DNA from: Bacteroidales bacterium
Lineage (GTDB): Bacteria; Bacteroidota; Bacteroidia; Bacteroidales; F082
Length of the DNA: 64,000 nucleotides
NCBI GenBank assembly: GCA_016284305.1
Contig: JAEEON010000026.1
Coordinates: forward strand, 1-64,000
Direction: 5' to 3'
The position numbers and the translations under genes were made by a program. The notes under the pieces were generated by a model. It did not search any database and had not been told where the DNA came from. It saw nothing but the letters and a program-made list of their open reading frames with translations. Shown here one piece after another: positions 1 to 64,000 of this stretch (positions within the stretch are counted from its first letter, which is position 1; every line of letters starts with the position of its first letter).

Positions 1-3000
1 ATTCGATGACAGCCAAATCACGCTGACCCTTTTCATCGACTGCGAACAGGTTCACCAACGGGTAGTTGACCTTATTGCCACGGAAGTACGAATAATCATT
101 AGGTGTAGCCAAAGCCATACTATACTTGAAGTCCACCTTCTTGTTATCGGTTCCCGTCCACACGAAGAAGGCTTGATGTGGATGCAGGGTAGCCGACGGC
201 AAGGCATCGTTTTCAGAAGCATCGACGTTGCCCGCCACATACTTGTTCTGCTCAGCGATATACACCCAGTAGGACGACAGGCTGTTGGTAGAGAGGAAGT
301 CTCTCATGTTGAGGTAAGCCTGATAAGGATTACCCAACAGGTTAAAGCCCCAGTCTTTGGTCGGTTCTTCCTCTTCAGGCAGTTCGCCGGAGAGCGTCAA
401 GGTCATGCTGATGTCCTCCTTGCCATTCAAGGTACCTGTGTTGCTTACATAAGTATCTTTGTCGATGGCAGCCATATAGCCCTTGCCAGGAACGAGTTCC
501 GTCTCGTTGGTATAGCTGATCGGGTCGTGAGGCTCGTCGTAGTGATGGTGGCTCGAGCTGTTACGCTTGAAGTTAATCCAGTGGTACTGAGGTTCGTAGT
601 AGGTGTAGAAATCCCAGTGGCTGACGTTGTCCACGCCATCGGGCATGTAACTTCCACTAACCTCGGTCACCTGGCCTTGATCATCGGTCTCCCACCAGTT
701 TTGCTCATTGCTGTTGTACTCAATGCCCATCGGAGCATCAGCCAGCGGCGTAGAGAAGAAGTGCCAATCATACTTCAATGCCTGTCCCCAATAGTCAGTG
801 GCATTCTTGTACGAGTTGTCGAAGCTGACACCAACCGTGGTATTGATGAAGTCACCTGCGTTATCGGCTTGGAGGAGCACAGCGTCTTCGTTGATGAAGA
901 CGTTGGTACGCTGGCCAGGAACCTTGGCTACCTTGGTTGCATTGGCATAGAGGAAGATGTATGATGTCTTTCCACCATAGTATTCCAACAAATCGTCAAG
1001 TCCATTATTCGTTTCACTGGTGACACTGTATCTGAGGAACTTGCCATCGGTGGTACCCATGGCATTGCCCGTCTCGAAGGTCAACACCGGAAGGTCTTGG
1101 TTGATGCTCTTCGTGGTAGGACGCAACCAGGAGGTGTAGCCGTCGTGACCATCCACCCATTGGTTCAGCACGCTCAGCAAGCCAGGCCATTTGTCGATCT
1201 GACCATTGGCATACGACATCTTCTCCGTAGGAATATACGGGCTTCCGCCATCGATATCGTGGACAATATTGTCATAGTACATATAACCATAGAGTCCGGT
1301 CTTGGGCACCATGGCATAGTAGCCGGGCTTGAGCAAGGTGCCAGTACCCGTGGGATGGTAGTTAACCTGTTCAAGCGCAACATCGTTGTTCTTGTTGAAA
1401 TAGCAGTAGTTGATGTTACCGTCGTTAACCGCAGCGAAGGCTTGGATATCGTCGCTTTGGCGCACCGAGTAGCAGTTTTCGACAACACCACCAGCATTGT
1501 TCTCACCTACCAAACCACCCATGACGGTGTTGGTTGTTCCGTTCAAAGTGGTGTTGGCGTAGCTGTTGTAGAGGTTGCCGTTGTTAGTACCCACCAAGCC
1601 ACCGATCACGGTCTCATCACGTTGGGCCGTGATGTCGTTGACAGCGAAGCTGGATTGGATGGTAGTACCCGTTTCGGTCACACCCACCAAACCACCGATG
1701 TGCTGGGCATAGGTAGCATCACCCGTCAGGGTACCGGCCGCTTCCACATTGCTGATGGTGCCGCCCTTCATCGTACCTGCGATGGTACCGTAGTTGTTGG
1801 CGATACCGTCAAAGGTGCACTGGGCAATCACATTCTGGATGGTGGCACCTTCAGCGATACCAAACATACCAAGGTCGGTTCTGTTCAAGGAACTGTTGAG
1901 ACCCTCAATGGTATAGCCATTGCCTTCGAAGGTACCCTTGAACACATCGTTGCGTTCACCGATCGGGACCCAGGTGTGGGCGCCCATGTCGAGGTTCTTC
2001 TTGACAACGATGGTCTCACCGGCATAGGTATGAGCGCTCTGGCCATTCTCGCCATTGACCAAGGAGATCACCCAAGCAAGGTCTTCTTCAGAGTCGATAT
2101 TGTTGATGGCGAAGCCTTCAGGCTGCGAGGTCACGAAGGTTACCCAGGTATCTCTCCAATAAAGGATGTTGGCGCTGGCACCGGTCTCCAGGTTATAGAT
2201 ACCACCGTCGTGGACGATGATGGCTTGAGTCTCCAGCGGCTCGGTCAGCCAGGAAGTTTCATTGGAATAGACTACTTCGGCCACACCTGCTGTGAAGTTG
2301 GAGGTGCTCTTGGTCACACCGATCTTGGCGGATTGATCAGCATGCTCAGCATCGTATGCCAAATCCTGATATTGTTCAGAGTCAGCATCCACACCGATTT
2401 GAACCATGCTGGCCTTCGAGGCGAGATAGACGTTGTTCTGGGTGTTTCCATTGCCCATGTTATCCCAAACCACCACTTGGTCGGAGACAATCATGGTGCC
2501 GTTCATATACACACCAGCACCGTCATATTCCGACTTGTTGTTGGTGATCTTGGCATCTTCGTTCATCATCAAGGTACCACCCTCATTCACATACACAGCA
2601 CCACCGTTATTGGTGTTGTAGTTTTGTTGCAGGGTGACATTCTGATTCAGTGCGAGGGTACCTTCCACGTTGAACAACGGAGATGCAGCAGCCACCGTAC
2701 TGTAGTCGGTGGTATCAACACCGTTGTTATAATAGCCGTCCATAGTGATACCGAGGACCGTCATCGTAGCACCAGCGGGCACCTCGACCAAGGCTCCAGT
2801 ATAGGCCTCATTATTGGGGTTGCCAATGATGCTGCCCGTTACGGTCACTTCATCGCCTGTTTCAGGATCCGTTGTGGTAGTCGTTGACAGCGGGTGACCA
2901 CCGTTGTAACGATAGATCATCACGTTACCGCCCTTGGCGAGGCCATTCCATTCGAGGCCGTCTTCGGCAGTCACCTTGTTCACCACATAAATCTCATCGC

Positions 3001-6000
3001 CCGGCAGGAAGCCTGAACGGTTGAAGATGGCATTCAAGGTCAGCATGGCCTTGTCAGGCTTGTCGCCCGGGTTGGAGTTCTTACCATTGACACCGTCAAG
3101 GTAATAACGGGTACCCACACCACGGCGGTACACCTCAATGGTGATGGTGAAATCTTGAGAGCCGTTCGGATAGGCGTCGCTTGTTGTACCATAGTTGGTA
3201 AATCTCATATGATACACCAAAGTACCCATCAGCTCAGGCTGCGTCACCGAAATCTTATTTTGTCCGTTGTAATACAAGTTGAAGTCGAATGAGAATTGCG
3301 AACGACCGCTCGTGGTACCCATTTCTTTAGGTGTCGTAGCAGTAGGACCATACAACACCTTAGTATCATAGATAGCATAGTCCAGTTCATTCCATCCCGT
3401 GGTACCGTCATAGTTGTCGCTGGCACTGAACTCCATGGCAAACTTCGTCTTGTCGAAGCTATTGCTGGCTACTGTCACCAACTCGCCAGCACCGTCGCTA
3501 GTGTTTGCAGGTGTCCATTCGATGCTCTCCACGGTGAAGCGGGAATCAACACCACCTTGGTTAAGGGTAAAGCGCGGCAGCACCACTTGCACATGGGTCT
3601 CCTCGGCGGTGGCACCATTGCCGTTCATCACGGCATACACCTGAGCTTTGAAGTTACGACCCACGGTGGTCGAGGTGTTGACGATCAGTTTCACTTTGAC
3701 GATGTCCTTCACGTTGCCGTTCTTGTCACACTGCACCAGGTTGACCCAGATCGGTTCGTAGGTCTTGTTGGAGGTAATCAAGTCGCTATAGGTCAAACGG
3801 AAGGTCACGGTAGGCATATCGACATTGTTTTCGAATGTAAATGTATTGACTGGACCATTCTGTCCTTCCTTGACAAGGAACTCATCGGAGTCACCATTGA
3901 TGATCAAGGCAGGAGCGGGGGTGCTGCCGATTTGCGGCGAGCTCAGCGCATTGCCCGTACCCGGCAGGATTGCCAATCCGTAGTTGACGTTAGGCTGTGC
4001 CTTAATCTCATCCTGCTCATCGCTGTTGGCTCCCAACACTTGAGCCTTGGTTTGCGGGTCATAGTAGATCCATGAGTCATCATCATAAAGGGCCGTGTTG
4101 AAGGTCATCAGCTCCGTGCCATAGTCGATGGTAGTGCTATAGTTAGGGGCAGTGCCTTGTCTCTCGAACATATAATAGTAGTCGTTTCCACGCCAAGCGG
4201 GCAGTTCGATCTCGACATCCACATATCTAAATTCATCCTCACCGGTAGCCACCACGTCGAAGATACGTTCACGTTCGTGGATTTGTCCCGTGCTACGCCA
4301 GATACGGAAGTATTGCTCACCCACCTTCGATCCTGGGGTGTGGTTCTCGTATTCCATCTGAACGGTACCTGCATTACCAGCCAAATCAAACACATTGTCA
4401 CCAGAGACGTAGCTCACCCAACCACCATCGTTACGGTTGTCATAGTTGGCATCATTGATTGGGAACATCGCATCGGTGTTCTTGTAGCACCAACGCGGAC
4501 GGGCGTACGCACAAGTAGCCTCGTTGTCGCCGCTGCTGGCCATCATGTAGGCATAGCCGTTGAGCATACCATAACCAGGCGTATAGGTAACGTTGCTGCC
4601 AGAGCCAGAGGCAATTTGCTTGTCGTGATAGATCTTGATGTAGTTACCACCGTTCACACGCACCTTGTTCGGTGTGGCGCTCAGTGTCGAAGGATCGAGT
4701 GCGGTATAGCCTCCCACTGCGGTCTGCGAGGTGGGAAGTGCAGCGGTATAGACGTCACCGCATGAGGCGCTCCAGAAGGATTTGATTTGATCGACAGGGG
4801 CATCCATGATCAAGGTGCTTCCTCCCGTCATGATAACGGCCTCCGACACTTCATAGATGGAATATACCTCGGTGACGTTGAGGGAGTTGACCTTACCTTG
4901 TCCGAGGTTATGCAGATGCACATTGTCGAGCACGAGGTAGTCGGCACGTTGGATGGAGGCGAAGTCGCGGGTGGCTGCTTCATACGGCTCGCTTGACTCA
5001 CCATAGTTACGCAGCATCACCGTATGTTCTTTGTTACCAGCGTCGCAAGAAGTACCCGAACCATAGACACTGCCATCGATACCCATATAGCCGACGGTGC
5101 TCTTGTCGGAAGTGTTGGTGATGTAGTCTTGTCCGTCGATATACACATTAGAGTTACCTGAGATGGTAGGCTTGCCGAAGGTGTCCGTGAAAGTACCCCA
5201 GTCACCGCCAGCCCAAACAGAACCGGCGATGGACAGTTTGGCGATGGTGTATTCTTCGCCTGCCGACTCGGCATTGGCGGTCTCGACATGGTGAGGAGCG
5301 TTATAGATGGCGTTCTTACCGATGAAGGCATAGACCGATCCGAAGCAGTTGCCGTAGTAACCTGCGGCATACACTTGCTGGTCGATCTGGCCACCGCTGA
5401 TGTTGACCACACACACGGTCTCTTCGTCGTCAGCGGTAACATTGCCATTAGAATCAGCAAAGGTACCCGGATCAAAGCTAAGGGCGTCATTGGCATTACG
5501 CGAACCACCATACACATTGCTATAGACACGGCCACCCAACACGTTGACGGTATGGCTACCGGCCACATACACCGAACCTTGATTACCCAAGGCACCGCCA
5601 TACACGCTACCATGTACGCTACCGTTCTTCACATTGACGATCGTGTTACCATCCGTAGTTCCGTAGGCACCACCACCGAACACATTCTCGCTAATGTTAC
5701 CACCGTTGATGGTAACTGTGGAGGCAAGAGAAGCATCACCTTGTTGCTGTGCGGGCTGAGTGATAGTGATATCATCAACATTAAGATAGAATTGATCAGT
5801 ACAATTAAAGTGGCGAATAGCAACATAACCATTACCGCTATATGAGCTTAGGTCAACGCTGCGTTGGATGTAAGAACCAGTAGCCACAAACTCATCAGAA
5901 ATTATGGTAAAATCAGAAACAGCAGTACCAGTTGTGGATACATAAACTGCGTAATGCTCATTGGGATAGTCGGAAGATTGAGCTACTGCCCAAAACGAAA

Positions 6001-9000
6001 TAGAGCCGCCTAATTTTATCATAGGAGAAATCAGCCAGTTGTTAGGCGTCAGAGGACCAACATCGTTTATGTAACTGGCAGAGGTAACACAGCCATCACC
6101 AGCATGAGTTGTGTAATTCCCACTTCCTGTATTAGTATGTTGTTGCCAAGTATATCCATCATTGTCAGCATCAAATGCAGTCCAACCTTGGAGTGTTCCG
6201 TCTTCAAAGTCATAAGTTAAAATCTCACCAGTGGAACCAGACGAAGTTCCAGCAACTATATTTCCGTTCTCTCCACCGCCATACACATTGGCGATGGTGC
6301 CACCCGTGACATTAACAAAGGTTTGACCAGTAACGGTAGCTTTGGAACCCGTTGCTGCTGACTCGCCCTTACCTGCACCATACACATCTTTCATGGTGCC
6401 ACCGGAGACATTCACCTGCGTGCCGCCATCAGAAACAGTACCTTTTTCGCCGCCGCCATACACATTATTATTAATAGTACCGCCACTGATGTTGACTGCC
6501 GTGCCTTTCGACATGTCGGTGTCTTCGCCGAGACCACCGCCAAATACATCGGTAACCGTGCCGTCGGAGACGTTCACTGTAGCCAGTTCGCTGATGACAC
6601 CCTTGGTGTCGGAACCGCCATAAACGTTTCCAGCAATGGTTCCGCCTTTCACATTCACGGTGATGGTAGCGCCTTTACTCTTATTGGCACCACCAAAAAC
6701 GTTACCGCTGATCGTTCCGCCTAAGATATGTACATCACTGCTGTTTTGGGCAAAACCATTGTTACCACCGCCATATACCGAACCTGCCACTTGGGCTTGG
6801 TCGGCCACAACCACTGTTGAGGCGTTAACATAATAGGAATTTTCGTCGTCAGTGCCATATACTTCAGCAGTGCCATAACCCGACCCAAAAAGGCCTGCAT
6901 CACTGGTTTGGTTCGCTTTACCACCAAAGTAAACACTAACATCACCATCTGTAGCTCCACCACTTGATTCGGTTCCATAACAGCCACCTGCAATCCAGCC
7001 ATCGAATGTACCGCCTGTTATAATGGTTTTACGAGTACCATACCCAGCAGAGTACTGGCCTGATCCATACAAATACCTATGAATAGTGCCACCTTTTATT
7101 CGTATCTTCAATATTTCAGTTGAAGAAGAAACGCCGTATTCAATACCTCCTGCAATACCACCTAACAAATCACCACCCAACACTTCCAATAATCTGGAAG
7201 CCAAGCAGTTATGACTATAGTGATTCTCAAAACCAACATAAACTTCTTTGTCCGCATCATTGGTTCCAAAAGTCCCACTCAAGATATGCATATTTAACTT
7301 GGTGCTTTCATTGGAGCAATCGAATGCCTTTGAAACATTAGTTGTCTCAATAGAATAAAGCTTCGTATTGGTGTTACCATTAGCTCGGTCATAGTCGCTT
7401 CCAAGAACAATATTCTCAGTAAAGGCCGATGAAGTGGTCGTCACATAAGAAGTACCACTAGTATATGATACACCATTGCCGCGAAGTGCATATATTTCTT
7501 GATATCTTCCACTTTCAACACGCACAGTGAAATCATGGCTAAAAGATGGAGTCGCGTTATAATCATCGGAATAATAACCATAAACAGCACTTGCCACATT
7601 GTTCGTGCTCGTACCTCCATACTGTACGCCACGACCAATAGTGAGATTATATCCTGCACCATTGATGTAATAATCGCTCATTCTCAAGTTCATATTCTCA
7701 ATCTTCACATCGTTGGTAGCTGTATAATTGCTACTTCTGGTTACATTACTCACCGTACCTGTACCATCAGGATTGAGGCATGATATGGTGACAGGATAAG
7801 TATAGGTATTAAGTGAAGTGCCCACCTTGAAGTTACGCTCGTAGGCATTCTTATAATCACCGCTATTTGAGACATACGAACTACTATTTACGTAAGCCTG
7901 AGCCCACAAAGCTTCAAACTCCACTTCGTTGCCCTTGGTATTACTAGTGATAAACTCGACCTCCTGGTCGGCATAAATGATACTATTATTATTGATGTTG
8001 CTACTCGTATAGGTATTGGCCCCCGCTTTGATGCTAAGACCATCACTGAGGCTCTTTACACGCCAAGCGTAGAAGCCACGGTATTCTGAACTCGAAGAAG
8101 AACTACCACCACTAAACTTCACTTGATTGAGATACGTTCCTAATGTTCCATTACTGCTAAAATTGGAAGGATTAGGATTAGTATTATCTGAATAATAATA
8201 GAGAACTCTGTCATTATTAGAATTGTATGTATAAAAATACATACGAGAAGAATAATAAGCTGACGAATTTGAATTATCGTCTACAGCAAGAATCAAATTG
8301 GAGGTTCCATTATATTCAAAAGGTGTATCAAGTGTAATCTCCGTCCAGCCATTAATAAAACTAACCGCACCCGAATACACTTGATTACTAGAAGACACTG
8401 ACACCCAATCCTTTTTACCAGTGAAGTTTGCTTTATTTGTATGCATCAAATAAATAGTCATATTTCTTGAAGATGCATTACTGGACACACGGAAAGAAAT
8501 CGTTCTGATTGTGCCAGCAGAACCAATCTCAGAAGCCAAATAAATCTGCTCACTTAAGGAATAATTATAGTAATTATAGGTTGGCAGATATTCAGCGGTA
8601 TTATTACCACTACCAATTGTTACGTCAATAGTTGGAGCTGAGGTACCACCTCCACCACTTTCCTCATACTTCGGTCTCACCTGGAACGGGTTAGGAATCA
8701 TCGTGTAAGGATAATTGCCCGAGCCATCAGCGTTGGCATTTTCCAAGGTCTTGAGATAGATGAATTGGTTCTCAGGTGCATCCGTATTCACGGCCACTTG
8801 GCTGCTGGTTACATCCGCATCAAAGGCACTGCCTGCAGGCATGTTGGCGGTGCTGGTGCTAGTCATCGTATTGGGGCCATAACCCGTGTAGGTAATCTTC
8901 ACATCCGCAGGCTTCAGGCTGTGGATCGGCTGGTCGCCATCGCTATAGTAGCTCCAGCTATGGTCTTCGAAATCGTTGAGGATGACGATGCCACCATAGG

Positions 9001-10453
9001 TTCCGCTATTGCCACCGCCAGGCAGATACATCTCGTTGATAACATTGGATAAGTCATAGTTAGCATCCACTTCACCATTGGTCAATTTATAAGCCACCAC
9101 CTTGACGTTGGTACCAGGAGCGAGGGGACTTACCGAAACCGAAGTACCACTCGACACCAACGTACCATTGGTCGTAGTCGGATTGGAACCATCGGTCGTA
9201 TAACGGATCACATAACCGCTTTCCCAAGTGATGTCAGCCGCACCCGTATTGTCACCATTGTCGCTAATAGTGAGCTCCGGATCCGGCACCTGAAGTTTTC
9301 CAAATTGATACGTCTTCACAGCAGACTGCTTGACGCAGGTCTTGGCCACGATGCGGAACTTAAAGTTGGTGTTGGGGGTATTCCAGTCGAAATGCACCAA
9401 ACCAGGCATCGAACCATTCCAGCCATCGGGATCCAAATAGGTTCCGACATTCTCGGGGTTTTGGTAGCCAAGATAGACGGGATCCTCCGGTGTTCCGCCA
9501 TTGGTGGCGTACGTATAGATCACAGCGTAGGTCTCGTTGAGATGATCCGGCACCTCACCAGGATTAATGATAATGGTGTTGCCATCACGCTCAATAGGAA
9601 CTACTGAGATATTCGGGACAGGTGTAGCATCATAATCATTATAGGTCTTATCTGCAACCTCAACGCTATAATTGTTGCCGTTCACCGTAACCGCCTTCAC
9701 ATTAGTGGGATAGGAATCAAGGGCGAATGGGTAGGAATAGACAGTGCCATTGGTAGCGCTAGGAGTAGTGCCATTGGTTGTGTAACGAATCGAAGCGCCA
9801 AGAGTAGTCGGATAAAGGATGACCAAGTCGGAGCATACCTCCATGCTGATGGCAGGCTTCTGCAGCTTATACTCGGAGGCTGCCACCTGCTTCACGGTAG
9901 CACCCCAACCTTCTTCCGTATAGCTGTACGACTTGAAGCGGAAGGTGATCGGGCCGTTGGCCATCACGGTGAAAGGCTCATAGATAGTTCCCGTCAAAGT
10001 GGTAATCAGCTTGCTCTCATCCACCGCGGCACCATCATAAATACTCAGCTCCGCATCGTTCAAACGCAAAGAGAAGGTAGCTTCTACTTGGCTTGGATCA
10101 AGCAAAGCATGAGGATCATTGGCTCCGTTGTTATCGGTATAAGCCGTAAAAGTACCAAAATCCACTTGGATGGCATAACCCGCCGTCTCGGGATTGAAGG
10201 TGTAAGTGAAATCTTGGTTTCTTCCAAACCAGTGCAGCCAGAAGTTGGCGGGGCCTTTCGACGGACCGCCGGAGTCGTAGAACTTCACACCGGAATTGCC
10301 GACATACGAATTGCCGTCGTGCATGTAAACTTGCGCATTCGCGAACTGGGTGAATAGGGCTAAGAACATAGCCACCATGAGCGTCTTCAACGGAAGACGT
10401 CTCTTCTTTTGTCTATTCGTAAACATTTGCTTTTTGATTGTAATTGTATTCAT
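1..10453 (-). CDS. giant secreted repeat protein, probable T9SS cargo (3' end outside window)
   Basis: One open frame runs without a stop from ATG 10453 to the left edge, about 3,484 codons; its C-terminus is not visible. In-frame ATG 10426 is an alternative start. A basic n-region, hydrophobic core and FANAQ cleavage site form a signal peptide (residues 1-40). Visible modules in order: chitobiase-C-like segments (about 195-250 and 390-440); a YLPTYNYYNYS module (about 610-770) also found in the C25 protease at 35802-41135; glycine-rich repeats of the VYGGG/VFGGG type (about 1140-1820), interrupted by a gingipain-type cleaved-adhesin domain (about 1410-1563); a beta-helix region (about 2520-2700); and GLUG-type repeats with the core GGLVG (about 2830-2990). 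The last visible part (GNPYQAYLN) resembles the segment before T9SS sorting domains. Surface adhesion is inferred from the modules; the ligand is unknown. Confidence 0.88.
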   Translation of the reverse strand, partial: MNTITIKKQMFTNRQKKRRLPLKTLMVAMFLALFTQFANAQVYMHDGNSYVGNSGVKFYDSGGPSKGPANFWLHWFGRNQDFTYTFNPETAGYAIQVDFGTFTAYTDNNGANDPHALLDPSQVEATFSLRLNDAELSIYDGAAVDESKLITTLTGTIYEPFTVMANGPITFRFKSYSYTEEGWGATVKQVAASEYKLQKPAISMEVCSDLVILYPTTLGASIRYTTNGTTPSATNGTVYSYPFALDSYPTNVKAVTVNGNNYSVEVADKTYNDYDATPVPNISVVPIERDGNTIIINPGEVPDHLNETYAVIYTYATNGGTPEDPVYLGYQNPENVGTYLDPDGWNGSMPGLVHFDWNTPNTNFKFRIVAKTCVKQSAVKTYQFGKLQVPDPELTISDNGDNTGAADITWESGYVIRYTTDGSNPTTTNGTLVSSGTSVSVSPLAPGTNVKVVAYKLTNGEVDANYDLSNVINEMYLPGGGNSGTYGGIVILNDFEDHSWSYYSDGDQPIHSLKPADVKITYTGYGPNTMTSTSTANMPAGSAFDADVTSSQVAVNTDAPENQFIYLKTLENANADGSGNYPYTMIPNPFQVRPKYEESGGGGTSAPTIDVTIGSGNNTAEYLPTYNYYNYSLSEQIYLASEIGSAGTIRTISFRVSSNASSRNMTIYLMHTNKANFTGKKDWVSVSSSNQVYSGAVSFINGWTEITLDTPFEYNGTSNLILAVDDNSNSSAYYSSRMYFYTYNSNNDRVLYYYSDNTNPNPSNFSSNGTLGTYLNQVKFSGGSSSSSSEYRGFYAWRVKSLSDGLSIKAGANTYTSSNINNNSIIYADQEVEFITSNTKGNEVEFEALWAQAYVNSSSYVSNSGDYKNAYERNFKVGTSLNTYTYPVTISCLNPDGTGTVSNVTRSSNYTATNDVKIENMNLRMSDYYINGAGYNLTIGRGVQYGGTSTNNVASAVYGYYSDDYNATPSFSHDFTVRVESGRYQEIYALRGNGVSYTSGTSYVTTTSSAFTENIVLGSDYDRANGNTNTKLYSIETTNVSKAFDCSNESTKLNMHILSGTFGTNDADKEVYVGFENHYSHNCLASRLLEVLGGDLLGGIAGGIEYGVSSSTEILKIRIKGGTIHRYLYGSGQYSAGYGTRKTIITGGTFDGWIAGGCYGTESSGGATDGDVSVYFGGKANQTSDAGLFGSGYGTAEVYGTDDENSYYVNASTVVVADQAQVAGSVYGGGNNGFAQNSSDVHILGGTISGNVFGGANKSKGATITVNVKGGTIAGNVYGGSDTKGVISELATVNVSDGTVTDVFGGGLGEDTDMSKGTAVNISGGTINNNVYGGGEKGTVSDGGTQVNVSGGTMKDVYGAGKGESAATGSKATVTGQTFVNVTGGTIANVYGGGENGNIVAGTSSGSTGEILTYDFEDGTLQGWTAFDADNDGYTWQQHTNTGSGNYTTHAGDGCVTSASYINDVGPLTPNNWLISPMIKLGGSISFWAVAQSSDYPNEHYAVYVSTTGTAVSDFTIISDEFVATGSYIQRSVDLSSYSGNGYVAIRHFNCTDQFYLNVDDITITQPAQQQGDASLASTVTINGGNISENVFGGGAYGTTDGNTIVNVKNGSVHGSVYGGALGNQGSVYVAGSHTVNVLGGRVYSNVYGGSRNANDALSFDPGTFADSNGNVTADDEETVCVVNISGGQIDQQVYAAGYYGNCFGSVYAFIGKNAIYNAPHHVETANAESAGEEYTIAKLSIAGSVWAGGDWGTFTDTFGKPTISGNSNVYIDGQDYITNTSDKSTVGYMGIDGSVYGSGTSCDAGNKEHTVMLRNYGESSEPYEAATRDFASIQRADYLVLDNVHLHNLGQGKVNSLNVTEVYSIYEVSEAVIMTGGSTLIMDAPVDQIKSFWSASCGDVYTAALPTSQTAVGGYTALDPSTLSATPNKVRVNGGNYIKIYHDKQIASGSGSNVTYTPGYGMLNGYAYMMASSGDNEATCAYARPRWCYKNTDAMFPINDANYDNRNDGGWVSYVSGDNVFDLAGNAGTVQMEYENHTPGSKVGEQYFRIWRSTGQIHERERIFDVVATGEDEFRYVDVEIELPAWRGNDYYYMFERQGTAPNYSTTIDYGTELMTFNTALYDDDSWIYYDPQTKAQVLGANSDEQDEIKAQPNVNYGLAILPGTGNALSSPQIGSTPAPALIINGDSDEFLVKEGQNGPVNTFTFENNVDMPTVTFRLTYSDLITSNKTYEPIWVNLVQCDKNGNVKDIVKVKLIVNTSTTVGRNFKAQVYAVMNGNGATAEETHVQVVLPRFTLNQGGVDSRFTVESIEWTPANTSDGAGELVTVASNSFDKTKFAMEFSASDNYDGTTGWNELDYAIYDTKVLYGPTATTPKEMGTTSGRSQFSFDFNLYYNGQNKISVTQPELMGTLVYHMRFTNYGTTSDAYPNGSQDFTITIEVYRRGVGTRYYLDGVNGKNSNPGDKPDKAMLTLNAIFNRSGFLPGDEIYVVNKVTAEDGLEWNGLAKGGNVMIYRYNGGHPLSTTTTTDPETGDEVTVTGSIIGNPNNEAYTGALVEVPAGATMTVLGITMDGYYNNGVDTTDYSTVAAASPLFNVEGTLALNQNVTLQQNYNTNNGGAVYVNEGGTLMMNEDAKITNNKSEYDGAGVYMNGTMIVSDQVVVWDNMGNGNTQNNVYLASKASMVQIGVDADSEQYQDLAYDAEHADQSAKIGVTKSTSNFTAGVAEVVYSNETSWLTEPLETQAIIVHDGGIYNLETGASANILYWRDTWVTFVTSQPEGFAINNIDSEEDLAWVISLVNGENGQSAHTYAGETIVVKKNLDMGAHTWVPIGERNDVFKGTFEGNGYTIEGLNSSLNRTDLGMFGIAEGATIQNVIAQCTFDGIANNYGTIAGTMKGGTISNVEAAGTLTGDATYAQHIGGLVGVTETGTTIQSSFAVNDITAQRDETVIGGLVGTNNGNLYNSYANTTLNGTTNTVMGGLVGENNAGGVVENCYSVRQSDDIQAFAAVNDGNINYCYFNKNNDVALEQVNYHPTGTGTLLKPGYYAMVPKTGLYGYMYYDNIVHDIDGGSPYIPTEKMSYANGQIDKWPGLLSVLNQWVDGHDGYTSWLRPTTKSINQDLPVLTFETGNAMGTTDGKFLRYSVTSETNNGLDDLLEYYGGKTSYIFLYANATKVAKVPGQRTNVFINEDAVLLQADNAGDFINTTVGVSFDNSYKNATDYWGQALKYDWHFFSTPLADAPMGIEYNSNEQNWWETDDQGQVTEVSGSYMPDGVDNVSHWDFYTYYEPQYHWINFKRNSSSHHHYDEPHDPISYTNETELVPGKGYMAAIDKDTYVSNTGTLNGKEDISMTLTLSGELPEEEEPTKDWGFNLLGNPYQAYLNMRDFLSTNSLSSYWVYIAEQNKYVAGNVDASENDALPSATLHPHQAFFVWTGTDNKKVDFKYSMALATPNDYSYFRGNKVNYPLVNLFAVDEKGQRDLAVIE
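4990..7030 (-). repeat. glycine-rich VYGGG/VFGGG coding repeats inside the giant protein
   Basis: The minus-strand translation repeats a unit of roughly 25-40 residues built around VNVSGGTI and NVYGGG or VFGGG. The pattern is typical of right-handed beta-helix stalks. The run is broken once, at about 5765-6225, by a cleaved-adhesin domain. Unit lengths vary, so this is protein-level rather than exact DNA repetition. Confidence 0.8.
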
Positions 10454-10501
10454 TTTACTTTTCTTGTTTGATTTCAATTTTATTAAGAACAAAATAGTTT
10501 G

Positions 10502-10509
10502 CAAAAGTA
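10502..10509 (-). promoter_or_regulatory. -7 box of the giant protein gene
   Basis: The minus strand reads TACTTTTG, a match to TAnnTTTG, about 50 bases upstream of ATG 10453. No clear -33 TTG was found at the usual distance. Confidence 0.5.
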
Positions 10510-10570
10510 GGACTATCACTCCTTATTCTTAATAAAATTACGTTGCAAGAATTTACTGAAAACGTGAATA

Positions 10571-10912
10571 CTAATCATGATTGGACGAGTTATTTTTTGC
10601 CCACGCCCTTGACAATGAATGCAATAAATCGTCGGCCTCCTGACGCGAACAATCCTCCATGTTAATCTGGATGTTCAACTGGGGACTGAACAAGGCCGTC
10701 AAACCATATTCGTTCATCACATCCTCGAAAAAATTGTATTCCAAAACCCGTGAGATGCGAGCCAACAAATCCGTGTCAATCGTCGTGCGATTGAAAATCG
10801 TATAAACGTTCGTGCGCTCACAATGAATCTGTCTCGCAAACTCCGACACACTCATCTGCTTTTGCTCGAACACCGTCTTGATCCTATGGCCCAAATGAAA
10901 CTTCTCTTCCAT
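10571..10912 (-). CDS. XRE/Cro-type helix-turn-helix regulator
   Basis: This 113-aa protein is a small DNA-binding regulator. Residues about 8-62 have the shape of an XRE HTH: RIKTVFEQKQMSVSEFARQI, followed by a recognition-helix region with CERTNVYTIF. The C-terminal 45 residues match nothing I recognise and may dimerise. It is divergent from the DUF5618 gene across a 330-base AT-rich gap holding an 18-base direct repeat, so control of itself and that neighbour is plausible but inferred. It lies downstream of nothing on its own strand and has its own candidate promoter boxes. Confidence 0.85.
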   Translation of the reverse strand: MEEKFHLGHRIKTVFEQKQMSVSEFARQIHCERTNVYTIFNRTTIDTDLLARISRVLEYNFFEDVMNEYGLTALFSPQLNIQINMEDCSRQEADDLLHSLSRAWAKNNSSNHD

Positions 10913-10932
10913 CCCAATTTCGGTTCTTGTTG

Positions 10933-10940
10933 CAAAGTTA
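10933..10940 (-). promoter_or_regulatory. -7 box of the XRE regulator
   Basis: The minus strand reads TAACTTTG 21 bases before the start codon. A second match, TATCTTTG, lies further upstream at 10957-10964. Either could be used. Confidence 0.45.
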
Positions 10941-11163
10941 CAATCCCCTAACCGTACAAAGATATGGAATTAGTAAGATAATTTTACTATATATGTAATA
11001 AAAAATCACAATACTTCATAAGAATTCTATAAGTATTTGAATTTCAACACAAAAAATATTAGCACAATTCTAAAATCTGTTTCAATAATAAAATATTTTA
11101 TAAAATAATGATGATTTTAAAATAATTAACATTCATTCAATTTTTCAATAAAAAAGCAGAAAA
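10941..11163. other. AT-rich gap between divergent genes
   Basis: No gene or RNA was recognised in this stretch. It is strongly AT-rich. Its only clear structure is an 18-base direct repeat, TGTTTCAATAATAAAATA at 11078-11095 and TGTTTCTATTATAAAATA at 11165-11182 (16 of 18 identical). The second copy sits in the promoter spacer of the DUF5618 gene. Confidence 0.6.
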
Positions 11164-11196
11164 TTGTTTCTATTATAAAATAATTCTCTATCTTTG
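11164..11196 (+). promoter_or_regulatory. promoter of the DUF5618 gene
   Basis: TTG at 11164-11166 and TATCTTTG at 11189-11196 form a Bacteroidota-type -33/-7 pair with a 22-base spacer. The leader to ATG 11243 is about 40 bases. One copy of the 18-base direct repeat overlaps the spacer, so a repressor bound there would block transcription. Confidence 0.6.
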
Positions 11197-11242
11197 CAGC
11201 AAAAAGGAGAACAGAAATTGCCATCCTTAACACCCTAAAACC

Positions 11243-11647
11243 ATGAAAGCTACTCGACCCATCAACAATCCAAACCTCGCCGACGAAGCACGTCGCTATG
11301 TCGATAATGCCCGCACCTTATTAAGTGAAAAAGCCGGAATCGATCCAGAAACACAGTCTTATCTGGACAAGAAATACGTACGAATGGCCGGCAACACCCT
11401 CTGGAATGGAATGCTGCTCATCTTGAACGCAACCTTCAACATCAACAAAAACAAAGGCCGTCTCAGCATCAAAGACTACCGCACCATCATCGGAAACCGC
11501 GACAAAAAACTTTTGGACCTGGCAAATGCCGCCTACGACACCATGCACCTCGCCATGGGTTATGACGGTAATTTACGGAAAAGCGTAAGCCAAGACGGCT
11601 TGCTACTCGCCGACGAGATCATCAAACGTTGTGAACTTTTACTATAA
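11243..11647 (+). CDS. DUF5618 family protein
   Basis: This 134-aa protein resembles the Bacteroidota DUF5618 family as I remember it: the segments ARRYVDNARTLLSEKAG, KYVRMAGNTLWNG and HLAMGYDG match that family's pattern. It is predicted to be a soluble, all-helical protein with no signal peptide. Its function is not known. It is divergent from an XRE regulator. Its stop codon (11645-11647) lies just inside the 3' end of gltX on the other strand, a 6-base convergent overlap. Confidence 0.8.
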   Translation: MKATRPINNPNLADEARRYVDNARTLLSEKAGIDPETQSYLDKKYVRMAGNTLWNGMLLILNATFNINKNKGRLSIKDYRTIIGNRDKKLLDLANAAYDTMHLAMGYDGNLRKSVSQDGLLLADEIIKRCELLL

Positions 11648-13105
11648 GTTCTCCCGAATGAACGCCAAGCCAGCCTCGAGACGCTTCAAAGTCTCCTCCT
11701 TGCCAATCAGATACATGATGTCGGTAGAACCACCCGGTGTGGCCAACAATCCCGACATGGCAATGCGCGATGGCCACATCAACGGACCGTACTTGATGTT
11801 GTGCTCCGCAGCCACCTTGCCGAAGGCCTCACTTAACGTCTCCTCGTCCCAAGTGTCGATCTGATTCACCGCCTCAATGGTCATCTGCAAGATCTCCACC
11901 GACGACTCCAAGGTCGATTTGTTCTTCTTGTTGACATACAGCTCCACTTCGTAAGGAGCCACCTCATACAAGAAAGCGAGTTTGCCAGGGATCTCCGAGA
12001 ACTTGTTGATACGAGGCTGCATCAGACTGGCTATCTTGTTCCACTTCGGCTCCAGGAAGGTTCCTTTCACTCCCGAGTAATCGAAAGCCATCGCAGCGAA
12101 TTTATCCACAGGCATGGCCTGGATATGCTGCGCATTGACCCAATCGAGCTTCTGGTAGTCGAACACTGCCGGACTCTTGTGCAAGCCAGCCACGGAGAAC
12201 ACCTCACAGAGCTCCTCCATGCTGAAGATCTCGCGCTCGTTCTTGGGCGACCATCCCAGCAAAGCGATGTAGTTGATTATGGCTTCAGGCAGATAGCCCT
12301 CCTCCACCAAGGCCTGGAAACTCACGGCGCCATGACGCTTCGAAAGCTTGCTGACCGTGCCGTCGGGGTTCTTGCCGTTGATGAGCGGCAGATGGATATA
12401 GCATGGCACCTCCCATCCAAAAGCTTGATAAAGAAGGATGTATTTCGGGTTCGACGAGAGATATTCGCTGCCACGGATGATATGGGTGATGCCCATCAAG
12501 TAGTCGTCAACGACATTGGCGAAGTTGTACGTCGGCATGCCGTCGCTCTTGAGCAGGATCTGGTCGTCCAAGGTCTCATTCTCCACGGTAATCTCGCCAT
12601 ACACCAAATCGTTGAAGGTGGTGGTACCCTCATGCGGCACCTTCTGGCGAATCACATACGGCTTGCCTTCGGCGAGGTTACGCTGCACCTCCTCGGCGCT
12701 CAGCTGGCGGCAATGGCAGTCGCTCTCGAAAGGATTCTCCTTGACTTCCTCGCCCTCTGCGGGTTCCTCTTCGGTCTTGGAGCAGAAGCAATAGTATGCT
12801 GCGCCTTTCTCGATGAGCTTCATGGCATATTCCTTATAGATAGCCTTGCGTTCGCTCTGCACATAGGGGCCGTAGTCACCGCCCACATCCGGACCCTCGT
12901 CATGGTGGATGTTGGCCGTCTCAAGGGTCTCGTAGATCACGCGCGTGGCATCTTCCACATAACGTTTCTGGTCGGTGTCCTCGATACGAAGCACGAATTT
13001 CCCGTTCTGTGAGCGGGCAAAGAGATAAGCATACAATGCGGTTCTCAGATTACCGATGTGCATATAGCCGGTCGGACTTGGGGCAAATCTAGTTCTTACT
13101 GTCAT
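11642..13105 (-). CDS. gltX: glutamyl-tRNA synthetase
   Basis: This 487-aa class I synthetase charges tRNA-Glu with glutamate in the cytoplasm. The ATP-site motifs are present: RFAPSPTGYMHIGN near the N-terminus (HIGH motif) and SKLSKRHG (KMSKS motif). A CFC...CHC pair at about 107-132 fits the zinc site of the family. Length is normal. It has no promoter box of its own in the 86-base gap behind the symporter gene, so the two may be co-transcribed; that gap contains two 7-bp-periodic tracts. The frame is intact. Confidence 0.97.
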   Translation of the reverse strand: MTVRTRFAPSPTGYMHIGNLRTALYAYLFARSQNGKFVLRIEDTDQKRYVEDATRVIYETLETANIHHDEGPDVGGDYGPYVQSERKAIYKEYAMKLIEKGAAYYCFCSKTEEEPAEGEEVKENPFESDCHCRQLSAEEVQRNLAEGKPYVIRQKVPHEGTTTFNDLVYGEITVENETLDDQILLKSDGMPTYNFANVVDDYLMGITHIIRGSEYLSSNPKYILLYQAFGWEVPCYIHLPLINGKNPDGTVSKLSKRHGAVSFQALVEEGYLPEAIINYIALLGWSPKNEREIFSMEELCEVFSVAGLHKSPAVFDYQKLDWVNAQHIQAMPVDKFAAMAFDYSGVKGTFLEPKWNKIASLMQPRINKFSEIPGKLAFLYEVAPYEVELYVNKKNKSTLESSVEILQMTIEAVNQIDTWDEETLSEAFGKVAAEHNIKYGPLMWPSRIAMSGLLATPGGSTDIMYLIGKEETLKRLEAGLAFIRENL

Positions 13106-13107
13106 GG

Positions 13108-13137
13108 GAATTTAGAATTTAGAATTTAGAATTTAGA
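13108..13137. repeat. 7-bp periodic tract (GAATTTA)n
   Basis: About four consecutive copies of GAATTTA lie directly upstream of the gltX start codon. The same unit recurs after obg (26930-26951) and after pgi (54424-54440). Confidence 0.85.
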
Positions 13138-13165
13138 GATATTATCAATATCAATAATAATTAAA

Positions 13166-13211
13166 ACCTTTCACCTTTCAATTTTCACCTTTCACCTCTC
13201 ACCTTTCACCT
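13166..13211. repeat. 7-bp periodic tract (CCTTTCA/ACCTCTC type)
   Basis: The sequence runs as imperfect copies of ACCTTTC (AGGTGAA on the other strand) across the 3' end of the symporter gene. It belongs to the same family as tracts at 23116-23147, 47264-47298 and 54532-54559. Confidence 0.75.
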
Positions 13212-14643
13212 CCCAAAAGTCTGCGTTTTTGATTTTCAACTCATTAGGATCAAATTTAGGTTCTTTGCCTTCTTTTTTCTGTTTCTCATATGACCGGAGG
13301 GAGCGGAAGGCGATGCGTGATAGCAGCAGGATGGCAATGATGTTAATCCAGGCCATGGTCCCCACCCCGATGTCGCCTAAGGTCCACATCATGCTGGCCT
13401 TGTTGAGCGAGCCGTAGAACACCGCGGCGATGAGGCAGATGCGGAGCACCCATATGCAAAGGTGTTCCTTGCGTCCTTTGCCGAAGAGATACACCAGGTT
13501 GGTCTCAGCATAGTAATAATAGGCCATGATGGTGGTAAAAGCGAAGAAGAACAGGGCTATGGAGACGACGAGTCCTCCGAGGTTAGGTCCGATGAGAGTG
13601 CTGATGGCGGCGGTGGTATAGGACACGTCGGGTTCACCGAGCTCGGCCACAGCCGAGGTCATCAGCAGGCTACCGTCGGCGGCATACACGTTGTAGGTCT
13701 GGCAGGCCAGGATCATCACTGCAGTGGCGGTACACACCAGCAAAGTATCGACATATACCGAGAAGGCCTGCACCATACCTTGCTTGACGGGGTGTGACAC
13801 TTTGGCAGCGGCAGCCACGATGGGAGCCGTGCCCTGTCCTGCCTCGTTGGAATAGATTCCGCGCTTGACGCCCCAGGCGATGGTGCTGCCCAAGATGCCG
13901 CCAAACACCTCGTGAACCCCGAAGGCGCTACGGATCATGTCGCCAAACACCATTGGCACGTCAGAGGCATGAATAATCAAGATGACGAGGGAAAGCAAGA
14001 TATAGATGATAGCCATGAAGGGAGCCACGATTTGAGCCACGTTGGCGATACGTTTCACCCCACCGATGATGACGATGCCGATGAGCAAGGCCACACCCAT
14101 GCCGATCCAAGCGGGGTTAATATTAAAGGTGTTGGCGAATGAGATGGCGATGCCGTTGGATTGCACTGGAGGCAGGAAGAGGCCACAGGCCACCACTGCA
14201 CACACGGCAAAGATCACACCCAGCCACTTGGCGCGAAGGCCTTTTTCGATGTAATAGGCAGGTCCGCCGCGGTACTCGCCTTTATGGTTTTCCTTGAAGA
14301 TCTGTGCCAATGTCGCCTCGGCAAAGGCCGAGCCGGCACCCAGGAAGGCGATGATCCACATCCAAACAATGGCGCCCGGCCCTCCATAGCCGATGGCGGT
14401 GGCCACACCTACGATGTTGCCGGTACCCACTCGTCCCGACAGGGCCATGGCGAAGGCCTGAAACGAGGTGATGCCCGTCTTCTGTGCCTTGTCGGTCGAG
14501 AACAGCAAACGGGCCATCTCGCCAAACCTGCGCACCTGCACGAAACGTGTCCCAAACGAGAAGTAAAGGCCTGCAGCAAGGCACAAGATCACCAAGGCAG
14601 GACTCCAGACCCATCCGTTGACCGTTTGGATGATATTCTCCAT
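13192..14643 (-). CDS. AGCS family amino acid (alanine/glycine):cation symporter
   Basis: This 483-aa inner-membrane protein should import alanine or glycine with Na+ or H+. The family signature ALSGRVGTGNIVGVATAI is near residue 70. Many hydrophobic segments follow, for example VIFAVCAVVACGLFL, VALLIGIVIIGGV and IIYILLSLVILII. Length is normal for AGCS transporters. The substrate is inferred from the family only. Its promoter box touches the terminator of the upstream gene. The 3' end overlaps a 7-bp-periodic repeat, which contributes the last codons (EVKGER). Confidence 0.93.
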   Translation of the reverse strand: MENIIQTVNGWVWSPALVILCLAAGLYFSFGTRFVQVRRFGEMARLLFSTDKAQKTGITSFQAFAMALSGRVGTGNIVGVATAIGYGGPGAIVWMWIIAFLGAGSAFAEATLAQIFKENHKGEYRGGPAYYIEKGLRAKWLGVIFAVCAVVACGLFLPPVQSNGIAISFANTFNINPAWIGMGVALLIGIVIIGGVKRIANVAQIVAPFMAIIYILLSLVILIIHASDVPMVFGDMIRSAFGVHEVFGGILGSTIAWGVKRGIYSNEAGQGTAPIVAAAAKVSHPVKQGMVQAFSVYVDTLLVCTATAVMILACQTYNVYAADGSLLMTSAVAELGEPDVSYTTAAISTLIGPNLGGLVVSIALFFFAFTTIMAYYYYAETNLVYLFGKGRKEHLCIWVLRICLIAAVFYGSLNKASMMWTLGDIGVGTMAWINIIAILLLSRIAFRSLRSYEKQKKEGKEPKFDPNELKIKNADFWEVKGER

Positions 14644-14663
14644 AGAAGCTTCTTATTTTCGTG

Positions 14664-14671
14664 CAAAGATA
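14664..14671 (-). promoter_or_regulatory. -7 box of the symporter gene
   Basis: The minus strand reads TATCTTTG about 20 bases before ATG 14643. Its upstream edge shares base 14671 with the terminator hairpin of the preceding gene. No good -33 box was found. Confidence 0.55.
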
Positions 14672-14710
14672 AAAAAAGGTTCCGCACAATGAAGTGCGGA
14701 ACCTTTTTTT
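14671..14710 (-). terminator. rho-independent terminator, 17-bp stem
   Basis: A perfect 17-bp stem (14671-14687 with 14694-14710) encloses a 6-base loop AATGAA, and the arms end in A7/T7. It lies just after the stop of the 405-aa gene and would end the 19468-14728 unit. By sequence it would also work in the other direction. Confidence 0.9.
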
Positions 14711-14727
14711 GTGTTCAACTCAAGGTC

Positions 14728-15945
14728 TTAACGGGTTCTGGGGGATCCCGAGGAGCTTCCCGAGCGGGAGGAGCTGCTCGAGCTACCTGAGCGTGAAGAG
14801 CTGCTGTTGTCGCTGGAACGGCTGGAGCTGCCACTATCGCTGGAGCGGGTGGAGGTGCCAGAACTGTTGGAGCGCGAGGAGCTGCTTGAGGTGCTGGTAC
14901 GCGAGGAGCTACTAGAACTATTAGAACTGCTTGAGCTATTGTTGCTGCTCGGACGGCTCACCGATCCTGAGTCGCTGCGACCCGAGCTGTTGGTTGTTTC
15001 GGTGCGACCTGAGCTACCGCTGGTGTTGCTTCCACTGGGGCGGCTCACCGTTGCACTGTCGCTACGTCCTGAGCTGCTGCTTGTTTCGGTACGACCAGAG
15101 CTGCTACTTGTGTTGGTACGGCCGGAAGTCGAGTTGGTGTTGGTCGTGGTGCTGGGACGGGTAGTAGCGCCGGAGGTGTTAGAGCCGTTGTTGGTGTTGC
15201 CACTGGGTCTTGAGCTCATGCTGCCCGGGGTGTTACCTCCGGTGGGGCGGACCACCGTGGCGGAGTGCGTGCCTGAGTTGTTAGGCGTGACGTGGTTGTA
15301 ACCAGGGGTCTCGTAAGTCGGGTGGTAGTTGGCCGGGTATCCGCCATGGCTGTGGTGATAGCCATAGGTGTGGTGATACGGGTTGAGCGGAGGTCTGCCG
15401 TCGAAGTAGCCCATCGGATAGCCACCTGGAGGCGGCGGGGCGATGACGTAGTAGCCGTCATAGTAGAAGCGATAGGGTGAAGGACGGTGATAGTGTCTTG
15501 GCTTAGGACCGACATGGATGACCACCCAGGGTTCGGTGCGAGCACCATACCAGCAGAAGCGCACGGGCTCGAAGTATTCAAACGTGGTGAAGCTGTAGAG
15601 CTCGTCACCTAATTCATAATACGGCATCACCGTGTAAACCCAGGAGGGATTCGGACGATAGGCTGGGATGCTCACTGCGATTCTCTTGATTCGACCGGGG
15701 CAAACTCTTACGTACTTTCTAGCGTAGTAATAACCATCATCGGGATCGAGATAGAGATAAACGTTGCCTCTGTACGTATAATCACCTATGTTTTGCACAT
15801 CGTAGTAAATCGTGACCGAATTGGCGTTGTAGGTCAACACGGGTTGTGAGACCAAGACCAATTCTGGCGGAAAGCCGTTCGCTGCTTTAGCGATGATCAT
15901 CCCCATCACTAACAGGGAAGTCATTAAGAATTTCTTGGTTTTCAT
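14728..15945 (-). CDS. secreted protein with long Ser/Gly/Arg-rich low-complexity tail
   Basis: This 405-aa protein starts with a signal peptide (MKTKKFLMTSLLVMGMIIAK). Residues about 25-150 form a compact domain rich in Tyr and Val (VSQPVLTYNANSVTIYYDV, then ARKYVRVCPGRIKRIAV) of likely beta structure. A His/Tyr/Pro-rich linker follows (about 155-225). The last 170 residues are nearly all Ser, Gly, Thr, Asn and Arg, with repeats such as SSSSGRTET and SSGRSDS. No T9SS sorting domain is visible. I do not recognise a family. A surface linker, glycosylation substrate or matrix protein are all possible. It is last in the 19468-14728 unit and is followed by a strong terminator. Confidence 0.8.
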   Translation of the reverse strand: MKTKKFLMTSLLVMGMIIAKAANGFPPELVLVSQPVLTYNANSVTIYYDVQNIGDYTYRGNVYLYLDPDDGYYYARKYVRVCPGRIKRIAVSIPAYRPNPSWVYTVMPYYELGDELYSFTTFEYFEPVRFCWYGARTEPWVVIHVGPKPRHYHRPSPYRFYYDGYYVIAPPPPGGYPMGYFDGRPPLNPYHHTYGYHHSHGGYPANYHPTYETPGYNHVTPNNSGTHSATVVRPTGGNTPGSMSSRPSGNTNNGSNTSGATTRPSTTTNTNSTSGRTNTSSSSGRTETSSSSGRSDSATVSRPSGSNTSGSSGRTETTNSSGRSDSGSVSRPSSNNSSSSSNSSSSSSRTSTSSSSSRSNSSGTSTRSSDSGSSSRSSDNSSSSRSGSSSSSSRSGSSSGSPRTR

Positions 15946-15984
15946 GATGCTGTTGTTTTAAAAGGTTAGACTCACTCGACTCTA

Positions 15985-16194
15985 TTAACAAATACCATTC
16001 CAAAAAACGCAATAGATCTTGGTGTTGGAACGGATGGCACCGTCCATGGCGATGAGGTTACCATAGGCGTCCCTCACTTCTTTCACAGGGGTCTTGGGCG
16101 ACATGTCATGGTCCCTGCAGTAGGCCATGATTGCCGATTTCACCTTTGCTCCATAATAGGTCTTGACAGGAAGGTCGTTTACATAGACGATCAT
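15985..16194 (-). CDS. 69-aa protein, possibly beta-grasp-like
   Basis: This is a small cytoplasmic protein with no signal peptide. The order of elements (MIVYVNDLPVKTYYGAKVKS strand-turn-strand-helix, then DAYGNLIAMDGAI and KIYCVFW strands) recalls beta-grasp folds such as ThiS/MoaD. It lacks the C-terminal Gly-Gly needed for sulfur carriage and ends WNGIC, so a ThiS role is unlikely. It sits 32 bases after a TMEM43-like membrane protein and 39 bases before the Ser-rich protein, on the same strand, so it is probably co-transcribed with both. Function unknown. Confidence 0.6.
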   Translation of the reverse strand: MIVYVNDLPVKTYYGAKVKSAIMAYCRDHDMSPKTPVKEVRDAYGNLIAMDGAIRSNTKIYCVFWNGIC

Positions 16195-16198
16195 AAGG

Positions 16199-16226
16199 TT
16201 AGAAGTTAGAAGTCAGAAGATAGAAG
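16199..16226. repeat. 7-bp periodic tract (TTAGAAG)n
   Basis: Imperfect copies of TTAGAAG fill the gap between the 69-aa gene and the TMEM43-like gene. Confidence 0.75.
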
Positions 16227-17441
16227 TTAAGCGTCGGCGGGGAGTGTTTCTTTTTGTTTCTTGCTACGCATCACGAGCCACACGATAAGGGCGATGGCGA
16301 CGACGAGGATGGCGATGGCCAGCACAGGCCGTACGGAGACCCAGGCGATAGCCGTGAAGACAAGGGTCCAGGCGATGCCGATGATGGTGCAGACGAAGCC
16401 CAAGATGGCCCCGACACCTTTGCCGAGGAAGGGCAGCACCTTAAGTAAGGTGGGCACCACACGGAAGATCATCCTGAAGCCGGCGATGATGAGGATGAGC
16501 AGAATCAGTCGGATCGCCCAGGTGAGCATCTTGTTGTTCTTCTTAAGCGTCTCAAACATTTGCTCTGCAGGGACAGCGCCCTTGGCGACAGACGAGATGG
16601 TCTTGCCGTTTTTGGCATCGACATACTGAGTAAAGGTGTTGCCAGTCACGTTGGCGATGATGGAGATCTGTTGGTCGTTAGGCACATAGGTGAAGGTGAT
16701 GCGCACGTCACCCACGTCGGGCATGTTCATGTTGGGACCGAGATAGACGACGTTATCCTTGACATTCACATAGTTGGTGGCGAGGTTCTCCGAGAGTCCA
16801 AGTTGTGCTTTGACGGCGTTGTTCCATTGGAGTCGGGTATCTTCATCCATCATGACCTCGGCGGCTTCATTACCATTGATGGACTTGACGATGAAAGACG
16901 GGAGTTTGTAGGCGCCAAAGTTCACATTCTCTGCGACGATCTCTTTCTCATCGATGCGTTGGTAGATGAAGTTGCGGTTTTGGTAGTTAGGATCCTTGAA
17001 GTCGGCGCTGGCCTGGGGTGATGACACCCATTCCTTGCTGTAGGTGTAGGTAGTAGTTTCCTCTGTGGCTCCACCGAACTTCTCTTTGGTGGTCGTCTTG
17101 GTGTGTTCCACCCACTGGTAGTACTCGACCTGACGTTTGATGCAGAGGGCGTTGGCACTGACGCCGAAGATGTCGTCGGTGAGTTTCTCGTTGGTAGAGG
17201 CCACGCCGATGGCATGGATCGTCTTGCCTTCGAAGTCGGGGGAGATTGTGTTGATGTCGGGCATCTCGACACAAGCTTCCTGGGCACGACCGATGGCCTT
17301 ATAGGTCTTAATGGCGCGGTTTTCGTTCCAGAAGATCAGGACGGTTGCGATAATGACCATCAGCAATCCCGTCAAGATACCTCTAAATGAGTTGCCTACG
17401 TTCTTTCCGTAGGAGGTTCTGTTTACTTCTTGATAAGCCAT
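16227..17441 (-). CDS. TMEM43 (LUMA) family membrane protein
   Basis: This 404-aa membrane protein matches the TMEM43 family pattern. One N-terminal membrane segment (GILTGLLMVIIATVLIF) is followed by a large soluble region (about 45-300) with the family-like stretch YSKEWVSSPQASADF. Three or four membrane segments follow near the C-terminus (LILLILIIAGFRMIF, GAILGFVCTIIGIAWTLVF, VLAIAILVVAIALIVWLV). In animals TMEM43 is a nuclear-envelope protein; the bacterial role is not established. It starts 14 bases after the T9SS cargo gene, which suggests co-transcription. Confidence 0.85.
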   Translation of the reverse strand: MAYQEVNRTSYGKNVGNSFRGILTGLLMVIIATVLIFWNENRAIKTYKAIGRAQEACVEMPDINTISPDFEGKTIHAIGVASTNEKLTDDIFGVSANALCIKRQVEYYQWVEHTKTTTKEKFGGATEETTTYTYSKEWVSSPQASADFKDPNYQNRNFIYQRIDEKEIVAENVNFGAYKLPSFIVKSINGNEAAEVMMDEDTRLQWNNAVKAQLGLSENLATNYVNVKDNVVYLGPNMNMPDVGDVRITFTYVPNDQQISIIANVTGNTFTQYVDAKNGKTISSVAKGAVPAEQMFETLKKNNKMLTWAIRLILLILIIAGFRMIFRVVPTLLKVLPFLGKGVGAILGFVCTIIGIAWTLVFTAIAWVSVRPVLAIAILVVAIALIVWLVMRSKKQKETLPADA

Positions 17442-17455
17442 ATTGTAAGTTGTTT

Positions 17456-19468
17456 TTAATAGACCATGAATTTCACGTAGGTATGGTCAACATTGATGAA
17501 ATAGACACCGGCAGCGAGGTCGCTGATGTTGATCTCTTCGCGACTTGATGACACGCTCTTGACCAAAGTACCCAAGGTGTTATAGATGTTGACCACCGCA
17601 TCCTTAGGAAGACCTTGGACACGGATGGAGGTATTGGCGGGGTTAGGGATGACAGCGATGGGGTTCATGCCGTTTTCAGCGATGTCGGTACGCTCAAAGA
17701 GGGCAAAGAAATTCATCGGGGAATTCACTTCCACGACACGTGGGTTATCGGCGACACCATCTTGCCACGACTTGAATTTGAAACCTTCGTTGGCAACGGC
17801 GCTGATGGCGATGTTGGTTCCAGCGGGGTAATCGCCACCCCCAAACACCGAACCTTCCTCTGGGTTACAAGACACCGTGACTGAATACGTCTGGGGACTC
17901 GAATTATAAATGGCCTCTACCAAAACATTGTCGATTTGCCACTCATCAGCGTCCATGCCTGAATAGTAGAATCCGATGCGCACATCTTTTCCCTTGTAAG
18001 CGGTGATATCCACCTCCACCAAGGTCCAGTCTGTTTCTTCGCTTTGATCAAAAGAATAAATCTCTTCGATAGTAGGCAGGCTGGATTCCACATAAAAGAC
18101 AACGACTTTTAAAGGTTTAACAATATAGGAGCCCCAAGTCATATATTGCAAGTAAGATAGTTTGATGGTATCCGCATCGTCATTCAAATGCAGCAAAGGA
18201 GTGGACAAAATACCATATACATCCATGTCTTGGTGATAACCATGGACCGCATAATAGTCATTTTCACCGTCAACCAATTGAGACTTTACCCGTGAACGGT
18301 GCCAATAAGGGCTCTCTGTCATTTGCATCATATCTGCGGTATAGTAAACTGCCGAAGGATCATAATCGATTGTCCAACAATCCCAGTCGGTAGTTCCCAT
18401 GTTGAAATCTTCATAGTAAGGAAGTGGACGACCTCCCGAGGAGGTACAATAGGTATCCACATAGAGTCCGCAGGCGATACTCAAATCGGGGAAACGTTTT
18501 ACTAGGCTGTTGTTGCAATAAACTTCAGCACCATTCTCCGTGTTAACAAGATACCATATGCCTTGGGGAGTGGCAAAGATATCGACCGGGGCGTACTCGG
18601 GTGAAGCAATGATGTCGCCATTCTTCCAAACATGGTTGCCGTTTTTATCGCTGCCGATGAAATATAAATCGCCACCATCGACGAGGATTTTGGAGATGCT
18701 AGAGTTGCCATCGGTATCACCAAGGTCATAGATAATCTCGGTACCCAACATGACAAAGCCCTTGGTCTCGGTACCTTTGATGTATTCGCCCACGATATAG
18801 AGCTGTCCATCATACTGAGTGATATCTAATGCCCGTGAGGCACCTGTTGCCTGGGGAAGCTCAAGCGGATAACAAGTGCTATTCATCCAGACGCAAGCAT
18901 GATGAATACCGTCGGATTTCAAAGCTCTAGAACCACAGTAATATACAACGAAAAAATCTAACCCAGCAGACATAACCGTGATACCATAAGGTTCTGACTC
19001 ATAGATTGTTCCATATTCCGGAGAATACATCGGTCCAGTGTCACTGCCATTCCAAACACAGGCATAATTACTTTTGTTGACATCGCTAATAGTACCTATG
19101 GCAAACAAAGGATCACCCAAAGAGTATTCAAGACACCAATGCAGCTTGTTAATATGAGGGGCGTTATCAATAGGACTATCAAAAAACAGACCATCATTCT
19201 TATAGATGTCGCCATATAAATAGTTACCGTTGCTCTCTACTGCATTGAGAATCCAAAAGGCATCATGGGAAAAAGGATCGACGACCACATCATTGGAACA
19301 ATAGTTGAACAGCTCAGGACTCACTTGAGCAGAAGTAAAGAGCTGCACACCATTTTTAAAAACTGCAGGTTCATTGTTTCTGTTCGTTCCCGAAACATAC
19401 ACGTCTTGGGCCATCGTGGTGCCAACCATGATTAACAAGGCAAGGAATAAGAGTAGATGCTTTTTCAT
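17456..19468 (-). CDS. secreted T9SS cargo protein with adhesin-like and InlB B-like domains
   Basis: This 670-aa protein begins with a signal peptide ending TTMAQ. Residues about 20-345 carry repeated Trp/Gly motifs (VWNGSDTG, VWKNGDII, GIWYLVNTENG) suggesting a beta-propeller-like domain. Residues about 350-520 form a jelly-roll like MAM or cleaved-adhesin domains (PYYEDFNMGTTDWDCW ... EWQIDNVLVEA). A divergent InlB B-repeat follows (about 530-590, CNPEEGSVFGGGDYPAGTN). The last 75 residues are a type A T9SS sorting domain (PNPANTSIRVQGL ... AAGVYFINVD). Export across the outer membrane and surface attachment are therefore expected. Partner or ligand is unknown. It is the first gene of the 19468-14728 unit. 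Confidence 0.88.
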   Translation of the reverse strand: MKKHLLLFLALLIMVGTTMAQDVYVSGTNRNNEPAVFKNGVQLFTSAQVSPELFNYCSNDVVVDPFSHDAFWILNAVESNGNYLYGDIYKNDGLFFDSPIDNAPHINKLHWCLEYSLGDPLFAIGTISDVNKSNYACVWNGSDTGPMYSPEYGTIYESEPYGITVMSAGLDFFVVYYCGSRALKSDGIHHACVWMNSTCYPLELPQATGASRALDITQYDGQLYIVGEYIKGTETKGFVMLGTEIIYDLGDTDGNSSISKILVDGGDLYFIGSDKNGNHVWKNGDIIASPEYAPVDIFATPQGIWYLVNTENGAEVYCNNSLVKRFPDLSIACGLYVDTYCTSSGGRPLPYYEDFNMGTTDWDCWTIDYDPSAVYYTADMMQMTESPYWHRSRVKSQLVDGENDYYAVHGYHQDMDVYGILSTPLLHLNDDADTIKLSYLQYMTWGSYIVKPLKVVVFYVESSLPTIEEIYSFDQSEETDWTLVEVDITAYKGKDVRIGFYYSGMDADEWQIDNVLVEAIYNSSPQTYSVTVSCNPEEGSVFGGGDYPAGTNIAISAVANEGFKFKSWQDGVADNPRVVEVNSPMNFFALFERTDIAENGMNPIAVIPNPANTSIRVQGLPKDAVVNIYNTLGTLVKSVSSSREEINISDLAAGVYFINVDHTYVKFMVY

Positions 19469-19510
19469 ATTGTTATATTTTGTGTTTTACATACGGTTGT
19501 TTGTTAGTGG

Positions 19511-19518
19511 CAAAAGTA
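19511..19518 (-). promoter_or_regulatory. -7 box of the 19468-14728 unit
   Basis: The minus strand reads TACTTTTG about 43 bases before ATG 19468, matching TAnnTTTG. Confidence 0.55.
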
Positions 19519-19568
19519 AGCAATTAAAATAAAATGAAAAAAGTAATTTTGGTTTTATTCACTTTTTT

Positions 19569-19576
19569 TAATTTTG
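19569..19576 (+). promoter_or_regulatory. -7 box of the YpfJ-type gene
   Basis: TAATTTTG lies 26 bases upstream of ATG 19602. An identical TAATTTTG occurs 25 bases earlier (19544-19551); its TTTG end (19548-19551) falls near the expected -33 position, 17 bases from the -7 box. Confidence 0.55.
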
Positions 19577-19601
19577 TAGGACATTTCAAAAACATCAAAC
19601 C

Positions 19602-20462
19602 ATGAGATTAGACGGACGTAGAGAAAGTACGAATGTGGAAGACCGCCGCGGAAGGGGTGCGGCTACCGCAGTGGGAGGCATCGGCCTCGGTGGATTACTT
19701 ATTTATCTTTTAATCAGCTTATTAGGTGGAGACCCAAGTCAAGTAATGCAGACGCAGACCCAGCAAACGGAATACACCCAAGGGCAAGACTACAGCGAGG
19801 TCGATAAGGAGCTGATGCAGTTCAGCAAGCAAATCTTGGCTGGCACCGAAGACGTATGGACCAGCGAGTTCAGAAAGTATGGAAGGACCTACACTCCACC
19901 CAAGATGGTGGTTTTCGCGGGTTCGGTGAGCACTGGATGCGGCAACGCCACTGCAGACACGGGACCGTTCTACTGCTCGGCTGACCAGACCATCTACCTG
20001 GACCTCGACTTCTTTAAGAGCATGAGGAAACAGATTGGAGCTGACGGTGACTTCGCTTACGCTTACGTCATCGCACACGAGGTTGGCCATCATGTCCAGA
20101 ACCAACTGGGCACCTTGGATGCAGCACACAAGCAAATGGCGCAATACGGCAAAAACAACCCGAAATACAACGAGACCAGCGTGCGCATCGAGCTCCAAGC
20201 CGACTTCTATGCCGGAGTTTGGGCCTACCACGACAACAGGATGTTCAACTCATTGGAGGATGGCGACCTTGAAGAGGCCATCAATGCAGCTCAGAAAATC
20301 GGTGACGACTACCTGCAACGTCAGGCTGGATACCGCCAAGTGCAGTCGGACCTCTTCACCCACGGCACCTCAGCACAACGTATGAGATGGCTGAAAAAAG
20401 GCCTCGCCACGGGTGACCTCTCCCAAGGCGACACCTTCTCGCCCAACTATAACTCGCTGTAA
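19602..20462 (+). CDS. YpfJ-family neutral zinc metallopeptidase
   Basis: This 286-aa protein matches the YpfJ/PF04228 family. A basic N-terminus (RLDGRRESTNVEDRRG) typical of the family precedes one membrane segment (about 22-42). The rest should face the periplasm. The zinc site HEVGHH is at 159-164 and a downstream ELQADFYAG Glu is the likely third ligand. Conserved CGNA and GPFYCSADQTIYLD segments are also present. Its natural substrate is not known. It has its own promoter and converges on lemA with a hairpin between. Confidence 0.93.
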   Translation: MRLDGRRESTNVEDRRGRGAATAVGGIGLGGLLIYLLISLLGGDPSQVMQTQTQQTEYTQGQDYSEVDKELMQFSKQILAGTEDVWTSEFRKYGRTYTPPKMVVFAGSVSTGCGNATADTGPFYCSADQTIYLDLDFFKSMRKQIGADGDFAYAYVIAHEVGHHVQNQLGTLDAAHKQMAQYGKNNPKYNETSVRIELQADFYAGVWAYHDNRMFNSLEDGDLEEAINAAQKIGDDYLQRQAGYRQVQSDLFTHGTSAQRMRWLKKGLATGDLSQGDTFSPNYNSL

Positions 20463-20469
20463 TCAATTA

Positions 20470-20495
20470 GAGAAGAGAGCAAACGCTCTCTTCTC
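20470..20495. terminator. hairpin between convergent genes
   Basis: An 11-bp perfect stem (20470-20480 with 20485-20495) surrounds the loop AAAC, between the stops of the YpfJ-type gene and lemA. There is no long T-run on either side, so strength is uncertain. Confidence 0.6.
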
Positions 20496-20496
20496 A

Positions 20497-21096
20497 TCAT
20501 TCATTGAACAAATCTTTCACATTCGGAGCTTGTTCGGCACCTTCGGAGGCCTCGAAGTAAGGCATCTTGTCGAAATGGAACATGCCTGCAATGATGTTGG
20601 CCGGGAAACGACGCACGGTCTGATTGTACTCCCTGGCTTTCTCATTGAAGTTACGACGAGCGTTGGCGATTTGATTCTCACAACTTTCGATACTCTCCTG
20701 TAAGTTCAGGTAAAGCGTGTTGGCCTTGAGGTCAGGATAGCGTTCCACGATGACGTTGAGGTTAGCCCTCATGGTCTTCATCAATTCGTCCTGGACCTTC
20801 TGGTAGTTGGCCAGCTGTTGGTCGTTGAGGTTCGCCATGTCGAGTGTCGTGGAAGTGGCCTTGGCACGGGCTTCGACGATGTTTTTGAAGGCATCGCCTT
20901 CATAGTCGGAGTACTGTTTGGCAGTAGCGGCCACGTTAGGAATTTGGTCGGCACGCTTCTGGTAAGCAGCTTGCACGTCACCCACAGCCTGTTCCATGGT
21001 CTCCTGCTTGGCGACCAAAGAGTTGTAGATACTGACACCCCAGAACGCAATGGCGCCAAGGATCAGTATGATAAGAAGTAATCCACCTTTTTTCAT
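20497..21096 (-). CDS. lemA: LemA family protein
   Basis: This 199-aa protein has one N-terminal membrane anchor (LLLIILILGAIAFWGVSIYN) and a long helical domain. It carries the LemA pattern YNSLVAKQETMEQAVGDVQA, QIPNVAATAKQY, ERYPDLKANTLYLNLQ and ENQIANARRNFNEKAREYN. LemA proteins are anchored helical bundles in the envelope whose role is poorly defined. The start is 27 bases after the end of the lipoprotein gene on the same strand, so the two are probably co-transcribed. Confidence 0.95.
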   Translation of the reverse strand: MKKGGLLLIILILGAIAFWGVSIYNSLVAKQETMEQAVGDVQAAYQKRADQIPNVAATAKQYSDYEGDAFKNIVEARAKATSTTLDMANLNDQQLANYQKVQDELMKTMRANLNVIVERYPDLKANTLYLNLQESIESCENQIANARRNFNEKAREYNQTVRRFPANIIAGMFHFDKMPYFEASEGAEQAPNVKDLFNE

Positions 21097-21123
21097 GATG
21101 CTTATTGGATTGATTAATATTGT

Positions 21124-21903
21124 TTATTCGTAATATTCATAAAGATAGCGTTGCACATAGAGGCCTTCCAGGAACTCTTCAAACATATAGAACATGTCGA
21201 TGCCCAAAGGTCCATAAGGAGTGCTGACAGGCCATAGGATGGGATTGCCTTGAGCGTCGTACTGTTTGGTAGCGAAGGTCTCGTCAAGGTCGCCATACTC
21301 ATCGTGCTTGGTATAATGGATGGTCATCGGAGTGACGCCATCGGCCTCATAGCTGAAGTCGATAGAAAGGTTCGTCCCCTCGCCTATCCCTTTGAAATGC
21401 GTCACATAACCATATTCGCTGAGCTCGTTCTCAATGAGGACACCCTCAACGGTCTCGGAACTGTGCCTGTCGGCATCGGCAAGGGTAAGCTCAGCAGCAT
21501 CGAAATGCGAATCGACAAACACTTCGGTCGGATAGAGATCGACTTCCTCGAGAGGATCATTGGGGTCGAATCCATCCTCAAACTGGATGAAAAAGAGCGT
21601 GTCGGTCACATGACCGCATGCATCAAACACCAGGGTTCGGCGATCGCCATAGGAGGTGATTTCCTGGGCGATGGAGTCGAGATGCCCGTCAGGAGCGAAA
21701 TAATAATAGGTAGGCTCCCAGATGTTGGCGGTATAGACCTCCTTGACCATCATCTTAACGGCACCTTTAAGATGCATCTTTTCCACAGTATAAGGATTGT
21801 CGCACGATTCTTTCCCATTCGTAGAAGATGCAGGCTGCTGGTTATGACAGGACTGGAAGCCTATGATCATGAGGCATAGAATTATACAATGTAGTGCTTT
21901 CAT
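21124..21903 (-). CDS. predicted lipoprotein, unknown function
   Basis: I chose ATG 21903 over the in-frame ATG at 21930 because it gives a clean lipoprotein signal, MKALHCIILCLMIIGFQSC, with Cys19 lipidated. The mature part (about 240 aa) has repeated short strands of the kind seen in YD/RHS-like or DUF4595-type beta repeats (YYFAPDGHLDSIAQE, LVFDACGHVTD, FSYEADGVTPM, KQYDAQGNPI). These X-D-x-x-G-x turns suggest a small beta-sheet protein. I cannot name a family with confidence. It lies upstream of lemA and is likely in one transcript with it. Confidence 0.75.
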   Translation of the reverse strand: MKALHCIILCLMIIGFQSCHNQQPASSTNGKESCDNPYTVEKMHLKGAVKMMVKEVYTANIWEPTYYYFAPDGHLDSIAQEITSYGDRRTLVFDACGHVTDTLFFIQFEDGFDPNDPLEEVDLYPTEVFVDSHFDAAELTLADADRHSSETVEGVLIENELSEYGYVTHFKGIGEGTNLSIDFSYEADGVTPMTIHYTKHDEYGDLDETFATKQYDAQGNPILWPVSTPYGPLGIDMFYMFEEFLEGLYVQRYLYEYYE

Positions 21904-21947
21904 TTCGATATCTGTAGAATTTTTAGGCAAAGAAACGAATTTTTTTC

Positions 21948-21955
21948 TATTTTTG
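21948..21955 (+). promoter_or_regulatory. -7 box of the ricT-gldH-ponA-obg unit
   Basis: TATTTTTG lies 27 bases upstream of ATG 21983. Confidence 0.55.
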
Positions 21956-21982
21956 CAGGTTTAAACAAGAAAAAAATCACAA

Positions 21983-23113
21983 ATGTCAGAAGATAACTAT
22001 AAGAACAGAGCCATTGAATCGAAACCGAGTTTGAAAGATCCGGTTTTCAATCGCGGATGTTGCAAATTCCGTGGAGAGTACGCTCCGGGGCAGAAAGTGC
22101 TTAACCGAAGCGGAAGCAAGATGAACGAGTTCAACTGGATGAAGGACTATGAGGGTGTCGCCATGGAGGGGGCACCACGCATTGCCGAGGTACGGTTCAA
22201 GAACGACCATAAAGACTTTTACCTCTATCCCGAGGACCTCGACCTACAAGAGGGTGAATTGGTGGCTGTAGAGGCTGCCATCGGACATGACATCGGCATC
22301 GTCACCCTGGTGGGTCCCCTTGCTGAACGGCAGATGCACCGCAAGAGATACCGCACCCCCATCGAGGAGATGAAAAAGGTTTATCGTCGGGCGAGAGCCA
22401 ACGATGTGGAGAAATGGCTATCAGCTATCGCATTGGAAGACAGTACCTTATATCGCACTCGCACCATCGCCGAGAACTTAGGACTGGAGATGAAGCTGAA
22501 CGACATCGAATACCAAGGCGACAAGACCAAGGCCATTTTCTATTACACTGCCGATGGTCGTGTTGACTTCCGAGAGTTGATCAAGAAGCTGGCAGAAGAG
22601 TTCCATGTGCGCATCGAGATGCGCCAGATCGGAGTACGCCAGGAGTCGGCCAAGTTAGGCGGTCTGGGTTCCTGCGGGCGCGAACTGTGCTGTGCCTCCT
22701 GGATCAGCGACTTCCAATCGGTGACCACCAACGTGGCAAGGGTGCAGCAACTCTCCCCCAACCCTCAGAAGCTGGCCGGACAGTGCGGCAAGCTGAAATG
22801 CTGCCTCAACTTCGAATACGAGGCCTACGTCGATGCACTGAAAAACTTCTCCGATCCCAACATCGTGCTGAAGTTCAAGAACGGCGACGCCGTGCACCAG
22901 AAGAACGACGTCTTCAAAGGCATCATGTGGTATTCTTACACCACCGACAAAAGTAACATCATGGCCATCCCCGTGGACAAGGTGAAGGAGATCATCGAGA
23001 AGAACAAGAAAGGCGAGAAGCCCGAGAAACTTGAAGACTACGCCATCACCATGGAGCAGCATACCAATACCAATGAGGGGTATAGTGAGGGAGACTTGAA
23101 GAAGTTGGAGTAA
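21983..23113 (+). CDS. ricT: PSP1-domain protein RicT (YaaT-like)
   Basis: This 376-aa cytoplasmic protein matches the PSP1/RicT family. Conserved Cys clusters CGRELCC and CGKLKCC (about residues 232-275) fit the Fe-S-binding motif known in Bacillus RicT. The N-terminal GCCKF and C-terminal charged tail are usual for the Bacteroidota version. In Bacillus, RicT acts with RicA and RicF in RNA processing with RNase Y; neither partner is in this window. It leads a likely operon with gldH, ponA and obg, with 27 bases to gldH. Confidence 0.92.
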   Translation: MSEDNYKNRAIESKPSLKDPVFNRGCCKFRGEYAPGQKVLNRSGSKMNEFNWMKDYEGVAMEGAPRIAEVRFKNDHKDFYLYPEDLDLQEGELVAVEAAIGHDIGIVTLVGPLAERQMHRKRYRTPIEEMKKVYRRARANDVEKWLSAIALEDSTLYRTRTIAENLGLEMKLNDIEYQGDKTKAIFYYTADGRVDFRELIKKLAEEFHVRIEMRQIGVRQESAKLGGLGSCGRELCCASWISDFQSVTTNVARVQQLSPNPQKLAGQCGKLKCCLNFEYEAYVDALKNFSDPNIVLKFKNGDAVHQKNDVFKGIMWYSYTTDKSNIMAIPVDKVKEIIEKNKKGEKPEKLEDYAITMEQHTNTNEGYSEGDLKKLE

Positions 23114-23115
23114 GG

Positions 23116-23147
23116 GAAGGTGAAAGGTGAAAATTGAAAGATGAAAG
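23116..23147 (+). repeat. 7-bp periodic tract (GAAAGGT/GAAAGAT)n, overlapping the gldH start
   Basis: Imperfect copies of a G-A-rich 7-mer run from the ricT stop into the first codons of gldH. The gldH ATG at 23141 is part of the tract. Confidence 0.75.
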
Positions 23148-23620
23148 AGATGAGACGAATTAATTTGGTGAGGTTAGGGGGAGTGATTTTGATGATGCTC
23201 ATGGCAGGTTGTGGGCAGCAGGGGTTTGAGCAGCGTGTGGTGATTCCGGAGGCATCTTGGGAAGTCAGCAACCGCATTCCCTTCGACGTGACTGTCAACG
23301 ACACCCTGGGAATCTATGCTTTCGGCCTCGAGCTGCGACATATGGAGAACTACCGTTACAGCAACCTCTACGTGTTCCTTCACACGACCATGCCTAACGA
23401 CAACGTGACGCATGACACCATCCAATGCCTGCTGGCCACCCCAGAAGGACAATGGCTTGGCAAAGGCAGCGGGAGCATGAGAGACGTGAAAGTGATGCTG
23501 AACCCCAACCTGCGTTTCCCGCTGGAAGGCACCTATCACTTTGAAATCGAGCAGGCCATGCGCGAACCTGTGCTGAAAGGCATCTCCGACATCGGACTAT
23601 TTATTGAGAAACAACCCTAA
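23141..23620 (+). CDS. gldH: gliding motility lipoprotein GldH
   Basis: This 159-aa lipoprotein has a signal peptide ending LMMLMAGC (Cys24 lipidated). The body VVIPEASWEVSNRIPFDV, LRHMENYRYSNLYVFLHT and HFEIEQAMREPVLKGISDIG matches the GldH family. GldH is required for gliding in Flavobacterium; in non-gliding Bacteroidales it is kept, often beside ponA as here, and its role is unclear. ATG 23150 is an alternative start. It is 12 bases upstream of ponA and probably translated from the same transcript. Confidence 0.93.
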   Translation: MKEMRRINLVRLGGVILMMLMAGCGQQGFEQRVVIPEASWEVSNRIPFDVTVNDTLGIYAFGLELRHMENYRYSNLYVFLHTTMPNDNVTHDTIQCLLATPEGQWLGKGSGSMRDVKVMLNPNLRFPLEGTYHFEIEQAMREPVLKGISDIGLFIEKQP

Positions 23621-23632
23621 AAAACGATAATT

Positions 23633-25891
23633 ATGCAAGTCAAGAACAAGAAACAGTCGAAGAGCAACGACGGGCGGAAGGCAGTGCGCGTGTTATGGAC
23701 CATCTTCGGGATCGGCATCGCCTGCATCATTTTGTTTTTCTTCCTCGTTGCGAAAGGCTTGTTCGGGACCATGCCCACCTTTGAAGAGCTGGAGAATCCC
23801 CAGACCAACTTGGCCACAGAGATCATCTCATGCGACGGCAAGGTATTGGGCACTTATTATATCGAAAACCGTTCCAACGTGTATTACAGCGACCTGTCGC
23901 CCTATCTGCCCCAGGCGCTCATCAGCGTGGAGGACGAGCGTTTCGAGCAACACTCGGGCATCGACAGCAAGTCACTGTTTCGTGTGGCTTTTGGCGTGTT
24001 GACAGGCAAGAAGCGCGGCGGCGGCAGTACCATCACCCAACAGCTGGCCAAGAACCTGTTCCCCCGCGACGAGAACCTGAGTACCTTGAAACTGGTGATC
24101 CGTAAGTTCCAAGAGTGGATCACGGCCACCAAGCTGGAGTACAACTACTCGAAAGAGGAGATCGTTGCCATGTACCTCAACACGGTGGCCTTCGGGCACA
24201 ATGCTTTCGGCATCCGTTCGGCAGCCAAGACCTTTTTCGACAAGACACCGAAAGAACTCAACATCGAAGAGGCAGCGCTCATGGCGGGCGTCGTCAACGC
24301 CCCTACCCGATTCAGCCCCGTGCGTAACCCGGAGAATGCCCTCAACCGCCGTAACATCGTGCTCAAGAGCATGGAGAAAAACGGCTTCCTCACCCCTGAA
24401 CAGTACGACTCCATTTCGCAAATCCCAATCGACATGTCGCACTTTGGGGTGATGGACCACAACACGGGCCAAGCCACCTATTTCCGCGAGTATCTCCGCA
24501 AGGAACTCACCGAATGGGCCAAGCAACACACCCGTGCCGACGGAAAGCCGTACAACATCTACCGCGATGGACTGAAGATCTACACCACCATCGACTCGCG
24601 GATGCAACGCTATGCCGAAGAGGCCGTCAGAGAGTTCATGAGCAAGGAACTCCAACCCCTGTTCTTCAAACACTGGCAAGGACATAAGAACGCGCCTTTC
24701 TCGCTGAACGACAAGGACAAGATCGACAATATCATCGAGACCTCGATGAAACGCAGTGACCGCTACCGTGAGCTGAAAAACGAGGGCATGCCCTACGACT
24801 CCATCGTGGCCGTGTTCAACACTCCAGTGGAGATGCAACTCTTCTCCTGGGATGGTCCCATCGACACTGTGATGACCCCCATGGACTCCATCCGTTACTA
24901 CAAATGGTTCTTGCAGAGCAGCTTGGTCTCCATCGAGTCGCGTACTGGCCATGTGAAAGCCTATGTCGGCGGCATCGACTTCCAGTATTTCAAATACGAC
25001 CATGTGACCCAGGCCCAACGACAAGTGGGCTCCACCTTCAAGCCATTCCTCTATGCCCTGGCCATGCAGGAAGGCGAATACACCCCTTGTACCAAGATTC
25101 CCAACATCCCCTATAACATCCAGTTGGAGAACGGCGACTTCTGGTCACCGAAGAACGCTGGAAAGCACGTCAACGAGGAAATCACTTTGAAATATGCCTT
25201 GGCTCAGTCGAACAACTGGATCTCGGCTTATCTGATGAACCGTTTCGGTCCCCAGGCCGTCATCAGCATGGCACGCCGGATGGGTGTCGAGTCACCCATC
25301 GACCCGGTGCCTTCGATCTGCCTCGGCGTCTGCGACTTGAAGCTCATCGAGATGGTGGGAGCCATGAGCACCTTCGCAAACCAAGGCGTCTATATCAAGC
25401 CCATGTTCATCACCAAGATCGAAGACAAGAATGGCAACGTCATCCAACGTTTCTCGCCTGAAGAGAACGAAGCCATGAGCGAGGTGACCGCCTATAAGAT
25501 GATCGAGTTGATGAAGGGTGTGGTTCAGAGTGGTACTGGTGGACGTCTGCGGTTCATGTACAACCTCAACAACCCCATCGCAGGCAAGACCGGCACCACG
25601 CAAAACCAGAGCGATGGTTACTTCATGGGCATCACTCCCGACCTGACCACTGGTGTCTGGGTAGGTGCAGAAGACCGTAGCGTACATTTCAGAAGCACCT
25701 CGTTGGGACAAGGTTCGCATACTGCTTTGCCCATCTGGGCATTGTATATGAAGAAAGTTTATGCCGACCCCACGCTCAATGTCAGCAAGGGTGACTTCCC
25801 CAAACCTGTCGCACCCGATGTCGATCTGAACTTCGACTGTGGCAAGGAAGACAGGGATTATGATGCTGTTGAATACATTGATGTATTCTAA
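23633..25891 (+). CDS. ponA: penicillin-binding protein 1A (glycosyltransferase/transpeptidase)
   Basis: This 752-aa bifunctional enzyme polymerises and cross-links peptidoglycan in the periplasm. One membrane anchor lies at about 20-45. The GT51 domain has EDERFEQHSGID and GGSTITQQLAKNLF. The transpeptidase domain has the active-site Ser in STFK (GSTFKPFLYALAMQEG), SNN (AQSNNW) and KTGT (AGKTGTTQNQSDG). All three penicillin-binding motifs are intact. Length is normal. It follows gldH by 12 bases and precedes obg by 38. Confidence 0.97.
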   Translation: MQVKNKKQSKSNDGRKAVRVLWTIFGIGIACIILFFFLVAKGLFGTMPTFEELENPQTNLATEIISCDGKVLGTYYIENRSNVYYSDLSPYLPQALISVEDERFEQHSGIDSKSLFRVAFGVLTGKKRGGGSTITQQLAKNLFPRDENLSTLKLVIRKFQEWITATKLEYNYSKEEIVAMYLNTVAFGHNAFGIRSAAKTFFDKTPKELNIEEAALMAGVVNAPTRFSPVRNPENALNRRNIVLKSMEKNGFLTPEQYDSISQIPIDMSHFGVMDHNTGQATYFREYLRKELTEWAKQHTRADGKPYNIYRDGLKIYTTIDSRMQRYAEEAVREFMSKELQPLFFKHWQGHKNAPFSLNDKDKIDNIIETSMKRSDRYRELKNEGMPYDSIVAVFNTPVEMQLFSWDGPIDTVMTPMDSIRYYKWFLQSSLVSIESRTGHVKAYVGGIDFQYFKYDHVTQAQRQVGSTFKPFLYALAMQEGEYTPCTKIPNIPYNIQLENGDFWSPKNAGKHVNEEITLKYALAQSNNWISAYLMNRFGPQAVISMARRMGVESPIDPVPSICLGVCDLKLIEMVGAMSTFANQGVYIKPMFITKIEDKNGNVIQRFSPEENEAMSEVTAYKMIELMKGVVQSGTGGRLRFMYNLNNPIAGKTGTTQNQSDGYFMGITPDLTTGVWVGAEDRSVHFRSTSLGQGSHTALPIWALYMKKVYADPTLNVSKGDFPKPVAPDVDLNFDCGKEDRDYDAVEYIDVF

Positions 25892-25929
25892 ATTATTGAC
25901 TAACAATAAAATAAAGAAAGGCGACTATC

Positions 25930-26931
25930 GTGGCGAGTTCCAATTTTGTTGACTATGTGAAGATTTATTGCCGTTCGGGAAAGGGCGGTGCCGGCTCCAT
26001 GCATTTCCGCAGGGAGAAATACATCCCCAAAGGGGGGCCTGACGGAGGTGATGGAGGCCGTGGAGGTGATATCATCCTGCGTGGCAATGCCCAGATGTGG
26101 ACGTTGTTGCATCTTCGTTACACCAAACACCTGATGGCCGAGGACGGTGTTCCTGGAGGGAGCAACCAGCTGACAGGTGCAGCAGGCAAAGACGTCTATA
26201 TCGACGTCCCGTTGGGCACAGTGGCTTACGAGGCAGAGACCCGTAAGATGTTAGGCGAGATCACCGAGGACAAGCAGACCATCGTGCTTTTGAAAGGCGG
26301 TCGTGGAGGCAAGGGCAATGCCTTTTTCAAGTCGGCCACCATGCAGGCGCCCAAGTTCTCGCAGCCTGGCGAGCCCTCGCAAGAATCGTGGATCATCCTG
26401 GAACTGAAGCTGTTGGCCGATGTGGGTCTGGTGGGCTTCCCCAATGCGGGCAAGTCAACCTTGCTCTCGGTGGTTTCAGCGGCAAAGCCTGAGATTGCCG
26501 ATTACCCCTTCACTACCCTGGTACCCAACTTAGGCATCGTGAGTTATTATGACAACCGTTCTTTCGTCATGGCCGACATCCCCGGCATCATCGAAGGCGC
26601 AGCGGAGGGCAAAGGATTGGGCACCCGTTTCCTGCGCCACATCGAACGCAACTCCACCCTACTCTTCATGGTGCCTGCCGACAGCGATGACGTCAAGGGA
26701 AGTTACGACATCTTGCTCAACGAGCTGAAGAAATACAACCCCGAGCTGCTCGACAAAGACCGGCTGTTGGCCATCACCAAATGCGATCTGGCCGACGAGG
26801 ACAAAATCAAGGAAATCAAGAAACATCTCCCAAAGAAAGTTCCACACGTTTTCATCTGTTCACTCACTGGCCAAGGAATTCAAGAGCTGAAGGACTTGAT
26901 TTGGCTCACGCTGAATAAAGGGGAAATTTAG
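25930..26931 (+). CDS. obg: GTPase ObgE
   Basis: This 333-aa GTPase acts in ribosome assembly and stress control. It has the glycine-rich Obg fold ([35 protein letters not shown]) followed by a G domain with [25 protein letters not shown] and TKCDLADE. Translation must start at GTG 25930, because that gives the family N-terminus ([13 protein letters not shown]) and no ATG is placed suitably. It lacks the C-terminal OCT domain, as is common for short Obg proteins. It belongs to the ricT-ponA unit. Confidence 0.96.
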
Positions 26932-26951
26932 AATTTAGAATTTAGAATTTA
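26930..26951 (+). repeat. 7-bp periodic tract (GAATTTA)n between obg and the PAP2 gene
   Basis: Three copies of the 7-mer begin in the obg stop codon and run to four bases before ATG 26955. Confidence 0.8.
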
Positions 26952-26954
26952 AAG

Positions 26955-27548
26955 ATGCAGGGGTTGGAGGCTTTTGATTCGCGGCTGTTTCTATGGCTCA
27001 ATGGGTTACACACTGACTGGTTGGACTCAGTGATGATTGCCGTGACCAAGATGTGGGTTTGGATTCCGCTCTATGCCTTGCTATTGTATTTAGTCATCAA
27101 GCAATACGGCAAGCGAAGCTTGTGGGTGTTGTTGGCGGTAGGGGTCGTGATTCTCTGTTCCGACCAACTCTCGGCCCATGTGTGCAAGCCGCTGTTTCAC
27201 CGGCTGAGACCATGTTACAGCCCCGATCTAGAGGGGCTGATTCACCTGCCCAATGGCTTGGCGGGTGGACGTTATGGTTTTGTCTCCTCCCATGCCGCCA
27301 ACACCTTTGCGGTAGCTGCTTTTCTAACGGCTGCCCTTCGGCAACGTTACCGTGGTATTGGGTGGCTGTTATTTGCTTGGGCCTTCATCTCGAGTTACAG
27401 TCGGATTTACATCGGGGTACACTACCCTGGCGACATCCTTGCCGGTGCCGCGTTGGGAATTCTTATCGGATTGATTATCTGGAAGTTATTTACCTTAATC
27501 TTCAAAAACAACTTGAATCGTAGAGCGGATCTCGATACCCCAAAGTGA
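26955..27548 (+). CDS. PAP2-family membrane phosphatase
   Basis: This 197-aa membrane protein carries the three PAP2 motifs: KPLFHRLRP, SSHAANT (usual form PSGH) and SRIYIGVHYPGD. About five membrane segments are visible. Family members remove phosphate from lipid pyrophosphates such as undecaprenyl-PP or from lipid A; which one cannot be told here. Placement after ponA and obg would suit undecaprenyl-phosphate recycling (inference). The last 54 bases overlap the 3' end of the convergent SAM-hydrolase-like gene. Confidence 0.9.
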   Translation: MQGLEAFDSRLFLWLNGLHTDWLDSVMIAVTKMWVWIPLYALLLYLVIKQYGKRSLWVLLAVGVVILCSDQLSAHVCKPLFHRLRPCYSPDLEGLIHLPNGLAGGRYGFVSSHAANTFAVAAFLTAALRQRYRGIGWLLFAWAFISSYSRIYIGVHYPGDILAGAALGILIGLIIWKLFTLIFKNNLNRRADLDTPK

Positions 27549-28277
27549 GGCCATCTTGGCATGGTTGAGGGCGATTTCGAGGTAGCCATGGGTACCAAAG
27601 AGAGCCACGGGGTCGAGATGTTCGACGTCGTCGTAGCTCTCCGAGATTTCGTCGATGATATAGAGGTCGCCTTTGACTTTGATGAGGAAGTCGCGCCCAC
27701 GGCCAACTTCCATAAACAGTTTCTTGGAAATGTTGGTGATGAGGTTTTCGTAGGAGTCGATATGGATGACGATGCCTTCGATGATGTTGTTTTTGACGGT
27801 AGCGCAGAAGGAGCCTCCGTCGTTGAGGCGTTCGCGTCGAGCTCCGATATTGGAGAGGGGTTCGCCTTTAGCGATCATGACGGCGACTTTGGCGAAGCGG
27901 TCGCGGGTGCTGAAGGTGAAGAAGTCGGTGTCTTGTTCCACATCGATAAACACTGCTTCTTCGTAATCACCATCGAGGATATGGCTGAAGATGCCGTTGT
28001 CGGTGGAGATGAAATACTGTCCATGGGCTTTCACGACCACATGGGGGTTGACATCCGACTCGATGGTCTCGACGGCGATGATGTGAATGGTGCCAGCGGG
28101 GAAATTCTGGTAGCAGTTGCGGAGGGTAAAGCCAGCCTCGGCGATGTTGAACGGGGTGATGTCGTGTGTGATGTCAACGATGGTGGCGTTAGGCATTTGG
28201 GAAAGAATGACACCTTTCACCGCTGCGCAATAATAGTCAGAGGTGCCCCAGTCGCTTGTCAAGGTGATAATAGCCAT
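27495..28277 (-). CDS. SAM hydroxide adenosyltransferase (DUF62 family)
   Basis: This 260-aa enzyme belongs to the PF01887 family, which splits S-adenosylmethionine with water to adenosine and methionine; fluorinases and chlorinases are distant members. The N-terminal ITLTSDWGTSDYYCAAVKG, VDITHDITPFNI, TDNGIFSHIL, and C-terminal IDSYENLITNI segments match. Length is normal. It has its own promoter, divergent from phoH. Why bacteria hydrolyse SAM this way is not settled. Its 3' end overlaps the PAP2 gene by 54 bases. Confidence 0.93.
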   Translation of the reverse strand: MAIITLTSDWGTSDYYCAAVKGVILSQMPNATIVDITHDITPFNIAEAGFTLRNCYQNFPAGTIHIIAVETIESDVNPHVVVKAHGQYFISTDNGIFSHILDGDYEEAVFIDVEQDTDFFTFSTRDRFAKVAVMIAKGEPLSNIGARRERLNDGGSFCATVKNNIIEGIVIHIDSYENLITNISKKLFMEVGRGRDFLIKVKGDLYIIDEISESYDDVEHLDPVALFGTHGYLEIALNHAKMASLWGIEIRSTIQVVFED

Positions 28278-28303
28278 CCCGCCGAGAAAAATAATTACGA
28301 TTG

Positions 28304-28311
28304 CAAAGATA
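28304..28311 (-). promoter_or_regulatory. -7 box of the SAM-hydrolase gene
   Basis: The minus strand reads TATCTTTG 26 bases before ATG 28277. Confidence 0.6.
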
Positions 28312-28347
28312 ACACTAAATCTGGAAAAAAGAAAAAAAACAATTCAT

Positions 28348-28355
28348 TACCTTTG
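28348..28355 (+). promoter_or_regulatory. -7 box of the phoH unit
   Basis: TACCTTTG lies 19 bases before ATG 28375. This placement rules out the longer frame that opens at 28243, because that start would be upstream of transcription. Confidence 0.65.
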
Positions 28356-28374
28356 CAAAAATTTACGAACAAAA

Positions 28375-29370
28375 ATGGCAGAACAGATACTTCAGATAGA
28401 AAATGTAGATCCGAAGGACCTATACGGTCCCAGCGACAAGTATTTGGACAAGGTCAAGTCGTTGTTTCCGAAGTTGAAGATCATCGCTCGGGGCAACTTC
28501 ATCAAGGTGATGGGAGAAGAGGAGGAGATGGAGCAGTTCATCAGCCGATATGAGATGTTGACGGTGCAGTTGGAGCGCAAGGGACGGATTGACGAAAAGG
28601 ACATCGAGGACGTGATGATGGCCAACAGCGACGATGAGTTGCAGCAGCGGATGTCGGAGAGCGACGTCTTGGTCTTCGGTCGCGGGGGCATCCCCGTGAA
28701 GGCCATCACCGCCAACCAAAAGCGGATGGTGACGGCATCGGATCACAAGGATCTCGTCTTTGCCATCGGTCCAGCAGGCACGGGTAAGACCTACACTGCA
28801 GTGGCCTTGGCAGTCAGGGCGCTGAAGGCCCGTCAGGTAAGAAGGATCATATTGACCCGTCCCGCAGTAGAGGCCGATGAGCATCTGGGGTTCTTGCCTG
28901 GTGACTTGAAAGACAAGCTGGATCCCTATCTCCAGCCGTTGTACGATGCCTTACGCGACATGATTCCCACTTCGAAGCTGGAGGGATACATGGAGGACCA
29001 CACCATCGAGATTGCCCCCTTGGCCTTCATGCGTGGACGCACCTTGGACCATGCCTTCGTGATTCTCGATGAGGCTCAAAACGCTACCCGGAGCCAGCTG
29101 AAGATGTTTCTGACCCGTATGGGACGTTCCGCCAAGTTCATTGTCACGGGCGACATCACCCAGATCGACTTGCCGCCCAAGACCCCTTCGGGACTGCCAC
29201 AGGCCATGGAGGTGCTCAAGGACGTGCCTGGCATCGAGTTCATCATGCTCGACGACAAGGATGTGGTCAGACATAAGCTGGTGACGGAGATCATAAACGC
29301 TTATAAGAGAAGGCAGGAGACAGAAGACAGAAGACAGGAGACAGAAGATTTAGAAGAATCAAAAGAATAA
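28375..29370 (+). CDS. phoH: PhoH-family ATPase
   Basis: This 331-aa protein matches cytoplasmic PhoH-like ATPases, which resemble the ATPase half of RNA helicases. A KH-like N-terminal part precedes Walker [10 protein letters not shown] (132-140), the [19 protein letters not shown] stretch and Walker B VILDEAQN. The start at 28375 follows from the promoter and from the family N-terminus. The final 20 or so residues are made of a repeated unit RRQETED, encoded by a 7-bp DNA repeat rather than by family sequence. purC begins four bases downstream. Confidence 0.95.
29309..29352 (+). repeat. 7-bp periodic tract (AGAAGAC)n inside the phoH 3' end
   Basis: Imperfect copies of AGAAGAC/AGGAGAC are read in frame as RRQETED twice. 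Three 7-mers equal seven codons, so the DNA repeat becomes a seven-residue protein repeat. Confidence 0.85.
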
Positions 29371-29374
29371 TAAA

Positions 29375-30328
29375 ATGAAAGCATTAACAAAAACCGATTA
29401 TCAATTCCCTGGGCAGACCAAGGTGTATCACGGCAAGGTCCGCGACTGTTATTTCATCAACGACGAATACATGGTGATGGTGGCCACCGACCGCATCTCC
29501 GCTTTCGACGTCATTTTGCCGAAGGGCATCCCTTACAAAGGGCAGGTGTTGAATCAGATTGCATCCATGTTCTTGGACGCCACCACCGACATCGTCCCCA
29601 ATTGGAAACTAGCCACGCCCGACCCGATGGTCACAGTGGGTCGTTTGTGCAAGCCCTTCCCCGTGGAGATGATCATCCGCGGCTACCTCACCGGAAGTTC
29701 CTGGCGCACCTACAAAAGTGGACAGCACACCATCTGTGGAGTGCAGATCCCCGAAGGCATGAAAGAACATCAGCGTTTTGCAGAGCCCATCATCACCCCT
29801 ACTACCAAGGCTGAGGAAGGTCACGACGAGGACATCTCCCGTGAAGAGATCATACGCCAGGGGCTGATTAGCGAGAAAGATTACATTCAAATCGAAGAAA
29901 TCACCCGCAAGCTGTTCCAACGCGGAACGGAGATTGCCGCCAAGCAAGGATTGATCTTGGTCGATACCAAGTATGAGTTCGGCAAGATTGGCGACCAAGT
30001 GGTGTTGATGGACGAGATCCACACCCCTGACTCGTCGCGTTACTTCATCGCCGACCAGTACGAAGAGCGTTTCGCCAAGGGCGAGCCTCAGGTGCAGCTG
30101 TCGAAGGAGTTCGTCCGTGAATGGCTCATGGCCAATGGCTTCCAAGGCAAAGAGGGGCAGCAGGTCCCGGAGATGACACCAGAATACGTGGAGAGCGTCT
30201 CGAATCGTTACATCGAACTCTACGAGAAGGTCACCGGACACAAATTCGAAAAGGCTCCAGACTCAGAAGACCTGGCGAAGAGAATTGAAGGAAATGTGAT
30301 GGCTTTCTTGAAGGGTACGTCATTATAA
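29375..30328 (+). CDS. purC: phosphoribosylaminoimidazole-succinocarboxamide synthase
   Basis: This 317-aa enzyme makes SAICAR from CAIR, aspartate and ATP in purine synthesis. It has the long form usual in Bacteroidota. Conserved stretches are [46 protein letters not shown] and [12 protein letters not shown]. It starts four bases after phoH and is 39 bases before the S46 peptidase gene, so it is probably part of one transcript. Confidence 0.97.
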
Positions 30329-30367
30329 GAACAAAGCAAAAACAAGACACAAACAAAGCATAATAAT

Positions 30368-32509
30368 ATGAAAAAAAGATTCCTACTTGTTACAGCGTTG
30401 CTGTTATCGATGATGGCAGCAAGAGCTGACGAAGGCATGTGGTTGCCATATGCACTGAATGGCCAAAATCTGGCCGAGATGCAAGCCTTGGGCTGCAAAC
30501 TCACCGCCCAACAGATCTTCGACCTCAACCAGCCCAGCCTGAAAGACGCCATCGTGCAGTTCGGCGGCGGCTGTACCGGTGAGATCATCTCTCCCGAAGG
30601 ACTGTTGCTGACCAACCACCATTGTGGACTGAGCTTCGTGCAGAAACTCTCCTCCATCGAACATGACTATCTGACCGACGGTTTCTGGGCCTATAGCAAA
30701 GACCAGGAGTTGCCCAATCCAGGCCTCTCCGTGCTGTTTTTGAACAAGGTTGAAGACGTGACCGAGTTCGTGTTGGAAGGCGTCACTGCCGAGACCACCG
30801 AGGCTGACCGACAGACCCTGGTGGGTAAAAACATCCGCCAACTGGAGAAAGACCGCAAAGGCGACCGCAAAGTGCGTGTCGAGGTGGTGCCTTTCTATAG
30901 TGGGAACCAGTACATTCTCTTCGAGTACGACGAATATACCGACGTGCGTCTGGTGTGCTGCCCACCTTGGGGCATCGGCAAGTTCGGTGCTGACACCGAC
31001 AACTGGACCTGGCCTCGTCACAAGGGCGACTTCAACATTTTCCGCGTCTATACCGCCCCCGACGGCAGCCCGGCAAGCTATTCGAAGGACAACGTCCCCA
31101 TGAAGTCGAAATGGTTCCTGCCCATCAACCTCAACGGTGTGAAGCCTGGCGACTATGCCATGATCCTCGGCTACCCTGGCAGCACCGACCGCTACTCCAC
31201 CTCCTATACCGTGAAGAACGTCATCGAAGAAGAAGGCCCTGCCATCATCGACTGCCGTACCACCAAGCTCGACAACTACCGTAAACATATGGACGCCGAC
31301 CAAGAGGTCTTCATCCAATATGCCTCCAAGCAAGCCAGCGTGTCGAACTATTGGAAATACTACATCGGCCAAGTGAAACAGCTGAAACGCAACCATGTGT
31401 TTGAACGCCGACTCGCACAAGAAGAAGAGTTCATGAACTGGGTCGCAGCCGACGCTAGACGCAAAGCCGAATATGGCAACATCTTCGAGGGCATCGCCAA
31501 GAAATGGGAAATCCTCGATGAGATCCAGAAATCGTTCGTGTATCACCGCGAGGCAGGATGGAACGGTGGCGAGGCCATCTCGTTCTGCCGCCGCTTCAGA
31601 GGCATCAACCGCATGATCGAGGAGAAAGCCGAAAAAGAAGACATCCTCATCGCCGCTGAAAAACTGCAAGGTAGCGTGGATGCCTTCTTCAAAGACTATA
31701 ACATGCCTCTGGACCGTGACGTGACCGCTGCGCTGCTCGGCCTGTTCTACAAGAACATCCCCAGCGAACTCATGCCTAGCGAAATTCTGCGCATCGGCAA
31801 AGAAAACGGAGGTGACTTCAGCCAATACGTCAATAAGGCCTTCGAAAAGAGCGTATTCACCGACAAAGAACGTTTGGAGCAATGGCTTCAGAAACCCAAG
31901 AAACTCGACAAGGACCCGATCTATGCACTGACTGAGAACATCATCGAGTCGTACAACACCATCTACGGACGTTATGCCGAAGCCCAAAACTTGGGCAACC
32001 AGGGAGAACGTCTCTACATGAAAGGCTTGATGGAGATGCAAAGCGACCGCAACTTCTATCCCGATGCCAACTTCACCATGCGTTTGACCTACGGTACCGT
32101 GGCTCCTTACAAGGCTGCTGATGCCGTCAACTACAACTACTACACCACCATGGACGGTGTGATGGCCAAGTACGTGCCTGGCAACTGGGAATTCGACATT
32201 CCACAAGATGTCCGCGACCTTTATGCCAAAAAAGATTACGGACGTTATGCCAACGAGAACGGTGAGCTGGTGGTCAACTTCATCACTACCAACGACATCA
32301 CGGGAGGCAACTCCGGGAGTCCCGTCATCGACGGTGAAGGCAAACTCATCGGCCTGGCTTTCGACGGCAACTGGGAAGCCATGAGCGGTGACCTCAACTT
32401 CGAGAACCAGGTACAACGCACCATCTGCGTCGATGCCCGCTATCTGCTGTGGTGCATCGAGAAGGTTGGAAGATGCTATAACATCATCAACGAACTGGTG
32501 ATTGAATAA
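30368..32509 (+). CDS. S46 family dipeptidyl peptidase, DPP7-like
   Basis: This 713-aa periplasmic serine peptidase removes dipeptides from peptide N-termini. A signal peptide ends near MMAARA. The catalytic triad is visible: His in LLTNHHCG, Asp in DNWTWPRHKGD and Ser in TGGNSGSP. The residue 18 after the catalytic Ser is Gly (AFDGNWEAMSGD). In the family, Gly here marks DPP7 (hydrophobic P1) and Arg marks DPP11 (acidic P1), so DPP7-type specificity is predicted. Length is normal. Together with the C25 protease at 35802-41135 it points to growth on peptides. Confidence 0.93.
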   Translation: MKKRFLLVTALLLSMMAARADEGMWLPYALNGQNLAEMQALGCKLTAQQIFDLNQPSLKDAIVQFGGGCTGEIISPEGLLLTNHHCGLSFVQKLSSIEHDYLTDGFWAYSKDQELPNPGLSVLFLNKVEDVTEFVLEGVTAETTEADRQTLVGKNIRQLEKDRKGDRKVRVEVVPFYSGNQYILFEYDEYTDVRLVCCPPWGIGKFGADTDNWTWPRHKGDFNIFRVYTAPDGSPASYSKDNVPMKSKWFLPINLNGVKPGDYAMILGYPGSTDRYSTSYTVKNVIEEEGPAIIDCRTTKLDNYRKHMDADQEVFIQYASKQASVSNYWKYYIGQVKQLKRNHVFERRLAQEEEFMNWVAADARRKAEYGNIFEGIAKKWEILDEIQKSFVYHREAGWNGGEAISFCRRFRGINRMIEEKAEKEDILIAAEKLQGSVDAFFKDYNMPLDRDVTAALLGLFYKNIPSELMPSEILRIGKENGGDFSQYVNKAFEKSVFTDKERLEQWLQKPKKLDKDPIYALTENIIESYNTIYGRYAEAQNLGNQGERLYMKGLMEMQSDRNFYPDANFTMRLTYGTVAPYKAADAVNYNYYTTMDGVMAKYVPGNWEFDIPQDVRDLYAKKDYGRYANENGELVVNFITTNDITGGNSGSPVIDGEGKLIGLAFDGNWEAMSGDLNFENQVQRTICVDARYLLWCIEKVGRCYNIINELVIE

Positions 32510-32523
32510 AGAGCGCCTCACCG

Positions 32524-33546
32524 ATGAGTAGAGGTTTCATCAAAGAAGGCGATCAGGAAGAGATTCCCATGGTGCCGCTGAGGGCCTACCTTCCAGAAGG
32601 TGTGCCTAACTATGTCACAAAAGAAGGACTTGCAGCGCTCAACGAGGAACTGAGAAACCTGAAAGCTGAGCTCGACAACACGGGCGACAACTACATCATG
32701 AGCAACTTCATCGAGGCAAAGATGAAGTTGCTCATTAATCGTATCAACAGCGCTATTGAAGTCGATCTCTCCAAGGCCCAAAAAGACACGGTGAGCTTCG
32801 GTGCCTGGGTGCGTTACAATGGACGTGTAGTAAGGATTGTTGGCGTGGATGAAGCCGACGTGGATAATGGCCTTGTCTCGTTCATCTCCCCCTTGGCCAA
32901 GTCATTGACAGGGAAAAAGGCAGGGGCAGTCTTTGAAAGGAAGGGGCCAGGAGGCATGGAGAGGATTACGGTGGAGGAAGTGTCGTTTGAGCCGATGACA
33001 CTCACAAAGATTATCCGCGACGGGCAAAAGGAAACAGCGATGCCCCAGAAAAGAAAAGCACAAAACACCATCAACAAGAAGCCCGTTCAGATAGCGCAAA
33101 CGCCTCAGGTTCATGACGATGATGTTGACATGGCCATTGAAACGGACCCATCAAGCTGCTTTGAGCCCGAGATCAATCCCATGGAATTCCTGCCTATCGT
33201 CAACGAGCGTGGCAACATTGTGGGACGTGCCTTGTATATGGAGCTTCACCAGGGAAACAAAATGCTTCATCCTGTCGTGCACCTGCATGTCATCGATGGC
33301 CAAGGAGAGACCACACAGCGTTACTGGTGGCATGTGGCGTTCGGTGACACCCCGGAGAAGACACTCCAGCGAAAGATGACAGAAACCCTTGGGTTATCAG
33401 GGACAAAACCCTTGTTGAAACGACAATATGTAAGAGAAGCCAAGGCCGAGAAGGAACTTGTTTACGTATTTACCATCGTTACCCAGGAAAACTTACCCCA
33501 AACCCCAGAAGGAAAAGATTATCTTGATCTTTTTGCGAAAGATTAA
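32524..33546 (+). CDS. GreA/GreB-like factor fused to a degenerate Nudix domain
   Basis: The 340-aa protein has two parts. Residues 1-156 look like the Bacteroidota GreA/B-like protein (MSRGFIKEGDQEE, a short helical hairpin at 33-80, then an FKBP-like domain with RIVGVDEADVDNG and ISPLAKSLTGKKAG). The hairpin is shorter than in GreA and lacks the acidic GDLxENAEY tip used for transcript cleavage. After a linker (about 157-218), residues 220-340 resemble IPP-isomerase-type Nudix proteins (PIVNERGNIVGRA, LHPVVHLHV, EKELVYVF). The Nudix box is degraded: 283-288 reads RKMTET where REUxEE is expected, and GG is replaced by WW (268-269). It sits 14 bases after the S46 gene. Binding to RNA polymerase is an inference. 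Confidence 0.8.
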   Translation: MSRGFIKEGDQEEIPMVPLRAYLPEGVPNYVTKEGLAALNEELRNLKAELDNTGDNYIMSNFIEAKMKLLINRINSAIEVDLSKAQKDTVSFGAWVRYNGRVVRIVGVDEADVDNGLVSFISPLAKSLTGKKAGAVFERKGPGGMERITVEEVSFEPMTLTKIIRDGQKETAMPQKRKAQNTINKKPVQIAQTPQVHDDDVDMAIETDPSSCFEPEINPMEFLPIVNERGNIVGRALYMELHQGNKMLHPVVHLHVIDGQGETTQRYWWHVAFGDTPEKTLQRKMTETLGLSGTKPLLKRQYVREAKAEKELVYVFTIVTQENLPQTPEGKDYLDLFAKD

Positions 33547-33557
33547 CGTGTTTTCGG

Positions 33558-35681
33558 TCACTGCTCTAAAAACAGCAAAACGATATCAATGATCTCAGCA
33601 CCGAAAGCGGTGACTCTTTTGACACCCATGCCTGGGATCTTTTTCAAGTCGGCCAGGGTGACAGGTTTCTCTTGTGCAATGGCCTTAAGCGGCTTGTTGG
33701 GGATGATTGCAAAAAGCTCGGCGTTCAGCTCGTCGGCTTTCTCCGAACGCCAAGCCCTGAGTAGCGCATAAAGCGGGTTTTTATCCATCACATCGTCCTT
33801 GATTTGGATCTTTTTCTTCTTAGGTTCTTCCTCCTCTAACGACTTGATGGACTTGGTCCGTTGGTAGTCTTTGACGGAGAATTTCTCCTTGCAAGACTCC
33901 AAACAGCTGGTTTTTAGAGATATACCTTCTTCAAGTTGTTTCAGGGCTTCAGTGAGCAACTCATTGACAGCTTTGTTATCCGTCTTGAAAGGCAAATCGA
34001 AGAGGCCTTCTTTGATGGCATTGAGATGTTCCCAAAAATAGGATATTCCTTTTTTTAGCCTATCTTGAAGGGCGGGATTTTGATCACACGACGGGGTTTG
34101 ATCATGGAATCGGCGCACTTGTGCTTCGAATTTCATGCCCACTGCACACAACTCCTCATGGATCCGGTTGCGTCGCCCTGAGAGGTCTTGGATCATGGAA
34201 CTCTCAAACAGCGTATCGTTATTATAAATGATGCGCATCAGCTTTCCAAAATCCTTATAGATACCATCAAAATCAATGAGTTCCAGCATCGTATCCAGCT
34301 CATATTGATGGCGTAACGTATCGACTTTTTCTTGTGTGGGTTCTTTTTCAGGGAGCACGTCCACGAAGTGGTTGACTGCAAAATCGTTGACCAGGGCATT
34401 GCTGTTGATTGGGGTTTTCAGCACCAGACCCTCCAGGGAGGTACAGCGGCTAAGGGCGACATATACTTGTCCGTGGGCAAAGGCTTGTCCTGCATCTACG
34501 ATGACCTTGTCAAAGGTAAGGCCTTGACTTTTGTGGATGGTGACCGCCCAGGCCAGTCGCAGTGGGATTTGGGTAAAGCTTCCTATTTCCTTCTCGTCGA
34601 TCTCCTGGTTTTCGGGGTTGATGGTATATTCCATATTCTCCCATTTCAGCCGAGGAACCACGATGTATTCCCCATCGCTCAGCACGGTAACGTTCTCCGA
34701 TTCTTTATCATAGCCCACCAGTCGTCCTATTTTTCCATTGTAGAAAGCTTTTTCGGGTGAAGGGTCGTTTTTGACGAACATCACCTGGGCGCCGATTTTC
34801 AGCACCAATTCTTCTTTGGTTGGGAAGGTGTTTTCGGGGAAGATGCCTTCAACATCCGCTTTGAACACGAGAGGTTTGGTACCAAGAGCATCCAACTTCG
34901 ACTCGTTGATTTGATCTGCTTGATAGTTATGGGTGGTCAGGGTGATGTAGCCTTCATTGTCATGGGCGATGAAGTTCGGTTGGTAGCGGTTGTTCAGCAG
35001 GTGCAGGCATTCTTTGTCGAGGCGATTGTCGCGCACTTTATTCAGCAAAGTGATGAAGTCATCGTCATGTTGTCGGTAGATATGTTCCAATTCCACGCAG
35101 ACATAGGGTGTATTTTGGAGGACATGGCTTCCGAAGAAATAGGTAGTGTTGTAGAAAGGAGCGAGCACTTCCCATTCCTCGGCTTTGGCCACGGGGGCGA
35201 GCTGATGCACGTCGCCAATCATGAGCAGCTGCACACCACCGAAGGCTTTCTGCGATCTTCTGGCACGGCGCAGCACAGCGTCGATGGCATCGAGCACATC
35301 GGCACGTACCATGCTAATCTCATCGATGATGAGCAGGTCGAGGCTACGCATGAGGTTGAGTTTCCGCTTGTTGAGTTTCTGGAACTGTGCCCTTGACTGG
35401 GCTTGTATTGTCCTCAGGCTAGGGTCGATGGCATCCTCGGGTATTTGTGGTCCGAAGGGCAGCTGAAAGAAGGAATGGATAGTTTGTCCGCCAGCGTTGA
35501 TGGCGGCCACTCCGGTAGGGGCCACCACCACCATGCGTTTATAGGTTTTTTGAGGCAAGTTACGAAGGAATGTCGTCTTGCCGGTACCGGCTTTTCCGGT
35601 GAGAAAGATATGGGCGTCGGTATAGAGCACCAGCTCTTCGACGAAGTCGAGTTTCTTGTTTGGGAAGGTTGAAGGGATCAT
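33558..35681 (-). CDS. Pif1-type helicase with C-terminal HRDC domain
   Basis: The 707-aa protein starts at ATG 35681; an earlier in-frame ATG (35729) lies upstream of the promoter box and is rejected. SF1 motifs are present: Walker A GKAGTGKTTFLR, VVVAPTGVAAINAGGQTIHS, IIDEISMVRADVLD, MIGDVHQLAPV and the C-terminal AWAVTIHKSQGLTFD and VYVALSRCTSLEGL. This is the Pif1/RecD2-like family. Residues about 640-707 form an HRDC domain (LLRAWRSEKADELN, LKKIPGMGVKRV) for DNA binding. It likely acts in replication or repair. It converges on the Gre/Nudix gene with an 11-base gap. Confidence 0.92.
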   Translation of the reverse strand: MIPSTFPNKKLDFVEELVLYTDAHIFLTGKAGTGKTTFLRNLPQKTYKRMVVVAPTGVAAINAGGQTIHSFFQLPFGPQIPEDAIDPSLRTIQAQSRAQFQKLNKRKLNLMRSLDLLIIDEISMVRADVLDAIDAVLRRARRSQKAFGGVQLLMIGDVHQLAPVAKAEEWEVLAPFYNTTYFFGSHVLQNTPYVCVELEHIYRQHDDDFITLLNKVRDNRLDKECLHLLNNRYQPNFIAHDNEGYITLTTHNYQADQINESKLDALGTKPLVFKADVEGIFPENTFPTKEELVLKIGAQVMFVKNDPSPEKAFYNGKIGRLVGYDKESENVTVLSDGEYIVVPRLKWENMEYTINPENQEIDEKEIGSFTQIPLRLAWAVTIHKSQGLTFDKVIVDAGQAFAHGQVYVALSRCTSLEGLVLKTPINSNALVNDFAVNHFVDVLPEKEPTQEKVDTLRHQYELDTMLELIDFDGIYKDFGKLMRIIYNNDTLFESSMIQDLSGRRNRIHEELCAVGMKFEAQVRRFHDQTPSCDQNPALQDRLKKGISYFWEHLNAIKEGLFDLPFKTDNKAVNELLTEALKQLEEGISLKTSCLESCKEKFSVKDYQRTKSIKSLEEEEPKKKKIQIKDDVMDKNPLYALLRAWRSEKADELNAELFAIIPNKPLKAIAQEKPVTLADLKKIPGMGVKRVTAFGAEIIDIVLLFLEQ

Positions 35682-35701
35682 CGATGCGATTCGTTTTGAG
35701 T

Positions 35702-35709
35702 CGCAAAGA
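35702..35709 (-). promoter_or_regulatory. -7 box of the Pif1-type helicase gene
   Basis: The minus strand reads TATCTTTG 20 bases before ATG 35681. It decides the start codon of that gene. Confidence 0.6.
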
Positions 35710-35747
35710 TAATGAATAATAACAAACAATTGATATTATTTCAACAA

Positions 35748-35780
35748 TTGTAGGGCTGCCGCATTGCGGCAGCCCTACAA
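35748..35780 (-). terminator. 15-bp palindromic hairpin after the C25 protease gene
   Basis: A perfect 15-bp stem (35748-35762 with 35766-35780, arms TTGTAGGGCTGCCGC) closes a 3-base loop ATT. It lies 21 bases past the stop of the C25 gene. No clear T-run follows, so it could be a REP-like element as well as a terminator. Confidence 0.65.
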
Positions 35781-35801
35781 CGATAGGTTATCCGAAATTA
35801 G

Positions 35802-38800
35802 TTATCTGACCACCAGTTTGCTGTGATAGACCGTTCCCTTAGCATCGGACACCCTGATAGTATAGACGCCAGCAGCGAAGGTGTTATGGATCTCGTTGCC
35901 GTGATATTGTTCGGAGTGAACCAAGGCGCCAAGGGCATTATAAATTTCAACTTGGGCTTCATTCAGATCCAACGTGGCAGGAATCTCCATGTGGAAGTTT
36001 TGGCCGCGACTAACCGGGTTCGGGTAGAGGCTGAAGGAATTCTCTTCATCCATCACCATCTCCTCTGGTACGAAGGCACGACCTGAGACGGTACCGCTCA
36101 ACGTGACGGTAGCGGTAGCCGTACCCGTTGTCACCGTGAGAGTCTTGTTGTTGTAACTGCCTTGTGACAGCCCAGACTTCAGACGGACATAAACGTTAGC
36201 CGTCAGGAATTCGATACCAGTTGAAGGTGTAGGATCGGGTGTTGCTGGAGTGTCGCTATAAGTCAAGGTGAAGTCATCGACGTTGAGGTAGAATTGGTCG
36301 GTGCAGTTGAAGTGACGCACGGCGATATAGCCATTCTGTCCGGCATAGGCACCGAGGTCAACGGTGCATTGGTACCAATTGCCTTGAGCGCGGTCGCCAC
36401 CACTCTTGGAGCTAAGCGTCCACTCATTGAGTTTGGTGAAGCTGTTGGTATTGGTGTTGCTGGTAGTAGATACAAAGACACCGAAGTGTTCAGCTGCGTA
36501 GTTGGCATCCTGGGCGCAGGCATACATGGTGAAGGTGCCACCAAGAGGAACTTGTGGTGAGACCAGCCAGTTGTCAGGAGTCAGCGCGCCAGTACTACTG
36601 TTGTAGCTCTCGGAGGAAAGCATGTCGCTACCGCCATGGGCATTGATGCTATAGCCGCTCATCAACACCGAAGCCAGCTGCCAGTTATGTCCATCACCAT
36701 CAGCATCGATGGTGGTCCAGTTGTTCATGGTGCCTTCGAATCCCCAAGTTTGGGTGCCGCGGTCTCTGTTTCCAGTGAGGGTCACCGTATTGCCAAAGTT
36801 ACCGTTAGGCGTAGTGCTGATCTCGTAGTTGGTTGGAGCTGTGACCGTGACATTGCCACTGAGGTCGGCACCGATGACGGCAAAGCTCTGTACCTGAGAA
36901 GGACCACTGCCATACACGTAGTTGAATCCCGTCAGGTTATTCGGAGTCACCGTCAAGGTCTCGGTATTGCCTGAGGCAGTTCCTGCCATCACCAGACCCA
37001 GCTGGTTGTTGGAGGTGATGTAGGTGCCGCTGTAGGAAGATGGCGAAGCGGGATTGTAGTTGGTGTTGTCGCTATAAATTCTCATCGCCCTGTTGGCACC
37101 AGTGGAATAGACGTAGAACTTCGGTGAGTTGCTACTGCTGCTCACGTAGGATCCCGTATTGTCATCCACACCGATGACAAGGTTGCTAGTGCCGTTATAG
37201 ACAAACGGAGTGTTCAGCGTGATAATGGTCCAACCTGAAGCATTGAAGGAGACGGAGCCAGAGAACACCTTATTGGAGGCGGAGAGGCTCTCCCATCCCG
37301 TCTTGGACGTGAAGGCCGTCTTGGTGGTGGTCTTCATATAGACATCCAACGTACGGGTTGTTGACTTGGCGTTGGACACCTGGAAGGCGACGGCAGTGAT
37401 AGTGCCTGCCTGACCGATCTCAGCAGCGGTATAAATCTGCTCCGTGAACGAATACTTGTAATAAGCATATGTGGGCAGATAGGCGTTGGTGGAAGAACCG
37501 CTACCGACAGTCAGACTGGTGGAGGAACCGGAAGAGGCATTCGGTTGGAAGAGGGCAGCCACGGTGACGTTGTAAGCAGGCATGGTGAAGTGGTTGTTGG
37601 CAACATTGATGGTATTGGTCACATCACCCGTCTTATACACGATCCATTGGACGAAACTGCACCCCGAGGCAGGAGTGGCGGTCAGAGTGATGGTCTCTCC
37701 AGCGGTGGCACTGGTCTTGCTGGCCGTGATGGTGCCGTTGCTGACCGGAGCCACGGTGACATCATAATAGGTGGTGACAACCTGTTGGCTGAAGTTGGCC
37801 ACTAAGGAAGCGGCGCTGGTGACATTAAAGCTATATGTGGCATTGGTGGAGACTTGAGTACCGTTCTTTGTCCAGTTCACAAACTCATAGCCACTCTTTG
37901 CTGTAGCGGTAAGTGTCGCGGTACTGCCATGGTTGTAAGTACCCGCGCCAGTGATGGTACCACCAGCTGTTGGGTTGGCTGTTGCCGTGACATTGTAGCT
38001 GTTCAAGGTGAACACGGCGACGTAAGCCCCGTCAGCAGTAGCCGTGAAGCTATAGTTCGCGTTAGTAGAGACCTGAGTGCCGTTCTTGGTCCATTTACTG
38101 AAGGTGTATCCCGTGGCAGCGGTAGCTTTCAAGGTAACCGTACTACCCTGTTGATAGGTACCAGCGCCAGTAACGGAACCACCAGCTGTTGGGTTCGCCG
38201 TTGCGGTGATGGTATAGTTGTTGACAGTACCGCCTCCCGAAGTGGTCTTGGTGAGCAAGATCTGGTTGTTCGAGGTCACATAGGTGCCGCTATAGGAAGT
38301 CGGTGATGCAGGATTGTAGTTGGTGTTGTCATTATAGATTCTCAACGCTCTGTTAGCACCGGTGGAATAGACATAGAATTGCGGTGAGCTACTACTGCTC
38401 ACATAAGATCCGGTGTTGTCGTCCATACCGATGATAAGGTTGCTGGTACCGTCATAGACAAATGGATTGCTGAGAGTGATGGTTGTCCAACCCGAGGCGT
38501 TGAAGGTGACGGAACCCGAATAGACCTTATTGGAGGCGGCGAGGCTCTCCCATCCCGTCTTGGAGCTGAAGGCCGTCTTGGTGGTGGTCTTCATATAGAG
38601 ATCCACAGTACGGGTCGTTGACTTGGAGTTAGACACCTTGAAAGCGATTGCGGTGATGGTGCCAGCACCTCCGAGTTCAGCAGCGGTATAGATCTGTTCG
38701 GTAAGTGAGTAGTTATAATAAGCGTATGTTGGCAAATAAGCATTGGTAGAGGTGCCACTACCGATGGTCACGTCGCCGCTCGTGCCGCCGCCCGACGGAA

Positions 38801-41135
38801 TCTGGGTGAAGTTGGCGACATAGGTTGCTGATGCTGTGACATTGAAAGTATAAGTGGCATTGGTGGAGACCGTTGAGCCGTTCTTAGTCCAATTGACAAA
38901 CTGATATCCCGAAGCTGCCGTGGCCGTCAAGGTGCAGCTTGTACCAGAAGCATAAGTACCTGCACCGGTTACTGTACCACCAGCCGTTGGATTAGCGGAA
39001 GCCGTCACGGTGTAGTTGGTCGTGGTGCCGCCACCGCCGCCCACCGTGATGGTACCGAGATAGGTCACCTTGTTATAGCCAAAGACACAAAGGGTAAGAT
39101 CGCCGCTGTTGTTGCCTGGAGCGGTTAAGGTGATGGTAGCCTTGTTGTTTGCCACTGTGGCTCTACCCAGGATTTGGTGACTGGCGTTGGTGATAGTAGC
39201 CAAAGCACCATTGCCGTTGGTTACGTTGACCGTGTAGGATGTCGCATCGGATTGGATGGTGCCGGCATGGGTCACCGTCATGGCCTGAGGGGTCTTAGTA
39301 CGAAGCATCAGCGAGGGATCGCCGTAGATAATCCACGCTTGATAGGTGCCCACGGAAGCCTGGCCATTAGAACCAGTGGTGCCGTATTGGTCGAACATCT
39401 TCAACATACCATTGACTGAAGTACCAGCCAAGGTATGCTTGATATTGCTGCTATAGCTCTCCACAAGGATATCGACCATCTCGTCCTGGGCATACATCGG
39501 CGGCAGCCAAGGCTGTGAGATATAAGAGAAAGCGCCACCGACAGCACCGGTAGGTGTCAAGTCAGAGCTGCTGTAAGTGGCATGCATCCAAGCCTCGGCA
39601 AAGCAGTCGTTCTTCTGACCGATGGTGTAATTGCTACCATAAGAAGTTTCTGTGTTGTCATATTTACCCACCAAACAAGCGACCGACCAGATGAAAGGCA
39701 ACTTGTTTTTGTTGGTCAGTTGGTTGACATGGGTGTTGCTATAGTAGGCGACGCCCCACATTTGGTTATTACCGTGATTGCAGTAATTGACGATGCCGAC
39801 GCCACTATTGATGTGGTTGCTAATCGACGTAGCCGTTCCCGTGTAGCCCGAGAGATTCTCATAATCCTGATACACCGTGCTATAGCCAAAGTTAAGAAGA
39901 TCGGTGCGGATTTTGTCGATATGCTGATAGTCGTCTTCGTTGTTGTGTCCAGCGGCACCTTCCTTACGGCCGATACCATCGCCCACCTTGAGCCAGGTAT
40001 CGGATGCGGTCATGTCACGTTCATAATAGATGGAACGATTGACTTGAGTAGTGACTTGCGCTGCAGTTTGTGCAGAGAAACGACCGATGAAGATATCATT
40101 GTAATAGTCGTTACCGACGATTTGTCCATAGGCGTTGTCGCCAAGGCCCGAGTAACTGGATCCACCGCCTGAATAGGAGTAACCGGGGATCTGAGCCACA
40201 TCGCCGACAAGCAACACGTGGGCGAGGTTAGGGTTAGCGTTATACTGGTTCTTGATATAGGTCTGGATGGCCGAATAGGTGGAACCAGCGGTACTTTTGT
40301 TGACGATGGTGGTGTTGATGCCGCGGGTTCTCTTCCAATTGACGAAATCGGTCATGTAGCTGTTGAAGTTGTCGTAGCAGATGATGAGCAGGTCACCTTC
40401 TTCGCTAATGGGCGAATATTTGGCTGTTGCTGCATCGTAGTTGATGAAGTGGTTAGAGTACACATTCTTGAATTCTGGGTCGATTTTCATGGTGCTACCA
40501 CGTTGTGTCTCCATCATATTCTCTCCACCAAGGCCTTCCTTCACCATCTCGACAGTGATGTCGTAATACACTCTAAGGGTCTTGGTGACAGGGTTGTAGG
40601 CAAAAGGCTTGACCACCATATTCTGACCACGGAAGTCGCGAAGGATATAAGGTTCGTACAGGCCGACGTTCTTTTCAGGGAAGAAGGCGTCATTGGAATA
40701 GCATTCACCATAAGTATAAGGGACGCTTTGAGGGTCGATCTGACGGCTGATTTGGCCCTTTGACGGGGCTATGTCGATACCCTCGAAATCCATATATTGA
40801 GCCTCTATAACTTTGATGCCCATTCGAGCCTTATCGCCAATGATGGCGGGGATGCCAATCATGGGCATATCTGGTTCACCTTCTTGCGCCGTGCTGACGG
40901 CCTTGGGAACCGTGATGACCCATGCCTCACCACGTGGAGTGTTGACCGCTGTGGTATAAAAACCAGGCACTTTGACGTTCACCTTGATGCTATTGTCAGA
41001 TGAGGAGATAAGTTGGGTTTGGAAAGTAGCGGGAGCACCACCGAGGACCTTGTTCCACTGTGGCTTCACCTGCTCTTGAGCAAATGCCATCGAACTGATG
41101 ACAAAAAGCATTAAAAAAAGTAAGTGCTTCTTCAT
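35802..41135 (-). CDS. gingipain-like C25 cysteine protease with long adhesin tail and T9SS signal
   Basis: This 1,777-aa secreted protease has a signal peptide ending MAFAQ, a prodomain (about 20-240) and a C25 domain (about 245-620). His454 (NYCNHGNNQMWG) and Cys487 (FIWSVACLVG) are the catalytic pair; their 33-residue spacing equals that of RgpB His211/Cys244. The tail holds InlB-like B repeats (NPTAGGTVTGAGTY, four copies), two YLPTYAYYNYS modules (about 787-955 and 1207-1378), a cleaved-adhesin domain (about 1455-1630, ending AIRHFNCTDQFYLNVDD) and a type A T9SS sorting domain (last 75 residues, SLYPNPVSRGQNF). It probably digests protein at the cell surface. Arg or Lys specificity cannot be read from the sequence. 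Confidence 0.95.
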   Translation of the reverse strand: MKKHLLFLMLFVISSMAFAQEQVKPQWNKVLGGAPATFQTQLISSSDNSIKVNVKVPGFYTTAVNTPRGEAWVITVPKAVSTAQEGEPDMPMIGIPAIIGDKARMGIKVIEAQYMDFEGIDIAPSKGQISRQIDPQSVPYTYGECYSNDAFFPEKNVGLYEPYILRDFRGQNMVVKPFAYNPVTKTLRVYYDITVEMVKEGLGGENMMETQRGSTMKIDPEFKNVYSNHFINYDAATAKYSPISEEGDLLIICYDNFNSYMTDFVNWKRTRGINTTIVNKSTAGSTYSAIQTYIKNQYNANPNLAHVLLVGDVAQIPGYSYSGGGSSYSGLGDNAYGQIVGNDYYNDIFIGRFSAQTAAQVTTQVNRSIYYERDMTASDTWLKVGDGIGRKEGAAGHNNEDDYQHIDKIRTDLLNFGYSTVYQDYENLSGYTGTATSISNHINSGVGIVNYCNHGNNQMWGVAYYSNTHVNQLTNKNKLPFIWSVACLVGKYDNTETSYGSNYTIGQKNDCFAEAWMHATYSSSDLTPTGAVGGAFSYISQPWLPPMYAQDEMVDILVESYSSNIKHTLAGTSVNGMLKMFDQYGTTGSNGQASVGTYQAWIIYGDPSLMLRTKTPQAMTVTHAGTIQSDATSYTVNVTNGNGALATITNASHQILGRATVANNKATITLTAPGNNSGDLTLCVFGYNKVTYLGTITVGGGGGTTTNYTVTASANPTAGGTVTGAGTYASGTSCTLTATAASGYQFVNWTKNGSTVSTNATYTFNVTASATYVANFTQIPSGGGTSGDVTIGSGTSTNAYLPTYAYYNYSLTEQIYTAAELGGAGTITAIAFKVSNSKSTTRTVDLYMKTTTKTAFSSKTGWESLAASNKVYSGSVTFNASGWTTITLSNPFVYDGTSNLIIGMDDNTGSYVSSSSSPQFYVYSTGANRALRIYNDNTNYNPASPTSYSGTYVTSNNQILLTKTTSGGGTVNNYTITATANPTAGGSVTGAGTYQQGSTVTLKATAATGYTFSKWTKNGTQVSTNANYSFTATADGAYVAVFTLNSYNVTATANPTAGGTITGAGTYNHGSTATLTATAKSGYEFVNWTKNGTQVSTNATYSFNVTSAASLVANFSQQVVTTYYDVTVAPVSNGTITASKTSATAGETITLTATPASGCSFVQWIVYKTGDVTNTINVANNHFTMPAYNVTVAALFQPNASSGSSTSLTVGSGSSTNAYLPTYAYYKYSFTEQIYTAAEIGQAGTITAVAFQVSNAKSTTRTLDVYMKTTTKTAFTSKTGWESLSASNKVFSGSVSFNASGWTIITLNTPFVYNGTSNLVIGVDDNTGSYVSSSSNSPKFYVYSTGANRAMRIYSDNTNYNPASPSSYSGTYITSNNQLGLVMAGTASGNTETLTVTPNNLTGFNYVYGSGPSQVQSFAVIGADLSGNVTVTAPTNYEISTTPNGNFGNTVTLTGNRDRGTQTWGFEGTMNNWTTIDADGDGHNWQLASVLMSGYSINAHGGSDMLSSESYNSSTGALTPDNWLVSPQVPLGGTFTMYACAQDANYAAEHFGVFVSTTSNTNTNSFTKLNEWTLSSKSGGDRAQGNWYQCTVDLGAYAGQNGYIAVRHFNCTDQFYLNVDDFTLTYSDTPATPDPTPSTGIEFLTANVYVRLKSGLSQGSYNNKTLTVTTGTATATVTLSGTVSGRAFVPEEMVMDEENSFSLYPNPVSRGQNFHMEIPATLDLNEAQVEIYNALGALVHSEQYHGNEIHNTFAAGVYTIRVSDAKGTVYHSKLVVR
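37002..37515 (-). repeat. intragenic repeat, copy B of the YLPTYAYY module
   Basis: This segment is highly similar at DNA level to 38262-38775. It encodes one additional residue relative to that copy (an extra Asn near SSSSNSPKF). A diverged third copy is in the giant protein at about 8140-8640. Confidence 0.8.
38262..38775 (-). repeat. intragenic repeat, copy A of the YLPTYAYY module
   Basis: This is the partner of 37002-37515, about 1,260 bases away in the same gene and same orientation. Such a repeat allows slippage or recombination that would delete or duplicate the intervening B repeats. Confidence 0.8.
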
Positions 41136-41167
41136 AATAGATAAGTTTTAGGGGTTATTGCGTGTTG

Positions 41168-41175
41168 CAAATATA
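41168..41175 (-). promoter_or_regulatory. -7 box of the C25 protease gene
   Basis: The minus strand reads TATATTTG 32 bases before ATG 41135. Confidence 0.5.
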
Positions 41176-41263
41176 AGAAAAAGCATACTTTTTATAAAAT
41201 TCTTTAACTAAATGTCAACGCTGTTGATATTTAGAAAGATTCCAAATAAATCTGTTGGATAAT

Positions 41264-42214
41264 TTATAAAAGATTATTAATCAATACATTATGATTAATA
41301 ATGCTTAATTCATCCTTAGTTTGTCGCTCAAGGTCTTTAAATTTTTTATACGCCTCGCTTTCAGGGAAGAGAGGTTTATGATGAAGCATCTGCTTGAGTT
41401 CAGCAGCCTTTTTCATGGCAGGTTTCTGGGAGGGGTTGACGGCGAAGTCAACAAATTTCTCGAAGATATAGCGTACCGCTTGGTCGGTAGGATGAATCAT
41501 GTCCTCCTTGTAGAAACGATAATCGCGAAGTTCATCGAGGAGGATCTCATATGCGGGAAAGTAGTGTGCGTTGACGAAGGTCTTGCACAATTGATCCACC
41601 GCCAGTAGCAGGGCTGCCTTGCTCAGCTGGTTCTCGTGGAGACCGTCTTTGAGATGACGGAGGGGGGAAACGGTGAAGATGAACTGCTTATCTGGGAAGG
41701 TCTTCAGCAGCTCAGAGAGCACTGCCACCGTGGTGGGTGTGTCGAGAAACACTCTATCGAACCGATTGGCGGGCAGTTTATGGCAATTGGACACAACTTG
41801 GAGTGTGTCGAGCCTTCGGAACGCCCAGGACGTACCCAAGCTGATGATGATCCAGTGGGAGTCTTTGAAGTGCTGATGGGCTTCAGCAAGACTCTGGTTG
41901 ACATGGTTCAGCAGGGACTCTTGGGTAGGGTTCCAGAAAGCTGTATTATGGTAAAAGGTACAGTAGTAGCCCTCTCCCACTTGGATCACCTCATCCGTTG
42001 TGAAAGGTTTCCCTTCGTGAAGCCGAAAGATGCTTTGGGCGATGCTGACAGGGTTATAGAGCACGCCGAAGGGGTTTACTTGAGCGTTGAAGCCGAGGCC
42101 TTTGCACAGACACCCAATCTCGTCTGCGAAGCAGGAGCCCAAGAAGAGCAGGCCATCGCCATAGACGATGGTTTGATTCATTGGAGTGATATTGAGCGGG
42201 GTGGTTAGTTCCAT
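41264..42214 (-). CDS. GSCFA family protein
   Basis: This 316-aa protein has the family-naming motif GSCFA at about residues 26-30 (LLFLGSCFADEIG), followed by NPFGVLYNPVSI and LGTSWAF. GSCFA proteins resemble SGNH/GDSL hydrolases; the Ser of GSCFA may be the nucleophile, with DxxxHP (KEDMIHPT) near the C-terminus as partner. There is no signal peptide, so it is predicted cytoplasmic. Substrate unknown. It follows trxB by 68 bases on the same strand, with a GC-rich hairpin in the gap. Confidence 0.92.
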   Translation of the reverse strand: MELTTPLNITPMNQTIVYGDGLLFLGSCFADEIGCLCKGLGFNAQVNPFGVLYNPVSIAQSIFRLHEGKPFTTDEVIQVGEGYYCTFYHNTAFWNPTQESLLNHVNQSLAEAHQHFKDSHWIIISLGTSWAFRRLDTLQVVSNCHKLPANRFDRVFLDTPTTVAVLSELLKTFPDKQFIFTVSPLRHLKDGLHENQLSKAALLLAVDQLCKTFVNAHYFPAYEILLDELRDYRFYKEDMIHPTDQAVRYIFEKFVDFAVNPSQKPAMKKAAELKQMLHHKPLFPESEAYKKFKDLERQTKDELSIINHNVLINNLL

Positions 42215-42234
42215 AGGGTCGAGTCTGATTACGC

Positions 42235-42281
42235 CCTCACCCCCCGACCCCCTCTCCCGATGGGCGAGGGGGAGGGTGAGG
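42235..42281. repeat. C/G-rich interrupted palindrome between trxB and the GSCFA gene
   Basis: Arms CCTCACCC (42235-42242) and GGGTGAGG (42274-42281), with inner arms CCCCCTC (42248-42254) and GAGGGGG (42266-42272), fold into a long hairpin. The strand asymmetry (C-rich then G-rich) is typical of dispersed intergenic repeats. Confidence 0.75.
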
Positions 42282-42282
42282 T

Positions 42283-43224
42283 TTATTTATTTGCGATAAG
42301 GAACCGCTCCACTTCGATGCCGGCCATAGCGCCTGTTCCGGCGGCTACGATAGCTTGGCGGTAGATGCGGTCCTGGCAGTCGCCACAGGCGAAGATGCCT
42401 TCCACGTTGGTCGCAGTGGATTTCGGCTTGGTGATAATATAGCCTTCCTCATCCATATCGAGGACACCTTTGAACGGCTCAGTGTTAGGCGTATGTCCAA
42501 TAGCCTCGAAGAAGCCATCCACATAGATGGTGCGTTCCTCTTTGGTGTCGCTATGGTAAAGCACGGCGCCTTTCAGTTTTTTCATGAAGCCATTCTGCTC
42601 ACCGAAGAGCTCTTTGGTCTGATGTTTCCAGAGCACCTCGATATTGGGAGTGTTAAGCACCCGATGCTGCATGGCTTTGGAGGCGCGCAGCACGTCGCGA
42701 CGGACGATGAGATAGACTTTGTTGCAGAGTTTGGCGAGATAGGTGGCATCTTCGCAAGCGGTATCGCCGCCACCTACCACGGCGACGTCTTTACCTTTAT
42801 AGAAGAAACCGTCGCAAGTGGCACAAGCGGAGACGCCGCCACCTTTGAATTCCTCTTCGGTGGGCAGTCCAAGATAACGTGCGGAGGCACCGGTAGAGAC
42901 GATGATGCTATCGGCAAGGAGTTCACCGTCATATTCGGTAGTCACCCTGAAAGGTCGCTGCGAAGCGTCGATGGAGGTGACCTCACCCATGCGGATCTCT
43001 GCACCGAAACGTTCGGCCTGTTGGCGTATTTCTTCCATCATATCGGGGCCATTGATGCCCTTTGGATAACCTGGAAAGTTTTCAATTTCAGTGGTTTGAG
43101 TAAGTTGTCCTCCCGGTTGGATGCCTTCATAGACAACGGTCTTGATGTCGGCGCGACAAGTATAGATAGCCGCGGTGTAGCCTGCTGGGCCAGAGCCGAT
43201 AATCAAACATTCAATGTGTTCCAT
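42283..43224 (-). CDS. trxB: thioredoxin-disulfide reductase
   Basis: This 313-aa flavoprotein reduces thioredoxin with NADPH in the cytoplasm. FAD site GSGPAGYTAAIY (10-21), redox-active CATC (Cys134, Cys137) and NADPH site VVGGGDTACEDA are intact, and the C-terminal FAD motif GIFACGDCQD is present. Length is normal. It has its own promoter, divergent from the tRNA-Pro gene, and is followed on the same strand by the GSCFA gene. Confidence 0.97.
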   Translation of the reverse strand: MEHIECLIIGSGPAGYTAAIYTCRADIKTVVYEGIQPGGQLTQTTEIENFPGYPKGINGPDMMEEIRQQAERFGAEIRMGEVTSIDASQRPFRVTTEYDGELLADSIIVSTGASARYLGLPTEEEFKGGGVSACATCDGFFYKGKDVAVVGGGDTACEDATYLAKLCNKVYLIVRRDVLRASKAMQHRVLNTPNIEVLWKHQTKELFGEQNGFMKKLKGAVLYHSDTKEERTIYVDGFFEAIGHTPNTEPFKGVLDMDEEGYIITKPKSTATNVEGIFACGDCQDRIYRQAIVAAGTGAMAGIEVERFLIANK

Positions 43225-43274
43225 TATTATAGATTTTAGTAGTTAGAAGACGGAAGTAAGAAGATATTTCTTTG

Positions 43275-43282
43275 CAAAAATA
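43275..43282 (-). promoter_or_regulatory. -7 box of trxB
   Basis: The minus strand reads TATTTTTG about 50 bases before ATG 43224. Confidence 0.5.
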
Positions 43283-43325
43283 TCATTTTTTTCGCAAAAA
43301 AGCATGCTAATTCAAAAAACCTTTT

Positions 43326-43333
43326 TATCTTTG
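43326..43333 (+). promoter_or_regulatory. -7 box of the tRNA-Pro gene
   Basis: TATCTTTG ends 16 bases before the first base of the mature tRNA. Confidence 0.6.
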
Positions 43334-43349
43334 CAGCCGCAAATGCAAT

Positions 43350-43423
43350 CGGGGTGTGGTGCAGTTGGCTAGCATTCTTGCATGGGGTGCAAGCGGTCGC
43401 CCGTTCGAGTCGGGCCACTCCGA
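43350..43423 (+). tRNA. tRNA-Pro (anticodon GGG)
   Basis: The sequence folds as a 74-base cloverleaf. The acceptor stem CGGGGTG pairs with CACTCCG with one G-T pair. The anticodon stem CTTGC/GCAAG holds the loop ATGGGGT, giving anticodon GGG for Pro codon CCC. The T arm GCCCG-TTCGAGT-CGGGC is perfect. The 3' CCA is not encoded. Its own promoter box and a terminator palindrome flank it, so it is a single-gene transcript. Confidence 0.95.
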
Positions 43424-43428
43424 CGATC

Positions 43429-43460
43429 AAAGGACATCAACTAGTTGATGTCCTTTTTTT
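43429..43460 (+). terminator. terminator of tRNA-Pro
   Basis: A perfect 28-base palindrome (43429-43456) with centre CTAG is followed by a T-run to 43460. It separates the tRNA from the helicase gene. Confidence 0.9.
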
Positions 43461-43501
43461 GCCTCCATACTGCGCTGTGCATGTGTGTAGTTTTTGAGAT
43501 C

Positions 43502-43518
43502 GCGTCTCTTCGAGACGC
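43502..43518. repeat. 7-3-7 hairpin at the helicase 5' end
   Basis: GCGTCTC-TTC-GAGACGC is a perfect 7-bp stem with a 3-base loop. The same layout recurs at 56588-56604 and in the 103-bp array. It lies in the leader if the helicase starts at 43536. Confidence 0.75.
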
Positions 43519-43535
43519 CTGGCAGCGAGAAACAG

Positions 43536-45437
43536 ATGTTTGAGAGTTTGCTGAAACAGTCAGAGCTGCTCCGCAAGGAGTATGAATTCGAGAAGGCAGC
43601 CTACCTCGAAGCAGTGAGGCGCGCCCCGCTGAATGGCGAGGTAGCCGAGGGCGATTGTTGGTATCCGATACGACTGGGAAACACCTCTTACAACATCGCC
43701 AACCAGCTGGTAGTAGATGTGTTTTACGACGGGGCACTTCCTGAAGAGTCGAGCAGCGACTTCGAGCCGGGCAAGATCGTCAACTTCTTCAGCATCGAAA
43801 ACGGACAGATGCGGGTTCTCAACTACAACTGCGTGGTCAGCAGCATCCGCGAATACCGCATGGAGGTGTCGGTAAACAACATGCCCACCATGATGGCCTT
43901 GCAAAACCTTGCCTCAAGGGGCAGCATCGGGGTCCTGCTGGGCATCGACGATTACACTTATCAGGTGATGCAAAGCAGCCTAAGACAGGTTAAGGAACGC
44001 AACGACGAGGACTTCGTCCACCTCCGCAGTGTACTCATCGGTGAGGCACAACCCTCGTTCAGAGACTTACGTCACACATCCATGCCGTGGCTTAATGCCA
44101 GCCAAAACGCTGCCGTGGCCAAGGTGCTCAACGCCCGTGAAACCGCCATCGTGCATGGCCCTCCCGGAACCGGCAAGACCACCACCCTGGTGGAAGCCAT
44201 CAGCGAGACCTTGAAACGTGAGTTACAAGTGCTGGTATGCGCCCCAAGTAATGCTGCCGTCGATTGGATCAGCGAACAGCTCTTTCGCCGAGGCATCCCT
44301 GTACTTCGCATCGGCAATCCATTGAGAATCAACGACGTGATGATGCAGTGCTCCTATGAATACCGCTATGCCAACCATCCCGATTACCTGGAGTTGTTCG
44401 GAGTGCGTTCAGCAATCCGGGAAATCAAGAGCCATCCTAGGCTGGGAGAGAAAGAGCATAACCAGATCCGCAAGCTTCAACATCGCGAGATGGAGTTGGA
44501 GGTGAAGATTCGCGAGGAGCTCTTCGCCAACTCAGGAGTCATTGCCTGCACCCTCATCGGCAGTGCCAACAGGCTGTTGGAGCGACGCCACTTCGGCACC
44601 GTATTCATCGACGAGGCTGCCCAAGCCCTCGAAGCCGCCTGTTGGACCGCCATCCTCAAGGCCGACCGTGTCGTCTTCGCAGGAGACCATCAACAGTTGC
44701 CACCCACGGTGAAATGCAAGGAGGCAGGACACGAAGGCCTGGAACGCACATTGATGCAGAAAGTGGTGAAAAGCAAACCTTCATGTGTCACCCTGTTGGA
44801 TGTGCAATACCGCATGAACCAAGATATCATGGAGTTCTCATCGCGGCATTTCTACCATGGCAAACTTAAGGCTGACCCTTCGGTAGCTGAACGACTCGTC
44901 TCCCCTATCGACAAGCCGCTGATGTGGATCGACACCTCGCTATGCGACTTCGGTGAGCAGCAAAGCCGTAGCCTCAGCCGCAGCAACCATGAAGAAGCCA
45001 AGCTGCTGATGAAAACCCTAATGGACTATGTGAAGCTCATCGGCATGGAACATCTACTGCGGGAACAAACCGACTTCGGCATCATCTCACCTTACAAAGC
45101 ACAAGTAAGATTGCTTCGCAAATATCTCAGAAACAACAAGATGCTTAAGCCGTTGCGTCATCAAATCTCGGTCAACACCGTCGATGGATTCCAAGGACAA
45201 GAGCGCGATGTGATCCTCATCAGCATGGTGCGCGACAACGAGAGTGGCAACATCGGCTTTCTTAACGATCTTCGCCGAATGAATGTCGCCATCACCAGAG
45301 CCCGGATGAAACTCATCATCTTCGGCAACGCTGAAACCTTGAGCAAGACCAAATTCTATGAGAAACTGGTGGCTTATTTTGAAGATCGAGGAGATTTTGT
45401 CAAGGTAAATTCTTTTCAAGAAACACTTGACAAATGA
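43536..45437 (+). CDS. SF1B (UPF1/IGHMBP2-like) helicase
   Basis: The 633-aa protein has an N-terminal beta-barrel-like region (about 1-190) and a helicase core: HGPPGTGKTTTLVEA (I), VLVCAPSNAAVDWISE (Ia), FIDEAAQALEAA (II), FAGDHQQLPPTV (III), DVQYRMNQDIMEFSS (IV), VDGFQGQERDVILISM (V) and NVAITRARMKLIIFG (VI). UPF1-like helicases move 5' to 3' on RNA or DNA. I prefer ATG 43536 to ATG 43494, because the earlier start would place the 43502-43518 hairpin inside the coding region. Role not known; Bacteroidota often carry such a gene. The next gene starts 44 bases downstream. Confidence 0.9.
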   Translation: MFESLLKQSELLRKEYEFEKAAYLEAVRRAPLNGEVAEGDCWYPIRLGNTSYNIANQLVVDVFYDGALPEESSSDFEPGKIVNFFSIENGQMRVLNYNCVVSSIREYRMEVSVNNMPTMMALQNLASRGSIGVLLGIDDYTYQVMQSSLRQVKERNDEDFVHLRSVLIGEAQPSFRDLRHTSMPWLNASQNAAVAKVLNARETAIVHGPPGTGKTTTLVEAISETLKRELQVLVCAPSNAAVDWISEQLFRRGIPVLRIGNPLRINDVMMQCSYEYRYANHPDYLELFGVRSAIREIKSHPRLGEKEHNQIRKLQHREMELEVKIREELFANSGVIACTLIGSANRLLERRHFGTVFIDEAAQALEAACWTAILKADRVVFAGDHQQLPPTVKCKEAGHEGLERTLMQKVVKSKPSCVTLLDVQYRMNQDIMEFSSRHFYHGKLKADPSVAERLVSPIDKPLMWIDTSLCDFGEQQSRSLSRSNHEEAKLLMKTLMDYVKLIGMEHLLREQTDFGIISPYKAQVRLLRKYLRNNKMLKPLRHQISVNTVDGFQGQERDVILISMVRDNESGNIGFLNDLRRMNVAITRARMKLIIFGNAETLSKTKFYEKLVAYFEDRGDFVKVNSFQETLDK

Positions 45438-45456
45438 AACTATTTTACTAATTTTG
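45427..45456 (+). promoter_or_regulatory. promoter of the receiver-nuclease gene
   Basis: TTG (45427-45429), a 19-base spacer and TAATTTTG (45449-45456) match the Bacteroidota promoter consensus well. The -33 part lies inside the last codons of the helicase gene. The nuclease gene can therefore be transcribed alone. Confidence 0.7.
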
Positions 45457-45481
45457 CAGTAAAATAGACTATATAAACAAA

Positions 45482-46378
45482 ATGAACAGATCCATATTAA
45501 TTATCGAAGAAGATGAACATCAAGCACTAAGCTTACTTACTGCCCTTCGTGACACGATGACTGACTGTGACTTCTCTTACGCTTCCAACGCGAACGACAT
45601 CATGGCCAAAATCATTACTCAATACTATTCCATCGCCATCGTTGACATCCAAATGGATCATTCCAATTTCGATGGTTTTATGGTGATGGATCACATCATT
45701 AACACCAATCCATACACGAAGATCATTGTAGTATCTGACTTCAATAACGAATCCATACAACGAATATCAGAGTATCTCACCAAAGGAAACATCCTAACCA
45801 TAACAGAGAAAAAAACATATCAGACATGGATTCCTGAATTAAGTTCCTTGATTCGTGATTATTTTCAAAAAGACATCAATCCAATAGCCGTACAAATCCT
45901 GGAAGATCTTTACGCTCAGGCGAAAAACGAGACAAATATCCACAAAAAAGGCAGGATGTTCGAAGAGTTTGTGGTAGGGCTGTTTCGGCAAATGGGATTC
46001 ATCCATATTGATACACGCATTCACGATAAAGCCGAGAATGAGATTGACATCATCGTCAGAAACGACCTCACCGATCCATTTTTCAACAAGTTTGGGCGAT
46101 ATGTCTTTGTGGAGTGTAAAAACAGACCTGAAATAGGATTCACAAAGAATGATTTCATCGTGTTCAACAAAAAGGTTTCGTCATCGAATGGCGACAGCAA
46201 CCTTGGCGTTGTATTTACCACAGGTCACATTAGCAGGGCTGTGTATTTGGAGGCCTTGCGGGAATCAGAAAAAGGAGTCAAGATCATCTATTTAGGGTCC
46301 GCTGAGATCACCCGACTCATCCACACACCCAATATGCTCGACGAGTTCAAAGAGATCATTGACCGTCAAGTGGCGTAA
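45482..46378 (+). CDS. response-regulator receiver domain fused to a PD-(D/E)XK (Mrr-like) nuclease
   Basis: This 298-aa cytoplasmic protein has an unusual domain order. Residues 1-125 are a receiver domain: acidic pocket E10/D11, phospho-acceptor D55 (IVDIQMD), S85 and K110. A helical linker leads to residues about 150-260, a restriction-endonuclease-like fold: GRMFEEFVVGLFRQMGF (E161/E162), D189 (NEIDIIV), then E211 and K213 (YVFVECKN). The D-x(n)-ExK set needed for metal-dependent DNA cleavage is complete. So phosphorylation may gate a nuclease; this is inferred. There is no histidine kinase next to it. It has its own promoter and overlaps the 3' end of menA by 13 bases. Confidence 0.85.
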   Translation: MNRSILIIEEDEHQALSLLTALRDTMTDCDFSYASNANDIMAKIITQYYSIAIVDIQMDHSNFDGFMVMDHIINTNPYTKIIVVSDFNNESIQRISEYLTKGNILTITEKKTYQTWIPELSSLIRDYFQKDINPIAVQILEDLYAQAKNETNIHKKGRMFEEFVVGLFRQMGFIHIDTRIHDKAENEIDIIVRNDLTDPFFNKFGRYVFVECKNRPEIGFTKNDFIVFNKKVSSSNGDSNLGVVFTTGHISRAVYLEALRESEKGVKIIYLGSAEITRLIHTPNMLDEFKEIIDRQVA

Positions 46379-47265
46379 CACATCGTCAGTCCGAAAACCA
46401 GGGTCACCAGAAAGGTGAAGAGCACCTGACGAGGCAACAGACGGTCAGGGACTCCGACTGACAAAGAACGGTGAAGGGTAATCAAATCGTTGATGAAAAG
46501 CGGAAAGAGCAACCAAAAAGCATAGGTGTACCACGGTGTTTTCTTCAGCATCAAGAAGAGGGTGAGCAGGAGAAAAGGCAAGACGACAAGCATCAAGTGA
46601 TAGAAGAAGGCACGTTTCAAGCCCATACGGACGACCAGGGTGTTCTTTCCCTTGGCCTTGTCGTTGTCATGGTCGCGCATGTTGTTGATATTCAACACAG
46701 CAGTGGTGAGACAACCCATCGCCATGGCAGGCAATACCACGAGCCAATCAAAACCAGGCGAAGAGAGGTAATTGGTGCCAGCAACGGCCACCAACCCGAA
46801 AAACAAGAAACAGAAAAAATCGCCCAGCCCATGATAGCCGTAAGGATGCTTGCCCAAGGTATAAAGAAGGGCAGCAGCGATGGCCAACAGTCCTAAAACG
46901 GCAAACACGGCGAGTTCTTTCCAACTGACATGCGACCAAGAAACGAGCAACAGGGCAGCGCCACTGAGAAGGCAAAGCAGCGCAGTGAACGCTATCCCGT
47001 TACGCAACTGAGTCTCGGTGAGTTCACCACTTTGTAGCGCTCGCTGAGGTCCTACCCTATTCGCATCGTCAAGACCTTTCTTGAAATCGCCATAATCGTT
47101 GGCAAGGTTGGAGAGCACCTGCAAGAGCATGGCCGTGAGAGCGGCGAGCACTGCAGAAAGGGGATAGAAAACCGGACCCGATGCGGCCAACAAGCCACCC
47201 ATCATCACTCCTGACAGTGACAGCAACAATGTCCGTGGTCTAGCCGCCTTAATCCAAATTCTCAT
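46366..47265 (-). CDS. menA: 1,4-dihydroxy-2-naphthoate polyprenyltransferase
   Basis: This 299-aa membrane enzyme attaches the prenyl chain to DHNA in menaquinone synthesis. The first aspartate-rich motif NLANDYGDFKKGLDDANR and the second NNMRDHDNDKAKGKNTL bind prenyl diphosphate with Mg2+. About eight membrane segments are visible. The N-terminal KAARPRTLLLSLSGV matches MenA. It points to menaquinone-based respiration, as usual in Bacteroidales. It follows the DEAD-box gene by 24 bases across a 7-bp-periodic tract, so it is probably co-transcribed. Confidence 0.95.
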   Translation of the reverse strand: MRIWIKAARPRTLLLSLSGVMMGGLLAASGPVFYPLSAVLAALTAMLLQVLSNLANDYGDFKKGLDDANRVGPQRALQSGELTETQLRNGIAFTALLCLLSGAALLLVSWSHVSWKELAVFAVLGLLAIAAALLYTLGKHPYGYHGLGDFFCFLFFGLVAVAGTNYLSSPGFDWLVVLPAMAMGCLTTAVLNINNMRDHDNDKAKGKNTLVVRMGLKRAFFYHLMLVVLPFLLLTLFLMLKKTPWYTYAFWLLFPLFINDLITLHRSLSVGVPDRLLPRQVLFTFLVTLVFGLTMCYAT

Positions 47266-47298
47266 CTTTCACCTTTCACCTCTCAATTCTCACCTCCT
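47264..47298. repeat. 7-bp periodic tract between the DEAD-box gene and menA
   Basis: Imperfect copies of CACCTTT/CACCTCT (AGGTGAA type on the coding strand) end at the menA start codon. Confidence 0.75.
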
Positions 47299-49398
47299 CC
47301 TCCGTTTCGGCGAATAGTAGTCTGGCTCCTCATGACGGGCTGCACCACGGCGACCTCGGGATGACTCACGAGATGAGCTGCTTTTTGAAGAAGATCTTTT
47401 CGATGAGCGTGAATCTACATCGTAATCGCTGGAACGGAAGCCATTACCCATGGAACGAGAACCTTTTCTTGACTCAGAAGTTCCCGTTTCTTTTTTCGAC
47501 TTGGAGGCAGTTTTCTTCGAGCTCTCGGAGCCTTTCTTTGCTCCGAAGCCTCGCTCCTCATTGCGTTTCTTGCGAGAAGGACGTTCGTCTTCCTCATCAA
47601 TAAACACGTCGATGTCATCGAGATGGTTGCGCCAGTCGGGATCGAGCCATTCGTGGCCGTCGCGTGAACGTTCCACTTTGTATTTCGGTTTGTCGTCGTC
47701 GCGGGTCTTTTTCTCGTCGCGGGACTTCTTCTCGTCGCGTCCCTTACGGTCAGCGTCTTTCTTTTCGCGTTTGGGCTGTTCCTTGGCCACCTCCACCACG
47801 ATGCCTTTGGGGTTCTTACGCGGGTCGGAGAAGCATTCCAGGATCATGGGAACGAAGCTCTCTTCCACATCCACGTATGAATAGTCGTTAAAGAGGTCGA
47901 TACGTCCGATGGGGATATTCTTGGTGCAGGTCACGTCATTGATCTTGCCGATGATCTTCTGCGGCAGGATATGGTCGTTCTTACCCAGTCCGAAATAGAG
48001 TCGTTTCATGGTTTCGTCCTGGCGGTCGCGTTCCTTTTTGCGTTCTACTTTGTCTTTTTTCTCGCTCTTCTCATCCACATTGAGGTCAACGGCATCCTTG
48101 TAGTAGTCGAGGAAGCGGTTGAAGTTGAGAGCCACCATGCGGGTAATCAGTTCTTCACGGCTCATCCATTCGAGCTTTTTGAAGATCACGGGCAGGTAGT
48201 CGTCAATATCTTCGCGGTTGATGTCAACATGTTCTATACGGTCGATATGGTTGAAGAGTTGTTTCTCGCAGACCTCTTTACCGGTAGGAATCATCGCTCT
48301 TTCGATGGGTCGGCCAACGATTTTCTCGATTTGTTTGACTTTATGTTTCTCGCGAAGGTGAACCAAGCTGATACAGATGCCTCGTTTGTCGGCACGGCCG
48401 GTACGGCCGCTACGGTGCACGTAGGTCTCGATGTCGTCGGGCAGGTTGTAGTTGATGATGTGGGTCAGGTCGCTGACGTCGATGCCACGGGCGGCGACAT
48501 CGGTGGCGACGAGCAGCTGAAGGCTACGTTTACGGAAATGATCCATGACGTTGTCGCGCATGGCCTGGGAGAGGTCGCCATGCAAGGCGGCGGCATTGTA
48601 TCCATCTTGGATAAGGCTGTCGGCGATTTCCTGAGTCTCCAGTTTGGTACGGCAGAAGATGATGCCATAGATGGACGGGGTATAATCGATGATACGTTTC
48701 AGCACCGAATAACGGTCCTTGGCAGCCATCATATAATACTTATGATCGACGTTGGCTGTGCCAGAGTTGCGTTCTCCCACGGCGACTTTCACAGGGTTGT
48801 TCATGTACTTGTCGAGGATGGCTTCCACCTCCTTGGGCATGGTGGCAGAGAAGAGCATGGTATTGCGTTCCTTGGGCATGTACTCGAGGATGTCGTCAAC
48901 TTCTTCTTGGAAGCCCATGTTGAGCATCTCGTCGGCCTCGTCGAGGATCATCACCTTGACATTGGTGAAATCGACACGATTACGGCGAATCATATCGCGC
49001 AGACGGCCTGGGGTAGCCACGATGACTTGTGGTTTGCGAGCCAGTTCCTTAAACTGGACCTCGATGCTAGCACCGCCATAAACCGGCACGATGTAGATTT
49101 CGGGAATGTACTTGGCATAATGCTGAAGGTCACGGGTGATCTGCATGCAGAGCTCGCGTGTAGGACATAGGATAAGTGCTTGGACGCAACGTTGCGTAGC
49201 GTCAATCTTCTGGAGCAAAGGCAACCCAAAAGCGGCTGTCTTGCCCGTACCCGTCTGAGCAAGACCGACAAAGTCAAGGTCTTGTTCCAGCAACACAGGA
49301 ATAGCTTTTTCCTGTATTGGCATAGGATTCTCGAACCCCAGCTCTTCTATGGCCTTCAACAGAGCAGGATTCAATCCAAAATCTGTAAATTGTGACAT
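47290..49398 (-). CDS. DEAD-box RNA helicase with DbpA-like domain and charged tail
   Basis: This 702-aa protein is an ATP-dependent RNA helicase. I place the start at ATG 49398 (MSQFTDFGLN), because the frame opening at 49431 lies inside the promoter box. The core has the Q motif, AQTGTGKT, PTRELCMQI, DEADEMLNMGF, SATMP and HRSGRTGRADKRG. A DbpA-type RNA-binding domain follows (about 455-530, PQKIIGKINDV ... YSYVDVEESFV). The last 170 residues are a disordered, Lys/Arg/Asp/Glu/Ser-rich tail ending SPKRRRR. It probably acts in ribosome assembly or cold adaptation. Confidence 0.94.
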   Translation of the reverse strand: MSQFTDFGLNPALLKAIEELGFENPMPIQEKAIPVLLEQDLDFVGLAQTGTGKTAAFGLPLLQKIDATQRCVQALILCPTRELCMQITRDLQHYAKYIPEIYIVPVYGGASIEVQFKELARKPQVIVATPGRLRDMIRRNRVDFTNVKVMILDEADEMLNMGFQEEVDDILEYMPKERNTMLFSATMPKEVEAILDKYMNNPVKVAVGERNSGTANVDHKYYMMAAKDRYSVLKRIIDYTPSIYGIIFCRTKLETQEIADSLIQDGYNAAALHGDLSQAMRDNVMDHFRKRSLQLLVATDVAARGIDVSDLTHIINYNLPDDIETYVHRSGRTGRADKRGICISLVHLREKHKVKQIEKIVGRPIERAMIPTGKEVCEKQLFNHIDRIEHVDINREDIDDYLPVIFKKLEWMSREELITRMVALNFNRFLDYYKDAVDLNVDEKSEKKDKVERKKERDRQDETMKRLYFGLGKNDHILPQKIIGKINDVTCTKNIPIGRIDLFNDYSYVDVEESFVPMILECFSDPRKNPKGIVVEVAKEQPKREKKDADRKGRDEKKSRDEKKTRDDDKPKYKVERSRDGHEWLDPDWRNHLDDIDVFIDEEDERPSRKKRNEERGFGAKKGSESSKKTASKSKKETGTSESRKGSRSMGNGFRSSDYDVDSRSSKRSSSKSSSSRESSRGRRGAARHEEPDYYSPKRRRR

Positions 49399-49428
49399 GA
49401 AAATACTATTGAATGATGAAATAGGCTG

Positions 49429-49436
49429 CAAAAATA
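49429..49436 (-). promoter_or_regulatory. -7 box of the DEAD-box gene
   Basis: The minus strand reads TATTTTTG 30 bases before ATG 49398. It is back to back with the promoter of the serine hydrolase gene. Confidence 0.6.
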
Positions 49437-49449
49437 GCGGTTTTTTCTG

Positions 49450-49457
49450 TATTTTTG
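49450..49457 (+). promoter_or_regulatory. -7 box of the serine hydrolase gene
   Basis: TATTTTTG lies only 13 bases before ATG 49471, so the leader is very short. It is 13 bases from the opposing -7 box at 49429-49436, so the two promoters must overlap. Confidence 0.55.
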
Positions 49458-49470
49458 CCCAATTTTCGTT

Positions 49471-50670
49471 ATGAAGTTCATTTTTAATCGCATAATAACC
49501 ATTGTTTTCCTCTTTTTGCCTCTGTTATGGGTTTCCTGCCACGGTGGGCGGCATGACAAAGGCGATGCCGAGTTGCCCATCGACTCGTTGTTTTTAGATT
49601 TAGGGAAAAAAGCGGTGGAGCAGCGTAAGCTTGCCGCAGAGCGATGTTTCTCATCAATGAGCAAAAACCAAGGGTTGAACGGGGTGGTCCTTTACGCTGA
49701 AGGTGGCCAGATACTCCTTGAGAAGGCTTACGGATGGCGTCATCTCGACCGTCAGCGCGACTCGTTGAGGACGGACGACCAGTTCCAACTCGGTTCCGTG
49801 TCGAAGATGTTCACTGCAGAGGCCATCATGCTGCTGCATTCCAGAGGCAAGCTCGACTATGACGATGACGTCAGGAAGTACATCCCTGAGTTCCCATACC
49901 AAGGCATCACCTTACGCCACCTGCTGAATCATCGTTCCGGGCTTTCGCGGTACGAGAGTTTGGCCGACGAGCAGTGGCCCAACCGCAGCATCCCCTTGAG
50001 CAACGACGAGATGATCAAGCTCTACGTCAAATACCATCCCGAGCCCTATAGTGCCCCCGACCTCACCTTCCATTACAACAACATCAACTACGCTTTGTTG
50101 GCCTCCGTCGTGGAGCGAGTCAGCGGCAAGCATTTCGAGGATTTCATGAAAGAAGAGGTCTTTGGGCCTTTGGGCATGACACATTCCTACATCTATTCGT
50201 TACGTGGGGCAAACCGGCTAGACACCTACATCGACACTGAGGTTCAGGGCTACGACCTTCTCAAGAAGGGGGCGCATCGCGTGGAGGACGATTATCTCAA
50301 CGGGGTGATGGGCGACAAAATCATGTACTCCACGGTGGAGGATCTATTCCGATTCCATGTTGCCCTCGAAGAGGGTCGTTTTCTTCCCGACAGCATTCAG
50401 CGAGAAGCTTATGAGCCAGGTTCGCCCGACTGGAAACAAGGCGAGAACTACGGCTTTGGATGGCGTCTCCACCAAGACCATCCCGGAACGGTGTTTCACT
50501 TTGGATGGTGGAAAGGCTACCGTTCGTTTTTCATCCGCGACTTGCAACACGGGCGCACCCTCATCGTCCTCACCAACACCAACAATGGGGCTATTGGTGA
50601 GACGATGTGGGAGTTCATCAACGACACCACGGTGTTGCTTCCACCAGCTTCCGTGTATGTCGCCCGATAA
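49471..50670 (+). CDS. beta-lactamase class C-like serine hydrolase, lipoprotein
   Basis: The 399-aa protein has a lipoprotein signal ending LLWVSC (Cys23). The PF00144 motifs are present: SxxK at S109-K112 (GSVSKMF), YxN at Y202-N204 (HYNNINY) and HxG (HFGWWKGY) near the C-terminus. Members include class C beta-lactamases, DD-peptidases and esterases. Lipid attachment and lack of specific beta-lactamase features argue for a peptidase or esterase, but this is not settled. It converges on the response regulator gene with an 8-base gap. Confidence 0.9.
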   Translation: MKFIFNRIITIVFLFLPLLWVSCHGGRHDKGDAELPIDSLFLDLGKKAVEQRKLAAERCFSSMSKNQGLNGVVLYAEGGQILLEKAYGWRHLDRQRDSLRTDDQFQLGSVSKMFTAEAIMLLHSRGKLDYDDDVRKYIPEFPYQGITLRHLLNHRSGLSRYESLADEQWPNRSIPLSNDEMIKLYVKYHPEPYSAPDLTFHYNNINYALLASVVERVSGKHFEDFMKEEVFGPLGMTHSYIYSLRGANRLDTYIDTEVQGYDLLKKGAHRVEDDYLNGVMGDKIMYSTVEDLFRFHVALEEGRFLPDSIQREAYEPGSPDWKQGENYGFGWRLHQDHPGTVFHFGWWKGYRSFFIRDLQHGRTLIVLTNTNNGAIGETMWEFINDTTVLLPPASVYVAR

Positions 50671-50678
50671 TATTTACG

Positions 50679-51368
50679 TTATTCTTTGACCATCAGCTTG
50701 AAGCCGATGCCGTGTACGTTGACCAGTTCCACGTTAGGTTCATCTTTGAAGAACTTGCGCAACTTGGTGATATAAACGTCCATGGAACGGGCGTTGAAGT
50801 ACGAGTCCTCATACCACACCTTGTTGAGGGCTGTAGTACGTTCGAGGGTCTCATTCATGTTCTCACACAAGAGTAAGAGGAGGTCTGCCTCTTTGGAAGT
50901 GAGTTTTCTGCTCGTGTCGCCTTTGATCAAGAGATGCCGAGGCGCGTCGAAAGTGTAGGAGCCCAAGGTGAATGTCGTCGGGGTTGGTGCATCGTACGAT
51001 GCTCTCTTGAAAACAGCGTGGATGCGCATCAGCAGTTCGTCCATGCTAAAAGGCTTGGTAATGTAGTCGTCCGCACCCAAGTTAAAACCTTCAATTACGT
51101 CTTTTTGGGTCGTTTTTGCCGTCAAAAAAATGATCGGCACACGTTTGTCGTTTTTTTTGACTTCAGTTGACAAAGTGAAACCATCCATAAGAGGCATCAT
51201 CACATCAAAAATACAGAAATTAAAATTGCCGTCCTTGAATGCCTGAAGGGCCTCTTCCCCATTGGCACACAAAGTGACGGGGATGTCCTTCGCTTCGAGA
51301 TACTTCTTCAGGATGACACCAAGATTTTTGTCATCTTCAGCCAATAGGATGTTGATCTTTTGTGTCAT
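50679..51368 (-). CDS. rprY: OmpR-family response regulator, RprY-like
   Basis: This 229-aa regulator has a receiver domain (acidic E11/D12, phospho-acceptor D55, T83, K105) and a winged-helix DNA-binding domain (about 130-229, RKLTSKEADLLLLLCENM, RSMDVYITKLRKFF, VHGIGFKLMV). It matches RprY of Bacteroides and Porphyromonas, which controls redox and stress genes. The kinase gene lies 63 bases upstream on the same strand, an RprX/RprY order. Confidence 0.92.
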   Translation of the reverse strand: MTQKINILLAEDDKNLGVILKKYLEAKDIPVTLCANGEEALQAFKDGNFNFCIFDVMMPLMDGFTLSTEVKKNDKRVPIIFLTAKTTQKDVIEGFNLGADDYITKPFSMDELLMRIHAVFKRASYDAPTPTTFTLGSYTFDAPRHLLIKGDTSRKLTSKEADLLLLLCENMNETLERTTALNKVWYEDSYFNARSMDVYITKLRKFFKDEPNVELVNVHGIGFKLMVKE

Positions 51369-51431
51369 TAGAACCAGTTAAATAAAAAAACAAAACATAT
51401 ATAATATAAAAACATCGAAACCAAAAACCAT

Positions 51432-52841
51432 CTATTTCGTTTTGAGAGGCAAAGATACAATAAATTTTGCTCCCTTGCCAACCTCACTCTCCACTTTTAT
51501 TGTTCCTTTATGATAATTCATAATCTGATTCACGTAATTCAGGCCCAAACCGTACCCTTTCACATAATGTCCATTTTCGGTGTTCACCCGAGCGAAGGGT
51601 TCAAAGATCAATTGCTGGTTCGCCTTGTCAATGCCGATGCCATTATCCTTGAAACAAATCTCGATGCTATTGCCCACGTTGCGCGTGCTGATGTCGATCA
51701 CCAAGTCGCCTTGCCGATATTTGATAGCATTGTCGATCAGGTTCGAGAATGCGTTGGAGAGATGTACGTAAATGCCTGAAACCACATCCTTCTCAGCCTG
51801 TAAGTCGAGGTGTGCCACCGCATCTATTTGGTCAAGTTGCAACTGATAGACAGCCAAGAGATTCTTGATCAAGGGATGGATTTCCACATCAACCATGTCT
51901 TTCTTGGGTATCTGCTCAGAGCGGAAAATGGTCAAAACCTCATCAATAAGATCCTGCAGCGAAGCGGATTCCTCGGAGATCATGTTCAGGTAATCTTCGT
52001 AAGCTTTTTCATCTTTTTGGATGGACTTATCCTTAAGGAACTGGCTCGCCAAGCTAATCGTGGTGACAGGGGTCTTGAGCTCATGCGTGATATTATTTAA
52101 CATACTGATTCTAAACTCATTGACTTTTCGGATACGGATAACGATGACAACGAAAACGATGAAACAGTAAAGCAAGATCAACAGAAGCAAGACGATAACC
52201 ACATAAGCCACGACGATATCCCAGTGAAAGCGGTACTCCAGATTAGGGAAAAAGAGGAACAACTCGTCAGTGGCAATTTTACCCTCATCGGTAATACAGA
52301 GGAGTGAGTATTTGAACCCTTTCTGAAAAAGCAAATCCTTGTAAGCCCCTTCCGCAGTGGTGTAATAAACATCCTTTGAAGCAGAATAGATGCCCATCAT
52401 AAAAGGCTCATAAATGAAATTATCGTGCAATTTGGTGGATATTAGAGAGTCGATGACATCGTAATCGATCAAATTGTAATCATAAGTGCTTTTTGTTTCC
52501 TTCATGTAACTCAACAACGTTTTCACCTGAAAGTAAATATTGTCGGAGTAATGAACGAGGGAAGATTGGGGCAACTCTACGTCAAACGAGGGGTCTTCCT
52601 GCTGCTTGAATTGTTGTTTACTCCAGTCATAGAATTTTCTGTCTTGGAAAAAGGAGTTGAATGCGATGCCGTCCAGTTTGCTAAGTGATTCGTTCACAGC
52701 AATATCCAACTTATTTTGGAAGATTTGCTTGTAACTATAGAAAATGCGTTCGGTTAGGTGGATCTGGGTATAGAGCAGAGAGATCCAGATAATCCCCATG
52801 ATAATGGCTAAGATAGTAAGATTTTTTCTACTTTTCTCCAT
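51432..52841 (-). CDS. rprX: membrane sensor histidine kinase, RprX-like
   Basis: ATG 52841 (MEKSRKNLTI) is the true start; the open frame extends much further upstream, across two promoters and into pgi, so the longer version is rejected. This gives 469 aa. One membrane segment at about 8-26 and another at about 207-236 enclose a 180-residue periplasmic sensor region. The H box is H253 (NNITHELKTPVTTISLASQF). The ATPase part has N box NAFSNLIDNAIKY, G1 FKDNGIGI and G2 GYGLGLNYV. It should phosphorylate the RprY-like regulator encoded just downstream. Confidence 0.93.
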   Translation of the reverse strand: MEKSRKNLTILAIIMGIIWISLLYTQIHLTERIFYSYKQIFQNKLDIAVNESLSKLDGIAFNSFFQDRKFYDWSKQQFKQQEDPSFDVELPQSSLVHYSDNIYFQVKTLLSYMKETKSTYDYNLIDYDVIDSLISTKLHDNFIYEPFMMGIYSASKDVYYTTAEGAYKDLLFQKGFKYSLLCITDEGKIATDELFLFFPNLEYRFHWDIVVAYVVIVLLLLILLYCFIVFVVIVIRIRKVNEFRISMLNNITHELKTPVTTISLASQFLKDKSIQKDEKAYEDYLNMISEESASLQDLIDEVLTIFRSEQIPKKDMVDVEIHPLIKNLLAVYQLQLDQIDAVAHLDLQAEKDVVSGIYVHLSNAFSNLIDNAIKYRQGDLVIDISTRNVGNSIEICFKDNGIGIDKANQQLIFEPFARVNTENGHYVKGYGLGLNYVNQIMNYHKGTIKVESEVGKGAKFIVSLPLKTK

Positions 52842-52875
52842 TTGAATAAACCTACGAATACCGCATAAAAACACA

Positions 52876-52883
52876 CAAAGGTA
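52876..52883 (-). promoter_or_regulatory. -7 box of the rprX-like gene
   Basis: The minus strand reads TACCTTTG 34 bases before ATG 52841, supporting that start. Confidence 0.6.
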
Positions 52884-52945
52884 CGAAAAAGGGAGGAAAA
52901 ATATCAAAAAAGGAGTTTTTTTTCTTGCATATTTAAAAAAATGAT

Positions 52946-52953
52946 TATTTTTG
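52946..52953 (+). promoter_or_regulatory. -7 box of pgi
   Basis: TATTTTTG is followed by a leader of about 130 bases before ATG 53092, far longer than other leaders in this window. Confidence 0.55.
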
Positions 52954-52976
52954 CAACGGTTCTTATCATAATGACC

Positions 52977-53063
52977 TTCCAACCGTCCACTCGGTTGGAA
53001 TATTAAGGTTTCATAAATTTTGGTTTTTGGTTCTAGAAAATCCCGGCTCTCGCTGGGATTTTC
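52977..53063 (+). promoter_or_regulatory. structured leader of pgi, two hairpins
   Basis: Hairpin 1 has a 9-bp perfect stem (52977-52985 with 52992-53000). Hairpin 2 has a 12-bp stem with one G-T pair (53036-53047 with 53052-53063, loop TCTC) whose 3' arm ends in TTTTC. Hairpin 2 resembles a terminator, so the region may be an attenuating leader or a small RNA of about 110 bases. No known riboswitch was recognised. Confidence 0.55.
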
Positions 53064-53091
53064 TTGTGAATAACAATAAAATCTCAACACC

Positions 53092-54429
53092 ATGAAATTA
53101 GAACTTGAACACACTTTGTCTTTCATTGGCCCTGAGGCCATGAAGATGTATGAGACGCAAGTCGCCACCACGTACAACACCATCTATGAGAAGACTGGAG
53201 CCGGCAACGACTTCCTGGGTTGGGTCAACTTGCCCACGGAAATTGACGAAAGTCTTTTATCCGATTTGGAGAAAACGGCCGCTACGTTGCGTGCCAAGTC
53301 CGATATCTTTGTAGTGGTGGGCATTGGCGGGTCGTATCTAGGTGCCCGTGCTGTCATCGAGGCATTGCAAAACCATTTCGCTCCACTCAGTGGTGAACGG
53401 CCCCTTATCGTCTATGCCGGACATAACATGAGCGAAGACTACCTCACCGAGCTGCTGGCCATCCTCGACACGAAGGATTACTCGCTGGCTGTCATCTCCA
53501 AGTCAGGCACCACCACCGAGCCAGCCATCGCTTTCCGCATCCTGAAGCAACACATCATCCATAAATATGGCGAGCAAGAGGCCGCCTCGCGCATCGTGGC
53601 CATCACCGACAAGGCTCGCGGAGCTTTGAAACAACTGGCCAACGTGAAAGGCTACAAGACTTATATCGTCCCCGATGATGTCGGAGGACGTTTCTCAGTG
53701 CTCACCCCGGTAGGACTGCTCCCCATCGCCGTGGCAGGCATCGACATCCGCGAACTCGTGGCCGGTGCTATCGAGATGGAAAAGATGTGCAAGAGCAACC
53801 CGACACTGAACGGCAACATTGTGTCGGAATACGCCGTGGTCCGCCATATCCTTTACGGCTTGGGCAAGACCAACGAGATCATGGTCAACTATGAGCCTCG
53901 ACTGGTTTATTTCTCCGAATGGTGGAAACAGCTCTTCGGCGAGAGCCATGGCAAACAGCACAAAGGCATCTTCCCGGCCTCGGTCACCTTCAGCACCGAC
54001 CTTCACTCCATGGGACAATATATCCAAGATGGATTACGCAACCTGTTTGAGACGGTGATCTCCGTTGAACAGTCCAACCATGAGCTGCGCATCCCGATGG
54101 AAGACGAAGACCTTGACCAGCTGAACTACATCGCAGGCAAACGCATCAGCGAAGTCAACCACAAGGCTGAGTTGGGCACCATGCTGGCCCATGAGGACGG
54201 TGGAGTCCCGGTGCTCCGCATCGTCATCCCCGAGGTCTCAGCCAAGGTAATCGGTCAGCTCATCTATTTCTTCGAGATGGCCTGTGCGGTGAGCGGCTAT
54301 ATGTTGGAGGTGAATCCCTTCGACCAACCCGGTGTGGAGGCTTATAAAAAGAACATGTTCGCCCTCCTTGGCAAAAAAGGCTATGAGGCACAGACTGAGG
54401 CGTTGAGCAAGAGGTTGGGGGGAATTTAG
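53092..54429 (+). CDS. pgi: glucose-6-phosphate isomerase
   Basis: This 445-aa enzyme interconverts glucose-6-phosphate and fructose-6-phosphate. It has the short bacterial form. Characteristic parts are VVVGIGGSYLGARAVIEAL, VISKSGTTTEPAIAFR, DDVGGRFSVLTPVGLLP and ESHGKQHKGIFPASV. The frame is complete. A 7-bp-periodic tract begins at its stop codon. It is divergent from the rprX-like gene and is preceded by a structured leader. Confidence 0.97.
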   Translation: MKLELEHTLSFIGPEAMKMYETQVATTYNTIYEKTGAGNDFLGWVNLPTEIDESLLSDLEKTAATLRAKSDIFVVVGIGGSYLGARAVIEALQNHFAPLSGERPLIVYAGHNMSEDYLTELLAILDTKDYSLAVISKSGTTTEPAIAFRILKQHIIHKYGEQEAASRIVAITDKARGALKQLANVKGYKTYIVPDDVGGRFSVLTPVGLLPIAVAGIDIRELVAGAIEMEKMCKSNPTLNGNIVSEYAVVRHILYGLGKTNEIMVNYEPRLVYFSEWWKQLFGESHGKQHKGIFPASVTFSTDLHSMGQYIQDGLRNLFETVISVEQSNHELRIPMEDEDLDQLNYIAGKRISEVNHKAELGTMLAHEDGGVPVLRIVIPEVSAKVIGQLIYFFEMACAVSGYMLEVNPFDQPGVEAYKKNMFALLGKKGYEAQTEALSKRLGGI

Positions 54430-54440
54430 AATTTAGAAAT
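54424..54440. repeat. 7-bp periodic tract (GAATTTA)n after pgi
   Basis: Two copies of GAATTTA begin in the pgi stop codon region, and another AATTTAGAGAT remnant lies at 54461-54471. Confidence 0.65.
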
Positions 54441-54498
54441 GCGAAGCATTCAACGAAGTTAATTTAGAGATAGCCCGTTAGGGCTTAAAGCTCGGTAG

Positions 54499-54528
54499 CC
54501 CCAGGTAGAGCGACAGCGGCACCTGGGG
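54499..54528. repeat. palindrome with CCCCAGGT/ACCTGGGG arms
   Basis: Arms CCCCAGGT (54499-54506) and ACCTGGGG (54521-54528) are identical to those at 56664-56671 and 56692-56699. The two palindromes bracket the U32 and PHP genes. Confidence 0.75.
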
Positions 54529-54531
54529 AGA

Positions 54532-54559
54532 TGAGAATTGAGAAGTGAAAGGTGAAAGA
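54532..54559 (+). repeat. 7-bp periodic tract supplying the U32 start codon
   Basis: Imperfect GAAAGGT/GAGAATT/GAAAGAT units run to 54559. The GTG start of the next gene (54552) is inside it. Confidence 0.75.
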
Positions 54560-55784
54560 TAAGATTGAGATTATGGCACCGGTGGGGTCGTATGAGGCCC
54601 TGGCGGCAGCGATACAAGCGGGTGCCGGAAGTGTGTATTTTGGCATTGGCAAATTGAATATGCGCTCAAGGTCGGCGAAGAACTTCAACCTCGACGACCT
54701 GAAACAAATCGCCGAGACCTGCAACAGCAACGGCGTGAAAAGCTATGTCACCGTCAACACGGTGATCTACGACGAAGAGATGGACGAGATGCATCAACTG
54801 TTGGATGCCATCAAGGCCAACGGCATTTCGGCCATCATCGCCTCCGACCAAAGTGTGATCCAATATGCCCGACAAATTGGCGTGGAGGTCCACATGTCCA
54901 CCCAATGCAACATCACCAACTTGGAAGCGGTACGCTACTATTCGCAGTTTGCCGACGTGATGGTGACTGCCCGTGAGCTCAACATCGACCAGGTGAGACA
55001 CATCACCGAGCAGATCGAAGCTCAGCAGATTCGTGGCCCTCATGGCCATCTGGTGCGCATCGAGGTGTTCTGTCACGGAGCTTTGTGCATGGCCATCTCA
55101 GGCAAATGCAATCTCAGCCAGGATATCTTCAACGCCTCGTCCAACCGCGGAGCCTGTCTGCAGCTCTGCCGTCGCAGCTACGATGTGAAGGAACGCGACG
55201 ATGGCTATGAACTGGCCTTGGATAACGAATACATCATGTCGCCCAAGGACCTTTGCACCCTGCCCTTCCTTGACCGGGTCTTGGATGCCGGCGTGGAAGT
55301 ATTGAAGATTGAAGGCCGTGGCCGCTCACCTGAATACACCAAGGTGACAGTGCAGGTCTATAGCGAGGCCGTAAAGGCCATCCAAGAAGGGACGTTCACC
55401 CAAGAGAAGATCGACGCCTGGATGGAACGGCTTCGCAGCGTCTATAACCGAGGCTTCTGGGATGGTTATTATCTCGGTCGCCGCACCTTCGAATGGTCAA
55501 AACAATATGGCTCACAGGCCACCCAAACCAAAGAGTTCATCGGCACCATCACCAACTATTTCAGCAAGATCGGCGTGGCTGAGATTCGGGTGGAGACCCA
55601 CGAGCTCAACGTCGATGACCCCATCATGATCATCGGACCCACCACCGGCGTCTATGAGGACAGCATACGCGAGATTCGTTTGGACGATGGTCCTGTGCCG
55701 AGAGCCGTCAAAGGAGACATTTGTTCCATCCCGGTGAATGACGTGGTCAGACGTGGAGACAAGGTCTATAAGATTATCATGTAA
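54552..55784 (+). CDS. peptidase U32 family protein (TrhP/YegQ-like)
   Basis: The 410-aa protein has the U32 signature EVFCHGALCMAISGKCNLSQ (about 172-190) and the conserved ICSS-type Cys pair region NRGACLQLCRRSY. Members of this group act in tRNA or rRNA base hydroxylation (TrhP, RlhA) rather than as proteases. GTG 54552 is chosen because it gives the family N-terminus KIEIMAPVGSYEAL; the ATG at 54573 would cut into it. The stop overlaps the next start by one base (TAATG), so the two are translationally coupled. Confidence 0.9.
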   Translation: MKDKIEIMAPVGSYEALAAAIQAGAGSVYFGIGKLNMRSRSAKNFNLDDLKQIAETCNSNGVKSYVTVNTVIYDEEMDEMHQLLDAIKANGISAIIASDQSVIQYARQIGVEVHMSTQCNITNLEAVRYYSQFADVMVTARELNIDQVRHITEQIEAQQIRGPHGHLVRIEVFCHGALCMAISGKCNLSQDIFNASSNRGACLQLCRRSYDVKERDDGYELALDNEYIMSPKDLCTLPFLDRVLDAGVEVLKIEGRGRSPEYTKVTVQVYSEAVKAIQEGTFTQEKIDAWMERLRSVYNRGFWDGYYLGRRTFEWSKQYGSQATQTKEFIGTITNYFSKIGVAEIRVETHELNVDDPIMIIGPTTGVYEDSIREIRLDDGPVPRAVKGDICSIPVNDVVRRGDKVYKIIM

Positions 55785-56608
55785 TGCAAAACTTCAACAT
55801 CCATTCCCATAGTATCTATTCTGACGGCAAATCCACTCCCCGTGAGATGGTGGAAGAGGCTGTCCGTCAGGGATTGACAAAGCTTGGCTTCTCAGAGCAC
55901 AGTCCCCTGCCTTTCGACAACAATTTCTCCGTGAAAAGCGATCAGATGCCCAAGTACATCGCTGACATTGCTGCTTTGAAAGAGGAATTCAAAGACCAGA
56001 TAGAGATCCTTTGTGGCTTGGAGGCCGATTACATCCCAGGTGTTTCTGAGACTTTCGCAGTGACCAAAGAGAGGTATCACCTAGATTACCTGATTGGCGG
56101 CGTGCATCTGGTGGGACAATCGGCCAATCCCGACGAGCTATGGTTTATCGACGGACCGAAATGGGAGATCTATGACGAGGGTTTACAGAAGTTCTTCGAT
56201 GGCGATATTCGCAAAGGGGTGCGCTGTTTTTTTGACCAGACCAATGCGATGATCGAGCATGAAGAGTTCGACATCATAGCTCATTTTGATAAGATCAAGA
56301 TGCATAACCGGGATCGGTATTTTCATGAGGATGAGCCTTGGTACCGTGCATTGGCCATGGAGACGTTAGATCTCATCCGCGAGAAGGGTTTGGTGATGGA
56401 GGTCAACACTCGTGGCATCTACAAGAAGCGTTATCCAGGTTTCTACCCTTCACCGTGGTTAATGGAGGAGGCTCACAGGATGGGTATTCCGACCATCATC
56501 TCTTCTGATGCGCATCATTTCAGCGAGTTGACGTTGGAGTTTGATGCCGCTGAGGAGGCACTTCGCAGCGCAGGTTATGGTGAGGTCGCGCCTCTCCGAG
56601 GCGCATAG
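55784..56608 (+). CDS. PHP-domain phosphatase, histidinol-phosphatase type
   Basis: The 274-aa protein has PHP metal motifs: HSHSIYSDGKS (8-18), SEHSPLPF, CGLEADYIPG, HFDKIKMHNR and the C-terminal SSDAHH. This fits HisK-type histidinol-phosphatases. No other histidine genes are nearby, so a different phosphoester substrate is possible. It overlaps the U32 gene by one base. Its last codons (VAPLRGA) are encoded by the 7-3-7 hairpin at 56588-56604, so the repeat element has supplied its C-terminus. Confidence 0.88.
   Translation: MQNFNIHSHSIYSDGKSTPREMVEEAVRQGLTKLGFSEHSPLPFDNNFSVKSDQMPKYIADIAALKEEFKDQIEILCGLEADYIPGVSETFAVTKERYHLDYLIGGVHLVGQSANPDELWFIDGPKWEIYDEGLQKFFDGDIRKGVRCFFDQTNAMIEHEEFDIIAHFDKIKMHNRDRYFHEDEPWYRALAMETLDLIREKGLVMEVNTRGIYKKRYPGFYPSPWLMEEAHRMGIPTIISSDAHHFSELTLEFDAAEEALRSAGYGEVAPLRGA
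56588..56604 (+). repeat. 7-3-7 hairpin in the 3' end of the PHP gene
   Basis: GCGCCTC-TCC-GAGGCGC, a perfect 7-bp stem with a 3-base loop, ends at the stop codon of the PHP gene. It has the same layout as 43502-43518 and the array units. Confidence 0.75.
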
Positions 56609-56628
56609 TATGGTGAGGCCTCGGGGTC

Positions 56629-56699
56629 CCAGGCTGCGCTCGCTCTGCTCGCTAGCCTGAGCACCCCAGGTTACGCTCGCTCTGCTCGCTCACCTGGGG
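56629..56699. repeat. two palindromic elements upstream of the array
   Basis: 56629-56662 is an inverted-orientation copy of the CCCAGGCT...AGCCTGGG part of the array unit. 56664-56699 is a related palindrome with arms CCCCAGGT/ACCTGGGG. Both contain a CGCTCGCTCTGCTCGCT core. Confidence 0.75.
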
Positions 56700-56704
56700 T
56701 TATT

Positions 56705-57013
56705 GAAAGCCCGCCTCTTCGAGGCGGAGGAGCATAGCCATAGAGCCTCGGAGAGGCTCAGTCTCCATAAGCCCAGGCTAGCGAGCAAAGCGAGCGTAGC
56801 CTGGGTCGAAAGCCCGCCTCTTCGAGGCGGAGGAGCATAGCCATAGAGCCTCGGAAAGGCCCAGTCTCCATAAGCCCAGGCCAGCGAGCAAAGCGAGCGC
56901 AGCCTGGGTCGAAAGCCCGCCTCTCCGAGGCGGAGGAGCATAGCCATAGAGCCTCGGAGAGGCTCAGTCTCCATAAGCCCAGGCTAGCGAGCAAAGCGAG
57001 CGCAGCCTGGGTT
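56705..57013. repeat. tandem array, three 103-bp units
   Basis: Units start at 56705, 56808 and 56911, exactly 103 bases apart and nearly identical. Each has three hairpins: CCGCCTC-TYC-GAGGCGG, GAGCCTC-GGA-GAGGCTC (56743-56759 in unit 1) and CCCAGGCTA...TAGCCTGGG (56772-56805 in unit 1). There are no unique spacers, so it is not CRISPR. The stretch 56609-57101 holds no gene that I can support. Confidence 0.9.
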
Positions 57014-57045
57014 TTTTATGCGCCCTTTGGGCGCATAAAAAACCC
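57009..57045. terminator. 17-bp palindromic terminator at the end of the array
   Basis: GGGTTTTTTATGCGCCC (57009-57025) pairs perfectly with 57029-57045 around a TTT loop. A/T-rich bases at the stem foot would allow termination in both directions. Confidence 0.75.
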
Positions 57046-57069
57046 CACCAGCGCAAATGTCTGGTGGGG
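57043..57069 (-). terminator. terminator of rpmF
   Basis: On the minus strand CCCCACCAG (57069-57061) pairs with CTGGTGGGG (57051-57043) and is followed directly by TTTTTT. It lies 33 bases past the rpmF stop. It shares the bases 57043-57045 with the neighbouring palindrome, so the two stems compete. Confidence 0.85.
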
Positions 57070-57101
57070 AAAAACAATATAAAGATTATGAAAAAAATCC
57101 G

Positions 57102-57287
57102 TTATTGCTTGGCTGCCATGACCATTTTTCCTTTGTAGTAGAGGTCACCGTCAACATAGTAAGCTCTATGATAGACGTGCATGGTGCCAGTCACTGGGCA
57201 AACGGCCAGTGTAGGGGTTTCAGCCTTGTAGTGAGTTCTTCTCTTAGCGCCTCTGGTATGAGACTGTCTGCGTTTAGGATGTGCCAT
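57102..57287 (-). CDS. rpmF: 50S ribosomal protein L32
   Basis: This 61-aa protein has the L32 N-terminus MAHPKRRQSHTRGAKRRTHYK. The single Cys (AVCPVTG) shows a form without the full four-Cys zinc site. It lies 34 bases after the yceD-like gene, the order conserved in many bacteria, and is followed by a strong terminator. Confidence 0.97.
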   Translation of the reverse strand: MAHPKRRQSHTRGAKRRTHYKAETPTLAVCPVTGTMHVYHRAYYVDGDLYYKGKMVMAAKQ

Positions 57288-57321
57288 TTTACTTTTATTT
57301 TAAAATGTTAATACCAATTGT

Positions 57322-57849
57322 TTAATTATCTTCAATCTTCAAGTCCTTCAACGCCGCCCAACGGGGATCCATCGTGCTTTCTTCCTCTTCGGCGATGGGC
57401 TCTGGGTCATGTGAGAGCAGTGCCAAGGCCTCCGGATTGCATTCTCCTTCAGGGTGCACCCGATGCATCGGTATTGATAGGATGATGTATTCATAAACCA
57501 AAGAACGGATGTCGTAGGCGTGCTCCTCAGCAGGCACCACAACCACGTCGTCTGATTCCTCGACTTCTTCGGCACCGAGTTTGATGCAGAACACCTGCTC
57601 GCTTTGGATCGGGATGTTGAACTCGTCGCCACAACGGTCGCAAGGGACACGGACCTCTCCTTCGATATGGAAGTTCAAGGTCAACATCATCTCTTCCCTG
57701 ACGACCTCGAGGCTCACGGTCACATGGCCTTGCTTCACCTCGGAATAATCCATGTCGGCAAAGAAGTCGTCGTTGATGTCGAACCGAAAGTCATGGACAC
57801 CAAGGGCGAGACCGCTTACAGGAATCAAAAATTCATTTTCCTTTTCCAT
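57322..57849 (-). CDS. yceD: YceD (DUF177) family protein
   Basis: This 175-aa cytoplasmic protein matches DUF177. The central VPCDRCGDEFNIPI segment carries the family Cys pair, and the C-terminal segment DPRWAALKDLK is typical. In other bacteria YceD is needed for normal 23S rRNA accumulation. The gene precedes rpmF on the same transcript, as in most bacteria. Confidence 0.92.
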   Translation of the reverse strand: MEKENEFLIPVSGLALGVHDFRFDINDDFFADMDYSEVKQGHVTVSLEVVREEMMLTLNFHIEGEVRVPCDRCGDEFNIPIQSEQVFCIKLGAEEVEESDDVVVVPAEEHAYDIRSLVYEYIILSIPMHRVHPEGECNPEALALLSHDPEPIAEEEESTMDPRWAALKDLKIEDN

Positions 57850-57869
57850 GTTGCCTAAAAATCGGGCTG

Positions 57870-57877
57870 CAAAAATA
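57870..57877 (-). promoter_or_regulatory. -7 box of yceD-rpmF
   Basis: The minus strand reads TATTTTTG 20 bases before ATG 57849. Confidence 0.6.
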
Positions 57878-57928
57878 CAAATTTTCTTCTTATAAATAAA
57901 AACAAAGGCAATTTTTTAGTTCTTTTTT

Positions 57929-59527
57929 TCAAAATTCACTTAAAACCTCGAGGGCTTTTTGGAGGATATCGTCCATCGGACGGTACAAGGGATAGAAGCC
58001 TTCGTCGTTGAACAGATCACGTGCGATGTAGGCTTTAAGCAGGATGTCGGACTCTCTACGAGCTACTTGTTTCTCTATTTCATTGCCTTTGATGCCTTTC
58101 TTCTCCGCTTGCTTCACCAAGTCATTGAACATGGCGTTACTGACGTTGAAGGAGCGGGCGAACTCATCGACGGTCTTGTACTTCGCCAATTCCTGGCGAT
58201 GTTGGTCACAATAGTCGAAGGCAAATTGGTAGAGGATGCCGAGGTTAACGATACGGTTGAAATAATACTCTGTGCTGTCATCGACGAGTGGGACATACAC
58301 ATCGGGCATGATGCCTCCTCCGCCATAAACGGTCTTGCCTTTCGGTGTTGTGTATTTCAGCGAGTCGGCGAAGTGGATGCTATCCACGGAGAACATCTCA
58401 CCGTTTTGGTAGCGGTCGAAAGACTCGAGCAGATAGTCTTCTTTGCTGCCATCGAAGGGTTTTTGTATGCACCGACCCGTTGGGGTATAATACCGTGCCA
58501 CGGTAAGGCGTATGGCTGAGTTGTCGCTGAGCATAATTTGTTCTTGCACGAGTCCCTTTCCAAAAGATCGCCTACCGATGATGGTGCCCCTGTCGTTGTC
58601 TTGGAGGGCACCCGCCACGATTTCGCTGGCGCTCGCCGACTCACCGTCGATGAGGACGGCTACAGGGATGTCTTCGAGTCTTCCTTTCTTACGGGCGTTG
58701 AAGGCGGTTCGTGGACGGCTCTTGCCTTCGGTAAACACGACGAGACTGCCTTTGGGCAGGAACTCGTCGGCGATATCGACTGCAGCGCTAAGATAACCAC
58801 CGGTGTTACCCCTTAGGTCGAACACCAGTTTCTTCATCCCTTCGCCTAGGAGTTTCCTCACCGCGATCATAAATTCCTTATAGGTGGTGGCTGAGAACTT
58901 GCTGAGTTTGATGTAGCCCACTTCTTCGTCGAGCATATAGGCGATGTCAACGCTATAGGTTGGGATGACGTCGCGGGTGATGGTGAAGTCAAGGAGACCC
59001 TCCACGCCACGACGGTAGTTTTTCACTTTGACTTTGGTCCCTTTGGGTCCTTTCAGAAGGCGCATCACCGAGTCGTTTTGGATCTTGATGCCGGCGATGA
59101 GCGAGTCGTTGACATAGACGATACGGTCGCCCGCCATGATACCCACGCGTTCGGAGGGTCCGCCTTTGATGGTGTTGACGATGGCAACGGTGTCTTCGAC
59201 GATGCGGAATTGCACACCGATACCCTCAAAGCTTCCCAGCAGTGGATCGTTGACGGCGTTGAACTCTTCGAAGGAGATGTACTGGCTATGTGGATCCAGT
59301 TCATCCATCATAGCCACGATGGCTTCTTCCTCGAGTTTGGGCCAGCTGACGGTGTCAACATAAGAGGCGTTGACATAATACATCACCTCGTCGAACTTGC
59401 TTGTCGCGGCCACCACAGGGCGTCGTCTCAGCCGGATGTTCTCCATGAACACGCTGATGACAAAACCGACCAGCAGGCCCGCGATAATCAACCAAAGGAT
59501 GCCACGGGAATTGGTCTTAGGACTCAT
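57929..59527 (-). CDS. S41 family C-terminal processing peptidase
   Basis: The 532-aa protein has one membrane anchor (about 9-27) and acts in the periplasm. A PDZ domain (about 95-185, GIGVQFRIVEDTVAIV, PSERVGIMAGDRI) precedes the S41 domain. The Ser-Lys pair is S299 (GESASASE) and K324 (SFGKGLVQ), 25 residues apart as in E. coli Tsp. It resembles CtpA-type proteases that trim envelope proteins. It is 18 bases after fabD in the porW-bactofilin-fabD unit. Confidence 0.95.
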   Translation of the reverse strand: MSPKTNSRGILWLIIAGLLVGFVISVFMENIRLRRRPVVAATSKFDEVMYYVNASYVDTVSWPKLEEEAIVAMMDELDPHSQYISFEEFNAVNDPLLGSFEGIGVQFRIVEDTVAIVNTIKGGPSERVGIMAGDRIVYVNDSLIAGIKIQNDSVMRLLKGPKGTKVKVKNYRRGVEGLLDFTITRDVIPTYSVDIAYMLDEEVGYIKLSKFSATTYKEFMIAVRKLLGEGMKKLVFDLRGNTGGYLSAAVDIADEFLPKGSLVVFTEGKSRPRTAFNARKKGRLEDIPVAVLIDGESASASEIVAGALQDNDRGTIIGRRSFGKGLVQEQIMLSDNSAIRLTVARYYTPTGRCIQKPFDGSKEDYLLESFDRYQNGEMFSVDSIHFADSLKYTTPKGKTVYGGGGIMPDVYVPLVDDSTEYYFNRIVNLGILYQFAFDYCDQHRQELAKYKTVDEFARSFNVSNAMFNDLVKQAEKKGIKGNEIEKQVARRESDILLKAYIARDLFNDEGFYPLYRPMDDILQKALEVLSEF

Positions 59528-59545
59528 CTCTCAATAGCGGTTAAA

Positions 59546-60445
59546 TCACTCGGCAGGTTTCTCGATCGAGGCGCTCGACATGTCAAGGTTTCGATCCACC
59601 TTTTTAAATAAGCCTTGGAGGACGGTACCCGGACCGACTTCCACGACGCAGTTGACGCCATTGGCAATCATGTTGAGCATCGTCTGGGTCCAGCACACCG
59701 GTGAGGTGAGTTGGGCGACCAGGTTCTTCTTGATGATTTCGGGGTCGGTAACCGACTGTCCGGTAACGTTTTGATAGATGGGGCAGATGCCGTAGTTGAA
59801 CTTGGTAGCGTTGATAGCCTCGGCAAGTTCCACGCGGGCGGGCTCCATCAGAGGGCTGTGGAAGGCACCGCCAACTTTCAGCGGGATGACTCTCTTGGCG
59901 CCGGCTTCCTGAAGCTTCTCGGTCGCTTTGGCCACACCTTCGATGCTACCAGAGATGACAATCTGGCCTGGTGAGTTGTAGTTTGCAGGCACGACGACGG
60001 CGTCGGTGATTGAGCCGCAGATCGATTCCACCAGTTTGTCGTCCATGCCGATGACGGCAGCCATGGTACCCGGTTGAATCTCGCAAGCTTTCTGCATGGC
60101 GTTGGCACGTTTGGCGACCAGGCGCAGACCATCTTCGAAACTCAACACTTTGTTGGCCACCAAGGCGGAAAACTCGCCCAGGGAGTGACCGGCGACCATG
60201 TTAGGGTTAAAGTCGTCGAGCAGGGTGGCGAGGATGACCGAATGAAGGAAGATGGCTGGCTGAGTGACCTTAGTCTGACGCAGGTCCTCTTCCGTTCCAT
60301 CGAACATTGTTTCGGTAATTTTAAACTCTAAAATTCTGTTGGCTTTATGGAACATGTCTTTGGCCTTCGACGAGTGGTCGAAGAGATCTTTGCCCATACC
60401 AACAAACTGTGCTCCCTGACCAGGGAAAACATAGGCTTTCATCAT
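59546..60445 (-). CDS. fabD: malonyl-CoA:ACP transacylase
   Basis: This 299-aa enzyme loads malonyl groups on acyl carrier protein for fatty acid synthesis. The oxyanion motif FPGQGAQ is at the N-terminus, the nucleophile is Ser88 (AGHSLGEFS) and the catalytic His is H196 (GGAFHSPLM). Start may be the first or second of two adjacent ATGs (60445 or 60442). Twelve bases separate it from the bactofilin gene. Confidence 0.96.
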   Translation of the reverse strand: MMKAYVFPGQGAQFVGMGKDLFDHSSKAKDMFHKANRILEFKITETMFDGTEEDLRQTKVTQPAIFLHSVILATLLDDFNPNMVAGHSLGEFSALVANKVLSFEDGLRLVAKRANAMQKACEIQPGTMAAVIGMDDKLVESICGSITDAVVVPANYNSPGQIVISGSIEGVAKATEKLQEAGAKRVIPLKVGGAFHSPLMEPARVELAEAINATKFNYGICPIYQNVTGQSVTDPEIIKKNLVAQLTSPVCWTQTMLNMIANGVNCVVEVGPGTVLQGLFKKVDRNLDMSSASIEKPAE

Positions 60446-60457
60446 AAATAAAATTCC

Positions 60458-60805
60458 TTATTTGGTTGGTTGTTGAACACTTGGTTGTGACATCTGGCAT
60501 TTTCCAGTAAACACGGCGCCTACTTCGATAAGCAGTTGTTTGGTAATAAGGTCAACCTCGACTTTGCAGGTTGATTTCAGGGCGGTAAGTTCCTCACACT
60601 TGAGGATGCCCTTTACCGCTCCGGAAATGTCGGCTTGCTTGCAGGTCAGGTCACCCTCGACCACGCCAGTTTGTCCGACCACGATTTTTCCGTTCGATTT
60701 CAAGGACCCGATCAGGCGTCCATCCACACGGATATCACCGCTGGATTCAACATCCCCTTTGATGACCGTGCCTTTTCCTATTAGATTTCTTACTGGAGCT
60801 TCCAT
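60458..60805 (-). CDS. bactofilin family protein
   Basis: This 115-aa protein has the bactofilin beta-helix pattern: GTVIKGDVESSGDIRVDGRL, SNGKIVVGQTGVVEGDL and KQADISGAVKGILKCEELTAL, followed by a short disordered tail. Bactofilins self-assemble into filaments that scaffold wall-related enzymes. It is next to porW and upstream of a CtpA-like peptidase, which suits an envelope role. Confidence 0.93.
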   Translation of the reverse strand: MEAPVRNLIGKGTVIKGDVESSGDIRVDGRLIGSLKSNGKIVVGQTGVVEGDLTCKQADISGAVKGILKCEELTALKSTCKVEVDLITKQLLIEVGAVFTGKCQMSQPSVQQPTK

Positions 60806-60822
60806 AGTATTATGATTGTTTA

Positions 60823-63744
60823 TTACTTTTTAATGACTTCTTTTACTTTGGTTTCGTTTCTTTCACCTTTGGACTGTCCTTTTGTCGGCCCTTTGATGTC
60901 ACCCTTGAGGTTTCCCATGGGTTCTATCTTCTTTTCTCCTTTGGTGTCTCCACCTTTTTTATCTATTTTACTTTCTGTCTTACCCTCTGATTTAGTGGCG
61001 TTATCGGCTCCTTCTTTGGTATTGGCTGCCTCATTGGCTTTCGTCGGGTCGATGGTAGTGACCATGGCTTTGTTGCCGTGTTCCATGAGGAAGGCGACAT
61101 AGTCAACCAGTTTCTTTTCCTTGAAGAAGGTGGCATAGTTGGCGACGGATATCGGCAGCACCGAGAAGTCATTCCTGTCGATACCGCCAAAGACATAATC
61201 GGTAAGGAACATGGAGGTGATATAGTCGTTCGCCTCTGTTTCGTTGTTGAAAATGCTTAATGTGACAATCATGTTTTTGTCATCCAGGACGAGGTTTTTC
61301 ACTTCGAGATCTTTCACTCGATGTTCTCGTTTGTTGAAGTCGCTGATACGTACTTTTAACGGCTCTACGCGCACTTTCTTGGGGTTAAAGACAATCATGA
61401 CGAGGTGTTGTGTCGCGGGTTCGTAGTTGTATGGTGACTTCGGTTTCTCTTCTCCTGATTTTTCGTCCGCCATGGCGATAGCGCCCAAGTCGAGGCCGAG
61501 GTGATATTCGTCGTTGACACTTCTAAGGATGCTGGCGGCATAGTCATGGATACTGCTTTGCGGGTAGGTTCTTACGACGTTAAGCAGGGCATAGGCCATG
61601 GAGTCAACGGTTTCGAGGCGGCCTCGCGAGAGGGCGTCGAGCAAGGCGAAGCGAGGTGCCAAGGCGGTGTCGGCGGCATATTGGTCAAGAGCCTTTTCTG
61701 CGTTCATCCTCACACGGTAGTACTGTCCCTGCTGATAGGCATCGAAGGTCTTGGAATACAGTTCTGAGGCCTGTTGTGATTCTTCCTGCAACTTTTTGTA
61801 GAAGTCGGGGTCGAGGATCACGCTGGCATAGCTCGACTCCGGATATTTGTCGAAGATGCGGTTCTTGTATTTCAGGGCATTATCGTTATCGTGGAGGTCG
61901 TTGTACATCTTATACAAAGCATACCACGAAGGCAGTTCTTTCTCATTGCCGGGATAGCGGTTATCGAGTTTCTCGTACGACTCGATGGAACGCGGATAGT
62001 CGGAGAGTCGGTCGAGGTAGATGAAGCCAACGTTATACAGGGCGTCAGCGATTTGTTTATGTGATTCCACCTGTTGTTCTGGGGTCAGGGGCAAGTCGAG
62101 CATATAGTATGCTCTGTCGTGATTCGTGAGGGTAGCTGCCAAGGAGTCGCGCAGTCGGTCTTCTTCCGATTCTTCGTCGGTGCCACCGAATCCTCCGTCG
62201 GCGATGCCGCTGCTGATGTTACGTTTGTCGGTGATACGCCAGTTGTCCTCGAGTTTACGCATACCCCATTTCTTGGAGAATTCGTTGAAACCGTTCCGGA
62301 GGGTGGTCTCGTTGTAGAAATACCATCCGGCGCCGGTATTGTTCGATTCCATGGTCTTGGAGACGCTAGACTGTCCGATGGTGCTACCCATCAGGGCCAT
62401 TTGTTCCTCGTAGCGGCGTTGTTCGGCTTCGATTCGTTCTTGTTCAATGACTTTGGCGATAATCTTGTCGATAAAGGCGTTACGGGCCACGGAGTCCATG
62501 TTGGCCACCATGAGGAGGCTATCTTGGTCACGAACCACGTTGAGGTTCATTACCAGGTCGTTCAGGGTCTGTGAGATGTTCAGGATGCTGTCGTAGCCCA
62601 CGAAGGTGTTTTTATCCATGGCGTTGACGGCGGTATCGTAGTAGGCCTGTGACATCTCGTAGTCGTTACGGTCGAAGAAGAGGGTAGCCACCTTCAGAGC
62701 GGCGTTGGCCCGTTGGATTTGGTTATTGGTGGCATTGGCGACAGATTCTCTGTAGTACCCGATGGCCTTAGTGGTGTCTTCTTCGCGCATGGCGAGTTCG
62801 GCCATGGCGTAATAGATTCGGTCGAGGAATTCCTCGTTTTTACTGTCATCGAGCATCTTATTGAGCATCTTATACAGTTCTTTGGCATTGCCTGAGGAGC
62901 CCATCTTGGCCATGTTCATCTTCGATTCGAAGAGCATTTCGTAGTTAGGGTTACGTTTGGCGACTTTTTTAAATTGTTCGGTAGCTCGTTTGGCATCGTC
63001 CAATTCCATGTAGATTTGTCCGAGGATGAACATCACACGGGTACGCAGGTCGCGGTTGTTAGCGGTGAGCAATCCAGCTTTTAGGTAGTCGATGGCACGT
63101 CCGTAGTCCTTGGTGGCGATATAATAGTCGGCCACGGTAAGGTCGAAGTTGCGTTGGATTTCCTTAGGCAGTTTTTTGCGGTCGGCAATTTTGCTTTGGA
63201 TTTGCTCGATCATAGCGATAGCCTTAGGATACTGTTCAGTTTTGATATAGGTCTTTGCGAGCCACATGTTCGCCACGAGAGCGATATCGTTTTTCTTGAA
63301 CTCGGTACTGACGAAGTCGAAGGTGCGTCGGGCTGGGATGTAGTCTTGTTTATAGAAATGCGCCTTAGCCATGACGAGGTAGGCGTCGTCGATCCATTTG
63401 ACTCTTTCCCTTCCGTTGAACTTCATGGAGTGTTTTTGCACGCACACGGAAGTTTTTTGCAGGGCTCGGTCCATCTGTGAATTAAGTGCCATGGCCTCGG
63501 TCTTAGTTCCGTAGTTGAACACGGGCAGCACTTTGGAGTAATCGTCTTTGGCGTTTTTCTTGAGTTGTCTGTCGCCTTCCATAAGGCTATATTCGCCGTT
63601 CCAGAAGACGTTGTAATGGCTTGTGAGGTTGTGATAGGCCCGTCGCAAGGGGGTGTTCCGTTTAGTGGAACAGCCGCTGAACACGACGGTGAGGGTCACA
63701 AAAGCGATAAGGGCGGCTATGGTTTTCTTTTTTGTCACAATCAA
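60823..63744 (-). CDS. porW: T9SS/gliding TPR lipoprotein, SprE/PorW-like
   Basis: The 973-aa outer-membrane lipoprotein has a signal ending VVFSGC (Cys25). The mature N-terminus RRAYHNLTSHYNVFWNGEYS is characteristic of SprE/PorW. TPR-like helical repeats fill about 100-450 and 570-720, with a low-complexity Lys/Gly-rich tail after about 890. PorW is needed for T9SS function in Porphyromonas and SprE for gliding in Flavobacterium. The start overlaps the stop of the preceding gene by 4 bases. It leads the porW-bactofilin-fabD-S41 gene run within this window. Confidence 0.9.
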   Translation of the reverse strand: MIVTKKKTIAALIAFVTLTVVFSGCSTKRNTPLRRAYHNLTSHYNVFWNGEYSLMEGDRQLKKNAKDDYSKVLPVFNYGTKTEAMALNSQMDRALQKTSVCVQKHSMKFNGRERVKWIDDAYLVMAKAHFYKQDYIPARRTFDFVSTEFKKNDIALVANMWLAKTYIKTEQYPKAIAMIEQIQSKIADRKKLPKEIQRNFDLTVADYYIATKDYGRAIDYLKAGLLTANNRDLRTRVMFILGQIYMELDDAKRATEQFKKVAKRNPNYEMLFESKMNMAKMGSSGNAKELYKMLNKMLDDSKNEEFLDRIYYAMAELAMREEDTTKAIGYYRESVANATNNQIQRANAALKVATLFFDRNDYEMSQAYYDTAVNAMDKNTFVGYDSILNISQTLNDLVMNLNVVRDQDSLLMVANMDSVARNAFIDKIIAKVIEQERIEAEQRRYEEQMALMGSTIGQSSVSKTMESNNTGAGWYFYNETTLRNGFNEFSKKWGMRKLEDNWRITDKRNISSGIADGGFGGTDEESEEDRLRDSLAATLTNHDRAYYMLDLPLTPEQQVESHKQIADALYNVGFIYLDRLSDYPRSIESYEKLDNRYPGNEKELPSWYALYKMYNDLHDNDNALKYKNRIFDKYPESSYASVILDPDFYKKLQEESQQASELYSKTFDAYQQGQYYRVRMNAEKALDQYAADTALAPRFALLDALSRGRLETVDSMAYALLNVVRTYPQSSIHDYAASILRSVNDEYHLGLDLGAIAMADEKSGEEKPKSPYNYEPATQHLVMIVFNPKKVRVEPLKVRISDFNKREHRVKDLEVKNLVLDDKNMIVTLSIFNNETEANDYITSMFLTDYVFGGIDRNDFSVLPISVANYATFFKEKKLVDYVAFLMEHGNKAMVTTIDPTKANEAANTKEGADNATKSEGKTESKIDKKGGDTKGEKKIEPMGNLKGDIKGPTKGQSKGERNETKVKEVIKK

Positions 63745-64000
63745 TGCTGTTTATAGGTTTTTTGGTACCATTGGTTAGCCAGTACGAACATCAGCGAGTC
63801 GGAGGTTTCGGAGGCATTGGCTTTAAGTTGTAGGGCGACGCTGTCGGTAGCTTGTCGGAACTCGGTCATCAGGAGGGCGTCGAAGTCATGTTGTCGGCTA
63901 TCCAAGATGGCTTGTTTTTGGGTTTCGAAGGCGGTTGTCGCTTTTTGGTGTAGGCTATCCAAGTTGAAGAAGCGGGTGAGTTGTTGGCAGAAGCGGATGC
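63741..64000 (-). CDS. partial protein of unknown function (C-terminal part only)
   Basis: The frame is open to the right edge and ends at 63741, so only the last 86 residues are visible. They are helical and charged (TTAFETQKQAILDSRQHDFD, SVALQLKANASETSD, NQWYQKTYKQH). A TTG at 63962 is not a convincing start because the frame continues upstream. The 4-base overlap with porW suggests translational coupling. I do not recognise a family. Confidence 0.7.
   Translation of the reverse strand, partial: IRFCQQLTRFFNLDSLHQKATTAFETQKQAILDSRQHDFDALLMTEFRQATDSVALQLKANASETSDSLMFVLANQWYQKTYKQH

Follow-up and report, generated by a model that had tools for sequence, protein, structure and literature searches.

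A predicted receiver-PD-(D/E)XK nuclease fusion of Bacteroidales and its relatives paired with small histidine kinases

Architecture and fold of the fusion protein

Two-component systems mostly end in gene control. A gene in the window (the whole stretch of DNA that was analysed, 64,000 nucleotides from a rumen-type Bacteroidales bacterium) raises the question of whether such a signal could end in DNA cleavage, as its product was read in an earlier note as a response regulator receiver (REC) fused to a PD-(D/E)XK nuclease. The gene and its parts are as follows.

45482..46378, + strand: REC-PD-(D/E)XK nuclease gene; 298 amino acids plus stop, ATG start, uninterrupted frame, Pfam Response_reg and Mrr_cat
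45482..45871, + strand: receiver domain, residues 1-130 (D55 at 45644-45646, S85 at 45734-45736, K110 at 45809-45811)
45506-45511, + strand: acidic pair E9-E10 of the receiver, replacing D-D
45881..45928, + strand: linker helix, residues 134-149 (AlphaFold2 model)
45938..46375, + strand: PD-(D/E)XK (Mrr_cat) nuclease domain, residues 153-298
+ strand, nuclease residues: E161 at 45962-45964, E187 at 46040-46042, D189 at 46046-46048, E211 at 46112-46114, K213 at 46118-46120

The two-domain reading is borne out by both Pfam and structure modelling. Response_reg matches residues 5-91 (36.5 bits; cut-off 30.2) and Mrr_cat matches residues 157-260 (23.5 bits; cut-off 21). The in-register opposite strand of 45482-46378 is interrupted by stops, and the gene is a single match within its own draft genome. 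D55, S85 and K110 are at the positions named for a full receiver in the earlier note. Its Mrr-like core (E161/E162, D189, E211 and K213) is likewise at the named sites, but E162 is not conserved, being R, N or H elsewhere.

With an alignment of seven members as input, AlphaFold2 predicts a (beta-alpha)5 receiver (residues 1-130), a linker helix (134-149) and a nuclease core (full-length model; pLDDT 82.4, pTM 0.57). Because of this pTM, the mutual arrangement of the two domains in the model is not reliable. The receiver half has the CheY fold by fold comparison. As the fold search with the full-length model probed the receiver only (among the best matches listed from a viral structure library, receivers and kinases made up the larger part), the nuclease half was modelled by itself (pLDDT 86.0, pTM 0.84). 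This model has a FokI/BspD6I-type restriction endonuclease fold, and its best matches are the cleaving enzymes BspD6I, FokI, EcoT38I and AspBHI. A sequence search of the PDB with a profile of the nuclease half gives no match at E-values up to 1. In an 11-row alignment of the family described below, E161, E187, D189, E211, C212 and K213 are kept in every member, and so D189, E211 and K213 have the conservation on which the earlier reading depended. By its modelled core fold and its E...D...ExK residues, the C-terminal half is predicted to be a PD-(D/E)XK nuclease.

The nuclease half changes more slowly than the receiver. The window protein is 81-85% identical to its four nearest relatives (L002-L005) over the nuclease and 50-58% identical over the receiver, and the dN/dS of one pair of close relatives (L059/L069) is 0.014 for the nuclease and 0.044 for the receiver. 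Over the whole REC-nuclease, dN/dS is 0.027 for L059/L069 and 0.036-0.053 among L003, L004 and L005, indicating strong purifying selection; ratios are for measurable pairs, synonymous sites between the window and L003 being saturated.

A rare family and its kinase partner

Searches for the same architecture outside the window recovered ten further full-length members, in Bacteroidota genomes or on IMG/VR contigs, and because these keep the same layout the fusion is beyond chance. Four are from Bacteroidales MAGs (L002-L005) and one is from Pedobacter nyackensis (L006), all five from a genome-collection search; two are on IMG/VR virus contigs (L027 and L028; alignment-based search); and three come from whole-genome searches (L059 of genome G753, L064 of G1202 and L069 of G1530). 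L007-L010 and L060 duplicate sequences of L002-L005 and L006. Membership rests on full-length similarity for L002, in which both Pfam matches are just or well below the cut-offs, and for L064, which has no Mrr_cat match at an E-value of 0.01. The five copies of the window's genus (the window and L002-L005) form one clade in the tree (99/99).

The family is rare in the genomes examined. The window's family has full-length members in 5 of the 173 genomes searched. Samples of 395 genomes each from its class and from its phylum contained 1 (the window's own) and 2 (the window's own and G753), respectively, and there were 2 among 301 genomes of the family to which the L006 genome belongs and 2 among 397 of the G753 family. 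Other phyla were covered by plasmid, phage and IMG/VR scans and by a genome-contig scan with a single protein, which detects close relatives only. Dropped as members were 13 of the 18 genomes from the window-family search (partial matches, mostly over the receiver), G192 from the class search (a fragment with stops) and 9 of the 11 genomes from the phylum search (partial matches with E-values of 4e-6 or worse). G1186 and G1089 are nuclease-only and are not counted as members.

None of 50,697 phage records matches the window protein (E-value 1e-5) or the L028 protein (E-value 1e-3). In 72,556 plasmid records the window protein has one match and the L028 protein two; the match in common is a relative of the nuclease domain only, from Kozakia, and the other is a receiver-only protein of Bacillus. 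The IMG/VR scan with the window protein alone yields members in none of 12 stretches, and the alignment scans return the same two contigs each time (2 of 88 stretches; with wider alignments, 2 of 105 and 2 of 276). Scans of IMG/VR with a kinase alignment return three contigs, two of them those from the REC-nuclease scans.

The absence of an adjacent cognate kinase, stated in the earlier note, holds for the window copy but not for the family, in which a small histidine kinase gene is directly upstream of the REC-nuclease gene in 4 of 11 members (two virus contigs and two chromosomes). Two of the four paired loci, L059 and L069, are close relatives. The two genes are separated by 2 bp in L027 and overlap by 23 bp in L028 and by 4 bp in both L059 and L069. 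As the other seven members have no adjoining kinase, the pairing is not obligatory, and at least two changes between the paired and orphan states are required on the tree. The kinases of L027, L028 and L059 are 262-270 amino acids long (aligned) and have a basic start in common, together with an NP motif, an H-box (HD[MI]KN[AS]IQ) and an ATP-binding domain (Pfam HATPase_c); Pfam names neither a HisKA-type nor a sensor domain in these three. No segment of the four kinases is hydrophobic enough for a membrane (maximum KD19 hydropathy 1.46). With no membrane segment and no recognized sensor domain, the signal of the kinase is probably cytoplasmic. A third virus contig (L046) ends within such a kinase gene, which is preceded by terminase, portal and head-protein-like genes.

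L059 and L069 are in different genera, and their 18-19 kb stretches share a single long match (1743 bp, 87% identity) that consists of both genes plus about 20 bp on each side; nothing else nearby is common to the two. Since the common segment is confined to the gene pair, the two genes move together and are probably sufficient by themselves. As judged by these sequences, the kinase and REC-nuclease genes have been transferred together between the two genera, and the ancestral unit was probably a mobile two-gene cassette. The kinase, like its partner, is under purifying selection (dN/dS 0.028 for L059/L069).

The phosphate pocket and locus of the window copy

The phosphate pocket of the receiver is kept in most of the family: D-D is found in 9 of 11 members, D55 in 10, S85 in 11 and K110 in 10. 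The window protein retains D55, S85 and K110, and its acidic pair is E9-E10, the second acidic residue being E rather than D. Its sister L002 has E9-G10 and K110R, and L064 has D55N. The D-D-D-S-K pocket is whole in all four paired members; of the seven orphans, four retain it and three have an altered one. This association of the orphan state with an altered pocket is not significant (Fisher p 0.21; 0.29 with near relatives collapsed).

These findings divide the proposal of a phosphorylation-gated nuclease made in the earlier note. For the family, gating is well supported by the genes themselves, 4 of 11 members being encoded directly behind a dedicated histidine kinase. For the window protein gating is doubtful, and its phosphate gate is probably weakened or lost. 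It could still be an ordinary phosphorylation-gated nuclease, fed by a distant kinase or by acetyl phosphate; we consider this unlikely, in view of the E9-E10 pair and the changed pocket of L002. Moreover, no cognate-type kinase was found in the draft genome (89.4% complete), the two matches there lying in long frames (1082 and 837 amino acids). Nothing was found with the N-terminal half of the kinase either, a search without a positive control that proves little. The earlier note had also pointed to an rprX-like kinase about 5 kb away (named by eye) as the closest, but this is a poor candidate because a regulator gene of its own adjoins it (50679-51368).

The window copy is an orphan, with no kinase adjoining. 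When three of the paired kinases were searched (tblastn) against the window and L002-L006, no adjacent kinase or relic of one was found below an E-value of 0.5. L032 and L034, small kinases encoded by the L002 and L003 genomes, were rejected as partners; by eye they follow sigma-54-type-like regulators and apparently belong to other systems. The orphans bear on a toxin-antitoxin-like arrangement, in which the kinase encoded upstream would keep the REC-nuclease inactive by binding or dephosphorylation and loss of the kinase would free the nuclease. A small overlapping or adjoining pair with the kinase upstream, mobile and carried by phages, has the look of such a system, but seven kinase-less chromosomal copies with intact nuclease residues imply that a lone nuclease is tolerated, unless it has been tamed. 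We regard this explanation as improbable.

The gene has a G+C content of 41.0%, compared with 50.2% for the window. Upstream of it are the following features.

43494-45437: helicase gene (Pfam AAA_11/AAA_12)
45427..45456, + strand: promoter-like boxes; TTG at 45427 and TAATTTTG at 45449-45456 (TAnnTTTG type), 33 bp before the ATG

TAnnTTTG, which we take to be a promoter-like box in Bacteroidota, is found 33-38 bp upstream of the start in all five genus copies (the window and L002-L005), suggesting that the orphan copies in the genus have their own promoters. The box is also upstream of the L046 kinase and at -107 in L059. It is not a family feature, being absent within 160 bp in L006, L064, L027, L028 and L069. 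The upstream helicase was rejected as a partner: it is elsewhere in the locus in L003, it is not among the ORFs listed around the gene in L002 and L005, and the REC-nuclease gene has its own promoter-like boxes.

A perfect 10-bp inverted repeat with an 8-base loop (45440-45467) overlies the promoter-like box. Even with three mismatches allowed, the window contains no second site of this kind (0.01 expected from shuffles), and the repeat is possibly an operator or a hairpin. As a conserved operator it was rejected, as it is missing upstream of L002-L005.

Of the 60 genus genomes searched, 58 contain a match to the neighbouring UbiA-type gene, and none of the 29 other UbiA-type loci examined has a REC-nuclease within flanks of up to 1.5 kb (shorter in four loci); one of them, G122, carries it farther away (L005). 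L073 represents the empty site of the insertion in the window, as its UbiA-type gene directly adjoins the helicase gene at a distance of about 300 bp. Within the genus, the orphan gene is found at three different positions of one 10-15 kb locus (L002, L003, L005 and the window), which surrounds TrxB-, GSCFA- and UbiA-like genes. This suggests local gene movement at a hot spot. The names TrxB, GSCFA, UbiA, DEAD and rprX are assigned by eye. Also in the window (35802-41135) is a gene for a 1777-amino-acid surface-type protein that contains repeated blocks, has a sorting-like end at its C-terminus and by eye looks like a C25-type peptidase; similar large proteins adjoin in L002 and L003.

Genetic context, known systems and proposed model

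The L027 pair is flanked by a head-morphogenesis gene on one side and by a neck or tail-completion gene on the other, and has a G+C content of 37-39%, compared with 51% for its contig. The L028 pair is on the + strand amid mostly - strand genes; among the seven flanking proteins searched, a terminase is the only match to a named phage family, and five have no match. The neighbours of L059 and L069 look chromosomal by eye. No dense defence cluster was seen around any of the 11 members, and PADLOC gives weak hits only.

Two relatives of the nuclease domain outside the family are encoded in conflict-type clusters. On the Kozakia plasmid (L024, 2337-6413), a 331-amino-acid Mrr_cat nuclease, the N-terminal part of which has no assignment, is encoded directly before SIR2 and HerA genes and is possibly the third member of a SIR2-HerA-type cluster. 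In G1186 (L065, 3089-7752), genes for a SIR2-Piwi-like protein (1060 amino acids), a TIR-like protein and a 177-amino-acid Mrr_cat nuclease follow one another, and the arrangement resembles an Argonaute-type defence cluster that has an additional nuclease; the matches to Piwi and TIR fall below the Pfam cut-offs. The TIR-like protein (6321-7217; 298 amino acids) has a long C-terminal part, unnamed by Pfam, beyond the TIR-like region. G1089 is a third nuclease-only relative.

Among known designs, Detocs and PorX come closest. Some effectors of Detocs are reportedly other than PNP. Detocs resembles the present pair in its two-component signalling and in a receiver protein that bears an enzyme effector. 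The pair could thus be a true Detocs system in which a nuclease replaces the ATP-cleaving PNP effector, as it likewise consists of a kinase and a REC-effector protein. Detocs, however, is described as a three-gene family (PMC11249213), whereas L027, L028, L059 and L069 have two genes, with short kinases (262-270 amino acids) and no separate receiver gene beside the pair (ORF cut-offs of 60 to 100 amino acids); neither a kinase nor a further receiver gene is directly beside the window gene. This identification is improbable. PorX shows that a response regulator can bear a phosphodiesterase output (PMC12839542), but that output is PglZ rather than PD-(D/E)XK, and PorX is a type 9 secretion regulator rather than part of a mobile pair.

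Other known proteins are more distant. The sensor of Card1/Can2 is a CARF domain that binds cyclic oligoadenylate; these and other CARF-PD-(D/E)XK nucleases thus differ from the present proteins, whose sensor is a receiver with a phospho-acceptor aspartate. Mrr_cat restriction endonucleases have the same Pfam domain, which is above the cut-off in the window protein, but the usual Mrr-type proteins carry a DNA-recognition domain and not a receiver. The DUF4263 nuclease domain of Shedu (SduA) is not that of the REC-nuclease. HEF_HK and Response_reg_2 (PF19191/PF19192) form two-component-like pairs linked to restriction-modification genes, and their regulator protein is without other known domains (PMC8011034). 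No match to PF19191/PF19192 was found for the window protein (E-values up to 10) or for the L027 and L028 kinases and REC-nucleases (E-values up to 1), the HMMER filters removing most matches above about 0.1. The key of a DefensePredictor figure on predicted systems lists HATPase and REC (PMC13092281), and these systems may overlap with the present pair. No description of a receiver-PD-(D/E)XK nuclease fusion was found in the literature covered, which included parts of PMC7159879, PMC7824862, PMC10952713, PMC12405507, PMC12839542, PMC13092281 and PMC8011034; subscription papers were mostly outside this scope, and the result is no proof of absence.

That the restriction endonuclease fold serves repair, recombination or non-cutting DNA binding controlled by the receiver is also improbable, as the E...D...ExK set is invariant in all 11 members and shared by two relatives outside the family (Kozakia plasmid and G1186), and the best fold matches are enzymes that cleave.

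The proposed model is as follows. In the ancestral unit, overlapping or nearly overlapping genes would encode a REC-nuclease and a histidine kinase that is short and cytoplasmic. The kinase would sense an event inside the cell, probably the entry of a phage or plasmid, and its phosphate would pass to D55 of the receiver. FokI cleavage needs pairing, and receivers pair upon phosphorylation; phosphorylated receivers would accordingly pair and join two nuclease domains as in FokI, and DNA, as the presumed substrate, would be cut. The pair would travel as a cassette in phages and chromosomes. In the lineage of the window, the gene would have been kept without its kinase, under its own promoter-like sequence and with an altered phosphate pocket, and the receiver would serve mainly as a pairing or ligand-sensing module or take up phosphate weakly. 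A two-component nuclease family descended from such a pair, in which the window copy is a kinase-less and most likely domesticated nuclease, is the reading that we favour as reasonably probable.

Since the pair travels in phages and chromosomes, superinfection exclusion or defence would fit as its purpose, and we infer this to be the likeliest one from phage carriage, mobility and the neighbours of the two nuclease-domain relatives. The more specific view, that the pair is a minimal two-gene defence or superinfection-exclusion system of Bacteroidota phages and chromosomes in which a soluble kinase directly switches a nuclease through phosphorylation of the fused receiver, the window representing a later stage with the kinase lost and the nuclease tamed by its host, is plausible but held tentatively.

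If the favoured reading is true, a phosphate signal ends in the cutting of DNA, an output that is fast, dangerous and in need of tight control. The paired copies are about 1.7 kb long, movable and apparently cytoplasmic, and so the chain from phosphate to cut could be reconstituted in one tube. The orphans with altered pockets may reveal how the switch is rewired after kinase loss, and phages with the pair would bring nucleases under signalling control into the repertoire of phage-phage and phage-host conflict.
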